Part shown: in pieces, positions 1 through 49,581 of the stretch
How positions within the stretch are numbered: the stretch's first letter is position 1
Layout: every line of letters begins with the position of its first letter
Assembly (NCBI GenBank): GCA_022821445.1
Contig: JAJEDQ010000138.1
Location: forward strand, 1 to 49,581
From: Acidimicrobiia bacterium
GTDB lineage: Bacteria > Actinomycetota > Acidimicrobiia > Acidimicrobiales > Bin134
Direction of reading: 5' to 3'
Length of the DNA stretch: 49,581 nucleotides
The notes under the pieces: model-generated
Told to the model about the DNA's origin: nothing
The model's input: only the letters and a program-made list of their open reading frames with translations
Database searches by the model: none
Made by a program: the position numbers and the translations under genes

Positions 1-468
1 GTGGAAATCGGCGTCCTCGGCCTCGATTCGGTCCCCTGGCGATGGTCGGCGAGACCGGGCCACGTCCTCGGAAACTTCCAAAAGCACGTTCAGGTCGCTC
101 TGGAGACCGCCGGTGGCAAAGAGCGACAGGGCCAAAACGTCGTCGACCCCCAAGCGGCGCCCGAAGCCCTGATAGGCCAGGGACGACCCGATGAACCGGT
201 CGGTCACCACGTGGGTGCCAGCCTCTAGCGCGGGGCGGATCACCTCGGCTACGTGCTGGGCTCGGTCGGCGGCCATCAGCAGGGCCTCGGTGTGGGGCGA
301 CAGCGCCAGATCGGGCGAGTCCAACACCAGCGAGCGAATCCGGGCCCCTGATTCGGTGGCGCCGGGCTCGAAGGTCAGCAATGCCCCCAATCGCTCGGCC
401 AGCAGCCGAGCCTGGGTGCTCTTGCCGACCGCTTCGCCGCCCTCGAAGGCAATCAGGCGGCCGGTCAT
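1..468 (-). CDS. tmk: Thymidylate kinase, 3' end cut by window edge
   Basis: Phosphorylates dTMP to dTDP in the cytoplasm. The 156 visible residues begin at an ATG and run off the window at base 1 without a stop. A P-loop GEAVGKST lies at residues 11-18, the FEPG segment at 33-36 stands where the family has REPG, and the DR substrate motif is at 90-91 followed by FIGSSLAYQGFGR. LMAADRAQH at 64-72 is also typical. About 50 C-terminal residues, including most of the LID, are missing. The ATG overlaps the stop of the upstream MFS gene (ATGA), so translation is probably coupled. In some actinobacteria the two domains are annotated as one fused protein. Confidence 0.93.
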   Translation of the reverse strand, partial: MTGRLIAFEGGEAVGKSTQARLLAERLGALLTFEPGATESGARIRSLVLDSPDLALSPHTEALLMAADRAQHVAEVIRPALEAGTHVVTDRFIGSSLAYQGFGRRLGVDDVLALSLFATGGLQSDLNVLLEVSEDVARSRRPSPGDRIEAEDADFH

Positions 469-1850
469 GGACTGGTCGCCCCGCTGCCGGCTCTGCTCCT
501 AGAGGCCAGGGTCAAGAACCCGGCGGCCACCATTATGAGGGCGGCCAGCCACAGCGTCAGGCGCACGCCGGGGATGATCACGTCGAAACCGAGGATGTTC
601 ACATCCTTGTCGAAGAACTTGTCCGACAGCCCGTTCAGGAACAGGGCCAGCGCGGGGCCGAGCAGCAGGGCGAGCATCACCGACGAGCGCACCAGCGTGA
701 ACAGCCCGGCAAAGACCCGAGCTCGCAGCTCCTCGGTGGCGTTCTCCTGGAGCAGGGTGATCCCCAAGACGTAGACCGTTCCAGCGCACACCCCGAGCCC
801 GCCGACGAGCAGGGCTGATCCGAGCAGCGTCCACATCGACGTGGCAACAAAGAGGCAGATGCCGGCCCCGAATACCGCGGCTACGAAGACCCGCTCTTTG
901 TGCAACTGGCTCTGTTTCGCGGCCAATCCGGCAATTCCCAGAGCCACGCCGATTCCCAGAGCCACCATGAAGGTGAGGAACCCATCACCACCATCCACGT
1001 TGAGCACATCTTCAGCGAACACTGGACCCAAGGGAATGATCATTCCCCCGCCGATCAAACCCACCGCGAGGGCGACGTTCACCGTCCGAACGGTGGGGTT
1101 CACGAAGATGAAGCTCCAGCCCTCCCGCAGGTCTTGAAAGACCTGTTCGGGAGCCCACAACCGGGTTGAGTCGTCGGGCTGAGCACCGGTTGACTGAGGG
1201 CCTCGAGGCAGGGCGAGTCGAGAGATAATCGCCGCGGCCACCGCGAAACTCGCGGCGTCGAGGTAGAACGCAATCGACTCTGTGTCGATGCGCAAGAAAT
1301 CGACCGCGCCGATGTCATCGATGACGTTGGCCAAATCAGCGAGGCCGATGAAGATGCCCGCGGCAATCGGGAACGTGCCATAGGCGGCAACCAGGGAGAG
1401 GGAGTTGACTGCGGTCAGCTTCTCTCGGGGCACCAGATTGGGTACCGAGGCCTCTTTGGCCGGGGCCCACAGCAGGGCGAATCCCTCCAGGATCAGCGAG
1501 GCCAGCACGAGCTGCCAGACGAAGTCCACAAACGGCAGCCAGAGCAAAGTGGCGGCCCGGCCCAGATCACACACCACCATCGTCCGTTTGCGGTCCCATC
1601 GGTCTACCAGCACTCCGGCGGCCGAGCCGAAGATGAGACCGGGCAGGAAGCGGGCGATCATCACATAGGCCACCGAGGCCTCCGGGGTGCCGCCGCCGAC
1701 GCGGTTGGCGGTGATGAGGATGGCGAACAGGGCCAGCCAGTCGCCGCCGGAGGAGAAGATCTGGGCAATCCACAGCCTGAAGTACTGGGCGCTGCCGAAA
1801 ATCCGGTCAACTCGAGCAGACGCAACCGCAGAGGACTCGTCAAAAGCCAT
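465..1850 (-). CDS. MFS transporter coupled to thymidylate kinase
   Basis: Predicted 461-residue membrane transporter of the major facilitator superfamily, with about 12 hydrophobic segments. I chose the ATG at 1850 (MAFDESSAVASARVDRIF); the frame is open further upstream, but that part lies in the lysine-rich 3' end of topA and reads as Arg/Pro-rich nonsense. The loop after the second hydrophobic stretch carries DRWDRKR, matching the conserved MFS loop 2-3 motif. The gene starts 37 bp after topA and ends in an ATGA overlap with tmk. The substrate cannot be told from sequence. It resembles the MFS half of actinobacterial proteins annotated as MFS transporter/dTMP kinase fusions. Confidence 0.85.
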   Translation of the reverse strand: MAFDESSAVASARVDRIFGSAQYFRLWIAQIFSSGGDWLALFAILITANRVGGGTPEASVAYVMIARFLPGLIFGSAAGVLVDRWDRKRTMVVCDLGRAATLLWLPFVDFVWQLVLASLILEGFALLWAPAKEASVPNLVPREKLTAVNSLSLVAAYGTFPIAAGIFIGLADLANVIDDIGAVDFLRIDTESIAFYLDAASFAVAAAIISRLALPRGPQSTGAQPDDSTRLWAPEQVFQDLREGWSFIFVNPTVRTVNVALAVGLIGGGMIIPLGPVFAEDVLNVDGGDGFLTFMVALGIGVALGIAGLAAKQSQLHKERVFVAAVFGAGICLFVATSMWTLLGSALLVGGLGVCAGTVYVLGITLLQENATEELRARVFAGLFTLVRSSVMLALLLGPALALFLNGLSDKFFDKDVNILGFDVIIPGVRLTLWLAALIMVAAGFLTLASRSRAGSGATSP

Positions 1851-1887
1851 GCCGGGCCGCCTCCACCCGCTCAGGGTAGCTACTGGC

Positions 1888-4680
1888 TTACGATTCCGAC
1901 CCAGGCGACGGCTTTTTCTTGGCCGCCCCTGATTTTGCCGCGGGCTTCTTCTTGGCCGTCCCCGACTTGGCCGCTGGCTTCTTCTTGGCCGCCCCTGATT
2001 TTGCCGCGGGCTTCTTCTTGGCCGTGGACTTGCGGCGAGCCGCGGGTTTGCCGCCACCGGCAGCCACTTTGTCCCGCCGGATCTGGAGCAGCTCCGCGGC
2101 CCGCTCCACGGTGAGGGCTTCCACCGAGTCGCCCTTGCCCAACGAGGCGTTCACTTCGCCATCGGTCACATAGGGGCCATAGCGGCCGTCCTTGACCACC
2201 ATCGGCTTGTCGGTGGCCGGATCGGAGCCCAGGTCGCGAAGGGGCGGCTTGGCCGTCTGGCCTCGTCGCCGACGGGGCTGGGCCAACAGCTCCAGGCACT
2301 GCTCCAGAGTGATGGTGAACAGCTGATCTTCGGATTCGAGGCTCCGATTCTCCTTGCCCTTGCTGAGGTACGGCCCGTAGCGCCCGTTCTGAACCACAAC
2401 CTCGGTGTCGTCGGCGGGATCGACACCCACCACCCGAGGCAGCGATAGCACCTTGAGGGCCTCTTCCAGGGTGACCGTGTCGGGCTGCATGTCGGCCAGC
2501 AGCGATGCCCGCTTGGGCTTCTCCCCGCCGTTGGCAGGATCCTCGCCAACTTGGACATAGGGGCCGAACCGGCCGGTTCGCACAACCACCGGCAGGCCGG
2601 TTTCGGGATCGTCGCCCAGGGTGCGATCGCCGGACGGCGCAGCGATGAAATCCAGCGCCCGACCCAAGGTCAGCTCGTCGGGGGGCAGGTCGTCGGGAAG
2701 GCTGGCCCTATCGTCGCCGCGCTGCACATAGGGCCCATAGCGCCCGACCCTGACCACCACCGGCTCGCCGCTTTCGTCGGCGCCGATGGGGATGGAGTTC
2801 ACCGCCCGGGCGTCGATGTCGCCCAAGCGATCAGACACCGCGGCGCGAAGCCCGTATTTGGCCACGCCGTGGGCAGACTTGTCGTCAAGCTCGCCATCGG
2901 CAGGCCCGAAATAGAACCTGCTCAACCAGGGAATGGACTCACGGTCGCCCGAGGCGATGCCGTCGAGATCATCCTCCATGCGAGCGGTGAAGGCGTAGTC
3001 CACCAGGTTGGGAAAATGCTGCTCCAAAAGGCTGACCACCGAAAATGCCGTGAACGACGGCACCAGCGCCGAGCCCTTCTTCCACACATAGCCCCGGTCG
3101 ACGATGGTGTTCATGATGCTGGCGTAGGTGGACGGCCGGCCGACCCCCAGCTCCTCCAGTCGGCGCACCAGTGATGCCTCGGTATAGCGAGCCGGGGGCT
3201 GGGTGGCGTGGCCGGCAGGCGCCAGTTCCTCGATGGCCAGCGGATCACCGGCCGCCAGCGACGGCATCCGCCGCTCCGCCTCCTCCTGGTCGGCCTCGTC
3301 GTCGGTGCTCTCGGTGTACACCCGGCGGAAACCCTCGTGGGTGATCACCGTCCCGGCCGCCGAGAAGGCGGCGTCGCGCCCGTCGCCGGCGGCGCCACCG
3401 AGGTCGACGTGGACAGTCTCGCCCACCGTGTCGGTCATCTGGGAAGCCACCGTGCGCTGCCAGATCAGCTCGTAGACCTGGGCCTCCAACTTGGGCACCT
3501 CGGCCCCTACTTCCTCAGGAGAGCGGAACTGATCGCCGGAAGGGCGAATGGCCTCGTGGGCCTCCTGGGCGTTCTTGACCTTCTTGGCATAGCGGCGGGG
3601 CTCGTCGGGCAAAAAGGAAGCGCCGTAGCGATCCGCGACCACGGCTCGCGCCGCCCGCAAGGCAGTGTCCGACAGGGTGGTGCTGTCGGTGCGCATATAG
3701 GTGATGTAGCCCTTCTCGTACAGCGACTGGGCCGCCCTCATGGCCATGGCCGCCGACAGGCGCAGCTTGCGTCCGGCCTCCTGCTGGAAGGTGGATGTCA
3801 TGAACGGCGCCGCGGGCCGGCGACGGTAGGGCTTGACCTCCACGACTCGCACGCTGATCTCGGCGTCGGCCAGCCCCCGGGCCAATCCGTGAGCCGCCTC
3901 CTCGTCGAGATGGACGGTGTTGGAACTGCGAAGTTGGCCGTCGCTGGCAAAGTCCTTGCCAGTGGCAACTTTGGCCCCGTCCACCGCGGTGAGCGTGGCA
4001 CTGAACGTTGGGGGATCACCGGGATCCATTTCGCCCAGCACCCGGAATTCCGCGCCAAGGCTCCAGTAGTCGGCCGCGGTGAAGGCCATGCGCTCCCGCT
4101 CCCGCTCAACCACGATGCGGGTGGCCACGCTCTGCACCCGGCCGGCCGAAAGGCGGGGCAGCACCTTCTTCCACAGCACAGGCGACACTTCGTAGCCGTA
4201 CAGCCGGTCTAACAGCCGGCGGGCCTCTTGGGCATCCACCAGGCGGCGGTCCAGATCCCGGGGGGATTCGATGGCCTCCCGTATGGCCGACGGGGTTATC
4301 TCGTGGAACACCATCCGCTTCACGTTGACGTCGGCCTTGGGGGACAGCACTTCGAGCAGGTGCCAGGCGATTGCCTCTCCCTCGCGGTCTTCTTCGGTGG
4401 CGAGGTACAGCTCGTCGGCCTCCTTGAGCAGCTGCTTCAGCTTGCGGATCTGAGACTTCTTGTCGGAAGGCACCACATACAGCGGCTTGAAGTCGTTGTC
4501 GACGTCGATTCCCAAGCGGGACCACGACTCATTCCGATAAGCCGCCGGCACTTCACCGGCGTTGCTGGGCAGATCTCGGATGTGACCGATTGACGACTCC
4601 ACCACGTAGCCGCTTCCCAAATAGCCCGCGATGGTCTTGGCCTTGGCCGGAGACTCGACGATCACGAGGGCGTTGGACAC
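1888..4680 (-). CDS. topA: DNA topoisomerase I (type IA)
   Basis: Relaxes negative supercoils. It has 930 residues and starts at a GTG. The Toprim domain is at the N-terminus, with the acidic motif ATEEDREGE at 94-102; the first acidic residue is Glu where most family members have Asp. The catalytic tyrosine is Y328 in GYITYMRTDST. Four C-terminal repeats carry a G-R-[YF]-G-P-Y core, as in actinobacterial enzymes. The protein ends in a Lys/Ala/Pro tail built on a repeated AAKKKPAAKSG unit (about 33 bp at DNA level, near 1905-2020). Such basic tails are known in Streptomyces and Mycobacterium TopA, where they aid processivity. Confidence 0.97.
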   Translation of the reverse strand: MSNALVIVESPAKAKTIAGYLGSGYVVESSIGHIRDLPSNAGEVPAAYRNESWSRLGIDVDNDFKPLYVVPSDKKSQIRKLKQLLKEADELYLATEEDREGEAIAWHLLEVLSPKADVNVKRMVFHEITPSAIREAIESPRDLDRRLVDAQEARRLLDRLYGYEVSPVLWKKVLPRLSAGRVQSVATRIVVERERERMAFTAADYWSLGAEFRVLGEMDPGDPPTFSATLTAVDGAKVATGKDFASDGQLRSSNTVHLDEEAAHGLARGLADAEISVRVVEVKPYRRRPAAPFMTSTFQQEAGRKLRLSAAMAMRAAQSLYEKGYITYMRTDSTTLSDTALRAARAVVADRYGASFLPDEPRRYAKKVKNAQEAHEAIRPSGDQFRSPEEVGAEVPKLEAQVYELIWQRTVASQMTDTVGETVHVDLGGAAGDGRDAAFSAAGTVITHEGFRRVYTESTDDEADQEEAERRMPSLAAGDPLAIEELAPAGHATQPPARYTEASLVRRLEELGVGRPSTYASIMNTIVDRGYVWKKGSALVPSFTAFSVVSLLEQHFPNLVDYAFTARMEDDLDGIASGDRESIPWLSRFYFGPADGELDDKSAHGVAKYGLRAAVSDRLGDIDARAVNSIPIGADESGEPVVVRVGRYGPYVQRGDDRASLPDDLPPDELTLGRALDFIAAPSGDRTLGDDPETGLPVVVRTGRFGPYVQVGEDPANGGEKPKRASLLADMQPDTVTLEEALKVLSLPRVVGVDPADDTEVVVQNGRYGPYLSKGKENRSLESEDQLFTITLEQCLELLAQPRRRRGQTAKPPLRDLGSDPATDKPMVVKDGRYGPYVTDGEVNASLGKGDSVEALTVERAAELLQIRRDKVAAGGGKPAARRKSTAKKKPAAKSGAAKKKPAAKSGTAKKKPAAKSGAAKKKPSPGSES
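1905..2020 (-). repeat. 33-bp tandem repeat encoding the TopA lysine tail
   Basis: About three in-frame units encode KKKPAAKSG-type peptide at the end of topA. Copies differ at few bases. The repeat is coding, not mobile; copy number is likely to vary between strains. Confidence 0.7.
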
Positions 4681-4686
4681 GGGGAG

Positions 4687-4717
4687 AAAGTAGGGGTTGG
4701 GAGGGAGTGGTTGTCAA
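4687..4717 (-). promoter_or_regulatory. Candidate topA promoter, possibly leaderless transcript
   Basis: Read on the minus strand, TTGACA (4717-4712) is followed after 19 bp by TACTTT (4692-4687). The topA GTG begins only 6 bp further on at 4680, so transcription would start at or beside the start codon. Leaderless mRNAs are common in actinobacteria. The spacer is slightly long, so this is tentative. Confidence 0.4.
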
Positions 4718-4753
4718 ACAGACCCTAAACCCAATCGGGCACAGTTCTGGGGA

Positions 4754-6091
4754 TCAGGTCTTGTCTGAGTACTTCGGGCGGGGCTCGGTACGGGACAGAA
4801 TCGCCAGGCCGACAACGGCAGCGATCAGCGATCCCACCAGAATGCCGATCCTGGACTCATCGGCGACGGCGGGGTCATCGAAGGCCAATCGGGAGATGAA
4901 GAGCGACACGGTGAAGCCGATGCCGGCCACCATGGCCAGCCCCACCATGTGGCTACCAGCCAGCGACTTGGGAATGGTGACCCAACCCAACCGGTGGGCG
5001 ATCCATGAGAACAACGAGATGCCCGCGGTCTTGCCCACCACCAGCCCGATCACCACTCCCAGCGTCACCGGCGAGGTAACCGCATCGGAGAGCACTTCTC
5101 CAGAAAGCTCAACCCCAGCGGCGGACAGGGCGAAGAGGGGGATGATGATGTAGCCGGCGATGGGATGGAGCAGTTCTTCGATCCGCTGGCTGACCGGCTG
5201 CGACTCCCGAATGTGGAATCCCACTCGGCGCACGTCGTCGAGGTGGACCACATCTTGCATCTGGAGCCAGTTGGCCCAGCGGCGAGCCTCGTCCTCAGAC
5301 TGGAGGGGCTTGGCCGGAGTGACCAGACCGAGGATCACCCCGGCAATGGTGGCGTGGACACCGGATTCCAACACGGCCAGCCAAAAGGCCACCCCGATGA
5401 CGATGTACACCGGCAGATACCAAACATGGAGTCGGCGAAGGACGAGAATGCCCGCCAGCAATATGGCGGCGGTGAGTAGCCAGTTGCTCGAGAGATCACT
5501 GGTGTAGAAGATGGCGATCACCAGAATCGCGCCGATGTCGTCCACAATGGCCAGCGTCAGCAGGAACACCTTCATCTGTCGAGAAATGCGATTGCCGAGC
5601 AGAGATAGGACGCCTATGGCAAAGGCGATGTCGGTGGCCATGGGGATTCCCCAGCCGTCTTGACCCGGTCCTCCGGCATTGAAGGCGAAGTAGACGAGGG
5701 CAGGCACCACCATGCCGCCGAGCGCAGCCACCGCGGGCAGCGCGGCGAAGCGGGGATCCCGGAGCTGGCCGGTTACCATCTCCCGTTTGATCTCCAGCCC
5801 GATCACGAAGAAGAACACGGCCATGAGGCCGTCTTGAACGATGTGCTCGAGGTTCTGCGCAAAGTGGTAGTCGCCTACCGAGAACGTCACGTAGGTGTGC
5901 CAGAAGTCGTAGTAGGAGTCCTGCCATGGTGAGTTGACCCAGACGAGGGCGACCACGGTGGCGATGAGCATGAGAACGCCGCCAGCGGCTTCGATGGCAG
6001 CGAAATGGAGAATGGGACGGCCGATGAATCGAGCCAGTCGACTTTGGCCACCCAGGAAGGTCAGATCGCTGAGAGGGTTTTTTTCAGCCAT
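4754..6091 (-). CDS. nhaA: Na+/H+ antiporter NhaA
   Basis: Integral membrane antiporter exchanging Na+ for H+ in pH and salt homeostasis. It has 445 residues from ATG 6091 (MAEKNPLSDL). The frame extends upstream but overlaps the preceding gene, and no better start is seen. The ion-binding aspartates are present: MATD at 154 and the VDD pair at 184-185, matching E. coli D133, D163 and D164. The start overlaps the stop of the RsbW-like kinase by 8 bp, so this gene probably shares its transcript. That places ion homeostasis downstream of a partner-switch stress module. Confidence 0.95.
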   Translation of the reverse strand: MAEKNPLSDLTFLGGQSRLARFIGRPILHFAAIEAAGGVLMLIATVVALVWVNSPWQDSYYDFWHTYVTFSVGDYHFAQNLEHIVQDGLMAVFFFVIGLEIKREMVTGQLRDPRFAALPAVAALGGMVVPALVYFAFNAGGPGQDGWGIPMATDIAFAIGVLSLLGNRISRQMKVFLLTLAIVDDIGAILVIAIFYTSDLSSNWLLTAAILLAGILVLRRLHVWYLPVYIVIGVAFWLAVLESGVHATIAGVILGLVTPAKPLQSEDEARRWANWLQMQDVVHLDDVRRVGFHIRESQPVSQRIEELLHPIAGYIIIPLFALSAAGVELSGEVLSDAVTSPVTLGVVIGLVVGKTAGISLFSWIAHRLGWVTIPKSLAGSHMVGLAMVAGIGFTVSLFISRLAFDDPAVADESRIGILVGSLIAAVVGLAILSRTEPRPKYSDKT

Positions 6092-6533
6092 CGGAGTTGT
6101 TGGAGGATAGATGGATGGCCAGCGAAACCTCTGTTCCGTCGGGCCCGCTGTGAATCTCGACATCGTCGGAGAGCACCCGCATGAGATAGATGCCCAAACC
6201 CCGCTCGAAATTCAAGCGGCTGGGATCGTCGGGCTCGGGGAGAACCTGAATCTGATCGGGGTAGAAGCCAAAGCCCTGATCAGTGATATGGAACTCAAGC
6301 CGGTCGTCGGTGAGAGTGCAGCGGACGTGAATGGAATCGTCACGACAGGCTCGGGCATGGGCTTCAATGGCGTTGGTGGTGGCCTCGGAGACAGCCACCT
6401 TGAAGTCCTCGATGCGCTCCCGACTTAGGGTTGAGTCCATCTCGGCCGCCTCCACCACCAACGATCGAACCAGCGAAAGGTATTCGGGGCGAGCCGGAAT
6501 GTCGAAGTCGAAGCGGGCCGGATCGGATGTCAT
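6084..6533 (-). CDS. RsbW-type anti-sigma factor kinase (HATPase)
   Basis: A 149-residue GHKL ATPase of the RsbW/SpoIIAB class. These kinases bind a sigma factor and phosphorylate an anti-anti-sigma protein. The N box (VSEATTNAIEAH) is at 48-59, the G1 box DQGFGF at 85-90 and the G2 box RGLGIYLM at 111-118. The start overlaps the stop of the STAS gene upstream (ATGA), giving an rsbV-rsbW pair. The cognate sigma factor is not identifiable here; the sigma gene near 48 kb is a primary type and an unlikely target. Confidence 0.9.
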   Translation of the reverse strand: MTSDPARFDFDIPARPEYLSLVRSLVVEAAEMDSTLSRERIEDFKVAVSEATTNAIEAHARACRDDSIHVRCTLTDDRLEFHITDQGFGFYPDQIQVLPEPDDPSRLNFERGLGIYLMRVLSDDVEIHSGPDGTEVSLAIHLSSNNSDG

Positions 6534-6874
6534 GAGCTGGAGTCCTCAATTGCCGCCGAGACCGAGTCGAACACATCCAGGACGCGATCGAGTCGAGTGA
6601 GCTCGATCAGGTCGGCGAGCCGGGAGCCCGCCATCACCAGCCGGATGTCTCCCCCGGCACTTCGCACTCGCTTGGCCCCGCCCATGAGCACGCCCAGCCC
6701 GGTGGAATCGATGAAGTCCACCCCGGAGAGATCGATCACCACGTTCTGCGCCCCGGCGCCGATCACCGCCAACAGCCGTCGGCGGAAGCGAGGCGCAGTG
6801 GCCATGTCGATCTCGCCGGTGACCGTCAGAACTTCCCATCGCCCGTGTGAGGCAACGGTGACACCAAATTCCAC
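6530..6874 (-). CDS. STAS-domain anti-sigma factor antagonist (RsbV-like)
   Basis: A 114-residue single STAS domain. The FIDSTGLGVL motif at 55-64 contains Ser57, the expected phosphorylation site of the partner kinase. The gene overlaps the RsbW-like gene by 4 bp (ATGA), which strongly supports partner switching: the dephosphorylated protein would sequester the kinase and free a sigma factor. It follows tadE by 47 bp on the same strand and may be read through from the Tad operon. Confidence 0.9.
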   Translation of the reverse strand: MEFGVTVASHGRWEVLTVTGEIDMATAPRFRRRLLAVIGAGAQNVVIDLSGVDFIDSTGLGVLMGGAKRVRSAGGDIRLVMAGSRLADLIELTRLDRVLDVFDSVSAAIEDSSS

Positions 6875-6921
6875 TAAATATCAGACTAGTTGGATGCAGA
6901 TGCCGTTTCTGTCAGCGGCAT

Positions 6922-7320
6922 TTATTCCACCCGGACGGTTAACGCCTCTTGGATGGCCACGGCGGGAAACAGACGGCCCACGATGGGCACGGCGGGTTCG
7001 GGGCGATAGCGCACCGTCACCCGAAGCAGGCCACCAGTTGTGCGACTCCCAGCGGTTTCCACCTGCAACCGGCTCGCATCCAGCCCGGTGGCGGCAACCG
7101 CCCCCGCTCGGGCCGCTTCGGTGGTGGGATCAACCGCGGCGGCTCGGGCCGCTTCCCGGGCCGCGTGGACCACCAGTACATGGTCGCGCACCAGCAAACC
7201 GACCTGTACCAACACCAATGCCACCGCCATGATCAGGGGCAGCACCAGCGCGGTCTCCACCGCGGCCTGACCTCGGTCGCGACGCGGCAAACCCGCATCC
7301 AACCGGGCGTTTGCCGCCAC
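6922..7320 (-). CDS. tadE: TadE-like minor pilin
   Basis: A 132-residue protein with a short basic leader followed by RGQAAVETALVLPLIMAVAL, the TadE signature. The hydrophobic helix spans about residues 25-48. TadE-type pseudopilins are cleaved by a prepilin peptidase and act with the Flp pilus. The rest of the domain has small-residue-rich sequence and a C-terminal beta-rich part (RVTVRYRPEPAVPI). The gene begins 3 bp after the stop of the pilin gene. No peptidase or TadG gene is present in this part of the operon. Confidence 0.85.
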   Translation of the reverse strand: MAANARLDAGLPRRDRGQAAVETALVLPLIMAVALVLVQVGLLVRDHVLVVHAAREAARAAAVDPTTEAARAGAVAATGLDASRLQVETAGSRTTGGLLRVTVRYRPEPAVPIVGRLFPAVAIQEALTVRVE

Positions 7321-7323
7321 CGA

Positions 7324-7530
7324 TCAGCTGACGAGGCCGGTGATGTGTCGGAATACGGCGTCGAGAAGGTTGCCGATGCGGTTGGTCTTGGTGACCCAGG
7401 ACACGAGGAGCATGGCCACCGCGGCAGCCCCCAAGAGTATGAGGGCATACTCGGCCGTAGCCTGACCACGATCGGACCGCAGCCGGGCCAGCCACGAATG
7501 CAGGGCGAGCAACCATCGAAGCAAAGTCAT
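7324..7530 (-). CDS. Small Flp/DUF4244-type pilin
   Basis: A 68-residue protein with a basic leader, then DRGQATAEYALILLG and a hydrophobic helix of about 20 residues. Size, cleavage-type junction (G before QATAEYA) and position between tadC and tadE match the major pilin of actinobacterial Tad loci (DUF4244-type). It would be processed and assembled into the fibre. The start at ATG 7530 gives a plausible leader of about 22 residues. Confidence 0.85.
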   Translation of the reverse strand: MTLLRWLLALHSWLARLRSDRGQATAEYALILLGAAAVAMLLVSWVTKTNRIGNLLDAVFRHITGLVS

Positions 7531-7579
7531 TCGGTGTACCTGTTCGGGAAGGACGCGGCGGGGGAAGTGGGGGCACTGG

Positions 7580-8428
7580 TCATCGACGCAGCGCGGTCAG
7601 GGTCTCGGCCAGCACTGGGGCCAAGGTGAGGAGGATGAACGCGGGCAGAATGCAAGACACCAAAGGCAGCAGCAGCCGCAGGGGCAATCGACGAGCTTGC
7701 TCTTCAGCCCGGCGGCGGCGCAGGAGGCGGCTGTCGGCGGCCAGTTGCTCTAGGGCGGGCTCCAACTCGGTGCCGTAGCGATCGCCGTCGATCAGCACCC
7801 TGGCCAATGGGCGCACCGGCTCGCCCACGCGGTCGGGAAGAGGCTCCAGGGCATCGGCCAGACGCATCCCGCTGTGGGCCCGCTGAACGGCCTCGGCCAG
7901 TCCGAGTCCCACTGGACCGCGGAGACGCTCCCCCACCGCGGCCACCGCAAGATGGACATTGAGCCCCGAGGAGGCGGCCAGACGGAGCAGGTCGATGGCT
8001 TCGGGAAGCTCTTCGATGATCTCAGACTGCTTCCGGCGATGCTGTTGGGCCCGTCGGCGGTGGGGAGTGATCCATACCAGCAATCCCATACCTACCCCCA
8101 GCACCGGATGGACGGCCATTGCGATCACGGCGGCCAGTGCGAACCCGACTGCCGGAGCGGCGAGCAACGAGTGGGCGCGCGGTCGGATCGGAGAGGGAGA
8201 CCGGACTTGTCGAGGCCGCCGGTGCCAACCCCACAGCACCACCACGGCCGACCACAACAACCCCAGAGCGACCGGCAGTGCCACTTCGCTCGCGAACCCC
8301 AGAGCGACCGGCAGCGCCACTTCGCTCGCGAACCCCAGAACAGTCGGCAGCGCCACTTCGCTCGCGAACCCCAGAACAGTCGGCAGCGCCACTTCGCTCG
8401 CGAACCCCAGAACAGTCGGCAGCGCCAC
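7580..8428 (-). CDS. tadC: Tad pilus inner membrane protein TadC-like (T2SSF)
   Basis: Platform protein of the pilus assembly machine, type II secretion F domain. From the GTG at 8428 it has 282 residues. That GTG lies 1 bp after the tadB stop. The core carries EELPEAIDLLRLAASSGLNVHLAV and a C-terminal pair of hydrophobic helices, as in TadC. The first 48 residues are four 12-residue units of the type VALP[TV][VA]LGFASE, followed by a diverged fifth that merges into the first membrane helix. Each unit starts with an in-frame GTG, so the true start is uncertain by up to 48 codons. Confidence 0.85.
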   Translation of the reverse strand: MALPTVLGFASEVALPTVLGFASEVALPTVLGFASEVALPVALGFASEVALPVALGLLWSAVVVLWGWHRRPRQVRSPSPIRPRAHSLLAAPAVGFALAAVIAMAVHPVLGVGMGLLVWITPHRRRAQQHRRKQSEIIEELPEAIDLLRLAASSGLNVHLAVAAVGERLRGPVGLGLAEAVQRAHSGMRLADALEPLPDRVGEPVRPLARVLIDGDRYGTELEPALEQLAADSRLLRRRRAEEQARRLPLRLLLPLVSCILPAFILLTLAPVLAETLTALRR

Positions 8429-8432
8429 TTCA
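8261..8432 (-). repeat. 36-bp in-frame tandem repeat at the tadC start
   Basis: Four full 36-bp units (8261-8296, 8297-8332, 8333-8368, 8369-8404) and a partial fifth (8405 to about 8432) that runs into the tadB stop codon. Units fall in two types differing at the codons for PTVL versus PVAL. Length 36 keeps the frame, so gain or loss of units would lengthen or shorten the TadC N-terminus without breaking it. Confidence 0.9.
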
Positions 8433-9200
8433 GTCCCGGGCGTTGACAATCCGGCGCATCCACAGCGCGCCGATTGCATCGAGGCCCAAACCGAGGGCGA
8501 GGATTGCCAAGCCGAGGCGGGTGGTGAACAAGAAGCCGGCCGTATGGTCGCCCACGCCGGCCGACAAGAGCATGAACCCGAGGGGCAGAGCGGCGATCAT
8601 CATGGCCGACACCCGGGCCTGCGACGTGAGCGAGCGCACCTCCAACTCAAGCGCCGCCCGATCCCGCAGAGTGGCCGCCACTCCGTCGATGGCCCGAGCC
8701 CGGGCCCCGCCCGCGGTGGCGGCGAACGCCATTGCCGCCGCGGCCAGGCCCGCACCGCTGTCGGGACGCCGACTGGCCCAGCGGTCGAACACGTCGGCGC
8801 TGCGAAGCCCTCGGCGAAGCTCATCGACCAGCGGCACCACCTCTTGGTGCAGCGGAGGCGGAGTGCTGGTGGCGGCCTCCACCGCGGCGGGACCGAGCTG
8901 CAAACCGGTCCGCAGCCCCCGGGCGACAGCCTCCAAGAAGCCGGGAAGCTGCGCCTCGATCACCCGGTCGCGACGATGGCGATTAGCCCTTAGCGCCGCC
9001 AATGCCACGGCGATGCCCACAGCAGCGCCAATGCATGCGCCGGCAACACCCGCCTGGACCGCGCCAAAGCCGGCACCCACGAGCGCGATTGCTCCCAGTC
9101 CCCTCCAGATTTGGGCCGAGGTCAGGCTCAAACCAGCCTGGACCGCCATGGCTTGCACCCGCTCGACCACCGTGGCCAGACCTGCTCGAACCCCGGTCAT
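8430..9200 (-). CDS. tadB: Tad pilus inner membrane protein TadB-like (T2SSF)
   Basis: A 256-residue partner of TadC in the inner membrane platform. N-terminal hydrophobic segments (about 33-70) are followed by the F-domain signature QLPGFLEAVARGLRTGLQLGPAAVEAA and two C-terminal hydrophobic helices. The start overlaps the cpaF stop (ATGA), and the stop is 1 bp from the proposed tadC GTG, so cpaF-tadB-tadC are probably translated as a coupled set. Confidence 0.9.
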   Translation of the reverse strand: MTGVRAGLATVVERVQAMAVQAGLSLTSAQIWRGLGAIALVGAGFGAVQAGVAGACIGAAVGIAVALAALRANRHRRDRVIEAQLPGFLEAVARGLRTGLQLGPAAVEAATSTPPPLHQEVVPLVDELRRGLRSADVFDRWASRRPDSGAGLAAAAMAFAATAGGARARAIDGVAATLRDRAALELEVRSLTSQARVSAMMIAALPLGFMLLSAGVGDHTAGFLFTTRLGLAILALGLGLDAIGALWMRRIVNARD

Positions 9201-10213
9201 TGGTCAAGCCACTGGGGATCGGGATCGGCAGCGTCAGGCACTCGGGCCCTGACCGCGGGCAGGCTGCACAATTGGAACTCGTCGGCGATCGGGAACAACC
9301 GGGGCCGGCTGCCGTCGCCAGAGCGGTCGATTTCGGCCAGCGAAGTGATGCGGCGCTGGCCTTGAGGGCGACGGGCGACATGGACCACCAGATCCACCGC
9401 CGCGGTGATCTGCTCTCGCACCGCGGCCAGGGGCACGGCACCGCCATCGAGGAGCACCATGGTCTCCAGCCGGCTGACGGCGTCGGCCGGGCTGTTGGCA
9501 TGGCAGGTGGAAAGCGACCCCTCGTGGCCGGTGTTCATGGCTTGGAGCATGTCGAGGGTCTCCGCTCCCCGGACTTCTCCCACGATGATGCGATCAGGCC
9601 TCATTCGCAGGGCGTTGCGCACCAGTTGGCGGATGGTGACCGGCGCCACTCCGTCGGCATCCACCGGCCGAGCCTCAAGGCGCACGACGTGGTCGCTGCC
9701 CAGAGCCAGTTCGGCGGCGTCTTCTACCGTGACCACCCGTTCGCCCGGGGGGATGGATGCGGCCAGCGCATTCAGCAGGGTGGTTTTGCCCGCCCCCGCG
9801 CCACCCGAAACCACCAGGTTGCAGCGAGCGCCCACCGCCCAACGCAGCGCCGCCACTACTCCTGGAGGGGCGAATTCCTCCAAGGGCACTGGGCGGACCG
9901 AGAAGCGGCGAATGGTCACATAGGGGCCGTCCACCGCCACCGGCGGCACCACGGCGTTGAGGCGAGAGCCGTCGGGTAGTCGAGCGTCCACCATCGGTGA
10001 GCTGCGGTCGATGCGACGGCCCAACGGTGCCACCGTCTGCTCGATGAGCAGCTCGATGGTCTCGGTGTCCAAGATCGTGTTGGTGGTCTCCAAGCGGCCG
10101 CGACGCTCGATCCACACCGGACCGGGGCCGTTCACCATGATCTCCGACACCGACGGATCTCGCAGGAACGGCTCAATGGCCTCCTTGCCGCCCCCACTGC
10201 GACTCCAGACCAC
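9197..10213 (-). CDS. cpaF: Pilus assembly ATPase CpaF/TadA
   Basis: Hexameric motor that powers Flp pilus assembly. It has 338 residues and a GTG start 3 bp after the cpaE stop. Walker A GGAGAGKTT is at 137-145, the Asp box TVEDAAEL near 166-173, Walker B RIIVGEVRGAE follows, and the His box STCHANSPADAVSRLE comes after that. It is shorter than many CpaF proteins, which often have a longer N-terminal region; here the protein starts directly before the DPSVSEIMVNGP motif. The stop overlaps the tadB start. Confidence 0.95.
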   Translation of the reverse strand: MVWSRSGGGKEAIEPFLRDPSVSEIMVNGPGPVWIERRGRLETTNTILDTETIELLIEQTVAPLGRRIDRSSPMVDARLPDGSRLNAVVPPVAVDGPYVTIRRFSVRPVPLEEFAPPGVVAALRWAVGARCNLVVSGGAGAGKTTLLNALAASIPPGERVVTVEDAAELALGSDHVVRLEARPVDADGVAPVTIRQLVRNALRMRPDRIIVGEVRGAETLDMLQAMNTGHEGSLSTCHANSPADAVSRLETMVLLDGGAVPLAAVREQITAAVDLVVHVARRPQGQRRITSLAEIDRSGDGSRPRLFPIADEFQLCSLPAVRARVPDAADPDPQWLDQ

Positions 10214-10216
10214 CGT

Positions 10217-10894
10217 TCAGACCTCCTCGGTGAGACGGCCGAGCACCTTGATCGCACCCTTGGGCACCCGTGTCCTCAACATCCCGGCATCCACCGCTCG
10301 AGCGATGTCGGGGTCGACGGCCACGGTGGCGAGCACCGGCGCGCCGATGGCCCGCTCGCAATCGGATCGGGTGAGGGCCCGACCAGCCTCGGCCACCAGC
10401 ACCACACCGCTGGGCCGGACCGAGAGCGACACCGTGCGGCGCAGAGCCAGATAACACGCCCGGGTAACCAGCACCGACCGATCGGCCTCGGCGGCCAACC
10501 GCCAGCGAAGCTCGTGGTCTGAACCAAGGTCAGACGCCTCCCCTTTGGCCGTCAACACCCCCGCATCCACCACCACGACGGCACCGGAGGCCAGCCAATC
10601 CACGAGCTCGTCGACCCTTCGAGCGCTCAGCGGCCCCTGGCCCCGGGGAAGCAGCGACAGGTTGGGGGTCAGCTCCTCGAGCACCCGCTCCAGCGAACAG
10701 GGGACGAGGTCGCTGCCCAGCCACTGAGCCAGACCCGACACGGGCTCGGCGCTGCCGAACACCGCGGGCAGATCACCGCACAGGTCGACGAGCAGAACGG
10801 GCCGGTCGCGATCTTGGGCGGCATGTAAGCTGACAAGAGCCGCGATCACCGTTGTGCCCGAACCCCCCTTGGTTGACCAACAGGTCACCAGCAT
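10217..10894 (-). CDS. CpaE/TadZ-like ParA-family protein
   Basis: First gene of the Tad operon, 225 residues. ParA/MinD-type fold with the deviant P-loop KGGSGTT at 9-15. The signature Lys9 is present, but the usual GK[ST] lysine is Thr14, as seen in atypical TadZ proteins. LLVDLCGD and VVVVDAG stand for the Walker A' and B strands. TadZ/CpaE proteins place the pilus machine at a cell pole. The C-terminal half is less conserved. A second gene of the same kind begins at 49204. Confidence 0.85.
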   Translation of the reverse strand: MLVTCWSTKGGSGTTVIAALVSLHAAQDRDRPVLLVDLCGDLPAVFGSAEPVSGLAQWLGSDLVPCSLERVLEELTPNLSLLPRGQGPLSARRVDELVDWLASGAVVVVDAGVLTAKGEASDLGSDHELRWRLAAEADRSVLVTRACYLALRRTVSLSVRPSGVVLVAEAGRALTRSDCERAIGAPVLATVAVDPDIARAVDAGMLRTRVPKGAIKVLGRLTEEV

Positions 10895-10949
10895 GAAAAC
10901 CTCCGCGAGTTGATCGCTTCGGCGAACAGAGGGGAACTCAGAACACTCT

Positions 10950-12083
10950 ATGCTGAAAATGACTGATAATCAACAGAGATTCTCTTCTGGGCTCGACATT
11001 GGCCGTCTGCTGCGGCCTTTCGCCGGGCTGGCAGTGCCTGCGGGGGCGGTGATCGCCGCTCTGGCGGTGGGGGCCATCCTGTTGGGGGTGTTCGGGGCCA
11101 ACCCGCTCACCGGTTATCGGGAGCTGTTCACCGGGGCATTCGGAGGCCCAGACGAACTGGCCGCTACCGCCTTGAAATCCATTCCCCTCATGCTGGTGGG
11201 CGTTGGCATCTGCATCGCCTTTCGCACCGGCGTCATCAACATCGGTGGCGAGGGGCAGATCATCATGGGGGCCATCCTGGCCACGCTGGTGGCGTTGGCC
11301 CTGCCCGATGTCCCCCGCCCGATCCTGGTGCCGCTGGTGATGATCGCCGGAGGCATCGGCGGGGGGATCTGGGGGGCGATCCCCGGCGCACTGAAGGCCT
11401 ACAGCGGGGTCAACGAGATCCTCAGCACCATCATGATGAACATCATCGCCGGGTTTTTCATGAGCTTCTTGCTCGAAGACTGGCTCATCGAACCCGGCGC
11501 CATCAGAATCCAGCAGACCAAGCGCCTGAGCCATAACGCCGACCTGCCCCTCCTGCCGGGGGGGACACGCCTGCACCTGGGCATCGTGGTGGCGCTGATC
11601 GTGGCCATTCTGGGGTATCTGCTGCTGTTCCGCAGCAGCTTGGGTATGCGCTTGCGGGCGGTGGGCCACAATCCCCACGCGTCGCGGGCCGCGGGCATGA
11701 AGGTGGAGCTCAGCATCACCCAGGCATTGGCCTTCAGCGGCGCCTGCGCCGGCATCGCCGGCGCCGTGCTGGTGTTCGGCAGCGAATCACACCGGCTGAT
11801 CGGCGAGGGAGGCCCGTTGGCCTTCACCCAGAGCGCGGGATTCAACGGCATTGTGACCGCGTTGTTCGGCGGGCTGCACCCGCTGTTCACCGTGCTGTCG
11901 TCTTATCTGTTCGGCGGAATGCTGGCCGGAGGCATCTCTCTCCAGCGAGCGGTGCAGGTGCCCCAGGCCTTGGTGATTGCCCTCAACGGCGTGGTTGTGG
12001 TGTTCGTGGTGGGGAGCCTCAAACTGCGAACACGAGTACAGCGATGGGCTGAAGGCGATATCCAGATGGAGGATCGGGCATGA
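10950..12083 (+). CDS. Nucleoside-type ABC transporter permease (YufP/NupP-like)
   Basis: A 377-residue permease of the branched-chain/ribose/nucleoside class, with about 9-10 hydrophobic segments. Typical motifs are IAFRTGVINIGGEGQIIMGA, YSGVNEILSTIMMNIIA and FNGIVTALFGGLHPL, as in nucleoside importers paired with BMP lipoproteins. The start may be ATG 10950 or the ATG at 10959. It is divergent from the Tad operon (55 bp between starts) and overlaps the second permease by 4 bp. No ATPase or binding-protein gene accompanies it in the window. Confidence 0.88.
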   Translation: MLKMTDNQQRFSSGLDIGRLLRPFAGLAVPAGAVIAALAVGAILLGVFGANPLTGYRELFTGAFGGPDELAATALKSIPLMLVGVGICIAFRTGVINIGGEGQIIMGAILATLVALALPDVPRPILVPLVMIAGGIGGGIWGAIPGALKAYSGVNEILSTIMMNIIAGFFMSFLLEDWLIEPGAIRIQQTKRLSHNADLPLLPGGTRLHLGIVVALIVAILGYLLLFRSSLGMRLRAVGHNPHASRAAGMKVELSITQALAFSGACAGIAGAVLVFGSESHRLIGEGGPLAFTQSAGFNGIVTALFGGLHPLFTVLSSYLFGGMLAGGISLQRAVQVPQALVIALNGVVVVFVVGSLKLRTRVQRWAEGDIQMEDRA

Positions 12084-13015
12084 ACGATTTCTTCACCGTC
12101 GCCATCATCACCGCCACCCTGGCGTCGGGCATCCGACTGGCGGTGCCCTTCCTGCTGGCCGCGCTCGGAGAGGCGGTGGGCCAGAGGGCTGGCGTGCTGA
12201 ACCTGGGCGTGGAGGGCGTGATGCTCATCGGCGCGTTCGCGGCCTACTACACCGCACTGGAATCAGGCAGTGCTGCTCTCGGGCTGCTTATGGGGCTCGT
12301 GGTGGGAATGGTGATGGGCCTCATCTACGCCTTCATCACCGTGGTGATGCACGCCGAACAGGGCATCAGCGGAATCGGGATCTATCTCTTCGGATTGGGC
12401 TTCACCGATCTGTTGTTCCAGAAGCAGGTAGGCACCCCGAGGCCCATCAGCGGGTTGCAAGCCAAGCCCTTCGACTGGCTGGCCGACGACACCGGGCGGG
12501 CGGGCGAGCTGCTGTTCAGCCACACCATCTTGACCTATGTCGCTTTCTTGCTGGTGCCCGTGATCTATTTCCTCATCACCCGAACCACTTTCGGCCTCAA
12601 CGTGAGGGCCGTGGGGGAGAACCCGCAGGCGGCCGACACCCTGGGCGTGAGCGTGAACGGCATTCGCACTGCCGCCATCGTCATCGGCAACACCATGGCC
12701 GGGCTGGCCGGGGCGGCTCTGGCCCTGGAGATCGGGATCTTCCAGCAGAACCTCACCGCCGGCCGCGGGTTCATCGCCATCGCCCTGGTGTACTTCGGGG
12801 CGTGGCGGCCGGTTGGAGTGATGGCCGGCTCCCTGCTGTTCGGCATCGTGTCTTCCACCGTGCTGCAACTCCAGGTGCAAGACGTGATCTCTGGATCAGT
12901 GGCATCCATCGCCAACATGGCACCCGCAGTCTTGACCGTGATCGTGCTGGTGGTGGTGAGCCGCCGCATCGGCCAACCAGCCGCCCTCACCCGACCGTTC
13001 ACCCGGGACAGTTGA
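12080..13015 (+). CDS. Nucleoside-type ABC transporter permease (YufQ/NupQ-like)
   Basis: A 311-residue second permease subunit. Motifs QRAGVLNLGVEGVMLIGA and FIAIALVYFGAWRPVGVMAG are characteristic. The ATG overlaps the previous stop (ATGA). The pair should form the membrane channel of a nucleoside or similar importer. The ATP-binding subunit and lipoprotein must be encoded elsewhere, or the system is incomplete. Confidence 0.88.
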   Translation: MNDFFTVAIITATLASGIRLAVPFLLAALGEAVGQRAGVLNLGVEGVMLIGAFAAYYTALESGSAALGLLMGLVVGMVMGLIYAFITVVMHAEQGISGIGIYLFGLGFTDLLFQKQVGTPRPISGLQAKPFDWLADDTGRAGELLFSHTILTYVAFLLVPVIYFLITRTTFGLNVRAVGENPQAADTLGVSVNGIRTAAIVIGNTMAGLAGAALALEIGIFQQNLTAGRGFIAIALVYFGAWRPVGVMAGSLLFGIVSSTVLQLQVQDVISGSVASIANMAPAVLTVIVLVVVSRRIGQPAALTRPFTRDS

Positions 13016-13137
13016 TCTCAGATCGGTAAGTGACGGCGCCTTAACGCGTCCATCGGGGATCAACCGCGGATTTTTCGCTACTGTGTGCACATCAACTCGG
13101 GATCGCGATTCAACCAGGGGTCCCAGGGCGGGGTGTT

Positions 13138-14357
<1,220 letters not shown>

Positions 14358-14361
<4 letters not shown>

Positions 14362-16445
14362 CAGTGGTCGCTGAGAACTGGTTCAACTCCGGCTGGCGAA
14401 ACAATGAGTGGTTGAACGACTGGGAAATCCCCTTCGGCCGCTGGGTAGAGGAGAGCATCGACTGGCTCAATGTGGAAGGCGAGTCGGTCTTCAACGTGAT
14501 CAAGTGGCCCTTCGAGAATCTCCTTGATCTGGTCACCAACGACATCCTGCTCAACATCCCCTGGCCGTTCATGCTGTTGGTTTTCGTGGCTTTGGGTTTC
14601 TTGGTACGGGATGTGAAGGTCGGATGTGGCGCCGCGGCCGGCATCCTCCTTTGCGGTGTGTTGGGCCCTGACTATTGGCGCTTCACCATGCAGACCATCG
14701 GGATCATTTTGGTGGCGGTCATCGTCTGCGTCGCCATCGGTCTGCCCTACGGGGTGTTATGCGCCCGCAGTGATCGAGTCTGGAACATCACCAGACCCCT
14801 CTTGGACGGCATGCAGCTTGTCCATGCCTTCACATACTTGATTGCAATCATCTTCTTCTTCGGCACCGGACCGGTGGGCGGCACCATCTCCACCATGATC
14901 TTCGCTTTACCGCCCATGATTCGCCTCACCAATCTGGGCATCCGTCAAGTGCCCGGCGACGTGGTAGAGGCCGCAAAGGCCTACGGAGCGTCAAACTTCC
15001 GCGTGCTCACCGATGTGCAGCTCCCCTTGGCCCGCCCGGCCATTATGACTGGGGTCAACCAGGTGTTGTTGCTGGCATTGTCGTTTGTCGGCATCATTGC
15101 GGTTATCGCCGGTGGCGGACTCGGTCAGTTGGTGCTGCGAGGAATCAACACTGCCGATCCCGCGCTGGGTGCGGCATCTGGCTTGGCCCTGTATTTGGTT
15201 GGGGTGGTCATGGACAGGCTCAGCCAGCCCGACCCATCTGACAATCGGACGTTGTTCCGCAAGATGGGAGCAGCCATTCGCGGTCGCTATACCGTGCCGG
15301 CGGGGCCCGCCGCCGAACCGGTTGCTGCCCCTGTCCCCACCCCGGAAGCCCCTGCGCCCCGGCCTCGGCTGAAACCTGCGATGGCGGTTGCCGGAGGCGT
15401 TGGCCTGGTGGGGGGGATACTGGCGATTTGGAGTGCTTTTTCTACTTGGGTGGATGGCGCCGGGCGGCTCACCAGCTACGCGCGACCCGATGACCAGGTG
15501 TTGGACGGCAGCTTCACAGGAGTTGAAGCTACCGGGGGAAGCTGGTTCGGGATCATCTTGCTCATCATCGGCGTAGGAGTGGCGCTGCTGTCGCTTCTGG
15601 GCCTGCTCCAAGTTCGGGATCGCTGGTCTTCCTGGTTGGACCCTGCTTCGGGCCTGGTGTTCACCGGTGTGTCCGTAATCGGGATGATGATCTTCTACTT
15701 GTCCATTGCCCCCCACGACCTGGCCCCATCCACCAGCCACGGCATCGGGGTGTACCTGGCACTGATCAGCGGGGTAGTCCTGTTGGTGGGCGGTCTGCTG
15801 GCATGGAGGAATTCTCGCTCCTCTCCAGTGCCGGCTCAGACGGCAGCGGTTCGAGTGCTGCTGGGGACATTTGCAGTGGGCCTGCTGATCATCGGCTCCT
15901 TCTCCAATTGGGTCAATGACGAGCGACCCGACGCTTTCACCCCCGAGCAGCAGAAGCTGATCGACGAAGAGCGGGCCGACCCAACTCCTGGGGGCGTGGG
16001 CGCATCGCTGATAGCCCAAATCATCGGTGAGGCCCGAGAGGAGCCCAATCGCTACGACGGCTACGACACCCAGGGACCCACCATGGGATGGGGCATCCTG
16101 ATCATTGCCATTGCCTTGGCTGCCGTCGTCCTATTGGCTGCCGCTGTTCCACGCGCCGGAGCACTTTGGGATGCGCTCACCTTGGGGGTCGGAACCGCAG
16201 CCCTGCTCGGAGTAACCGCCTGGGTGGTGAGCTTCCTGCGAGTGTCTGTGAACGGTATCTTCACCGGTGCTGGTGCGCTGCCCGTGCTGATGGCCTGCGG
16301 ACTGGTGGTCGGCACCGCTATTGGCCGCATGCGCCAGCGCAGCTTGGACCAGCGTGAAGCGGCCGACGCCGCTGACGCAGGGACTATGACCAAAGAGCTA
16401 GAGATGGAAATCGAGAAAGGGGTTCGACAGGCGGGAACGGCGTGA
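14358..16445 (+). CDS. Glycine betaine-type ABC permease with long membrane extension
   Basis: A 695-residue protein. The first 300 residues are a ProW/OpuAB permease: an amphipathic N-terminus (NEWLNDWEIPFGRWVEESIDWL), then about six helices and the EAA loop EAAKAYGASNFRVLTDVQLPLARP near 204. After a Pro/Ala linker (about 315-340) a second region holds at least eight more hydrophobic segments that I do not recognise. Its outer loops are acidic or aromatic (SAFSTWVDGAG, SNWVNDERPDAF). A family permease is usually about 280-350 residues, so this is a fusion or a domain acquisition. ATGA-coupled to the ATPase. Confidence 0.88.
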
Positions 16446-16467
16446 GGACAACGCTTACGGTTGGGCC

Positions 16468-17838
16468 ATGCTGGCGCGTCATTGGGCGGTCTTTTGGGTG
16501 TGCATGGGAGCGGTGTTCCTGGTCACCCTGGACGCAACTCTGCAACCGCTGGCCCTGGTAAGCATCGGTGAGGGCTTTGGTGCCAGCCGTCCGTCAACAG
16601 CCTGGGTGCTGAGCGCCTTCTCCATCTCGCTGGCCACATTTGTCGTAGCTGCCGGCCGCCTCGCCGACCGGACCGGTCGTCGTCAGAGCTTCCTGGTCGG
16701 TTTGACCCTGTACGTTCTCGGCTCTTTGGGGGGCTGGCTGGCCCCCGAGCTGTGGGTGCTGGTGTTGTGCCGGGCGCTGCAAGGGGCGGGCGCCGCGTTT
16801 GTCATGCCCGCGTCTCTCGGCTTGATCTTGGCGGTGTGGCCCGAAGACGACCAGACCCGGGCAATCACCGCGTGGACCGCGGTAGGCGGCGTTGCCGGAG
16901 CCCTGGCCCCGACCTTGGGCGGATTGCTCATCGACGTCTGGGGCTGGCGGGCGGCCTATGGGCTGAGCGTGGCCATCGGAGTGCCATCGTTTGTGGCCGC
17001 CCGTGCCCTGCTCACCGAAACCGAGCGCAAGGTTGTTTCCCGGCTGCCCGACTTCGTCGGGGCGCTCATGGTCGCAGCCAGCCTCGGCCTGTTGACCCTT
17101 AGCCTGGTGCAGGGCCGAACGTGGGGCTGGACCGACAGCCGCATCATCGTTGCCTTCGCCCTGGCCATTGTTCTGGTGCCGCTGATCCGCCACCGCATCC
17201 TGGGCCACCCGGCGCCCATCGTCGAACCACGGCTGCTGAAGCTGCGGACTTACCGGAGAGCGCTGTTCATAGCCATCGCCATCCCCAGCTTCTTGTTCCC
17301 CTATTTCGTGATGATGGTGCAGTACCTCGAACAGGTTTGGGACTATCGGCCGCTGAGGGCGGGGCTGGCTCTCCTGCCCTTCCCCGCCGCGGCCACTTTG
17401 GCCAGTGTGCTGGCCGGACGGCTGAGCCGCCGCTTCGACGAGCGCACCATTGCAGTGGCCGCCATGGCCACCACCACGGTGGCGGTGGTGTGGCTGCGGC
17501 TGGTGCCCGGCCCCGATCCGGCCTATTGGACTGCGTTCTTCGTGCCCATCGTGTTGGGCGGCATCGGCGGTTGGGGAATGGGACTGCCCATGATCAACGC
17601 CATCGGGGCAAGAGACCTCGACAACGAGACCTACAGCCTGGGCATGGGCGTGCTATCGACCGCCCGCCAAGTGGGAGCGCTGACCGGCCTGGCCGTCGCC
17701 TTCGGCCTGTTGGGCAACGTGTCCGACGCCGAGCTCTTCAACCGCTTCCAGCAGATCTGGACCGTGCTGGTGGTGCTGTCCATCATGGGCGTGCTTGTCG
17801 CCCTATCCCTCCCCCGCCGCACTGCTCTGCGGCGCTGA
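16468..17838 (+). CDS. MFS exporter, DHA2 (EmrB/QacA-like) family
   Basis: A 456-residue drug/proton antiporter-type protein with roughly 13-14 hydrophobic segments. Family motifs are LDATLQPLALVSIGEGF, the loop motif GRLADRTGRRQ and the antiporter motif C region APTLGGLLIDVWGWR. It begins 22 bp after the betaine permease on the same strand, with no clear strong ribosome site. The substrate is unknown, and there is no adjacent TetR-type regulator. Confidence 0.85.
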   Translation: MLARHWAVFWVCMGAVFLVTLDATLQPLALVSIGEGFGASRPSTAWVLSAFSISLATFVVAAGRLADRTGRRQSFLVGLTLYVLGSLGGWLAPELWVLVLCRALQGAGAAFVMPASLGLILAVWPEDDQTRAITAWTAVGGVAGALAPTLGGLLIDVWGWRAAYGLSVAIGVPSFVAARALLTETERKVVSRLPDFVGALMVAASLGLLTLSLVQGRTWGWTDSRIIVAFALAIVLVPLIRHRILGHPAPIVEPRLLKLRTYRRALFIAIAIPSFLFPYFVMMVQYLEQVWDYRPLRAGLALLPFPAAATLASVLAGRLSRRFDERTIAVAAMATTTVAVVWLRLVPGPDPAYWTAFFVPIVLGGIGGWGMGLPMINAIGARDLDNETYSLGMGVLSTARQVGALTGLAVAFGLLGNVSDAELFNRFQQIWTVLVVLSIMGVLVALSLPRRTALRR

Positions 17839-17902
17839 TCGAGATTTCAGAGTGTGGAACCTTGGAGTCTGAAAGACTGGTATGGACTGAGAGGAGACGG
17901 TC

Positions 17903-18487
17903 ATGGATTATCCCGCCACATTCGAGTTCAACGCTCCGGAGAGGGTGGCTCGCTGGAGAGTCATCGGGAACATCATCTTGTCGATTCCCCATGGGATCGT
18001 GCTCTATGTCTTGACCACATTTAACCTCGTTATAGACGTCTTCTCCTGGATCGCCATCATGTTCACCGGGAAATTGCCTGCTGGCTTGGCGGGGGTCAAC
18101 TGCATGCTGATCCGGTATGGCGCCCGGGTGAACACCTATGAGACCTTCATGCGGTCGTCCTACCCGCCGTTCGACTTCGACACCTCCACCCAAGACAACG
18201 GCAAAGACCCGGAAGTGGTGGTGAACTTCGAACCCGAGCTGGAAGGCCGCAGCCGTTTGAGGGTGTTCTTCCGCTTCATCCTGCTCATCCCCGTGGTGAT
18301 CATGGGATTCATCTGGGGGATCCTGTGGATACTGGCAATGGTCGTCAGCTTCTTCGCGGTGCTGATCCTCGGCCGCTGGCCGAAGGGACTGCTCAATTTC
18401 ATGGTAGGGGTAAACCGCTTCAGCATCCGCGCTAGCGCCTATTGGGCCCTGCTCACCGACAAGTTCCCCCCACTCGGACTGAGCTGA
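17903..18487 (+). CDS. DUF4389 membrane protein
   Basis: A 194-residue protein of unknown function with a good ribosome site (GAGGAG) before the ATG. It holds two internally similar halves, each with paired hydrophobic helices: IGNIILSIPHGIVLYVL plus FSWIAIMFTG, then FFRFILLIPVVIMGFIWG plus VVSFFAVLILG. Each is followed by a W/L-P-x-G-L-x-x-F/V motif and a second-half sequence FMVGVNRFSIRASAYWALLTDKFPPL, which is the DUF4389 hallmark. It stands alone between the exporter and the catabolic operon. Confidence 0.8.
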   Translation: MDYPATFEFNAPERVARWRVIGNIILSIPHGIVLYVLTTFNLVIDVFSWIAIMFTGKLPAGLAGVNCMLIRYGARVNTYETFMRSSYPPFDFDTSTQDNGKDPEVVVNFEPELEGRSRLRVFFRFILLIPVVIMGFIWGILWILAMVVSFFAVLILGRWPKGLLNFMVGVNRFSIRASAYWALLTDKFPPLGLS

Positions 18488-18564
18488 ATCCTCAGTACGC
18501 CTCCTCATGAGACGGTTACGGTGTCGGCGTATCCACAGTCGCGCCTGAGGGAGTTCCGTTTAGG

Positions 18565-19686
18565 ATGCCGGAGAAGCAAAGCACGCAATACCAGTTGGTG
18601 TCGGCCGACTCCCATGTGAACGAGCCGCCTGATCTGTGGACCGATCGGGTGCCTGCTCGCTACAGGGATCGGGCCCCTCGCATGGAGAGCTTTGAGCAGG
18701 GCGATGCCTGGGTGCTGGAAGGGGCCCATGATCCCATCAACTTCGGCGGCAACTGCTCGGCAGGTTTGCCGATTGACCAGCGTTCGGGATGGGTGCGCTG
18801 GGAGGACGTCCGGGCAGGCGGCTACGACCCAGCAGCTCGAATCGGCGAGCAAGACCAGGATGGCGTGGACCTGGAGATCTTGTATCCCACCCCCCGGATC
18901 GGCAACCAGCTGGTATGGCACCGAGATGACGTTGACTTCCATATCACCTGCATACGGGCCTACAACGACTGGCTGGCCGAGTTCTGTTCCCACGACCCCG
19001 ACCGTTTATGGGGGGTGGCCCTGCTGCCCAACGTCGGAGCGGAAGATGCGGTAGATGAGCTCCGCCGGGTCGCGGCCCATTCGGGGATCAGAGGGGTGAT
19101 GCTCGGGCGATGGCCCAGCGGCGATGAGGTGCTCACAGCCGACGATGACCCGGTGTTCGCCACTGCCGCTGAAGTCGGATTGCCGCTTTCCGTACATGTG
19201 GCCTTCGCCACCCACGCCCAAGGCGACGTGGCCAAGATGAAGCTCACCGGATCCATGCGCTTCTTCGACATGCCGGTGAGAATCACCCAGCTCATCGAGG
19301 GTGGCGTGTTCGATCGCCATCCCGACCTTCAATTCTTGGCCGTGGAAACCGACAGTTCCTGGTTCCCCTACCTGCGAGAGCAGATGGACGATCGCTTCCG
19401 GCGAGCCAACCCGGCCACCCGGGCCCCCATCCAGCGGTCACCCGGCGACTACTTCGACACCAACATCGCCTCCACGTTCATCACCGACCACTACGGCGTC
19501 GTCAATCGCCACCACGTCGGCGTCACCCAGATGATGTGGTCCAGCGACTTTCCCCACGGCGGATCAGATTGGCCCGACTCTCGCACCACCATCGATGAGC
19601 ATTTCGACGGGGTGCCCAAAGACGAGCGCCACGCCATCTTGGCCGGCAACGCCCTGCGCATCTACGGACAAGAACCGAGCCCATGA
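18565..19686 (+). CDS. Amidohydrolase 2 (ACMSD-like) family metal-dependent hydrolase
   Basis: A 373-residue TIM-barrel protein. Metal-ligand regions are visible: SADSHVNEP near residue 13, SVHVAFATH near 210 and SSDFPHGGSDWP near 335. In this family such enzymes decarboxylate or hydrolyse substrates, but the substrate is not inferable. It is first in an operon with a CoA transferase (ATGA overlap) and an SDR, which suggests breakdown of an organic acid or ring compound. Confidence 0.85.
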   Translation: MPEKQSTQYQLVSADSHVNEPPDLWTDRVPARYRDRAPRMESFEQGDAWVLEGAHDPINFGGNCSAGLPIDQRSGWVRWEDVRAGGYDPAARIGEQDQDGVDLEILYPTPRIGNQLVWHRDDVDFHITCIRAYNDWLAEFCSHDPDRLWGVALLPNVGAEDAVDELRRVAAHSGIRGVMLGRWPSGDEVLTADDDPVFATAAEVGLPLSVHVAFATHAQGDVAKMKLTGSMRFFDMPVRITQLIEGGVFDRHPDLQFLAVETDSSWFPYLREQMDDRFRRANPATRAPIQRSPGDYFDTNIASTFITDHYGVVNRHHVGVTQMMWSSDFPHGGSDWPDSRTTIDEHFDGVPKDERHAILAGNALRIYGQEPSP

Positions 19687-20921
19687 GAATCGGCGACATC
19701 ACTGCCCCCGAGCACGCCGCACACGGCAAGCCCCTCGATGGCGTCCGCATTCTGGCCATAGAGCAGATGCAGTCGCTGCCCTACGCCACCCAGCTCATGG
19801 CTCGCATGGGCGCGGAAGTGGTGAAAATCGAGCACCCGGTGCGAGGTGACCTGGGCCGGGGCTCGACACCCGGGATTGCCGATCCCGACGGCCGGCCGGT
19901 GGGCAACACCTACCTGCGGAACAACCTCAACAAGCGCTCGGTGGGGATGGATCTGAAGAACCCCAAGGCAATCGACCTCATCCGCCAGATGATCACCAAC
20001 TTCGATGTGCTGGCCGAGAACCTCAAGCCCGGAACCCTGGGCAGGAGCGGCCTGGGCTACGAGGACTTGGCCCAACTGCATCCTGGTCTCATCTACCTGT
20101 CGGTTTCGGGGTTCGGAAACCTGAACGACTCTCCCTACGGCCATTGGCCGGCCTATGCCCCCATCGCCGAGGCCATGGGGGGCCTTTACTCCATCAATCG
20201 CGCCGAAGGTGAGCATGTGAAAGTGTCCCCGGTGGGAGCGCTGGGCGACACCGGCTCAGGTCTCTACGCGGTGATCGGGGTGCTTATGGCGTTGCGCCAG
20301 CGGGAGCGCCACGGCCATGGCCAGCACGTGGACATCGCCATGTTCGACGCCATGGTGGCGTTTGGCGACATGGTGCCCAACTACTGGTCGCTGGGGGCCG
20401 ACCCCCGGGTTCCCACCGCCATCATCAACGACGGCTTCCCCATCAACTCCGGCGAGTTGGTGATGCAGGTGGGCCGCGAGCACCAGTTCGAGCGCCTCTG
20501 CCATCTCATCGGCCGCCCCGAGTGGCTCGATGACGAGCGGTTCTCCTCCCGCGACGGCTGGCGGGAGCATCTCGACGAGATTCGGGCTGCGGTGCGCTCG
20601 TGGGCCGGCGACCGAACCACCGTGGAAGCGGCCAACGACCTGGCCGCGGCTGGACTGGCCGCCGCCCCGGTGTTCGAGGCCCCCGACGTGATCGACGATC
20701 CCCATGTGGCTGCCCGCCACATGATGGTGGAGATTCCCCGCGCCGACGCCGACACCCCGGTGCTGACCCCCGGCAATCCGGTGAAGATGTCGGCGGTCAG
20801 CGAGGGACCCGACACACGTCCGCCGTGGTTGGGCGAGCACACCGACGAGGTGCTGGCTGCCGAGCTTGGACTGGGCGAGCAGGCACTAGCCGAGCTCCGG
20901 TCCGACGGCGCTATCGGCTGA
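19683..20921 (+). CDS. CaiB/BaiF (family III) CoA transferase
   Basis: A 412-residue family III CoA transferase. N-terminal GVRILAIEQMQSLPYATQLMARMGAEVVKIE and RSVGMDLKNP are typical. The expected catalytic aspartate is in GALGDTGSGLYAVIG (about residue 185). It would transfer CoA between acyl-CoA and a carboxylic acid, activating a substrate for degradation. Translationally coupled to the amidohydrolase by ATGA and to the SDR by TGATG. Confidence 0.93.
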   Translation: MRIGDITAPEHAAHGKPLDGVRILAIEQMQSLPYATQLMARMGAEVVKIEHPVRGDLGRGSTPGIADPDGRPVGNTYLRNNLNKRSVGMDLKNPKAIDLIRQMITNFDVLAENLKPGTLGRSGLGYEDLAQLHPGLIYLSVSGFGNLNDSPYGHWPAYAPIAEAMGGLYSINRAEGEHVKVSPVGALGDTGSGLYAVIGVLMALRQRERHGHGQHVDIAMFDAMVAFGDMVPNYWSLGADPRVPTAIINDGFPINSGELVMQVGREHQFERLCHLIGRPEWLDDERFSSRDGWREHLDEIRAAVRSWAGDRTTVEAANDLAAAGLAAAPVFEAPDVIDDPHVAARHMMVEIPRADADTPVLTPGNPVKMSAVSEGPDTRPPWLGEHTDEVLAAELGLGEQALAELRSDGAIG

Positions 20922-21859
20922 TGGCGCAGCCCCCGCTTCGCTTCGACGGGCGCGCCGCGGTGGTCACCGGCGCGGGCCAGGGATTGGGCCGGGCCTACGC
21001 CAAGCTGCTGGCCGAGCGGGGAGCGCAGGTGGTGGTGAACGACATCGCGGCCCACTCGGCCGATGCCGTGGTGAGCGAGATCGAGGCCTCGGGCGGTACC
21101 GCCGTCGCCGACCACCACAATGTGGCCACCGCCGAAGGTGGCGTTGGATTGGCGGACCAGGCCCTAGACGCGTTCGGCGCGGTACACATGGTGATCAACA
21201 ACGCCGGCGTGAATCGAGCCGCCGAGTTCGCCGACATGACATCGGAGACCGGCCCGGAGTTGTTCAGTGAGATGATCGCCATCCACCTGCGGGGGCCGTG
21301 CCATGTGCTGTGGCCGCTGTGGCCCGCCATGGTGGAACAGGGCTATGGCCGGGTGGTGAACATCGCCTCGGGGGCGGTGTGGGGCTTGCGGGGCCAATGG
21401 GCCTATGCCGCCTGCAAGGCCGGGGTGATGGGGCTGACCCGCACGCTGGCCCGAGAAGGGCGCTATCACGGCGTGCAGGTCAATTGCGCTCTCCCCTGGG
21501 CGGTTACCGGCCCAAGCCCCGACCGCTCCGGTGGAGAGTTCGGCGCCATCATCGATGCCCACATGCGCCCCGAGAATGTCGCCCCGGCGGTGATCTGGCT
21601 GGCCCACGAAGACTGCCCGACCACCGGCGAGTCGTTCACCGTGGACGGGGGCCGCACGGCCCGCCTAGGCTGGGTTGCCAGCGAGGGCCACACCGACCTA
21701 GCTCCCACCCCCGAGTCCTGCCGCGACCACTGGGATCAGATCATGGACCTAACAAGCTTCACCGTCCCGACCTCAACCAACGACCACATGCGCAATACGG
21801 TGATGCCGGCGTACGAACGCCTTAGTCCATCGACAGAGGCACCGCCTCAACTCCAGTAA
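20921..21859 (+). CDS. Short-chain dehydrogenase/reductase
   Basis: A 312-residue NAD(P)-dependent oxidoreductase. I chose the ATG at 20921, which overlaps the CoA transferase stop by one base; the open frame begins far upstream but there it is antisense-type sequence. Cofactor motif TGAGQGLGRAYA, then NNAG, catalytic Ser in IASGAVWG and the YAACK pair. The overall form, with an extended C-terminus, resembles 17-beta-HSD4-like hydroxyacyl-CoA dehydrogenases. Its 3' end overlaps the convergent amidohydrolase gene by 38 bp. Confidence 0.9.
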   Translation: MAQPPLRFDGRAAVVTGAGQGLGRAYAKLLAERGAQVVVNDIAAHSADAVVSEIEASGGTAVADHHNVATAEGGVGLADQALDAFGAVHMVINNAGVNRAAEFADMTSETGPELFSEMIAIHLRGPCHVLWPLWPAMVEQGYGRVVNIASGAVWGLRGQWAYAACKAGVMGLTRTLAREGRYHGVQVNCALPWAVTGPSPDRSGGEFGAIIDAHMRPENVAPAVIWLAHEDCPTTGESFTVDGGRTARLGWVASEGHTDLAPTPESCRDHWDQIMDLTSFTVPTSTNDHMRNTVMPAYERLSPSTEAPPQLQ

Positions 21860-23108
21860 TCCACGGCCGTCCCGCCCTGGCGAGCGCCTCCCATTTTTCT
21901 TCAGCCTCGGCGGGATCGGATTGCCCCAACTCCTCGGGAGTCGGGCCGATCCGCTCGACCAGTGACGCCAGGGCCTCGGTGTCGAAGCCGTAGAACTCTG
22001 CGGCGTTCAAACCCAGGATGGCCGCGGAGTCGTCAGCCGGAATGTCCCAGAACGTCTCGGCCAAGGCTTTGCGGGTGTGCGGCCACGTGCCCTCGGGATG
22101 GGGAAAGTCGTTGCCCCACATGATGTTGCCCACGCCGATCTCGAACCGCCTAGCCAGCTCCCGCCGCTTGGTGCTGGCCGCCCCGATGGCGCAGTTGCGA
22201 TCGAAGTAATCGCTGGGCCGCAGACTCAGATGACCGTAGGCATCGGCGGCCAGCTTTTGCGCACCGCCGTGCTCCCGGGAATAGGTGGCATCCATCGTCC
22301 ACAGCATGTCGGCGGCCCAGAAACAGCCGCACTCAGTGACTGCATAGCGCAGCCCTGGATACCGTTCGAACACGCCGGAATACAGCAAGAACCACAGCGG
22401 ACGGGTGGTCCACCACCTCACTTCGGCCACGTACATGCCAATGAACCCCGGACCCGTGCCGTAGTCGCTGCGAGGGGCGGCCCCTGAGTGGGTGTGAACC
22501 GGCATCTCCAGGTCTTGACAGGCAGCCCATACCGGGTCGTAGCGGCGCTCGTGGTAGCCCGGGCCCTCATTCCACATGGAGGCGATGAGAATTCCACCCC
22601 GCAGCCCCGACTCCCGGGCTCGGTTGATCTCGCCGACCGCAGCGTCTACGTCGTCGATGATCGGCACCACCGCCACTCCGGCCCGACGCTTAGGGCTGTC
22701 GGCACACAGCTCGGCCAACCACCGGTTGTGGGCCCGAGCCCCCGCCATCAGCAGCTCGGGGTCTTCGGCAAACGACATGCCCAGCCCGGCTCCGAACGGC
22801 GCCGAAGCACCCCCGGTCACTGCATCAGCATCGGGAAAGATCACCTCGCCGGCGACACCGTCTCCGTCCAATTCGGCATCGCGTCGGGCTGCGTTCCAAG
22901 CCCCTCGCAACCCCTCCTCGTTCTCGCCGAACCACTCTTCTTCGAACTCGGCGTTACCCATGATGTTGCCCTGGTTGCGGATCGCCTCCCGCCGCGCCAA
23001 GAAGTCGTCGAAAGCAGCGTGGTGCTTCGATTCCAAATAGTCCCGGTATTCCAAATTCGGCAGCCCCGCATGGCAGTCCGAGGAGATAACCAAATAGCGC
23101 TCAGTCAT
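21822..23108 (-). CDS. Amidohydrolase 2 family protein, larger paralogue
   Basis: A 428-residue TIM-barrel hydrolase of the same superfamily as the gene at 18565 but a different branch. Motifs: VISSDCHAGLP near 8, MPVHTHSGAAP near 200, TECGCFWAADMLWTMD near 265 and GNDFPHPEGTWPHTR near 335. The acidic N-terminal insert (NAEFEEEWFGENEEG) is unlike the shorter paralogue. It faces the SDR operon with overlapping 3' ends, so simultaneous expression would produce antisense contact. Substrate unknown. Confidence 0.85.
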   Translation of the reverse strand: MTERYLVISSDCHAGLPNLEYRDYLESKHHAAFDDFLARREAIRNQGNIMGNAEFEEEWFGENEEGLRGAWNAARRDAELDGDGVAGEVIFPDADAVTGGASAPFGAGLGMSFAEDPELLMAGARAHNRWLAELCADSPKRRAGVAVVPIIDDVDAAVGEINRARESGLRGGILIASMWNEGPGYHERRYDPVWAACQDLEMPVHTHSGAAPRSDYGTGPGFIGMYVAEVRWWTTRPLWFLLYSGVFERYPGLRYAVTECGCFWAADMLWTMDATYSREHGGAQKLAADAYGHLSLRPSDYFDRNCAIGAASTKRRELARRFEIGVGNIMWGNDFPHPEGTWPHTRKALAETFWDIPADDSAAILGLNAAEFYGFDTEALASLVERIGPTPEELGQSDPAEAEEKWEALARAGRPWITGVEAVPLSMD

Positions 23109-23154
23109 GACGCCCCCTTTGGCAAGACACTAGCCAAGGGGCGAAAACCCTGGG

Positions 23155-23228
<74 letters not shown>

Positions 23229-23269
23229 TAAATCTCATCCTACATATTGGGGTGGGCGAACAACATAGG

Positions 23270-23358
23270 CAGGCTGGGGGGTGGCTCGGCTCAGGGCGCC
23301 CGCCGCCCGGAGCTTGTCGAGGACGGCGGGCTGGGCCGAGGCAGGACCCGCCAGCCTG
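23270..23358 (+). ncRNA. Structured intergenic repeat, copy A
   Basis: About 89 bp that fold into nested helices: P1 CAGGCTGG (23270-23277) with CCAGCCTG (23351-23358); P2 CTCGGCTCA (23285-23293) with TGGGCCGAG (23332-23340), including one T-G wobble; P3 GCCCGCCG (23298-23305) with CGGCGGGC (23324-23331). A second copy lies at 48839-48931 with different but still paired stems. The wobble favours the plus-strand transcript. It lies just upstream of the tRNA-Pro 5' end. Function unknown; a REP/MITE-like element is the alternative. Confidence 0.55.
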
Positions 23359-23370
23359 TCGGGGGACGGT

Positions 23371-23736
23371 TTAACTAAGAACCGCCGAAACAGCCCGCTG
23401 CACACTCACCGCGTCCAATGGCTTCACCAACCACCCATCCGACCTGGCCTGCTTCGCCAGATATACATCAGCCTCCCGATCCAACAGCATCAAAACCCGA
23501 GTCTCCGGCGCCCGCCCCATCTCCGCCTCCAAACGCAGATCCAGGCAAGTCGCCATCCCCCCCATGTTCCCAATCTGAAGATCGCAGATCACCACGTCAG
23601 GCCGATGCTCCCGCACCGCAGCCAGCACCTCTACTCCGGCTCTCACCCTGCTGACCTCCGATGTGTCGCTGCCCAAAGCAGCATCTACCGCGTTGAACAC
23701 GGAATCGCTGTCAGTGGCCAAGAGCACATGGGTCAC
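23371..23736 (-). CDS. Single-domain response regulator receiver protein
   Basis: A 121-residue receiver domain with no output domain. I chose the GTG at 23736 (VTHVLLATDSDSVF), because the further upstream part of the open frame lacks domain sequence. Phosphoacceptor Asp52 is in VVICDLQIGNMGG, the conserved Lys105 in WLVKPLDA, and acidic residues sit near the N-terminus (D9, D11). There is no histidine kinase nearby. It is divergent from the STAS gene at 23883, and the two may form a signalling module. Confidence 0.8.
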   Translation of the reverse strand: MTHVLLATDSDSVFNAVDAALGSDTSEVSRVRAGVEVLAAVREHRPDVVICDLQIGNMGGMATCLDLRLEAEMGRAPETRVLMLLDREADVYLAKQARSDGWLVKPLDAVSVQRAVSAVLS

Positions 23737-23882
23737 ACCACGATGGTATCCAAATCGATATCGCCACTGCGTGCTGGGGAAATGTGGCTGGGACTGTCGG
23801 ACCATGGCGTGGGCCTGCGAGGCTTGGCGATGGCATTGGGGCTGTGCCGCGTTAGCATCAGGGGCGGTCAAGGGGAGGCGCA

Positions 23883-24239
23883 TTGCTCGAGATCGACGTC
23901 GAAAATCTGGACACCCACACGGTGCTTCGCCCCAGTGGTGAGATCGACGCCTACACCGTGGCCCAATTTCGGGAGCGGATCGGCGACTTGGCCCTTGAAC
24001 CCCGCCTGCTCATCGACCTGGGGTCGGTCCCGTTCATGGACTCCGCTGGATTGGGGGCGCTGATCGGCGGCATCCGCCGGATTCGCGATTCCGACGGTGA
24101 GGTTGTAGTGGCCTGCGGTGAAGGGGCCCTGGCCCGGCTGCTGCATACCACCGGCTTCGACCGGATTGTTCCCGTGGCTGAGACCCCTGAAGAAGCGCTG
24201 GCCTCACTGCTCAGCGACGAATCACCTGAGGCCTTGTAG
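23883..24239 (+). CDS. STAS-domain anti-sigma factor antagonist
   Basis: A 118-residue single STAS domain starting at TTG 23883, preceded by the ribosome site AGGGGAGG. FMDSAGLGALIGG at 51-63 contains the phosphorylatable Ser54. No RsbW-type kinase is adjacent, unlike the pair at 6.1-6.9 kb. It may be read together with the NfeD-like gene 8 bp downstream, or work with the divergent receiver protein. Confidence 0.88.
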   Translation: MLEIDVENLDTHTVLRPSGEIDAYTVAQFRERIGDLALEPRLLIDLGSVPFMDSAGLGALIGGIRRIRDSDGEVVVACGEGALARLLHTTGFDRIVPVAETPEEALASLLSDESPEAL

Positions 24240-24247
24240 ATCCAACA

Positions 24248-25654
24248 GTGCGAACCCCGCGGTTGAAGTTGGCTGCTGCCTGCATCGTCGGAGGCGCAGT
24301 GTTGGCTCAGTTCGGCTCGACGGCTACTGCGGCGGTGTCCAGCGATCCTGCTGACCCCGGCGTGGCCGTGGTGGTCGAGGTCACCGGCCTATTGGACCCG
24401 GTCATGGCCGAGCTCATTGAGAACACTGTGGCCGATGCTGCCGACGCGGGTGCCACACTTCTGGTCTTCAGAGTCGACAGCAACCGCTCGGTGGTTTCTG
24501 ACGAGCGCCTGGGGGAACTGGCGGATGCCATTGCCACCTCGCCGGTGCCCATCGCGGTTTGGGTCGGCCCGAATGGGGCTTCTCTGGAAGGCAGAGTCGC
24601 CCAGCTCTTTGCCATTTCCGATGAGATGGGCATCGCCCCCGGCACCAGCGTGGGGGGTCTTGGCCCCTCGCTTCCGATGCTGGCCGACTATCCCGTCGCC
24701 TGGGCCGACCAAGACCTGATCCAGGACCAGAAACTCGGTTGGCGACAGCTCATCTCCGAGGGGGTGATCGCCTGCGAGCCCCTCACCATCGATGATCTTC
24801 GAGATCGGCACAACGAGGCGGGCATCCCCTTCGATCCCCAAACCGTGCGGGTTCCCCCCCAAGAAGAACAATGCGTGGCACCGCTCATCGGCGACTTCCT
24901 GGTTGACCTCGACCATCTCGGCTTCGTGTCCAACTTGGTCAATGTGGACGGCCAGCCTCGCCTGGAGCCGATTACCCAGGTTCAGTTCCGAGGTTTGTCG
25001 CTCGCCCACCAGTTGTTCCACACCGTGGCCAGTCCCCCGGTGGCCTATCTGCTTCTGAGCATCGGCATGGGCCTGATGCTGTTCGAGTTCTTCACCGCGG
25101 GCATCGGAGTTGCCGGAGTGGTGGGCGCAGTGCTGTTCATCTTGGCCGGCTACGGACTCTCCGTACTGCCCCACAACACTTGGGCATTGGTCCTGTTGGG
25201 GATATCGATGGTGGCGTTCGGCATCGACATCCAAACCTCGGTTCCCCGGTTTTGGACCGGCGCTGGACTGGTCATGTTCGCGACGGGAACATGGTGGCTC
25301 TACGACGGCGTGTCCATGTCGTGGATTCCCATGGTGGTGATGACCGGGGCGGTGGCGGTGGCCATGTTCTCGGGGATGCCGTCGATGGTCCGCACCCGCT
25401 TTTCCACGCCCACCATTGGCCGGGAATGGATGATCGGTGAACGGGGCGAGGTCGTCGAAGATGTCTCCCCCGACGGGGTGGTGCGAATTCGCGGTGCCCT
25501 GTGGCGGGCTCGAGCCAACCGGGCAACGCCGGTAACCGCTGGTGGCGAGGTCAGAGTGGCTGAAATTGACGGTTTGTGGCTGGAAGTGGAGCCTTTGGAG
25601 GGTGCCGCTCGTGACTACCGAGAGCCCCGCCGAAAGGACTCCGAGCCGTCCTGA
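24248..25654 (+). CDS. NfeD-family membrane protein with degenerate ClpP-like domain
   Basis: A 468-residue protein with GTG start and signal peptide (AAACIVGGAVLAQFGSTATAA). Order: ClpP/SppA-like domain (about 35-170), then at least four hydrophobic helices (about 265-380), then an OB-fold NfeD domain near the C-terminus (IGERGEVVEDVSPDGVVRIRG and AEIDGLWLEVEPL). In active NfeD proteases the nucleophile sits in an ASAG motif after PxGA; here the segment is PNGASLEGRVAQL and Ser appears replaced by Gly. So protease activity is doubtful. NfeD proteins act in membrane quality control, usually with a stomatin partner, which is absent here. Confidence 0.85.
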   Translation: MRTPRLKLAAACIVGGAVLAQFGSTATAAVSSDPADPGVAVVVEVTGLLDPVMAELIENTVADAADAGATLLVFRVDSNRSVVSDERLGELADAIATSPVPIAVWVGPNGASLEGRVAQLFAISDEMGIAPGTSVGGLGPSLPMLADYPVAWADQDLIQDQKLGWRQLISEGVIACEPLTIDDLRDRHNEAGIPFDPQTVRVPPQEEQCVAPLIGDFLVDLDHLGFVSNLVNVDGQPRLEPITQVQFRGLSLAHQLFHTVASPPVAYLLLSIGMGLMLFEFFTAGIGVAGVVGAVLFILAGYGLSVLPHNTWALVLLGISMVAFGIDIQTSVPRFWTGAGLVMFATGTWWLYDGVSMSWIPMVVMTGAVAVAMFSGMPSMVRTRFSTPTIGREWMIGERGEVVEDVSPDGVVRIRGALWRARANRATPVTAGGEVRVAEIDGLWLEVEPLEGAARDYREPRRKDSEPS

Positions 25655-25701
25655 AGCCCGAAAATCAGCCAAAAGCGATCTTCGATTGCTTTGTCCTCAT
25701 C

Positions 25702-25728
25702 TTGTGCGCGGCCAACTTCGCCTATAAG
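25702..25728 (+). promoter_or_regulatory. Candidate promoter of the whiB gene
   Basis: TTGTGC (25702-25707) and TATAAG (25723-25728) are 15 bp apart, 26 bp before the GTG of the WhiB gene. The -10 is good, the spacer is short. Tentative. Confidence 0.35.
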
Positions 25729-25753
25729 GTCCGCCAAAAGGGGGTAGGCAAGA

Positions 25754-26017
25754 GTGAGCGCTGTTACCAGTGAGAAGGCCTGGCAAGTCAAGGCAGCCTG
25801 TCGTGGACCGCACGCGGCTGTGTTCTTCCCGCCCCCCTCTTTTGAGCGCAAAGAGGAGAAGCTCGAGCGGGAAGGCCGGGCGAAGGCCATCTGCGAGGAA
25901 TGCAGTGTCATTGACGAGTGTCGCGAATATGCCCTGGAAATTCGCGAGCAACACGGCATCTGGGGCGGCCTGAACGAGTTGGAGCGCCGGGAGATCCTCA
26001 GCGGCCGCCGGAACTGA
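25754..26017 (+). CDS. WhiB-family iron-sulfur transcription regulator
   Basis: An 87-residue actinobacterial WhiB-like protein. Four cysteines that bind a [4Fe-4S] cluster are at 16, 47, 50 and 56 (CEEC then C), followed by the turn GIWGG at 68-72 and the basic tail LSGRRN. It starts at GTG. Such proteins bind sigma factors and respond to redox or nitric oxide. Monocistronic; convergent with selB 25 bp away. This gene is among the clearest signs of an actinobacterial host. Confidence 0.95.
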   Translation: MSAVTSEKAWQVKAACRGPHAAVFFPPPSFERKEEKLEREGRAKAICEECSVIDECREYALEIREQHGIWGGLNELERREILSGRRN

Positions 26018-26042
26018 TCACACCGTTGATCTGATCACATCC

Positions 26043-27761
26043 TCATAGGCGCGGGCCGGCGATTCTCACATCACCTCTTCGGCGGGTCACACCGTGCCCG
26101 TCCATCCATGCCAGCAGCGGCAGGGCGTACTTGCGCGTGGTGGCCAAGCGTTCTCGCACTTCGGCCACCGTGACCCCGTCAGGCTGGGACGCCAACATCT
26201 CGGCCAGCACCGATTGAGCCTCCTGCACTGCTGTGGCGGCAAAGAACACCCCATCTTCCTCCACGATCAACCCTCGCTTCACCAACTCCCGCACTTCGCT
26301 TCGGTCCACACCCACGGCTTCGGGGTCGGGCGGGGTGAACTGCGCCGCTTCCAGTGCCGCGGTGTACCGGTGATCCTCGAACGGGTCCGACTGGCCGACG
26401 AGGCGTACTCGGCCTCCCTCAGTCGCCATGTCCTCCATGAGACTGAGCACCGCTCGATCTCGCTCATCCAATCCGGCGATGTCCAACCCAAGCGGACCAG
26501 CGTCGTTCACCGCGTTCCGAAGCCGAGTCCGAGCATCCTCCAGCACAGACGCGCTCACCACCCACCGGTCGACGTCGGGTTCTCGCCGCTGCCCGGTCAG
26601 CAGAGCCAGTTGGTCAGCCTCTACCCACCCCCGCTCGGCCACCACTCGATCAACGGACAGGTCGGGCTTGGCCTTCGAGGCGGGTAGCACCGGATCGACA
26701 TCGAGAACGGTGCCGCCCCCGATGGTCTCGGCCCGGCCGCTCTCCCGCAAGACGAAGCGGTCTCCGGGTAGCAGCGGCAGCCGGCGGGGGAGGTGCAACC
26801 GCACCAGTCCGGCTTCGCCCGGCGACAGCGCCTCAAGCCCGAGGATGCGCATCCGGGCCGGCAGCTCGCACGCGCCCACATAAACGGCGTGGGCCCCTCG
26901 GCGGGATACTTCGTGGTCCAGGGTGCTCAACACCGTCAAAGAGGCGTCGAACCGATTGGTTAGATGCCACTGTCCGGCCCGGACGAGCACGTCGCCACGG
27001 GCGACCTCTTGGTGGCCGACGCCCGACAAGTTGACCGCCACCCGGTTGCCCGGACCGATTTTGGTGCGCTGGCTGTGGTGGCTCTGCAACGCCCGGATCC
27101 GCGCCGCCGCGCCCTTGGGCCGCAGTTCCAACTCGTCGTCCACCCGGATTTGCCCGCCGGTGAGGGTGCCGGTCACCACCGTGCCTGCCCCTCGGGCGGC
27201 GAACGCCCGGTCTACCCACAGCCGGGGACGGCGCTGGTCGGCAGCCGCGGGGGTTCGATCCACCAATTCGTCCAACTCGGCGCGGAGCTCATCAATGCCC
27301 AAACCATCCACCACGTCGGTTTCCACCACAGGAGCACCGGCCAGGAATGTGTCCTCGACTCGCTCTTCCACCTCCAAACGAGCCAGCTCGGCGATGTCGG
27401 GATCGCACAATCCCATCTTGGTCAGGGCGATCAATCCGTGCGACACCCCCAGCAGTTCCAGGATGCGGAGGTGCTCCTCCGACTGGGGCATCCACCCTTC
27501 GTTGGCCGCGATCACAAACAGGCAGGCATCCACTGCGCCCACCCCGGCCAGCATGTTGCGGATGAACCGCTCATGGCCGGGAACGTCGATGATCGATACC
27601 GACCGGCCCGAAGGCAGCGGCGCGGCGCCGAAGCCCAGGTCGATGGTCAACCCTCGAGCCTTCTCCTCGGCAAACCGGTCGGGGTCAACCCCGGTGAGCG
27701 CCTCCACCAGCGTGGACTTCCCGTGGTCCACATGGCCGGCGGTGGAGATGGTGATGCTCAC
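26043..27761 (-). CDS. selB: Selenocysteine-specific elongation factor SelB
   Basis: Delivers Sec-tRNA to UGA codons marked by a SECIS hairpin. It has 572 residues. G1 GHVDHGKST is at 9-17, switch II DVPGHE follows. The G4 region reads ALTKMGLCD, where [NT]KxD is normal, so the guanine-contacting Asp seems to be Gly. EF-Tu-like domains II-III follow, with VTGTLTGGQIRV. The C-terminal winged-helix part ends TRKYALPLLAWMDGHGVTRR, typical of SelB. The ATG overlaps the selA stop (ATGA). Confidence 0.97.
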   Translation of the reverse strand: MSITISTAGHVDHGKSTLVEALTGVDPDRFAEEKARGLTIDLGFGAAPLPSGRSVSIIDVPGHERFIRNMLAGVGAVDACLFVIAANEGWMPQSEEHLRILELLGVSHGLIALTKMGLCDPDIAELARLEVEERVEDTFLAGAPVVETDVVDGLGIDELRAELDELVDRTPAAADQRRPRLWVDRAFAARGAGTVVTGTLTGGQIRVDDELELRPKGAAARIRALQSHHSQRTKIGPGNRVAVNLSGVGHQEVARGDVLVRAGQWHLTNRFDASLTVLSTLDHEVSRRGAHAVYVGACELPARMRILGLEALSPGEAGLVRLHLPRRLPLLPGDRFVLRESGRAETIGGGTVLDVDPVLPASKAKPDLSVDRVVAERGWVEADQLALLTGQRREPDVDRWVVSASVLEDARTRLRNAVNDAGPLGLDIAGLDERDRAVLSLMEDMATEGGRVRLVGQSDPFEDHRYTAALEAAQFTPPDPEAVGVDRSEVRELVKRGLIVEEDGVFFAATAVQEAQSVLAEMLASQPDGVTVAEVRERLATTRKYALPLLAWMDGHGVTRRRGDVRIAGPRL

Positions 27762-29029
27762 CCAAGGGCTTTCAGGGCGGCGATCACGTGCTGGTCGTGG
27801 TCAGGAGCCACCGTCCTCAGGTCGAGCCAAGTGCGGCGGTCGCTCACTCGGGCGATGATCGGGGGTGATCCGGCGCGCAGGGGAGCGGTGTGATCGCCGT
27901 CCAACACCACACCGAGCGAGTTGATCTCGGTGCCGGGAAGCGTGCCCCCGCCGGGCACTGATGCCATCTCGGCCACCTCGCCCGCCCCCGACTCGGCGAC
28001 CACCGCGTGGGCCCGGCGTTCCAGCACGGCGGTGGTCAGCGATGCCATTCGCCAGAATTCGATGGCCTGTCCGTCTCGCCGCAGATAGGCCAAGGCCACC
28101 TGTTGGAGGGCGTTCAGCACCAGGCTTCCCGGTCGCAGCGCTCGGGCCAGGGGGTGTCGAGCGCATTGGCTCACCAGGTCGGCTCGCCCGGCGATGATCC
28201 CTGCTTGGGGGCCGCCGAACAGCTTGTCGCCCGAAAAAACCACCAGCGCCGCCCCGTCGGCCAGGGTCTGGCGGGCCGCGGGCTCGCCGGCCAGCCACGC
28301 TGGGGGGCCGTCGGCCAGCCACGGGCAGGCGGCATCCACCAATCCCGATCCGATGTCGGCCACTACCGGGACGGAGAGGGAGGCCATCTCGGCCACGGTC
28401 ACATGTTCGGTGAACCCCACGATGCGGTAGTTCGACTGGTGCACCTTGAGAGCGAGCGCGGTGTCGTTGGCCGGATTCTCCACGGCCGATGCGAAGTCGG
28501 CCATGCGAGTGCGGTTGGTGGTACCCACCTCCACAAGCCGCGCCCCCGACTGCTCCATGACCTCTGGAACCCGGAACCCGCCGCCGATCTCCACCAACTC
28601 GCCCCGCGACACCGCCGCCCCTCGTCCGGCGGCTAACGCAGCCAGCACCAACAGCACTGCCGACGCCCCGTTGTTGACCACTATGGCGTCGTCGGCGCCG
28701 CACAGCCGGGCGAGCAGCGCCGCGGCGCGGGCGTGGCGGGATCCCCTTCGGCCCGACGACAGATCCAGTTCCAGGTTGGTATAGGCCGCGTCGGCGGCGA
28801 TGGCCAGCGGCGCCCGTCCCAGGTTGGTGTGCAGCAGAACCCCGGTGGCGTTCACCACCGGCTGAAGCAGCGACCGAGCCGCGGCGTGGGCGTGGGCACG
28901 GGCCCGCTCCTCCACTCCTTCTGTGTCGCCGTCGGCGATAGCCGCCCGGGCGGCGTCCACCAGCAGGGGATGGGGAAGCCCGGTGTCGGTCAAAGACCGG
29001 GCCAGGGCATCCACCGAAGGGGGTCTCAC
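27758..29029 (-). CDS. selA: L-seryl-tRNA(Sec) selenium transferase SelA
   Basis: PLP enzyme converting seryl-tRNA(Sec) to selenocysteinyl-tRNA(Sec). It has 423 residues from GTG 29029, somewhat shorter than the usual 460 or so. N-terminal VVNATGVLLHTNLGRAPL, the binding stretch VVNNGASAVLLVL, and the PLP lysine K269 in FSGDKLFGGPQAG are diagnostic. ATGA overlap with selB. Its tRNA substrate gene, selC, is 20 kb away at 48946-49038. Confidence 0.97.
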   Translation of the reverse strand: MRPPSVDALARSLTDTGLPHPLLVDAARAAIADGDTEGVEERARAHAHAAARSLLQPVVNATGVLLHTNLGRAPLAIAADAAYTNLELDLSSGRRGSRHARAAALLARLCGADDAIVVNNGASAVLLVLAALAAGRGAAVSRGELVEIGGGFRVPEVMEQSGARLVEVGTTNRTRMADFASAVENPANDTALALKVHQSNYRIVGFTEHVTVAEMASLSVPVVADIGSGLVDAACPWLADGPPAWLAGEPAARQTLADGAALVVFSGDKLFGGPQAGIIAGRADLVSQCARHPLARALRPGSLVLNALQQVALAYLRRDGQAIEFWRMASLTTAVLERRAHAVVAESGAGEVAEMASVPGGGTLPGTEINSLGVVLDGDHTAPLRAGSPPIIARVSDRRTWLDLRTVAPDHDQHVIAALKALG

Positions 29030-29074
29030 GGGTCTCAGCGTATGGCCTATCGGTATGCCGTCATCTGTGGCCGG

Positions 29075-29503
29075 TCAATCTCCATCGGCCAGATCGGTGT
29101 CGTGGATGGTTCCCGGCCGAGTGCCCTCGGGACCGATGTAGGTCACGCGATGGCGAAAACGGCGGATGATGAACGGGCGGATCGCCATTCGGGTGGGTGG
29201 GAACAACAGCAGCAGGCCCACCGCGTCGGTCACGAAGCCGGGGGTGAGCATGAGTGCCCCAGCCAGCAGCACCAGGGCACCGTCCACCAACTCCCGGCCG
29301 GGCATCACGCCCTCGGCCAGCTTGCTCCTGACCCGCCAGAGCACCGCCAGCCCCTGGGCCTTCACCATCCACGCTCCCACCACGCTCACCACGATCAACA
29401 GGCCGATGGTCTCCAGCGTTCCGATGCTTCGGGCGGTCTCCACAATCACATACAGCTCCACCAGTGGCACCGCAATGAACAGGAGCACCAACCAGACGAC
29501 CAC
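29075..29503 (-). CDS. FxsA family membrane protein
   Basis: A 142-residue protein with GTG start and ribosome site GGGAG. FxsA pattern: N-terminal helix VWLVLLFIAVPLVELYVI, then SIGTLETIGLLIVVSVVGAWMVKAQG and a third hydrophobic stretch with LTPGFVTDAVGLLLLFPPTR, the family hallmark. E. coli FxsA affects phage exclusion when overproduced, but its normal role is unclear. It lies between mrp and selA, 21 bp and 45 bp from them, probably in one transcript. Confidence 0.88.
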   Translation of the reverse strand: MVVWLVLLFIAVPLVELYVIVETARSIGTLETIGLLIVVSVVGAWMVKAQGLAVLWRVRSKLAEGVMPGRELVDGALVLLAGALMLTPGFVTDAVGLLLLFPPTRMAIRPFIIRRFRHRVTYIGPEGTRPGTIHDTDLADGD

Positions 29504-29524
29504 GGCGAGCTCCCTTGCTGAGTC

Positions 29525-30724
29525 CTACGACGAGACGATGTCGAGTTTGGCCAGGGCCTCTTCAGCGGCCTCGAAAATCCGAGCGGTACAAGAGGCCATA
29601 TCCACCGGGGGGATCTCTTCCACCAGCCGATCGGCAATGGTTCGCAGCGCATCACCCGCGGGACCAGGGGCGTCTTCCAGCACCACCGGCGCCCCCTCGT
29701 CCCCGCCAGGGGCCACGGCGCCGTCGATGGGCACCTGACCGAGCAGGGGCACACCGAGTTCGTCGGCGAGCTCTTGTCCGCCTCCTTGGCCGAAAATCTC
29801 GTACGTTGCCCCATCGGGCGCCGCGAACGCGCTCATGTTCTCGATCACCCCGGCGATCCGGAGATAGTTGGAACGCCCCATTGAGGCCACTCGGGTAGCC
29901 ACCTTCTGGGCACTGCGAGCCGGAGTGGTCACCACCACCATTTCGGCTTGAGGGAGCATTTTGGCAATGCCCATCTGCACGTCGCCGGTGCCCGGCGGCA
30001 TGTCGATCAACAGATAGTCCACCGGACCCCAGCGCACGTCCTCGAGAAAATGCTGGACCGCCCGGTTCAGAATGAGGCCCCGCCACATCAGCGCGGTCTC
30101 CTCCCGGTCGACAAGGAAGCCCATCGACACCACTTCCAGGGTGCCGTCGCCCACCTGTTTCTCATTGGGAACGATCTTCCTCTCGTCTTCGGCCCCCGCC
30201 AAACGGCCTTCCACTCCCAGCATTCGGGGCACCGAGTAACCCCAGATATCGGCATCCATCACCCCGACCCGCATGCCTCGGCGGGCCAGTTCGGCAGCCA
30301 GATTCACTGTCACGGTGGATTTGCCCACCCCGCCTTTGCCCGATGCCACCATCACCACCTTGGCGGTGGGGAGCACTGCGGTGTCGGGAGCGTTCTGGGC
30401 CACGTTGAAGCGGGCTTTGGCCATGGCCGCGGCCTTCTCCTCCTGGGTCAGCTCGCTCCAGTGGATCTTGACCTTCTCCACGCCGGGCAACCCGCCCACC
30501 CGGCTCCGGACATCTCGCTGGATCTGGGCCCGCAGCGGGCATCCCGCGGTGGTGAGCGCCACCGTCACCTCGACGAGGCCGTCGGGATTGACCACCGCGC
30601 CTCGCGCCATGCCCAGTTCAACGATGTCGCTGCCCAATTCAGGGTCGATAACCCCGCGCAGGACATTCATCACATCATCAATCGTCGGCAAAGCCGCGAC
30701 TGCGCCGTCGCTCACCCTGGTCAT
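29525..30724 (-). CDS. Mrp/ApbC-type Fe-S cluster carrier ATPase
   Basis: Cytosolic P-loop protein that carries Fe-S clusters to target enzymes. It has 399 residues from ATG 30724; the longer open frame upstream is antisense to the divergent carrier gene. N-terminal DUF59/MIP18 domain (about 14-85), Walker A GKGGVGKS at 129-136, then DADIWGYSVPRMLG and LIDMPPGTGDVQ. The usual C-terminal CxxC is absent (IENMSAFAAPDGATYEIFG). Divergent from the A-type carrier, so the two probably share control. Confidence 0.93.
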   Translation of the reverse strand: MTRVSDGAVAALPTIDDVMNVLRGVIDPELGSDIVELGMARGAVVNPDGLVEVTVALTTAGCPLRAQIQRDVRSRVGGLPGVEKVKIHWSELTQEEKAAAMAKARFNVAQNAPDTAVLPTAKVVMVASGKGGVGKSTVTVNLAAELARRGMRVGVMDADIWGYSVPRMLGVEGRLAGAEDERKIVPNEKQVGDGTLEVVSMGFLVDREETALMWRGLILNRAVQHFLEDVRWGPVDYLLIDMPPGTGDVQMGIAKMLPQAEMVVVTTPARSAQKVATRVASMGRSNYLRIAGVIENMSAFAAPDGATYEIFGQGGGQELADELGVPLLGQVPIDGAVAPGGDEGAPVVLEDAPGPAGDALRTIADRLVEEIPPVDMASCTARIFEAAEEALAKLDIVSS

Positions 30725-30799
30725 GCTATCGGGTATGTAAGTTCCCCAAGCCTGCGGGTAGACTGAGTGTGCTTCGCAGCACCGAATAGGGAGAGTTTT

Positions 30800-31126
30800 G
30801 TGATCACGCTCACAGACACAGCAACCAGCAAGGTCGGAGACTTGGTTCGCCAGGAGCAGGCCGACGACGAAGAGCTGGCCCTGCGGGTGGCAGTTCGCCC
30901 TGGTGGTTGCTCTGGGTTCAGCTATGAGATGTACTTCGACGCCGACTTCGGCGCTGAAGACCAAGAAGTTCTCTTTGGCGACGTCAAGGTAGTGGTCGAC
31001 TCCTCCAGCGCAGCTCTGCTGGAAGGTGCGGTTCTCGACTACAAAGACGGCCTGACCGACGCGGGGTTTTCCATCACCAACCCCAATGCCCAGCGCACCT
31101 GCGGCTGCGGCCAGAGCTTCAGCTAA
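30800..31126 (+). CDS. A-type iron-sulfur carrier (IscA/ErpA/HesB)
   Basis: A 108-residue cluster carrier. GTG start after the ribosome site AGGGAGAG. The three cluster-binding cysteines are Cys37 (GGCSGFSY) and Cys101/Cys103 (CGCGQSFS). It faces away from mrp and is 41 bp ahead of a [2Fe-2S] protein gene. The context points to a small Fe-S maturation and client cluster. Confidence 0.95.
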   Translation: MITLTDTATSKVGDLVRQEQADDEELALRVAVRPGGCSGFSYEMYFDADFGAEDQEVLFGDVKVVVDSSSAALLEGAVLDYKDGLTDAGFSITNPNAQRTCGCGQSFS

Positions 31127-31167
31127 CCCCCAACGCCGCGCCGCCCGGCGCTGGCTACCCTCATCCA

Positions 31168-32745
31168 ATGGCTGCCGCTTTGGAGTTCACCGTAGACGGT
31201 CGCCGAATCGAGATACCCGACGACGGCGCTTCGCTCATGGAGGTGTTGCGCGACCGGCTTGGCATCCGCACGGTGAAAGACGGATGCAGCCCGCAAGGAC
31301 AATGCGGTTGCTGCACTGTGTGGGTTGATGGGAAGCCTCGAGTGTCTTGCGTGACTCCCGCCCGCCGGGTAGCCGGCCGGGAGATCACCACGCTGGCCGG
31401 ACTGTCCTCCGACACCCGCGCTGCCTGGGGGGACGCGTTTTGCGCGGCCGGCGCCAGCCAATGCGGCTTCTGCACCCCTGGCATCATCATGCGTCTTGCG
31501 GGCTTGGATGCCCGCTTGGGCGGGGATCGATCCCGCTCCGCCGACAGCCATCCCTCATCGGCGGCTGCCACTGCGCTAGCCGCCCATCTGTGCCGCTGCA
31601 CAGGGTGGCAGACCATCTTGGAAGCGTGGGAGCACTTCGGCGCCGACGCCCCCGGTCGGGATTGGGCCGCGGCAGCCCGACGAGCAGAGATCGAGGGCGG
31701 CGTTGCCCAGGCCGTGGGGCCGGAGGTGGCCTTGGGAGAGGGCGGTTTTGCCGACGACACCGGGCCCACCGGGGCGCTGGTGGCGCTGTCCGATGGCCGA
31801 GGCGGCTGGGTGCTGGGAGAGACCGTGGCCGAGGCCCGGGCCGTTGCGGGAAAAGTGCAGGGCCGACGCACGCCGACAGAGCTGCCTATGCCGTTGGAAT
31901 TCCCTGAAGGCGACTGGGCAGTGTGCCTTCGTACCTCGTGGGTGGAGCCCGCCTACCTGGAAACCGACGCTTCGTGGTGTACACCAGGAGGCGAACCGGC
32001 CAGCCCGCTGGCCAACGGCGGCGCATTCGGCGCCAAGCTGGCGTCCCCGCTGCCGGAGGTGGCCCGCCGGTTGGCCGATGAGCACGGCCGTCCGGTGCGG
32101 GTGCTGTGGTCTCGTGAGGACACCGTGCGGCACGGTCCCAAACGCCCGCCGGTGGCCATTGGGATCAACGCCGATGGCCAAGGGGTGGTTCGGGTAGTGC
32201 GCACGCCGGGGGTGGCCGATGCCGTCGAGTCGGTTGGCCCGGATCTGACTGTAGAAGAAGTAGACATCGCCGGGCCTCCCACTTCGGTCGCCATTCGGGG
32301 TGCAGGGTGGGTTGAGGCCGCCGTAGCGCTGAGCGCGTTGGGCGATGGCTCTCAGCCGATCACGTCTCCGGGCGGGGGCTCGGCCCGAGCCGAATGGCAT
32401 GGAGGCAGCCTGCGGATTCAGGTGTACGGCGGCGACCCGCTGGATGAGATCGTGCTGCGCTCCTATTGCATCGGCGCCGCGCATATGGCCTATAGCTGGG
32501 TGACCTCCGAGGCGCTCACCGTCGGCCCCGACGGCGAGGTCCACGACCTCACTATCCGCTCGTTCGGCGTCGCGCCCGCATCTCGTATGCCCCCGGTGGA
32601 GGTGAAGATCGAGCCGTCCGACGGCCCGCCGGTCAACTGCTCCGACGCCGTGTTCGCCGCCGTGGCCGCAGCCACCTGGCGGGCCGCCGGCCATCCCCCC
32701 GACTGGCCAACAGGTCGGCTGGATGCTCAGTCAGACTCTCCGTAG
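31168..32745 (+). CDS. Xanthine dehydrogenase-like fusion: [2Fe-2S] domain plus reduced molybdopterin domain
   Basis: 525 residues. Residues 1-165 form a complete small subunit of a molybdenum hydroxylase: plant-type [2Fe-2S] motif CSPQGQCGCC with a later Cys, then QCGFCTPG and LCRCTGW for the second cluster. From about 175 follows a shortened large-subunit-like region: NGGAFGAK in place of GGGFGGK, HGRPVRVLWSREDTVRHG, IRGAGWVEAAVAL. Near the end, where active enzymes have GEPP with the catalytic Glu, it reads DGPP. The large subunit normally has about 700-750 residues, so the molybdenum part is probably non-catalytic or divergent. Convergent 19-bp overlap with glnE. Confidence 0.8.
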   Translation: MAAALEFTVDGRRIEIPDDGASLMEVLRDRLGIRTVKDGCSPQGQCGCCTVWVDGKPRVSCVTPARRVAGREITTLAGLSSDTRAAWGDAFCAAGASQCGFCTPGIIMRLAGLDARLGGDRSRSADSHPSSAAATALAAHLCRCTGWQTILEAWEHFGADAPGRDWAAAARRAEIEGGVAQAVGPEVALGEGGFADDTGPTGALVALSDGRGGWVLGETVAEARAVAGKVQGRRTPTELPMPLEFPEGDWAVCLRTSWVEPAYLETDASWCTPGGEPASPLANGGAFGAKLASPLPEVARRLADEHGRPVRVLWSREDTVRHGPKRPPVAIGINADGQGVVRVVRTPGVADAVESVGPDLTVEEVDIAGPPTSVAIRGAGWVEAAVALSALGDGSQPITSPGGGSARAEWHGGSLRIQVYGGDPLDEIVLRSYCIGAAHMAYSWVTSEALTVGPDGEVHDLTIRSFGVAPASRMPPVEVKIEPSDGPPVNCSDAVFAAVAAATWRAAGHPPDWPTGRLDAQSDSP

Positions 32746-35432
32746 AGCAGACGGTCGGTCACTTCTCGAACGGCGTCGGTGATCTCCTCGTAGTCGGCTT
32801 CCAGGTCCCGGTTGCTGGGATAGCCGAGTCGTCGGGCCAGCAACAGCTCTTCGTGGTCGTCGTCGGGGAACACGTCCGACGACAGTCCTGAGAGGTGGTA
32901 TCGGGCGTTGCGGAACCGCTGGCAGAAGCGATAGCCCACATCCAGGGTGGCCCGGTCGCCGATGTCCAGCAGGTTGTGCTCCGACAGACCGGCCAGCGCG
33001 GGCAGCGTGCGGTTGTCGCGGATCGAAGTCCTTCCGAATCCGTGCTGAAGCTGCATGAGCTGCACGGTGAAGTCGATGTCGCTGAGCCCGCCCGCACCGA
33101 GCTTCACGTCCCGGGCCTTGCTGCCGGTGCCCAGCCGCTCAGATTCGATGCGGCGCTTCATAGCGCGGATCTCATCAGCCTCGGTATCGCTGAAGTCGGG
33201 CTGGTAGCACCACTTGTCGGCCAACTGGAGAAATCGGTCTCCCAGATCGGCGTCTCCCGCCACGAAGCGGCGCTTCAGCAGAGACTGGCGCTCCCATAGC
33301 TGACCCCGCTCCTCGTAATACCGCTGGTACCCCTCCAGCGATCGGGCCAGCTGTCCGTTTTCGCCTTCAGGGCGCAACCGCGCGTCAATCTCCCAGGCTC
33401 GGCCTTCGGCGGTTTGAGCCCCGATTTCTTTGAGCAGGCCCCGGGCGGTGCGGTTGGCCGCCCTGGCGTCATCAGAGCCCGCCCCCTCGTACACGAAGAT
33501 CACATCCAGATCCGAGGCATAGGAAAGGTCGAGGCCCCCATAGCGCCCCATCCCGATGACAGCAAAGGGCACCTCTGGGGCCAGCGAGTCGACGGCGGCC
33601 GCTACCGCGGCATCGGCGATAAGGGTCAGCTCCTGGGGAATCTCGATGATCGAGGCCAGCCCCAGGATGTCTCGGGCCGCCACCCGAAGCTGCTCCCTTC
33701 GCACGAACCGCCGCAGCTCGGCCATCTGGAGGTCGTGATCGCCAGCGGCTGACTTCATGGCCTCGGTGGTCTCGGCAACCAGGGCCTCCGCAGTGCGGGC
33801 ATGGGCCAGCTCCTCGGGGTTCATCAGCGAGCGGGCGAACTCCGGGTGGTTGCGCATCCATCCCGCGGCCACCCGGCTGGAACCCAGCAGCCGGGCGATG
33901 TCGCTGATGGCGATGGGGGAGTCGCGCAAAACCGGGAGAATAGTGCCGACCCGGAAGGAGCCGTCCAAAAGCCAGGCCAGGCGGACGAGTCCTAGGTCGG
34001 GATCGGGGGTGGTGGCCAGGGCCTCCACCATGATGACCAGAACTTGCTGCATCACGTTGGCCCGACGGCCGAGGTTCTCGGTAAGGCGCTCGATGGTGGC
34101 GGCAGCCCGATCGGGATCGGCGAAGCCCAGCTGCCCGAGGTGAGCGGGGAGCAGCTCGCTCACCAGTCCGGTCTCGTGCATCCGGTCGAGGGTTTGACGG
34201 TAGAAGATCCGCTGGTGGATCTCCCGAACCGAGGTCTGATAGCGGGTGTGGGAGTCCTGGAATGCCTCCAGGCTTTCGAAGCCGGATGCCCGGGCCGCCC
34301 ACTCCCGGTCGGCATCGGCGGTTGGCAGCTCGTGGGTCTGGCGCTCGTCGCGGAGCTGCACGCGGTGCTCCACCGTGCGCAGATGGATGTAGGCGGTGGT
34401 GAAGTGGACGGCGTCGGCCTGATCGATGTACTCCCCCCAACTCAGCTGCCGCAGGGCAGTGAGGGTGTTGGGGGAGCGGATGGTGGGATCGGTGCGGCCG
34501 TGAATCAATTGCAGAAGCTGCACGGTGAACTCGATGTCTCGCAGACCCCCAGGGCCCTTCTTGAGCTCCCGGTCGCCCTTCAACTTGGCCGACTCCTCCA
34601 CCCGCAGTTTCAGGGCTCGCAGGTGGGGCACCGTGTCGGCTTCGAGGTCCTCGCCCCACACCCCTGGCTTGATGGCATCGAAAAAGGCGTTGCCCAATTC
34701 AGGATCGCCGGCTGACAGCCGAGTCTTGATGTAGGCCTGGCGCTCCCAGGGCACCGCCCAGCGATCGAAGTAGGTTCCGAACGCCTCCGGGGTGCGGCTC
34801 AGCGCTCCAGCGCCTCCTTCGGGCCGCAACTCGATGTCCACCCGGTACACCTGCCCCTCGGGGGTGAACGCGGTGAGGATGTCCAGCACTTTCCGGGCTC
34901 GACGGGCGGCTGCGGTGGAGTCGCCCTCGTGGGCGAAGACGATGTCGACATCGCTGGCGTAGTTCAGCTCGTTGCCGCCCAGCTTGCCCATCCCGATGAT
35001 GGCCAACGGCGGTCCTTCGTCGGCGATCTCCAAGGCGCGGACGAAACAAGCGTCGGCCAACAGCGAAAGTTCCCGGCCCACGGTGGCCAGGTCGGCCTCG
35101 CCCAGCAGATCGCGCAGCGCGATGCGCAGAAGCTGGCGCCGCTTCCACCGCCGCAGGCCGTCGAGGGCATCATCGTCGTCGGGGGCGGTCAGCGAGATTT
35201 TCTCGGTGGCGAAGTCGGCAGGCGGGTCGAGCACTCCGAGCAGACTGGGATCGCGCCGCACCGCCTTGCTCATGCTGCGAGAAGCTCCGGCCAGCATGGC
35301 TGCGGCCCGGGCCCGGCGCTCGTCGGTGATGCCGAGGTCGTCGATGAGGGAACGGGCGTCCTCCGGCCACGGACAAGAGGCGATCAGATGCTCGATGTCC
35401 TGGTTCTGGTGACCGAGGCCTTCAGCTTTCAT
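32727..35432 (-). CDS. glnE: Glutamine synthetase adenylyltransferase/adenylyl-removing enzyme
   Basis: Attaches AMP to, and removes it from, a tyrosine of glutamine synthetase I. It has 901 residues from ATG 35432; the frame extends upstream but over the divergent RidA gene. Two nucleotidyltransferase domains are complete: GMGKLGGNELNYASDVDIVF at 147-166 (D161, D163) and GMGRYGGLDLSYASDLDVIF at 627-646 (D641, D643). Each is followed by a KKGPGGLRDIEF or KLGAGGLSDIDF motif. Its target is glnA1 at 43822. In mycobacteria glnE lies directly between glnA1 and glnA2; here about 6 kb of foreign-looking genes intervene. Confidence 0.97.
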   Translation of the reverse strand: MKAEGLGHQNQDIEHLIASCPWPEDARSLIDDLGITDERRARAAAMLAGASRSMSKAVRRDPSLLGVLDPPADFATEKISLTAPDDDDALDGLRRWKRRQLLRIALRDLLGEADLATVGRELSLLADACFVRALEIADEGPPLAIIGMGKLGGNELNYASDVDIVFAHEGDSTAAARRARKVLDILTAFTPEGQVYRVDIELRPEGGAGALSRTPEAFGTYFDRWAVPWERQAYIKTRLSAGDPELGNAFFDAIKPGVWGEDLEADTVPHLRALKLRVEESAKLKGDRELKKGPGGLRDIEFTVQLLQLIHGRTDPTIRSPNTLTALRQLSWGEYIDQADAVHFTTAYIHLRTVEHRVQLRDERQTHELPTADADREWAARASGFESLEAFQDSHTRYQTSVREIHQRIFYRQTLDRMHETGLVSELLPAHLGQLGFADPDRAAATIERLTENLGRRANVMQQVLVIMVEALATTPDPDLGLVRLAWLLDGSFRVGTILPVLRDSPIAISDIARLLGSSRVAAGWMRNHPEFARSLMNPEELAHARTAEALVAETTEAMKSAAGDHDLQMAELRRFVRREQLRVAARDILGLASIIEIPQELTLIADAAVAAAVDSLAPEVPFAVIGMGRYGGLDLSYASDLDVIFVYEGAGSDDARAANRTARGLLKEIGAQTAEGRAWEIDARLRPEGENGQLARSLEGYQRYYEERGQLWERQSLLKRRFVAGDADLGDRFLQLADKWCYQPDFSDTEADEIRAMKRRIESERLGTGSKARDVKLGAGGLSDIDFTVQLMQLQHGFGRTSIRDNRTLPALAGLSEHNLLDIGDRATLDVGYRFCQRFRNARYHLSGLSSDVFPDDDHEELLLARRLGYPSNRDLEADYEEITDAVREVTDRLLYGESD

Positions 35433-35445
35433 ATGATCCCATGCT

Positions 35446-35793
35446 ATGAGCACTCCAGTCGGTCCGTATTCCCCAATCGTTCGTGCCGGAGATTTTCTTA
35501 TCTGCTCTGGGCAGATCGGCATCGCCGACGGATCACTGGTGCCCGGAGGGCTAGTCGCGCAATTCCGCCAAGCGGTGGCCAATGCCGAGGCGGTGCTAGC
35601 CACCGAAGGGGCCACGCTGGACGATGTGGTGAAAGCCACCGTGTTCCTGCTGCACATGGACGACTTCGGTGCCATGAATCAGGCCTACATCGAGTGCTTC
35701 GGCGACAACCGCCCCGCCCGCTCCGCAGTAGGCGTCGCAGCCCTCCCCCTCGGCGCTCTCGCAGAAATCGAACTCTGGGCCTACGCGGGCTGA
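35446..35793 (+). CDS. RidA (YjgF/Rid) family enamine/imine deaminase
   Basis: A 115-residue trimeric-type Rid protein, which hydrolyses reactive enamines made by PLP enzymes. VGPYSPIVRAGDFLICSGQIG, ATLDDVVKATVFLLHMDDF and the conserved arginine in RPARSAVGVAALPLGALAEIE are seen. The ATG is only 13 bp from the glnE start on the other strand, so any promoter must overlap the coding starts or the transcript is leaderless. Confidence 0.93.
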   Translation: MSTPVGPYSPIVRAGDFLICSGQIGIADGSLVPGGLVAQFRQAVANAEAVLATEGATLDDVVKATVFLLHMDDFGAMNQAYIECFGDNRPARSAVGVAALPLGALAEIELWAYAG

Positions 35794-35800
35794 CCCGGCA

Positions 35801-37210
35801 TTACGGCGACCACGAGAGGTCTCGGGTGTATATGGGTCCTGAAGCGAGCTTCTGTTGGTTGGTTCCATCGGCAAAGACAACCCAAAGCCCCTCAGCGACA
35901 ACCCTGGTTTCGTTGCTCCCGACGAATTGTCCACCTGGCGAGTAGGCAATTCGGGTGCCGTCAGGTGACCAAACTGGATGAGAGGCAACCCCTTCAAGGG
36001 TTGCAATCTGGTACTTGTTGGAACCACTCGCGTCTATCGCGGTGAGGACTACATCGTCATCCTGGATGTCGAAGTAGGTGATTTGCTTGCCATCGAAAGA
36101 CCAAGTGAATCCGACTTCCCCTTGCCGAAGAGGTGTTCCGAACGTATAGGCAGAGCTTGCGATCCTGCGCTGGTTTCTCCCATCTGCGTCAAAAACCCAG
36201 ATTTCCTTGCGGTTTTGCGGACGTGAGGTCACGCCAACCGCAATTCGACTTCCATCTGGCGACCAAATCGGCCCAAAGTCCGCTCTAAGGCCGTTGAGCC
36301 GCCTCTGATTGGTGCCGTCGGCATTGGCGATCCAGTTGTCCCCGGTAAGTCCCTTGGAATAGACGATTCGCGAGCCGTCAGGCGACCACGAAAAAGCAGG
36401 TTGTGTCGGTACCTTGGAGATCAGGGTGCTGTTTGACCCGTCGACATCGACAACCGTTAGATTCGAATTGATGCTTACGCCCAATCTGTCGCAGCAAATT
36501 GACTGATAGGCGAGCTTGGTACCGTCGGGCGACCAGGTGAGATGAGATATCCACTGAATGTCAGCGCTTTCCCCGTCCAAAAGGATCTTTAGGTCGGTTC
36601 CATCGTCGTTAACCGTCCAGATCTCGCTCTTATCGGACTGACCGTCCCAGGGTTCTTCGTGGTAGTTCACCACGAAAGCTATGCGGGTGCCGTCGGGGGA
36701 CCACACGGGATTCGAAAAGAGCGAGCTGAAGCCTGGCGTTGCGAAGTCATCAGCCGTAACGATTTTTCGCGCTCCCTCACCATCGCCGTCCATGATCCAG
36801 ACGGCTAGATCGAACACAACAGCGATCCGATTGCAGCCGCCAGGCACGATTCGGGTATCGATCTTGAACAGACAGCGGTAGTCGTTCAGCAGGGCTTCTT
36901 GGTTGATGACCAGTTGATCGCGCACGTCGAGAGCTTGCTGGGGGCCCATGCCTTGGAACGGAGGCGGCGAAGGCTGGTCTTGAGCGGGCTCTCCATCGAC
37001 GCATCCGCCGGGTACCACCTGGGTGTCGACGTTGAAGCGGCAGCGGTACACGTTGAGCAGCGATTCTTGGGCGAAAATCAACTCGTCGCGTTTTCTGATC
37101 TCCTCCTGAGGCACCTCCGGTGCTGCCTCCTGCGCACCCGCCATCGCCGTCCCCAACGGAAGCACGAGCAGAGCCACCACCGCCGCAGCCACCATCCGGT
37201 AACGAGCCAT
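35801..37210 (-). CDS. Secreted TolB/WD40-like beta-propeller protein with paired YRC-PGGC modules
   Basis: 469 residues from ATG 37210. Signal peptide MARYRMVAAAVVALLVLPLG ending near AGAQ. Then two copies of a roughly 55-residue module with RDELIxxQExLLN, YRC and IDTxVVPGGC. Then about six blades with the motif WSPDGT/SRIA, as in TolB-type propellers. The same module begins two neighbouring proteins (37986 and 39792), so they are paralogues that share a front and swap the propeller type. Function unknown; extracellular. Confidence 0.75.
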   Translation of the reverse strand: MARYRMVAAAVVALLVLPLGTAMAGAQEAAPEVPQEEIRKRDELIFAQESLLNVYRCRFNVDTQVVPGGCVDGEPAQDQPSPPPFQGMGPQQALDVRDQLVINQEALLNDYRCLFKIDTRIVPGGCNRIAVVFDLAVWIMDGDGEGARKIVTADDFATPGFSSLFSNPVWSPDGTRIAFVVNYHEEPWDGQSDKSEIWTVNDDGTDLKILLDGESADIQWISHLTWSPDGTKLAYQSICCDRLGVSINSNLTVVDVDGSNSTLISKVPTQPAFSWSPDGSRIVYSKGLTGDNWIANADGTNQRRLNGLRADFGPIWSPDGSRIAVGVTSRPQNRKEIWVFDADGRNQRRIASSAYTFGTPLRQGEVGFTWSFDGKQITYFDIQDDDVVLTAIDASGSNKYQIATLEGVASHPVWSPDGTRIAYSPGGQFVGSNETRVVAEGLWVVFADGTNQQKLASGPIYTRDLSWSP

Positions 37211-37297
37211 TGCAATCACAACCGGCGAGCGTAGGAGAGGCAGAACCCAGGGACAAACGCGTACACGCTGGAGAAACCTGCACTTGGTGAACTGGGC

Positions 37298-37315
37298 AGT
37301 GTTACCAAGTACACT
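37298..37315 (+). promoter_or_regulatory. Palindrome upstream of the antitoxin gene, candidate operator
   Basis: AGTGTTAC-CAA-GTACACT is an inverted repeat with 7-bp arms and one extra base, 6 bp before the ATG of the AbrB-like gene. Antitoxins of this fold commonly bind such sites to repress their own operon. TACACT inside it could also serve as a -10 box. Confidence 0.4.
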
Positions 37316-37321
37316 GAAGAT

Positions 37322-37561
37322 ATGGCCACTGTGCTGGAGTTTCTTGTGTCTTCGTCGGGTCAAATGTCGTTGCCCGCTCAGGTTCGACATCGTTGGAATC
37401 TCGACGATGGCGGACCCGTTGATGTGCTCGACCTTGGATTCGGAGTGCTTACAGTGCCTCGGGGTGAGGGACGCGGCTTGCTCAGCGACCTTCTCAGCCG
37501 CGATGAGCATGCGGCCTTCGTGGAGTCTCTAGCTGACGACCCCGACCTGGCCACCACATGA
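37322..37561 (+). CDS. SpoVT/AbrB-type antitoxin
   Basis: A 79-residue swapped-hairpin DNA-binding protein: FLVSSSGQMSLPAQVRHRWNLDDGGPVDVLDLGFGVLTV matches the AbrB/MazE fold. The acidic C-terminus (ESLADDPDLATT) is suited to bind a toxin. The stop overlaps the next start (ATGA). Together they look like a type II toxin-antitoxin pair. Confidence 0.8.
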   Translation: MATVLEFLVSSSGQMSLPAQVRHRWNLDDGGPVDVLDLGFGVLTVPRGEGRGLLSDLLSRDEHAAFVESLADDPDLATT

Positions 37562-37989
37562 CCAGGGCGGTCATCGACGACCATCTGCTCCGCGATCTAC
37601 TGGCCGGCGATGTGAGCGGCGGGCTGGCTCAGGTACTAGTTGATCACGAGCCGGCGACGACGAATCTGTTTCTCCTACGACTGTGCCGGAGTGTGGTGTC
37701 TGCCACGGGGGGAGCACTGACCGGCTCGTGGTCGAGTTCAGCACGCCGAGCACTAGGGCGTCAGCTCGCCATCCTTCCCGAAGACATCGAGGTCGTTCCC
37801 GTTCGCACTCTCGCCTTCCGCATGGCGGAGGTGGCTGATCAACATCGACTATCAAGTCTCGGGGCTGAGGCAGTGGCTGCCGCCGAGTACCTGGCAGGGC
37901 CACTCTGCGTTTGGATCGGAGACGATGGGCCAAACATTCGATCCGCAATGGCAGACCTAAACGGCGACTATCGCACCATCTCCCGCTAG
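37558..37989 (+). CDS. Putative PIN-like toxin
   Basis: A 143-residue protein coupled to the AbrB-type antitoxin. The N-terminus AVIDDHLLRDLLAG and the C-terminal stretch LGAEAVAAAEYLAGPLCVWIGDDGPNIRSA follow the layout of PIN RNases, but only some expected acidic residues (D7, D8, D124, D125) are clear. Domain identity is inferred from layout and gene pairing. Its TAG stop shares the palindrome CTAG with the stop of the convergent RCC1-type gene. Confidence 0.55.
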   Translation: MTRAVIDDHLLRDLLAGDVSGGLAQVLVDHEPATTNLFLLRLCRSVVSATGGALTGSWSSSARRALGRQLAILPEDIEVVPVRTLAFRMAEVADQHRLSSLGAEAVAAAEYLAGPLCVWIGDDGPNIRSAMADLNGDYRTISR

Positions 37990-39725
37990 GGAAGCCAACC
38001 GACGCCGCTGGGCAGGTTGACGATCCAGTTCCAGCATTGGATGGTGCCGTCGGGTCTGATCCCGCAGGAATGCTCTGTGCCGGTGCCGATGGCGGTAAAG
38101 GTGCCTTCGGGTGCGCTTGCCTGGCCACTTGTGTTATTACCCCAGCATTCAACGGTTCCCTCGGTTCTAATCCCGCAGGAGTGTGAGTGGGCGATGTTGA
38201 CATCACTGGAGGTATCAACGGAGACAAATGTGCCATCAGGAGCATCCGACCGGCCATCTTCTACATGTAGGGGCGGGTCTACTTCCCCGTATTCTGAGTA
38301 GCTCACATATCCATTGGCACCCCAGCACTCAACGGTGCGATCGGTTCTGATGCCGCATGAGTGGTTGCTGCCAGCCGAAACAGAGATGAAGGTGCCATCG
38401 GGCGCGCTTGTCTGGCCGTCTGAGTTATTACCCCAGCACTCAACCACTCCGTCAAACTTGACCCCGCAAGAATGCTCAGGTCCAACTGCAATGTGGGAAT
38501 ACAAGCCTTCAGGTCTGTCGGAGTGGTCAAACCGGCTGGTGCCCCAGCATTGTGCGGCACCGTCGGCTCTTAGTACACAAGAGCGCCTTCCACTAGCAAA
38601 GATGCTGGCGAATTCACCGTGCGGTGGGTTCATACTTTCGATTGTGCTGCCGCCCCAGCAGGTGATGCTGCTGTCGGTCTTGAGCCCGCAGGTGTGCGAA
38701 AACCCAGCCGTGATTGCGATAAAGGTGCCGCTTGGCGCGTCAGCCTGTCCGAACTCATTGCCACCCCAGCAGTCGACGGTGCCTTCGGTCCTTATGCCGC
38801 AGGAATGCCAGCCTCCAGCCGTGACTTCGGCGAATGTTCCTATGGGCACGTCAATCCAACCGTTCGGACCATAGCCATGGCCCCAACACTCAACGGTGCC
38901 TTCGGTCTTGATCCCGCAAGTATGGTCGTCGCCGGCATCGACAGCGGTAAATGTGCCCTCAGGTCGATCCGACTCGTCTCTGCCGTTATGGCCCCAGCAG
39001 TCAACGGTGCCTTCGGTTCTGATCCCGCAAGTATGGCCGCCACCAGCATCGACAGCGGTAAATGTGCCCTCAGGTGGATCTGCTTGCCCGCGATGAAACC
39101 AGAAGTAGTCGGGGTCGTTGTTGCCCCAACAGATAACGGTTCCATCGGTTCTGATCCCGCAGGAGTGGGTGTCGCCAGCCGAGAGTGAGATCAAAGCACC
39201 GCTGGGCGCATCAGCTTGTCCAAGAATATTAGTGCCCCAGCATTGGATGGTGCCGCTTGTCCTCAGCCCGCACGAATGGTGATAGCCAGCTGAAACGGCG
39301 GTAAAGGCGTAGCCGGCCATGGGTTCTTTCCCGCAGCCCTCGAGCACCATGTGGATGTCGATTTCGTATTGGCAGCGGTAGGTCTTCAGCAGTGCCTTTT
39401 GTGCAGCTATCAGTTTGTCCCGCACGTCGATGTCCTGCTGTGCAGGAGTGCCCTCAAACTGGCCGGGTCTAGGAGCATCGTAAGCTGGCATGTCGTCGAC
39501 GCAGCCGCCCGGCACCACCGTGGTGTCGATGCCGAATCGACAGCGGTACACGTTGAGCAGTGATTCTTGGGTGAAGATCAACTCGTCGCGTTTTCTGATC
39601 TCCTCTCGAGGGGCCTCAGGTGCTGCCTCTTGTGCGCCCACCCCCGCCGCCAGCGGAAGCACGAGCAGAGCCGCCGCCAGCAACGCCATCACAGCCAGGG
39701 CGCAACGACGAACAATGGCGGGCAT
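37986..39725 (-). CDS. Secreted RCC1-like repeat protein with paired YRC-PGGC modules
   Basis: 579 residues. Signal peptide (RRCALAVMALLAAALLVLPLAAGVGAQ), then two copies of the RDELI...YRC...PGGC module (the second is degenerate, VLEGC), then about ten RCC1-type repeats of some 38-40 residues. Each repeat carries F-x-x-[IV]-x-A-G-x-x-H-[ST]-C-G-[IL]-[RK]-T-[DE]-G-T-V-x-C-W-G. The two Cys per repeat could form a disulfide. Probably an exported beta-propeller. Function unknown. Confidence 0.78.
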   Translation of the reverse strand: MPAIVRRCALAVMALLAAALLVLPLAAGVGAQEAAPEAPREEIRKRDELIFTQESLLNVYRCRFGIDTTVVPGGCVDDMPAYDAPRPGQFEGTPAQQDIDVRDKLIAAQKALLKTYRCQYEIDIHMVLEGCGKEPMAGYAFTAVSAGYHHSCGLRTSGTIQCWGTNILGQADAPSGALISLSAGDTHSCGIRTDGTVICWGNNDPDYFWFHRGQADPPEGTFTAVDAGGGHTCGIRTEGTVDCWGHNGRDESDRPEGTFTAVDAGDDHTCGIKTEGTVECWGHGYGPNGWIDVPIGTFAEVTAGGWHSCGIRTEGTVDCWGGNEFGQADAPSGTFIAITAGFSHTCGLKTDSSITCWGGSTIESMNPPHGEFASIFASGRRSCVLRADGAAQCWGTSRFDHSDRPEGLYSHIAVGPEHSCGVKFDGVVECWGNNSDGQTSAPDGTFISVSAGSNHSCGIRTDRTVECWGANGYVSYSEYGEVDPPLHVEDGRSDAPDGTFVSVDTSSDVNIAHSHSCGIRTEGTVECWGNNTSGQASAPEGTFTAIGTGTEHSCGIRPDGTIQCWNWIVNLPSGVGWLP

Positions 39726-39791
39726 GTGTCTGATTGTAGATGGGACGTATATGCGGGGGGGATCGGGCCTTACTTGGTGAAGTGGAGTTTG

Positions 39792-41595
39792 CTATGGCTT
39801 CCGGCCGGAGAGGCCGAATCGCGTGTCTCCCCAGCAATAGATGGTGGTTGCGGGTTCGAGTCCGCAGGTGTGGTCGGCACCGGCAAAGACGGCCGTGAAC
39901 TTGGTGCTGGGCGGGTCGCTCTGCATCCAGCGATTGCTGCCCCAGCACGCCACGGTGTCGTCAATTCTGATTCCGCACGAATGCAACCTCCCGGCAGTGA
40001 TGGCGGAAAACAGACCTTTCGGCGCTTCTAATTGGCCGTCCCAGTTACCACCCCAGCAGCCGATGGAGCCGTCGGTCTTGAGACCGCACGAATGATATTG
40101 ACCGGCTGCCGCGGCCGAGTATTCGCCAACATGCCAATCCACACCCTCAGGCAGGTTGTTGGCCCAGTTCCAACAGTGGATTGATCCACCGCCTCTGATT
40201 CCGCACGAAAAATTCGCCGCAGGGGCCACAGCTATGAATGTGCCCTCGGGCGGGCTTGACTGCCCGAAGCCGTTCTTGCCCCAGCAGACGATAGTGCTAT
40301 CAGGTCTGATGCCGCATGAATGTCCGGCTCCGGCAGAAACGGCGGTGAATGTGCCCTCGGGCGGGCTTGTCTGCCCGTGGTCATCGTGGGTCCAGACCCA
40401 ACCCCAACACTTGACGGCATTGCTGGTGTCTATTGCACAGAAGTAACTATTTCCGGCTGAGATAGAGGCAAAGGTGCCCTCAGGCACATCTGCTTCTCCA
40501 GGACTAGCGTCGGGCCAGCACGCGATGGTGCGGTCGGTTCTGATGCCACATGACCTGATGTTCGAGGTTGCGATATCGAGGAAAGTGCCTTCAGGTGAGT
40601 CTATTTGGCCCTCCGAGTTGTAGCCCCAGCAGACGATAGCCCTATCCGTTCCAATGCCACAGGAATGGTAGATCCCTGTAGCGATATCGATGAATGTGCC
40701 CTTGGGAGCATTTACTTGGCCTGTGCGGATGATGCCGTCGTGACCCTCGAACCCGTTGCTGCCCCAGCATCGAACGGTGCGGTCTGTACTTGATCCCGCA
40801 CACATGACGGTCCCCGGCTGAGATTGCGGTGAACATGCGAGATGGCGGGTCCGATTCGTCAAATTCGTCGCTGCCCCAACAGAGGGTGATGCCATCGGTT
40901 CCTATTGCACACGAATGCCCGTAACCGGCGGTGATGGCTGTGAACTGACTATCTGGTGGTTCTGCCTGGCCGTTCCCGTTGCTGCCCCAGCAAACCGCGG
41001 TTCCATCCATTCTGATCCCGCAGCTGTGTGAACTGCCCGCCGATATGGCGGCAAACGCACCCTCAGGTGCGTCCAATTGTCCGGAGTCATTCCTTCCCCA
41101 GCAGATGACGGTACCGTCGGTTTGGAGGTCACATGAATGAGATGATCCTGCCGAGATGGCGGTGAATGAAGGGAGCAGTCCTTGTGCTAAGTCGATTGGA
41201 GTCGGCGTGTCAGTGCAGCCGCCGGGTACGACTCGGGTGTCTATGTCGAACCGACAGCGGTAGGTGTTCAGCAGCGCCTCTTGGTCGGAGACGAGCTGGT
41301 CGCGCACCTTGAGATCGTTTTGGGTAGGTGTGCCGACAAAGGGTGGGTGTGGAGGCTGGTCTTGGCTGGGCTGTCCGTCGGCGCAGCCGCCGGGCACGAC
41401 CTGGGTGTCTATGTCGAACAGGCAGCGGTAGGTGTTCAGCAGCGCTTCTTGGTCGGCGATGAGCTCGTCGCGTACTTGAATGTCGCGTTGGCTAGTGGCC
41501 TGCTGAGCGGCCGCGGACCCCGACGCCGCTACCGCTGTTGCCAAAACGGCCGCGACCAGAAATACAGCAACTCCCCGCTGCACAGTGGGCAACAC
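39792..41595 (-). pseudogene. Secreted RCC1-like repeat protein, frameshifted
   Basis: Third paralogue. The 5' part (GTG 41595 to near 40788) gives a signal peptide, two intact YRC-PGGC modules and four RCC1 repeats. The frame then shifts: the sequence around 40788 should read CGIK-TDRTVRCWG, but one extra base after the AAG codon breaks it. The remaining repeats continue in another frame to 39792. Without the extra base the protein would be about 600 residues. Either a recent mutation, a phase-variable site, or a sequencing error; the base context is not a homopolymer. Confidence 0.75.
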
Positions 41596-41604
41596 TACCC
41601 ATCA

Positions 41605-42270
41605 TCAGCGTTCCCAGCGGGAGAGGCCGAAGCGGTAGCCGACGGACCGCACGGTGGTGATGAGGCCGGCGTGCTCTTCGCCCAGCTTGGCCCGCAGACG
41701 GCGGACGTGGACATCCACGGTGCGGGCGCCGCCGAAGTAGTCGTAGCCCCACACCCGGCTGAGCAGCATCTCGCGGGTGAACACCTTGCCGGGCGAACTG
41801 GCCAGGAACTTCAGCAATTCGTACTCCATGTAGGTGAGGTCGAGCGGGCGGCCGGTGATGGTGGCCTGATAGGTCTCAACGTTCAGCACCAGCGGGCCGT
41901 ATTCGATGAGTTCCGGGCGCAGCGCGGTGCCCGATCGCCACACCAGGTGGGCCAGCCGGGCTTCCAATTCCCGCTGGTGGAATGGGGTGAGGCAGAAGTC
42001 GGTGTAGAGGTCGTCGCGCATCTCCAGTTCGTCTAGACGAGCACCGGAGATAAGCAGCAGCACCGGGATGTCCAAGCCCCTTCGGTTCAGTGAACGACAG
42101 AATCCGAACGCGTCTTCGGGGTTCTCATCCACCGCCACCACCGCGCCCAGCCATCGGCCCTCCGGCTCTTGGGCGCTGCCCACCGCCTTCCAGTTGTAAC
42201 CCCCCAAGTCCAGTGTGCGCACCAACTCCGGCGGCGGCGGATCGGGAAAAACGAGCAGCGGCTCAGTCAC
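41605..42270 (-). CDS. GlnR-like atypical OmpR-family regulator
   Basis: 221 residues from GTG 42270, 5 bp after the glnA2 stop. The C-terminal winged helix (about 130-221) is standard: LTYMEYELLKFLASSPGKVFTREMLL and RTVDVHVRRLRAKLGEEHAGLITTVRSVGYRF. The N-terminal receiver-like half lacks the usual phosphorylation pocket: no clear acceptor Asp, and the conserved lysine position reads LTPF in place of KPF. That matches orphan regulators such as GlnR, the nitrogen regulator of actinomycetes. Linkage to glnA2 supports the assignment, but it stays an inference. Confidence 0.75.
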   Translation of the reverse strand: MTEPLLVFPDPPPPELVRTLDLGGYNWKAVGSAQEPEGRWLGAVVAVDENPEDAFGFCRSLNRRGLDIPVLLLISGARLDELEMRDDLYTDFCLTPFHQRELEARLAHLVWRSGTALRPELIEYGPLVLNVETYQATITGRPLDLTYMEYELLKFLASSPGKVFTREMLLSRVWGYDYFGGARTVDVHVRRLRAKLGEEHAGLITTVRSVGYRFGLSRWER

Positions 42271-42275
42271 AGCAA

Positions 42276-43610
42276 CTACCAGGTGTTCAAGTACCGGCGG
42301 AGCTCGAAGGGGGTGACCTCCCGGCGGTACTCGGCGAATTCGACCCGCTTGTTGCGCAAGAACCACTCGTGGATGTGCTCGCCCAGCACGTCAACCATCA
42401 GAGGCGACTCCTCCAGCACGTCCAGGGCCTCCGACAGCTACATGGGCAGCTCCTCGAAACCCTGGGTCCGAGCTTGGCCCCTAGTCATGGTGTAGAGGTC
42501 GGCGGCCGCCTCAGGCGGCAGCTCATAGCCCTCCTGCACCCCTTTCAAGCCGGCGGCCAACACCGCGGAGAACGCCAAATAGGGGTTGGCCGCCGAGTCG
42601 AGCGCCCGGTATTCGATTCGAGTGGACGATTCCTTGCCCGGCTTCACCACCGGCACCCGCACCAGCGCCGAGCGGTTGTTGCGGGCCCACGACACGAAGG
42701 TGGGCGCCTCGTCGCCGGCCACCAACCGCTTGTAGCTGTTCACCAGCTGGTTGGTGACCGCGGTGATCTCCCGGGCGTGGTGCAGCAGGCCGGCGATAAA
42801 GGCCTTGGCCGTTTTCGACAGGCCGTAGTCGTCTCCGGCGTCGTGGAAGGCGTTGACGTCGTTCTCGAACAGCGACATGTGGGTGTGCATGCCCGATCCC
42901 TGTACGCCGTTGAGCGGCTTGGGCATGAACGTGGCGTGCAGATCCCGGTCGAGCGCCAGCTTGCGCACCACCAGCCTCAACGTCATCACGTTGTCGGCCA
43001 TGCTCAGCGCCTCGGTGTAGCGCAGGTCGATCTCATGCTGGCTGGGGCTGTCCTCGTGGAAGGAATACTCCACCGGGATGCCCATGGCCTCCAACATGGT
43101 GATGGTGCGTTTGCGCAGCGGGCTGGCCACATCCGCGGTGGTCAAATCGAAGTAGGAGGCGTTGTCCAGCGGCGTCAGCGGCTGGTCGGGATCGCCATGC
43201 CGGAAGTAGAAGAACTCCACTTCGGGAGCGGTGTAGAACGTGTAGCCCATCTCGGCCGCCTTGGCCAGGCTGCGGCGCATCACCCAGCGGGGATCGCCCT
43301 CAAAGGGGGTGCCGTCGGGGTTGCGGATGTCGCAGAACACGCGTCCGGAGGGCTCTTCGGGGTCGGCCCACGGCAGCAACTCGAATGTGGACGCGTCGGG
43401 CACGGCCAGCACATCGCTCTCCTGCACCCGGGAGAAGCCGTCAATAGCCGAGCCGTCGAATTGCAGCCCCTCATCGAAGGCGTCGGCCAACTCCGCCGGA
43501 GAGATGGCCACCGACTTGAGCTGGCCCAGCACGTCGGTGAACCAGAGCCGGATCAGGCGTACCCCCCGCTCCTCCACGGTGCGAAGCACATAGTCCTTTT
43601 GCGGTTCCAT
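42276..43610 (-). pseudogene. glnA2: GlnA2-like glutamine synthetase with internal TAG
   Basis: A 445-codon frame interrupted by TAG at 42440-42438 after 390 codons. The frame continues without other stops for 53 codons to LRRYLNTW, and this tail holds the conserved family end (LGEHIHEWFLRNKR, TPFELRRYL). Relatives have Ser here (LPSSL versus LPM-stop-L), so one TCG-to-TAG change would explain it. The catalytic core is intact: FDGSAIDGF, PEVEFF, GSGMHTHMSLF, NPYLAF. No NLYDLPPEE adenylylation site, as expected for GlnA2. Product may be a truncated enzyme, suppressed, or a sequence error. Confidence 0.85.
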
Positions 43611-43710
43611 AGCCAGCTACCGGAGTGTCTCGTCAGATGAGGCTTGCGGTTCCATAGGAGACCACCAGAGTGCCCTGCCGCCGGTTGTCAACGCCAGCCC
43701 ATTGGCGGCG

Positions 43711-43748
43711 TTCACATACCTTTCACAATCGGGAAAATCTTTGGAAAC
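43711..43748 (+). promoter_or_regulatory. Four 11-bp phased half-sites, candidate GlnR box
   Basis: TTCAC (43711), TTCAC (43722), GAAAA (43733) and GAAAC (43744) are each separated by exactly 6 bp. GlnR boxes in actinomycetes follow gTnAC-n6-GaAAc. The central pair TTCAC-n6-GAAAA fits it. The site lies between the divergent glnA2 and glnA1, about 75-110 bp before the glnA1 start, and a GlnR-like gene follows glnA2. Confidence 0.55.
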
Positions 43749-43821
43749 ACGGCTCTGGCACGATGCGAAGCGCCCTTGTCGCTTGTGGGAAAGTAAGGGC
43801 GCGAAAAAGGAGGAACCCACT

Positions 43822-45246
43822 GTGTCATCTCCCCAAGAAGTCATTGCTCTAGCCGCATCAGAGGGTGCGGAGTTCGTGGATATGCGCTTCACCGACGTCC
43901 CCGGTGTGCAGCACCACTTCTCGCTGCCCATCCGCGAGCTGACCGAAGCGGTGTTTGAGGAGGGCCTCGGCTTCGACGGCTCGTCGGTGAGCGGATTCCA
44001 GACCATCGACGCCTCCGACATGCTCCTCATCCCCGATCCCGACACCGCGATCTTCGACCCGTTCACCAAGCGCAAGACCTTGGTGCTGCTGTGCGACGTG
44101 AAGGATCCCGTGACCGGCGAGATGTACGGCAAAGACCCCCGGGGCGTGGTGCGCCGCTCCCTGTCCTATCTGGCCAGCACCGGCATCGCCGATGCCGCCT
44201 ACTTCGGACCGGAAGCCGAGTTCTTCATCTTCGACAGCGTAGCCTTCCAGAACCAGCCCGATGTGGCCGGCTATCAGATTCGCTCGGCGGAGGGCATCTT
44301 CGAGAGCGGTCGCCCCTCGGTGAACGGTGCCCCCAGTCCCGGCCACCGCATCCCCTACAAGGGGGGGTATTTCCCGCTGTCGCCGATGGACACCTTCCAG
44401 GATCTGCGCTCGGAGATGGTAGTGGCCCTCGAATCGGTGGGAATCCCCATCGAGGTCCAGCACCACGAGGTGGGCACCGCGGGCCAAGCCGAGATCGACA
44501 TGGTGTTCGACGAGATGCTGGTGATGGCCGACAAGGTGCAGCTCTACAAGTACGTGGTGAAGAACGTGGCCCGCGAGCACGGTCGCACAGTCACCTTCAT
44601 GCCCAAGCCCATCTACGGCGACAACGGCTCGGGGATGCACACCCACATGTCGCTGTGGATGAACGGCGACACGCTCATGTACGACGAGCGAGGCTATGCC
44701 GGCCTGTCCGACCTGGCCCGCTGGTACATCGGCGGACTCTTGGCCCACGCTCCAGCGATCCTGGCCTTCGCCGCCCCCACCACCAACTCCTACAAGAGGC
44801 TGGTGCCCGGCTACGAGGCCCCGGTGAACCTGGCCTACTCCCAGCGGAACCGCTCCGCAGCCATCCGCATCCCGCTGATCTCCGACAACCCCAAGGCCAA
44901 GCGCTTAGAGTTCCGCTGCCCCGATCCCAGCGCCAACCCCTACCTGGCGTTCGCCGCCATGCTGATGGCCGGGATCGACGGCATCCAGAACCAGATGGAT
45001 CCGGGCGACCCGCTCGACAAGAACATCTACGACCTGCCTCCCGAAGAGGCCGCCGGCATCGAGACCGTGCCCGGTTCACTGGCTGCTGCGCTGAGCGCTC
45101 TCGAAGCCGACCACGACTTCCTCTTGGCCGGCGACGTGTTCAACAACTCGTTGATCGAGTCGTACATCGAGGTCAAACAAGAGGAGGTGGACGCTGTCAA
45201 CTTGCGGCCCCATCCCCTCGAATTCGAGATGTACTACTCCGTCTAG
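43822..45246 (+). CDS. glnA1: Glutamine synthetase type I-beta, adenylylated form
   Basis: Makes glutamine from glutamate and ammonia. 474 residues from GTG 43822, preceded by AAAGGAGGAA; the ATG at 43702 would add unrelated sequence. Core motifs: FDGSSVSGFQ at 51-60, GPEAEFFIF at 129-137, GNDGSGMHTHMS-type segment at 267-277, NRSAAIRIP at 343-351. Tyr403 in NIYDLPPEE is the adenylylation site used by GlnE, whose gene is at 32727. So activity is controlled both by AMP addition and, probably, by the GlnR-like site upstream. Confidence 0.97.
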   Translation: MSSPQEVIALAASEGAEFVDMRFTDVPGVQHHFSLPIRELTEAVFEEGLGFDGSSVSGFQTIDASDMLLIPDPDTAIFDPFTKRKTLVLLCDVKDPVTGEMYGKDPRGVVRRSLSYLASTGIADAAYFGPEAEFFIFDSVAFQNQPDVAGYQIRSAEGIFESGRPSVNGAPSPGHRIPYKGGYFPLSPMDTFQDLRSEMVVALESVGIPIEVQHHEVGTAGQAEIDMVFDEMLVMADKVQLYKYVVKNVAREHGRTVTFMPKPIYGDNGSGMHTHMSLWMNGDTLMYDERGYAGLSDLARWYIGGLLAHAPAILAFAAPTTNSYKRLVPGYEAPVNLAYSQRNRSAAIRIPLISDNPKAKRLEFRCPDPSANPYLAFAAMLMAGIDGIQNQMDPGDPLDKNIYDLPPEEAAGIETVPGSLAAALSALEADHDFLLAGDVFNNSLIESYIEVKQEEVDAVNLRPHPLEFEMYYSV

Positions 45247-45279
45247 CCGAACACTCCAACAGATCCAATCTGTGTTCGG
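45247..45279 (+). terminator. Hairpin after glnA1
   Basis: CCGAAC and ACAGAT pair with ATCTGT and GTTCGG around a 3-base loop, with a bulge on the 5' arm, starting right after the stop codon. There is no T-run behind it, so it may act as a weak terminator or mRNA stabiliser. Confidence 0.4.
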
Positions 45280-45304
45280 GCTGCGGCCCTTCTAGCCTGT
45301 TCTC

Positions 45305-46960
45305 GTGGCCAAGCTGCGGGTGGCCCTGTGCCAGATCAACTCAGTGGTTGGCGATATCGACGCCAACACCAAGCGGATTCTCTCTGCGCTGGCTGCCACC
45401 GAAGAGGCCGGGTGCCATGCTGCGGTGTTTCCCGAGCTGGCCGTCACCGGCTATCCCCCGGAGGATTTGGTGCTCAAGCGGCGGTTTGTGCAGGACAGCC
45501 GCGCTGCGATGGAGCACATTGCTGCCCGGTCGGGATCGTGTGCCGCGGTGGTGGGATTTGTGGACGGTGCCGATGGGTGCCAGAACGCAGCCGGCGTCGC
45601 AGCCCATGGCCGACTTGAGGGCGTCTACCACAAGCGGGAGCTGCCCAACTACGGGGTGTTCGATGAGCGCCGTTACTTCCTCCCCGGCACCGGCGATCCC
45701 GTGCTGCACGACATGGCCGGCGTCGCCGTCGGCGTGTCGATCTGCGAGGACGCGTGGGTGTCGGGGGGTCCGATGAGCCAGATGGCCGCAGCCGGTGCCG
45801 AGGTCATCTTCAATCTGAACGCCTCGCCCTATCACGTGGGCAAGCTGAACCAGCGTTTGAGGGTCCTCCGCCAGCGGGTCTCGGAGACGGGGTGCGCCGT
45901 CGCCTATGCCAACTTGGTGGGAGGTCAAGACGAGCTGGTCTTCGACGGCGCATCGCTGATGCTGGACGCCGACGGTCGCGTCATCGCCCAGGCACCCCCC
46001 TTCCGAGAGCATCTGCTGATCGCCGAAGTAGAAGTGGCCGACCGGCCTGAACTGTCGTCCCCGCCGGCCATTCCCCAGGAGATCAACAAGGTGGATCCTG
46101 GATTGGACGAGCTGCACGAGCAGTACGAGGCCCTCGTGCTGGCCACCCGGGACTATGTGCACAAAAACGGCTTCACCGATGTGGGCATCGGAGTGTCAGG
46201 GGGAATCGACTCCTCGCTGGTGGCGGCCATCGCCACTGACGCTCTGGGTGCCGACCATGTACACGGCGTGCTGATGCCCTCCCGCTATTCCAGCGATCAC
46301 TCGGTGGCCGACGCCGAGGCACTGTGCCGGAACCTGGGCATCGACCATCGGGTCATACCAGTGGAGCCCGGCCATCAGGCCTTCCTGAACATGCTGGCGC
46401 CGTCGTTCGACGGGCTCGACCCCGACCTGGCCGAGGAGAACGTGCAGTCTCGCATTCGGGGGACGCTGCTCATGGCCTTGTCCAACAAGTTCGGCTGGCT
46501 CATCTTGACCACCGGGAACAAGAGCGAGAGCGCGGTGGGCTACTCCACCCTGTACGGCGACACCGCCGGGGCCTACGCCGTGATCAAAGACCTGTGGAAG
46601 CTCCAGGTGTACGCCTTCGCCCGCCACCGCAACCAGCGGGCCGGACGGGACCTGATACCCGAGAATGTGCTGGTCAAACCGCCGTCAGCCGAGCTTCGCC
46701 CCGACCAGCGAGACGACCAGAGCCTGCCTCCCTACGAGGTGCTGGATCCGCTGTTGGAGGCCTATGTGGAGGGCGACCTCACCCCCGCCGACCTGTGCGG
46801 CCAGGGCTACGACCCCGATTTGGTGAGCCGCATCACCGGCTTGGTGGACCGTGCCGAGTACAAGCGCCGCCAGAACCCCCCCGGGGTGCGCATCACCGCC
46901 AAGGCCTTCGGCCGCGACCGCCGCTTACCCATCACCAATCGCTACCGGGGCGGGGACTGA
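45305..46960 (+). CDS. nadE: Glutamine-dependent NAD+ synthetase
   Basis: 551 residues with GTG start. N-terminal nitrilase-type glutaminase: Glu44 in FPELAVTGYPPEDL, Lys110 in VYHKRELPNYGVFDE and Cys147 in VSICEDAW. C-terminal synthetase with the PPi loop SGGIDSS at 298-304, then TTGNKSESAVGYSTLYGD. It amidates deamido-NAD+ using glutamine, so its position after glnA1 is logical. Its last residues RYRGGD and stop codon form the first edge of a 62-bp tandem repeat. Confidence 0.97.
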   Translation: MAKLRVALCQINSVVGDIDANTKRILSALAATEEAGCHAAVFPELAVTGYPPEDLVLKRRFVQDSRAAMEHIAARSGSCAAVVGFVDGADGCQNAAGVAAHGRLEGVYHKRELPNYGVFDERRYFLPGTGDPVLHDMAGVAVGVSICEDAWVSGGPMSQMAAAGAEVIFNLNASPYHVGKLNQRLRVLRQRVSETGCAVAYANLVGGQDELVFDGASLMLDADGRVIAQAPPFREHLLIAEVEVADRPELSSPPAIPQEINKVDPGLDELHEQYEALVLATRDYVHKNGFTDVGIGVSGGIDSSLVAAIATDALGADHVHGVLMPSRYSSDHSVADAEALCRNLGIDHRVIPVEPGHQAFLNMLAPSFDGLDPDLAEENVQSRIRGTLLMALSNKFGWLILTTGNKSESAVGYSTLYGDTAGAYAVIKDLWKLQVYAFARHRNQRAGRDLIPENVLVKPPSAELRPDQRDDQSLPPYEVLDPLLEAYVEGDLTPADLCGQGYDPDLVSRITGLVDRAEYKRRQNPPGVRITAKAFGRDRRLPITNRYRGGD

Positions 46961-47022
46961 TGGCCGTCGGACTCCAAGAAACGACAGCTAGATGCTTTAG
47001 CCGATACCGGGGCGGGGACTGA
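46960..47022 (+). CDS. Micro-ORF 1 of tandem array (20 residues)
   Basis: ATG overlaps the nadE stop by one base (TGATG). The peptide starts MAVGLQETTA, then RCFS, and ends RYRGGD, the same six residues that end NadE. Could be translated by re-initiation. Whether a peptide is made is unknown. Confidence 0.3.
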   Translation: MAVGLQETTARCFSRYRGGD

Positions 47023-47084
47023 TGGCCGTCGGACTCCAAGAAACGACAGCTAGATGCTTTGGCCGATACCGGGGTGGGGACTGA
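47022..47084 (+). CDS. Micro-ORF 2 of tandem array (20 residues)
   Basis: Coupled by TGATG to micro-ORF 1. The same peptide except RCFG in place of RCFS, the only amino-acid change among the three copies. Confidence 0.3.
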   Translation: MAVGLQETTARCFGRYRGGD

Positions 47085-47146
47085 TGGCCGTCGGACTCCA
47101 AGAAACGACAGCTAGGTGCTTTAGCCGCTACCGGGGCGGGGACTGA
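47084..47146 (+). CDS. Micro-ORF 3 of tandem array (20 residues)
   Basis: Coupled by TGATG to micro-ORF 2; the peptide is identical to that of copy 1 despite base differences (AGA/AGG and CGA/CGC are synonymous). Its stop is 2 bp before the ATG of the next gene. Confidence 0.3.
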   Translation: MAVGLQETTARCFSRYRGGD

Positions 47147-47148
47147 GG

Positions 47149-47706
47149 ATGGACATCGAGCAGTCGGCTGACGCCTGCGGCGGTTTGGCCTGGATTTCTG
47201 AGCGGCTGTTCGAGATCGAAGGCCACCTGGCCGTTGAATCGGCCGAAGGCGAGTCTCTGGACGCCCGCACCCGGGCACTTCTGGCCCGCTCCAGCCGTCG
47301 TCATGGACAGCATGCCCAGTGGTGGAAGAACCTGCTGCCTGACTCGCCGGCATTGGCCGGAACTGATCGGATTGGCTGCCCCACACAATCATGGGAGCAC
47401 TTGCTGGGCTACATCGAGGATGAGGCGCCGGCACGCGCCGTCGCCGCGCTCTACGAAGTAGCCCTGCCCCAGTTGGATTTGGTGATCGATCATTTGGGTC
47501 AGGAGTTGTCGCCGGTGTGCGACGGAGCTGTGATCCGCACCGCCCGCATGGTGGCCGCCGATTTGGCCGAGGAGCGATATGACGCCAAGGAAGTGTGGAA
47601 TCCTCCCAATATCCCCTCTGGTGGAGACATCGAAGAGCTCATCTTCGACTTTGCCGACGACTATCACGAAAAAAGATGGCCTCCACTGCTGCCGTATCCG
47701 CGATGA
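47149..47706 (+). CDS. Conserved-looking helical protein of unknown function
   Basis: 185 residues, ATG directly after the tandem repeat. Not recognised. It is rich in predicted helix: SERLFEIEGHLAV, RTRALLARSSRRHGQHAQWWKNLLP, AAVALYEVALPQLDLVIDHLG-like stretch near 100-120. The spacing of Glu and His residues recalls ferritin-like folds, but no diiron motif is clear. The C-terminus is acidic-aromatic (FDFADDYHEKRWPPLLPYPR). It sits between nadE and the sigma factor gene. Codon use matches the neighbours. Confidence 0.7.
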   Translation: MDIEQSADACGGLAWISERLFEIEGHLAVESAEGESLDARTRALLARSSRRHGQHAQWWKNLLPDSPALAGTDRIGCPTQSWEHLLGYIEDEAPARAVAALYEVALPQLDLVIDHLGQELSPVCDGAVIRTARMVAADLAEERYDAKEVWNPPNIPSGGDIEELIFDFADDYHEKRWPPLLPYPR

Positions 47707-47823
47707 AGCGGGTATCGTTATTGGCTAAGCATTGTCCGTGTCTCTGCTCGGTCAGCGTCGACCGATTCGACAGCGGCACCGATAGCCCCATGGATTATCG
47801 GGCCAAAGGATTTTCGGGAAGGT

Positions 47824-48789
47824 GTGACTGTGCCGAAAGAGCGTGTTGAGCGAGACGACGAAGATCTTGTCCGCCTCTATCTGACCGACATCGGCCAATA
47901 CCCGCTGCTCACCAAAGACGACGAGGTTGAGCTGGCCCAGAAAATCGAGGAGGGCAACGAGGCGCAAGCTCTCCTTGACCAGGACAAGGAGAGCGCATCC
48001 GGCAGTTCAGAGCGGCTATCGCCCGCCCGCCGCCGCATTCTGCGCCGCCAGGTCAAAGTGGGCGAGGCGGCTGAGCGCCGATTCGTGCAGTCCAACCTCC
48101 GCTTGGTGGTGTCCATTGCCAAGAAGTACCAGGCCTCCGGTTTGCCTCTGCTAGATCTGATCCAGGAGGGCAATCTCGGCCTGATGCACGCGGTGGAGAA
48201 GTTCGACTGGCGCAAGGGCTTCAAGTTCTCCACCTATGCCACCTGGTGGATCCGCCAGGCCATCACCCGGGGAATCGCCAACACCGGCCGCACCATCCGC
48301 CTGCCGGTCCACGCCGGCGACACCCTGGCCCGACTCCAGAAGGCCCGGGCCAACCTGGAGAAGAAGCTGGGCCGCCCGGCCACCCTGGCCGAGTTGGCCG
48401 TAGAGGTAGACCTCTCCGAGGAAAAGGTGACCGAGGCGCTGCGCTTCGCCGCCGAGCCGCTCTCGTTGAGCGAGCCGCTGCGGGAAGACGGCGACGCCGA
48501 GTTGGGCGACGTGGTGGAGGACCGCTCCGCCGAGTCCCCCTTCGAAGTGGCCGCCACCGCCTTGCTGCCCGAGGAGATCACCCGGCTGCTCGGCCCCCTC
48601 GACGAACGCGAGCGCGAAATCCTCAAGCTCCGCTTCGGCCTCGACCGCGGCGAGCCCCGCACCCTCGAAGAAGTCGGCGAGCACTTCAACCTCACCCGCG
48701 AGCGCATCCGCCAAATCGAGGCCCGAGCCATGTCCAAACTCCGCCACCCCAGCAGCGACACCGGCGCCCGCGATTTGCTAGCTGTCTAG
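47824..48789 (+). CDS. Sigma-70 family RNA polymerase sigma factor (group 1/2)
   Basis: 321 residues with GTG start. Regions 1.2 to 4 are complete: DDLVRLYLTDIGQYPLL-like region 1.2, RFVQSNLRLVVSIAKKYQ and LLDLIQEGNLGLMHAVEKFDWRKGFKFSTYATWWIRQAI (regions 2.1-2.4), region 3 RLPVHAGDTLARLQKA, and region 4 DEREREILKLRFGLDRGEPRTLEEVGEHFNLTRERIRQIEA. Region 1.1 is lacking and there is an insert DKESASGSSERLSPARR before region 2. This is the SigA/HrdB-related class, most likely group 2. Confidence 0.93.
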   Translation: MTVPKERVERDDEDLVRLYLTDIGQYPLLTKDDEVELAQKIEEGNEAQALLDQDKESASGSSERLSPARRRILRRQVKVGEAAERRFVQSNLRLVVSIAKKYQASGLPLLDLIQEGNLGLMHAVEKFDWRKGFKFSTYATWWIRQAITRGIANTGRTIRLPVHAGDTLARLQKARANLEKKLGRPATLAELAVEVDLSEEKVTEALRFAAEPLSLSEPLREDGDAELGDVVEDRSAESPFEVAATALLPEEITRLLGPLDEREREILKLRFGLDRGEPRTLEEVGEHFNLTRERIRQIEARAMSKLRHPSSDTGARDLLAV

Positions 48790-48838
48790 AAGCCCCGTCA
48801 GCCGTATTCGATTCCCGTCCTCCACAACCGACGAGGTA

Positions 48839-48931
48839 GGCCGAGCGGGGGGTGGCCCGGCTCAGGGTGCCCGCCGCCCGGAGCTCGTCGAGGACGGCGG
48901 GCTGGGCCGGGACAGGACCCGCCGCTCGGCC
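48839..48931 (+). ncRNA. Structured intergenic repeat, copy B
   Basis: Same core as 23270-23358. P1 is GGCCGAGCGG (48839-48848) with CCGCTCGGCC (48922-48931), a sequence unlike copy A yet perfectly paired. P2 CCCGGCTCA (48856-48864) pairs with TGGGCCGGG (48903-48911); the second pair is C-G where copy A has T-A. P3 is identical in both. It lies 49 bp after the sigma gene stop and before the 3' end of tRNA-Sec, so it may also serve as 3' structure of the sigma transcript. Confidence 0.55.
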
Positions 48932-48945
48932 GGTCTCGCGCCAAG

Positions 48946-49038
48946 CGGAGGTGGACGGGAATCGAACCCGCCGGACGGGGATCGCCCGTCCCACCCGCTT
49001 TGAAGGCGGGGGAGCCCACCAGGCGCTCAGACACCTCC
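48946..49038 (-). tRNA. selC: tRNA-Sec (anticodon TCA)
   Basis: 93 nt on the minus strand. Anticodon stem CCCGC/GCGGG encloses the loop CTTCAAA, giving anticodon TCA for UGA codons; this loop is the same as in known bacterial selC. A long variable arm pairs GGACGGG with CCCGTCC. T arm GCGGGTTCGATTCCCGT. Acceptor GGAGGTG pairs with CACCTCC, with discriminator G and no encoded CCA; an extra C-G pair would extend the stem outward. With selA and selB at 26-29 kb the decoding machinery is nearly complete (selD is not in the window). Confidence 0.93.
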
Positions 49039-49203
49039 GCCGGTCATCTTTGCCCACCGCCGGCCGTCGCGCCACCCGAAGTCGCGCCGAATGTCGAGTC
49101 CGGCGGTCCGTCCCGAAAACTCATTTGATCGCGCTGCCGCACATCGGCAAGGGTGAGCCGGTAATGAAGTTTCAGTCAATCTGAATAATTATCGGGGATA
49201 CCA

Positions 49204-49581
49204 ATGATCTATGCATATCTCGGTGCGAAGGGCGGCGTCGGCAACACCGTGACTGCCCTGCTGGCTGCGGTCAGTGCGAAGCGGTCGGGCCGCGATGTCG
49301 TGCTGGCCGACCTCACCGGCGACTTCGGCGTGGTGCTCGGCACCGCGCCTGACCTGCCCGGCATTGCAGAATGGACCGCGGCATCGGAGCTCTCACTGGG
49401 AGCCGCATCGGCGCTGGCGGTCGATGTCGCGCCGGGCATCAGCCTGCTGCCACGCGGCAGCGGCGACATCGACGCATCCCGGCTCGCCACGCTGTGGTCG
49501 CTGCTTGCGGGCAAGCCGCGGGTCAACATCATCGACGCGGGCCGCGGCCGCACTGCCCTGTCGCAGGTGTCGGGTCCACGG
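49204..49581 (+). CDS. CpaE/TadZ-like ParA-family protein, cut by window end
   Basis: The first 126 residues of a second TadZ-type protein. P-loop KGGVGNT at 9-15 has Asn14 where active ParA proteins have Lys, parallel to Thr14 in the copy at 10217. The layout also matches: VLADLTGDFGVVLG, ISLLPRGSGDIDASR (copy 1 has LSLLPRGQGPLSARR) and NIIDAG. It probably opens a second Tad-type gene cluster beyond the window. Confidence 0.8.
   Translation, partial: MIYAYLGAKGGVGNTVTALLAAVSAKRSGRDVVLADLTGDFGVVLGTAPDLPGIAEWTAASELSLGAASALAVDVAPGISLLPRGSGDIDASRLATLWSLLAGKPRVNIIDAGRGRTALSQVSGPR

What the first reader, a model, noticed from the sequence alone, without database searches (positions are those of the whole stretch)
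48839..48931. Structured repeat near both tRNA genes with compensatory base changes
Two copies (23270-23358 and 48839-48931) share a core of about 75 bp. Seen: the outer stem has a quite different sequence in each copy but is perfectly paired in both (8 bp and 10 bp). In the second stem a T-A pair in one copy is C-G in the other. The remaining differences fall outside helices. This pattern is the mark of a conserved RNA or hairpin-forming DNA. One copy is upstream of tRNA-Pro, the other next to selC. No known family comes to mind.
Basis: partly seen in the sequence, partly recalled or inferred. Interest (0 to 1): 0.8.

Follow-up and report, generated by a model that had tools for sequence, protein, structure and literature searches.

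The report
Nested hairpin repeats between bacterial genes
The two copies belong to a family of mobile-looking DNA hairpins scattered between the genes of a group of mostly uncultured actinobacteria; they favour places where two genes end facing each other, appear to exchange parts between copies, and at some places lie nested inside one another.

Summary
The two copies are 2 of 26 BLAST matches in their own genome; the genus has 139 covariance-model matches in 16 of 22 genomes. Named hits are almost all Acidimicrobiia-type MAGs, including "Sva0996". Fold and covariation are real (196 cells changed on both sides, shuffled mean 53.9). No Rfam family fits.

It behaves less like a cis-acting RNA than like a dispersed intergenic palindrome. 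Sites are filled or empty in different species. Convergent gene ends are preferred, and no orientation bias was detected in co-directional gaps (10 versus 7). Different species carry different core types at one site. At one site a complete element lies inside the arms of another. One copy has a 5' half that is a 44/46 inverse copy of its 3' half, so arm copying can make part of the "compensatory" pattern. In the outer stem G-U exceeds A-C mismatches 23 to 2, which points to the plus strand as the folding one.

No mobilising enzyme was found (Y1 transposase 0 of 22, reverse transcriptase 2 of 22). Closest kinds: REP/REPIN, ERIC, YPAL. The tRNA neighbourhood looks coincidental.

The parts
48835..48935 (+). 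Type I element, copy next to selC (stem P1 GGCCGAGCGG/CCGCTCGGCC, inner stem GGG/CCC, loop TGG/ACAGGA, P2, P3, apical loop)
48837..48850 (+). 5' tag T-AGGC, 5' arm of P1 and the first G of the inner GGG
   Evidence: alignment; logo (T at -1 in 76% of 70 non-redundant copies of both types)
48922..48933 (+). 3' arm of P1 with the closing GG
48807..48820 (+). Second, outer 5' arm TTCGATTCCCGTCC; its exact reverse complement lies in selC at 48953-48966
   Evidence: seen in G000 (both contigs) and G013, not in the 8 other genomes where selC follows the sigma-factor gene directly
23264..23364 (+). Type I element, copy upstream of tRNA-Pro; the same site is filled in G010 (L066) and G003 (L116, different P1 arms)
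23153..23228 (-). tRNA-Pro(cgg), neighbour only
48945..49038 (-). tRNA-Sec (selC), neighbour only

Best explanation
A family of non-autonomous, mobile-looking intergenic palindromes (hairpin of about 95 nt plus a short 5' leader and 3' tail; sites with it are about 120-150 bp longer than empty ones), working like REP/REPIN, ERIC and YPAL repeats. Shown: many dispersed copies; sites empty in some species and filled in others; preference for convergent gene ends with no orientation bias detected in co-directional gaps; two core types in one P1/internal-loop frame, found at the same site in different species; at one shared site a complete element inside arms that elsewhere close a simple element; one copy with an inverse-copied half; an excess of G-U over A-C in P1. 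Inferred: the plus strand folds as single-stranded DNA (or an RNA intermediate) during mobility; existing hairpins, older copies included, are favoured entry points; outer arms stay complementary partly through template switching or conversion between arms and copies and partly through purifying selection on the folded plus strand. The mobilising enzyme is unknown.
For: Copy number 26 in G000; 139 model matches in 16 of 22 genomes. Empty sites: of 15 genomes aligned at the C72 site 10 are empty, 2 have type I, 2 type II, 1 unrelated DNA; of 19 rows at the L007 site 11 lack it, 2 have type I, 5 type II, 1 a remnant; of 15 at the L003 site 9 are empty and 6 filled. Of 55 type I sites, 41 had both neighbours called and no overlap: convergent 21, co-directional same 10, opposite 7, divergent 3; spacers without element in the window and 71 loci: 57 convergent, 208 co-directional, 72 divergent; Fisher p 3.3e-6 for convergent against the rest, orientation p 0.63. 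Type II, 25 copies: 96.0% of cells paired (shuffled 86.5), 60 double-changed cells against 16.9. Nesting: simple element in G014, complete element inside the same arms in G012 and G021; a second outer stem of 10 or more perfect pairs at 15 of 52 sites, shuffled mean 2.35, maximum 5 (7 of the 15 are one related 'long form'). Inverse copying: arms complementary at 44 of 46 positions in one G021 copy. Strand: G-U 23, A-C 2 over distinct P1 haplotypes.
Against: No partner enzyme: Y1 transposase 0 of 22, reverse transcriptase 2 of 22; other transposase families not tested. No target-site duplication was seen by eye at the three aligned sites; flanks have diverged too far to exclude one. The G-U excess is a P1 matter: P3 has 6 G-U and 5 A-C, and related haplotypes are not independent. 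Plus-strand energies are lower, but the RNA z-score at the selC copy is better for the minus strand (-5.16 against -4.50). Patchy filling of identical sites could be inheritance with repeated precise loss. In genus g15 a distant relative has one full-length or nearly full-length match in each of five of six genomes, which looks more like a fixed structured RNA.
Confidence: 0.6

Rival explanations
1. A 3'-end RNA element (bidirectional terminator or mRNA-end stabiliser) kept by selection on the RNA hairpin, and only secondarily copied around.
For: Preference for convergent gene ends; the called upstream stop is often 20-60 nt away (crude gene calls); G-U excess in P1; conserved internal loops and a U-G pair in 94 of 100 copies.
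Against: No T-run after the hairpin (logo); 10 of 15, 11 of 19 and 9 of 15 aligned orthologous sites lack it; at 7 of 17 co-directional sites the folding strand is antisense to both neighbours.
Confidence: 0.22
2. An independent small RNA gene family acting in trans, amplified in this genus.
For: Strong fold and covariation in two core types; distant low-copy relative in genus g15.
Against: Different core types at the same site in different species; one element inside another; 0 to 30 model matches per genome. Promoters were not examined.
Confidence: 0.1
3. The outer-stem covariation has no selective meaning: arms are made and repaired by replication template switching, as in any long palindrome. 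(Compatible with the best explanation; its odds overlap.)
For: One copy with 44 of 46 inverse-copied positions; outer 5' arms that match the reverse complement of flanking gene DNA at selC (14 bases) and at the L005 site (12 bases); mechanism published (PMC8794818, abstract and opening text seen).
Against: G-U 23 to A-C 2 in P1 is not expected from unbiased mutation of repaired arms; the asymmetric loop TGG/ACAGGA is nearly invariant. That abstract says template switching can also explain asymmetric pair frequencies, so this is not decisive. I did not screen the copies systematically for inverse copying.
Confidence: 0.3

Closest known systems
REP / REPIN (GTAG-tagged palindromes; PMC3733652 and PMC3116915, passages seen)
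   Same: Palindromes mostly in intergenic space, convergent and co-directional gaps favoured and near 3' ends, TAGG-like 5' tag; compensatory changes are reported for REPIN hairpins.
   Different: No Y1/RAYT transposase in 22 genomes; here the core is conserved and the outer stem varies, whereas the REPIN passage describes conserved ends and a less conserved spacer. The passages name Proteobacteria, Cyanobacteria, Chloroflexi and PVC as GTAG hosts; 'actinobacteria' occurs 0 times in that main text.
YPAL/RU-2 and ERIC/RU-1 (PMC2229807, passages seen)
   Same: 127-168 bp, stable stem-loops, intergenic; YPAL targets span or adjoin dyad symmetry and it is not A+T-rich.
   Different: Both are listed there with target-site duplications, none was seen here; I did not compare sequences with them. 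Nesting inside its own kind is seen here.
Hairpins made or mended by template switching (PMC8794818, abstract and opening text)
   Same: Inverse-copied arms; perfect stems gained in one step.
   Different: Described there as a mutation process in RNA genes; here within a dispersed repeat family.

Membership tests
REP/REPIN (RAYT-mobilised) | RAYT/Y1 transposase in the genome | tested here: not met
   PF01797 in 0 of 22 genomes; the same search rang in 5 of 14 control genomes
REP/REPIN (RAYT-mobilised) | GTAG tag at one end of the palindrome | tested here: inconclusive
   T before AGG in 76% of 70 non-redundant copies; the base before it is G in 46%
REP/REPIN (RAYT-mobilised) | Mostly extragenic, convergent or unidirectional gaps | tested here: met
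   38 of 41 sites convergent or co-directional; crude gene calls, 25 of 104 listed copies overlap a called ORF
MITE | Conserved terminal inverted repeats | tested here: inconclusive
   the outermost three pairs keep one type in 75-86 of 100 copies, but P1 as a whole has 57 haplotypes in 100 copies
MITE | Target-site duplication | tested here: inconclusive
   none seen by eye at three aligned sites; flanks diverged
Rfam structured RNA families | Covariance-model match at gathering score | tested here: not met
   window: only the two tRNAs; with lax threshold type I none, type II six hits far below gathering score, type III none
Intrinsic terminator | Hairpin followed by T-run | tested here: not met
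   downstream logo reads about GGATGGTAAC, no T-run, 70 non-redundant copies
ERIC/RU-1, YPAL/RU-2 | Sequence homology to those repeats | not tested
   no reference sequence was compared

The most novel reading that the evidence does not exclude
A class of mobile palindrome without strongly conserved terminal repeats whose target is a hairpin, its own older copies included. It inserts between GGGTGG and ACAGGACCC of an old copy, turns the old arms into an outer stem, and so grows nested ladders while template switching renews the arms.
Probability: 0.2. Interest if true: 0.75.

Novelty: new variant of a known kind. Interest (0 to 1): 0.52.

Why it matters
Compensatory base changes are commonly taken as proof of a functional RNA. 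This family offers natural examples, at orthologous sites with empty counterparts, where that pattern comes with whole-arm differences between species, nesting and one frank inverse copy. That makes the question of how much covariation is mutational directly testable. It also adds a lineage without a detected RAYT to the puzzle of how small bacterial palindromes move.

Tried and rejected
RAYT/IS200-type mobilisation: no Y1 transposase found. Reverse-transcriptase mobilisation: only G006 and G012 of 22, and G006 has no element match. tRNA-associated function: no tRNA near the other copies read. Phage or plasmid carriage: no exact pattern match in viral contigs, no BLAST match of the selC copy in plasmids or phages. 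Rfam with lax threshold. The Streptomyces hit of the exact pattern scan (L168) was not followed. Integron attC-like ends (leader CCAAC) were considered from memory only, not tested. Literature: five searches; in their listings (10, 11, 4, 10 and 10 rows) I saw no paper on such repeats in Sva0996 or Acidimicrobiia; that says nothing beyond those searches.

Limits and dropped rows. Gene context rests on a crude ORF/GC3 method of mine. One search collapsed copies identical over the core and 40 nt on each side and kept only copies with both core ends (105, one of them a reverse-strand false match in L102). A1 has 100 of the 101 references; the near-duplicate L002 was left out, the damaged L133 and copies cut by contig ends before it. 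Searches also leave out L002 and L133. One search kept 93 of 127 with clear AGG/CCGG anchors, 70 after redundancy removal. One search skipped 14 ortholog pairs; its pair counts are over all pairs of copies at a site and are not independent; its flank identity is of the aligned parts of the upstream flank only. One search skipped haplotypes with three or more non-standard pairs; the count over copies that does not skip them is 905 Watson-Crick, 34 G-U, 14 A-C, 57 other. In one search, columns 46/56 do not pair in 41 of 100 copies, 20 of 500 shuffles reach the observed number of further pair types. One search (leaders and tails at shared sites) gave leader/tail identity 0.69/0.66 where arms differ and 0.75/0.79 where kept, against 0.57/0.59 between sites: leaders and tails are thus only moderately kept, and I do not lean on it. 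One search used strict filters on a sample of the class and can miss weak matches. One search returned nothing through a slip in my filter and was repeated.

Full report
What was claimed and what is there. Both are present, fold well (z -4.50 and -5.66 as RNA, 0 of 200 shuffles as good), and lie beside tRNA-Pro and selC. A BLAST search of the own genome gave 26 matches, so this is a dispersed repeat.

Distribution. In the genus, 15 of 22 genomes have a BLAST match and 16 of 22 a covariance-model match, 139 matches in all, 0 to 30 per genome. An exact pattern scan of named genomes returned 72 stretches, all but one (a Streptomyces record) from MAGs titled Acidimicrobiia, Acidimicrobiales, Sva0996 or just bacterium. 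In a sample of 395 genomes of the class, under strict filters, 9 had a match: five of this genus and four of another genus (g15) in another family of the same order. There the relative has the same end and internal-loop letters but a longer apical arm. A BLAST search of 51 genomes of that family gave matches in 9: one full-length or nearly full-length match in each of five of the six g15 genomes (three of them with a partial second piece), and pieces of 26-40 nt in four others. In the one g15 locus whose reading frames I listed, the element overlaps the start of a frame that reads like a peptide ABC-transporter ATPase (naming by eye, no family search).

Anatomy. From 100 aligned copies: P1 of ten pairs with a T-AGG 5' tag and a CCGG 3' end, a G-G or T-G position, GGG/CCC, the asymmetric loop TGG/ACAGGA, P2 of eight pairs with a U-G pair in 94 of 100, loop AGGGC/T, P3 of about ten pairs and a variable apical part. 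96.3% of cells pair (shuffled 89.2), 13 pairs and 196 cells changed on both sides (shuffled 8.2 and 53.9). Most of this is in P1, but P2 has it too (columns 24/77: CG 89, GC 10). One proposed apical pair (46/56) fails in 41 of 100. A second core type shares P1, GGGTGG and ACAGGACCC but has other inner helices: 25 copies give 96.0% pairing and 60 double-changed cells against 16.9.

The folding strand. Over distinct P1 haplotypes there are 23 G-U and 2 A-C mismatches; over P1-P4, leaving out the nearly fixed U-G pair, 35 and 9 (binomial p 2e-5 and 1e-4). P3 alone gives 6 and 5, so the asymmetry is a P1 matter, and haplotypes are related, so the p values are too small. G-U on the plus strand is A-C on the minus strand, so the plus strand is probably the one whose pairing is kept. 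The plus strand has the lower energy as RNA and as DNA; z-scores favour it as DNA for both copies, as RNA for one of two. Yet in co-directional gaps the plus strand is sense at 10 sites and antisense at 7. This fits folding as single-stranded DNA or in a mobility RNA better than a cis-acting mRNA element.

Empty and filled sites. Of 15 genomes aligned at the C72 site, 10 have two convergent gene ends side by side without it, two have type I, two type II, one has unrelated DNA. Of 19 rows at the L007 site 11 lack it, two have type I, five type II, one a remnant; of 15 at the L003 site 9 are empty and six filled. On the species tree the holders are scattered: G000 holds the C72 copy, its near relatives G007 and G010 do not (the node joining these three has support 0.43). 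At selC two genomes have the element (G013 cut by a contig end), and five others (G012, G014, G015, G019, G020) show, by eye, only its 3' part.

Exchange and nesting. The 102 copies fall into 55 sites, 27 of them with copies from two or more genomes. There P1 is often kept, sometimes one step apart, sometimes wholly different: over all ortholog pairs 476 stem pairs are the same, 97 changed on both sides, 24 on one side still paired, 13 broken; cores are 95% identical, aligned upstream flanks 87%. Several differences run over most of the stem at once, so I read part of the covariation as exchange of whole hairpins. At one site G007 has the short form, G012 and G013 the long form, and G008 the short form followed by the 3' half of a long form. 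At another, G014 has a simple element closed by GGGGTCGG/CCGACCCC; G012 and G021 have the same arms outside, and inside them a complete element where the core would be. A second outer stem of at least 10 perfect pairs is present at 15 of 52 sites (shuffled mean 2.35, maximum 5); 7 of the 15 are the related long form.

Inverse copying. The G021 copy at 1425659-1425758 has a 5' half that is the reverse complement of its 3' half (44 of 46 positions). That the 5' half is the changed one is inferred from the other copies. At selC in this genome and in G013 the outer 5' arm TTCGATTCCCGTCC equals the reverse complement of selC letters; it is absent from the eight other genomes where selC follows directly. 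At the L005 site the outer 5' arm matches, over 12 bases, the reverse complement of what reads as the end of the convergent gene; no empty counterpart was examined there. Template switching is known to do this (PMC8794818, abstract and opening text).

Weighing. The family is structured and not in Rfam. Its behaviour is that of a small mobile palindrome. The mover is unknown. How much of the P1 pattern is selection and how much arm copying or exchange is open, and the data of this genus could decide it.

Noticed in passing
window 48807-48820 and 48953-48966: A 14-base stretch 5' of the element is the reverse complement of selC letters; seen in G000 and G013, not in the eight other genomes where selC follows the sigma-factor gene directly.
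   Followed up: partly
L084 2055-2164 (G021:C1, about 1425654-1425763): Element copy turned into a near-perfect palindrome with 46-bp arms, 44 positions complementary.
   Followed up: yes
L325-L328 (site of L007, rows of G008, G011, G009, G013): A second short palindrome (GGGGCGGCGGC AAA GCCGCCGCCCC type) directly upstream of the type II element.
   Followed up: no
L306 1501-1614 (genus g15); L308 and L309 similar downstream letters: Distant relative of the element overlapping the start of a frame that reads like a peptide ABC-transporter ATPase; partial tandem copies beside it in L308 and L309.
   Followed up: partly
L009/L002 (contig C78 of the own genome): A 3-kb contig repeats the selC site almost identically, perhaps a strain variant or assembly duplicate.
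   Followed up: no
window copy 23264-23364, ortholog L116 in G003: At the tRNA-Pro site the outer stem differs between species (GGCAGGCTGG versus GGCGGTTTGG) while staying paired but for one position.
   Followed up: yes
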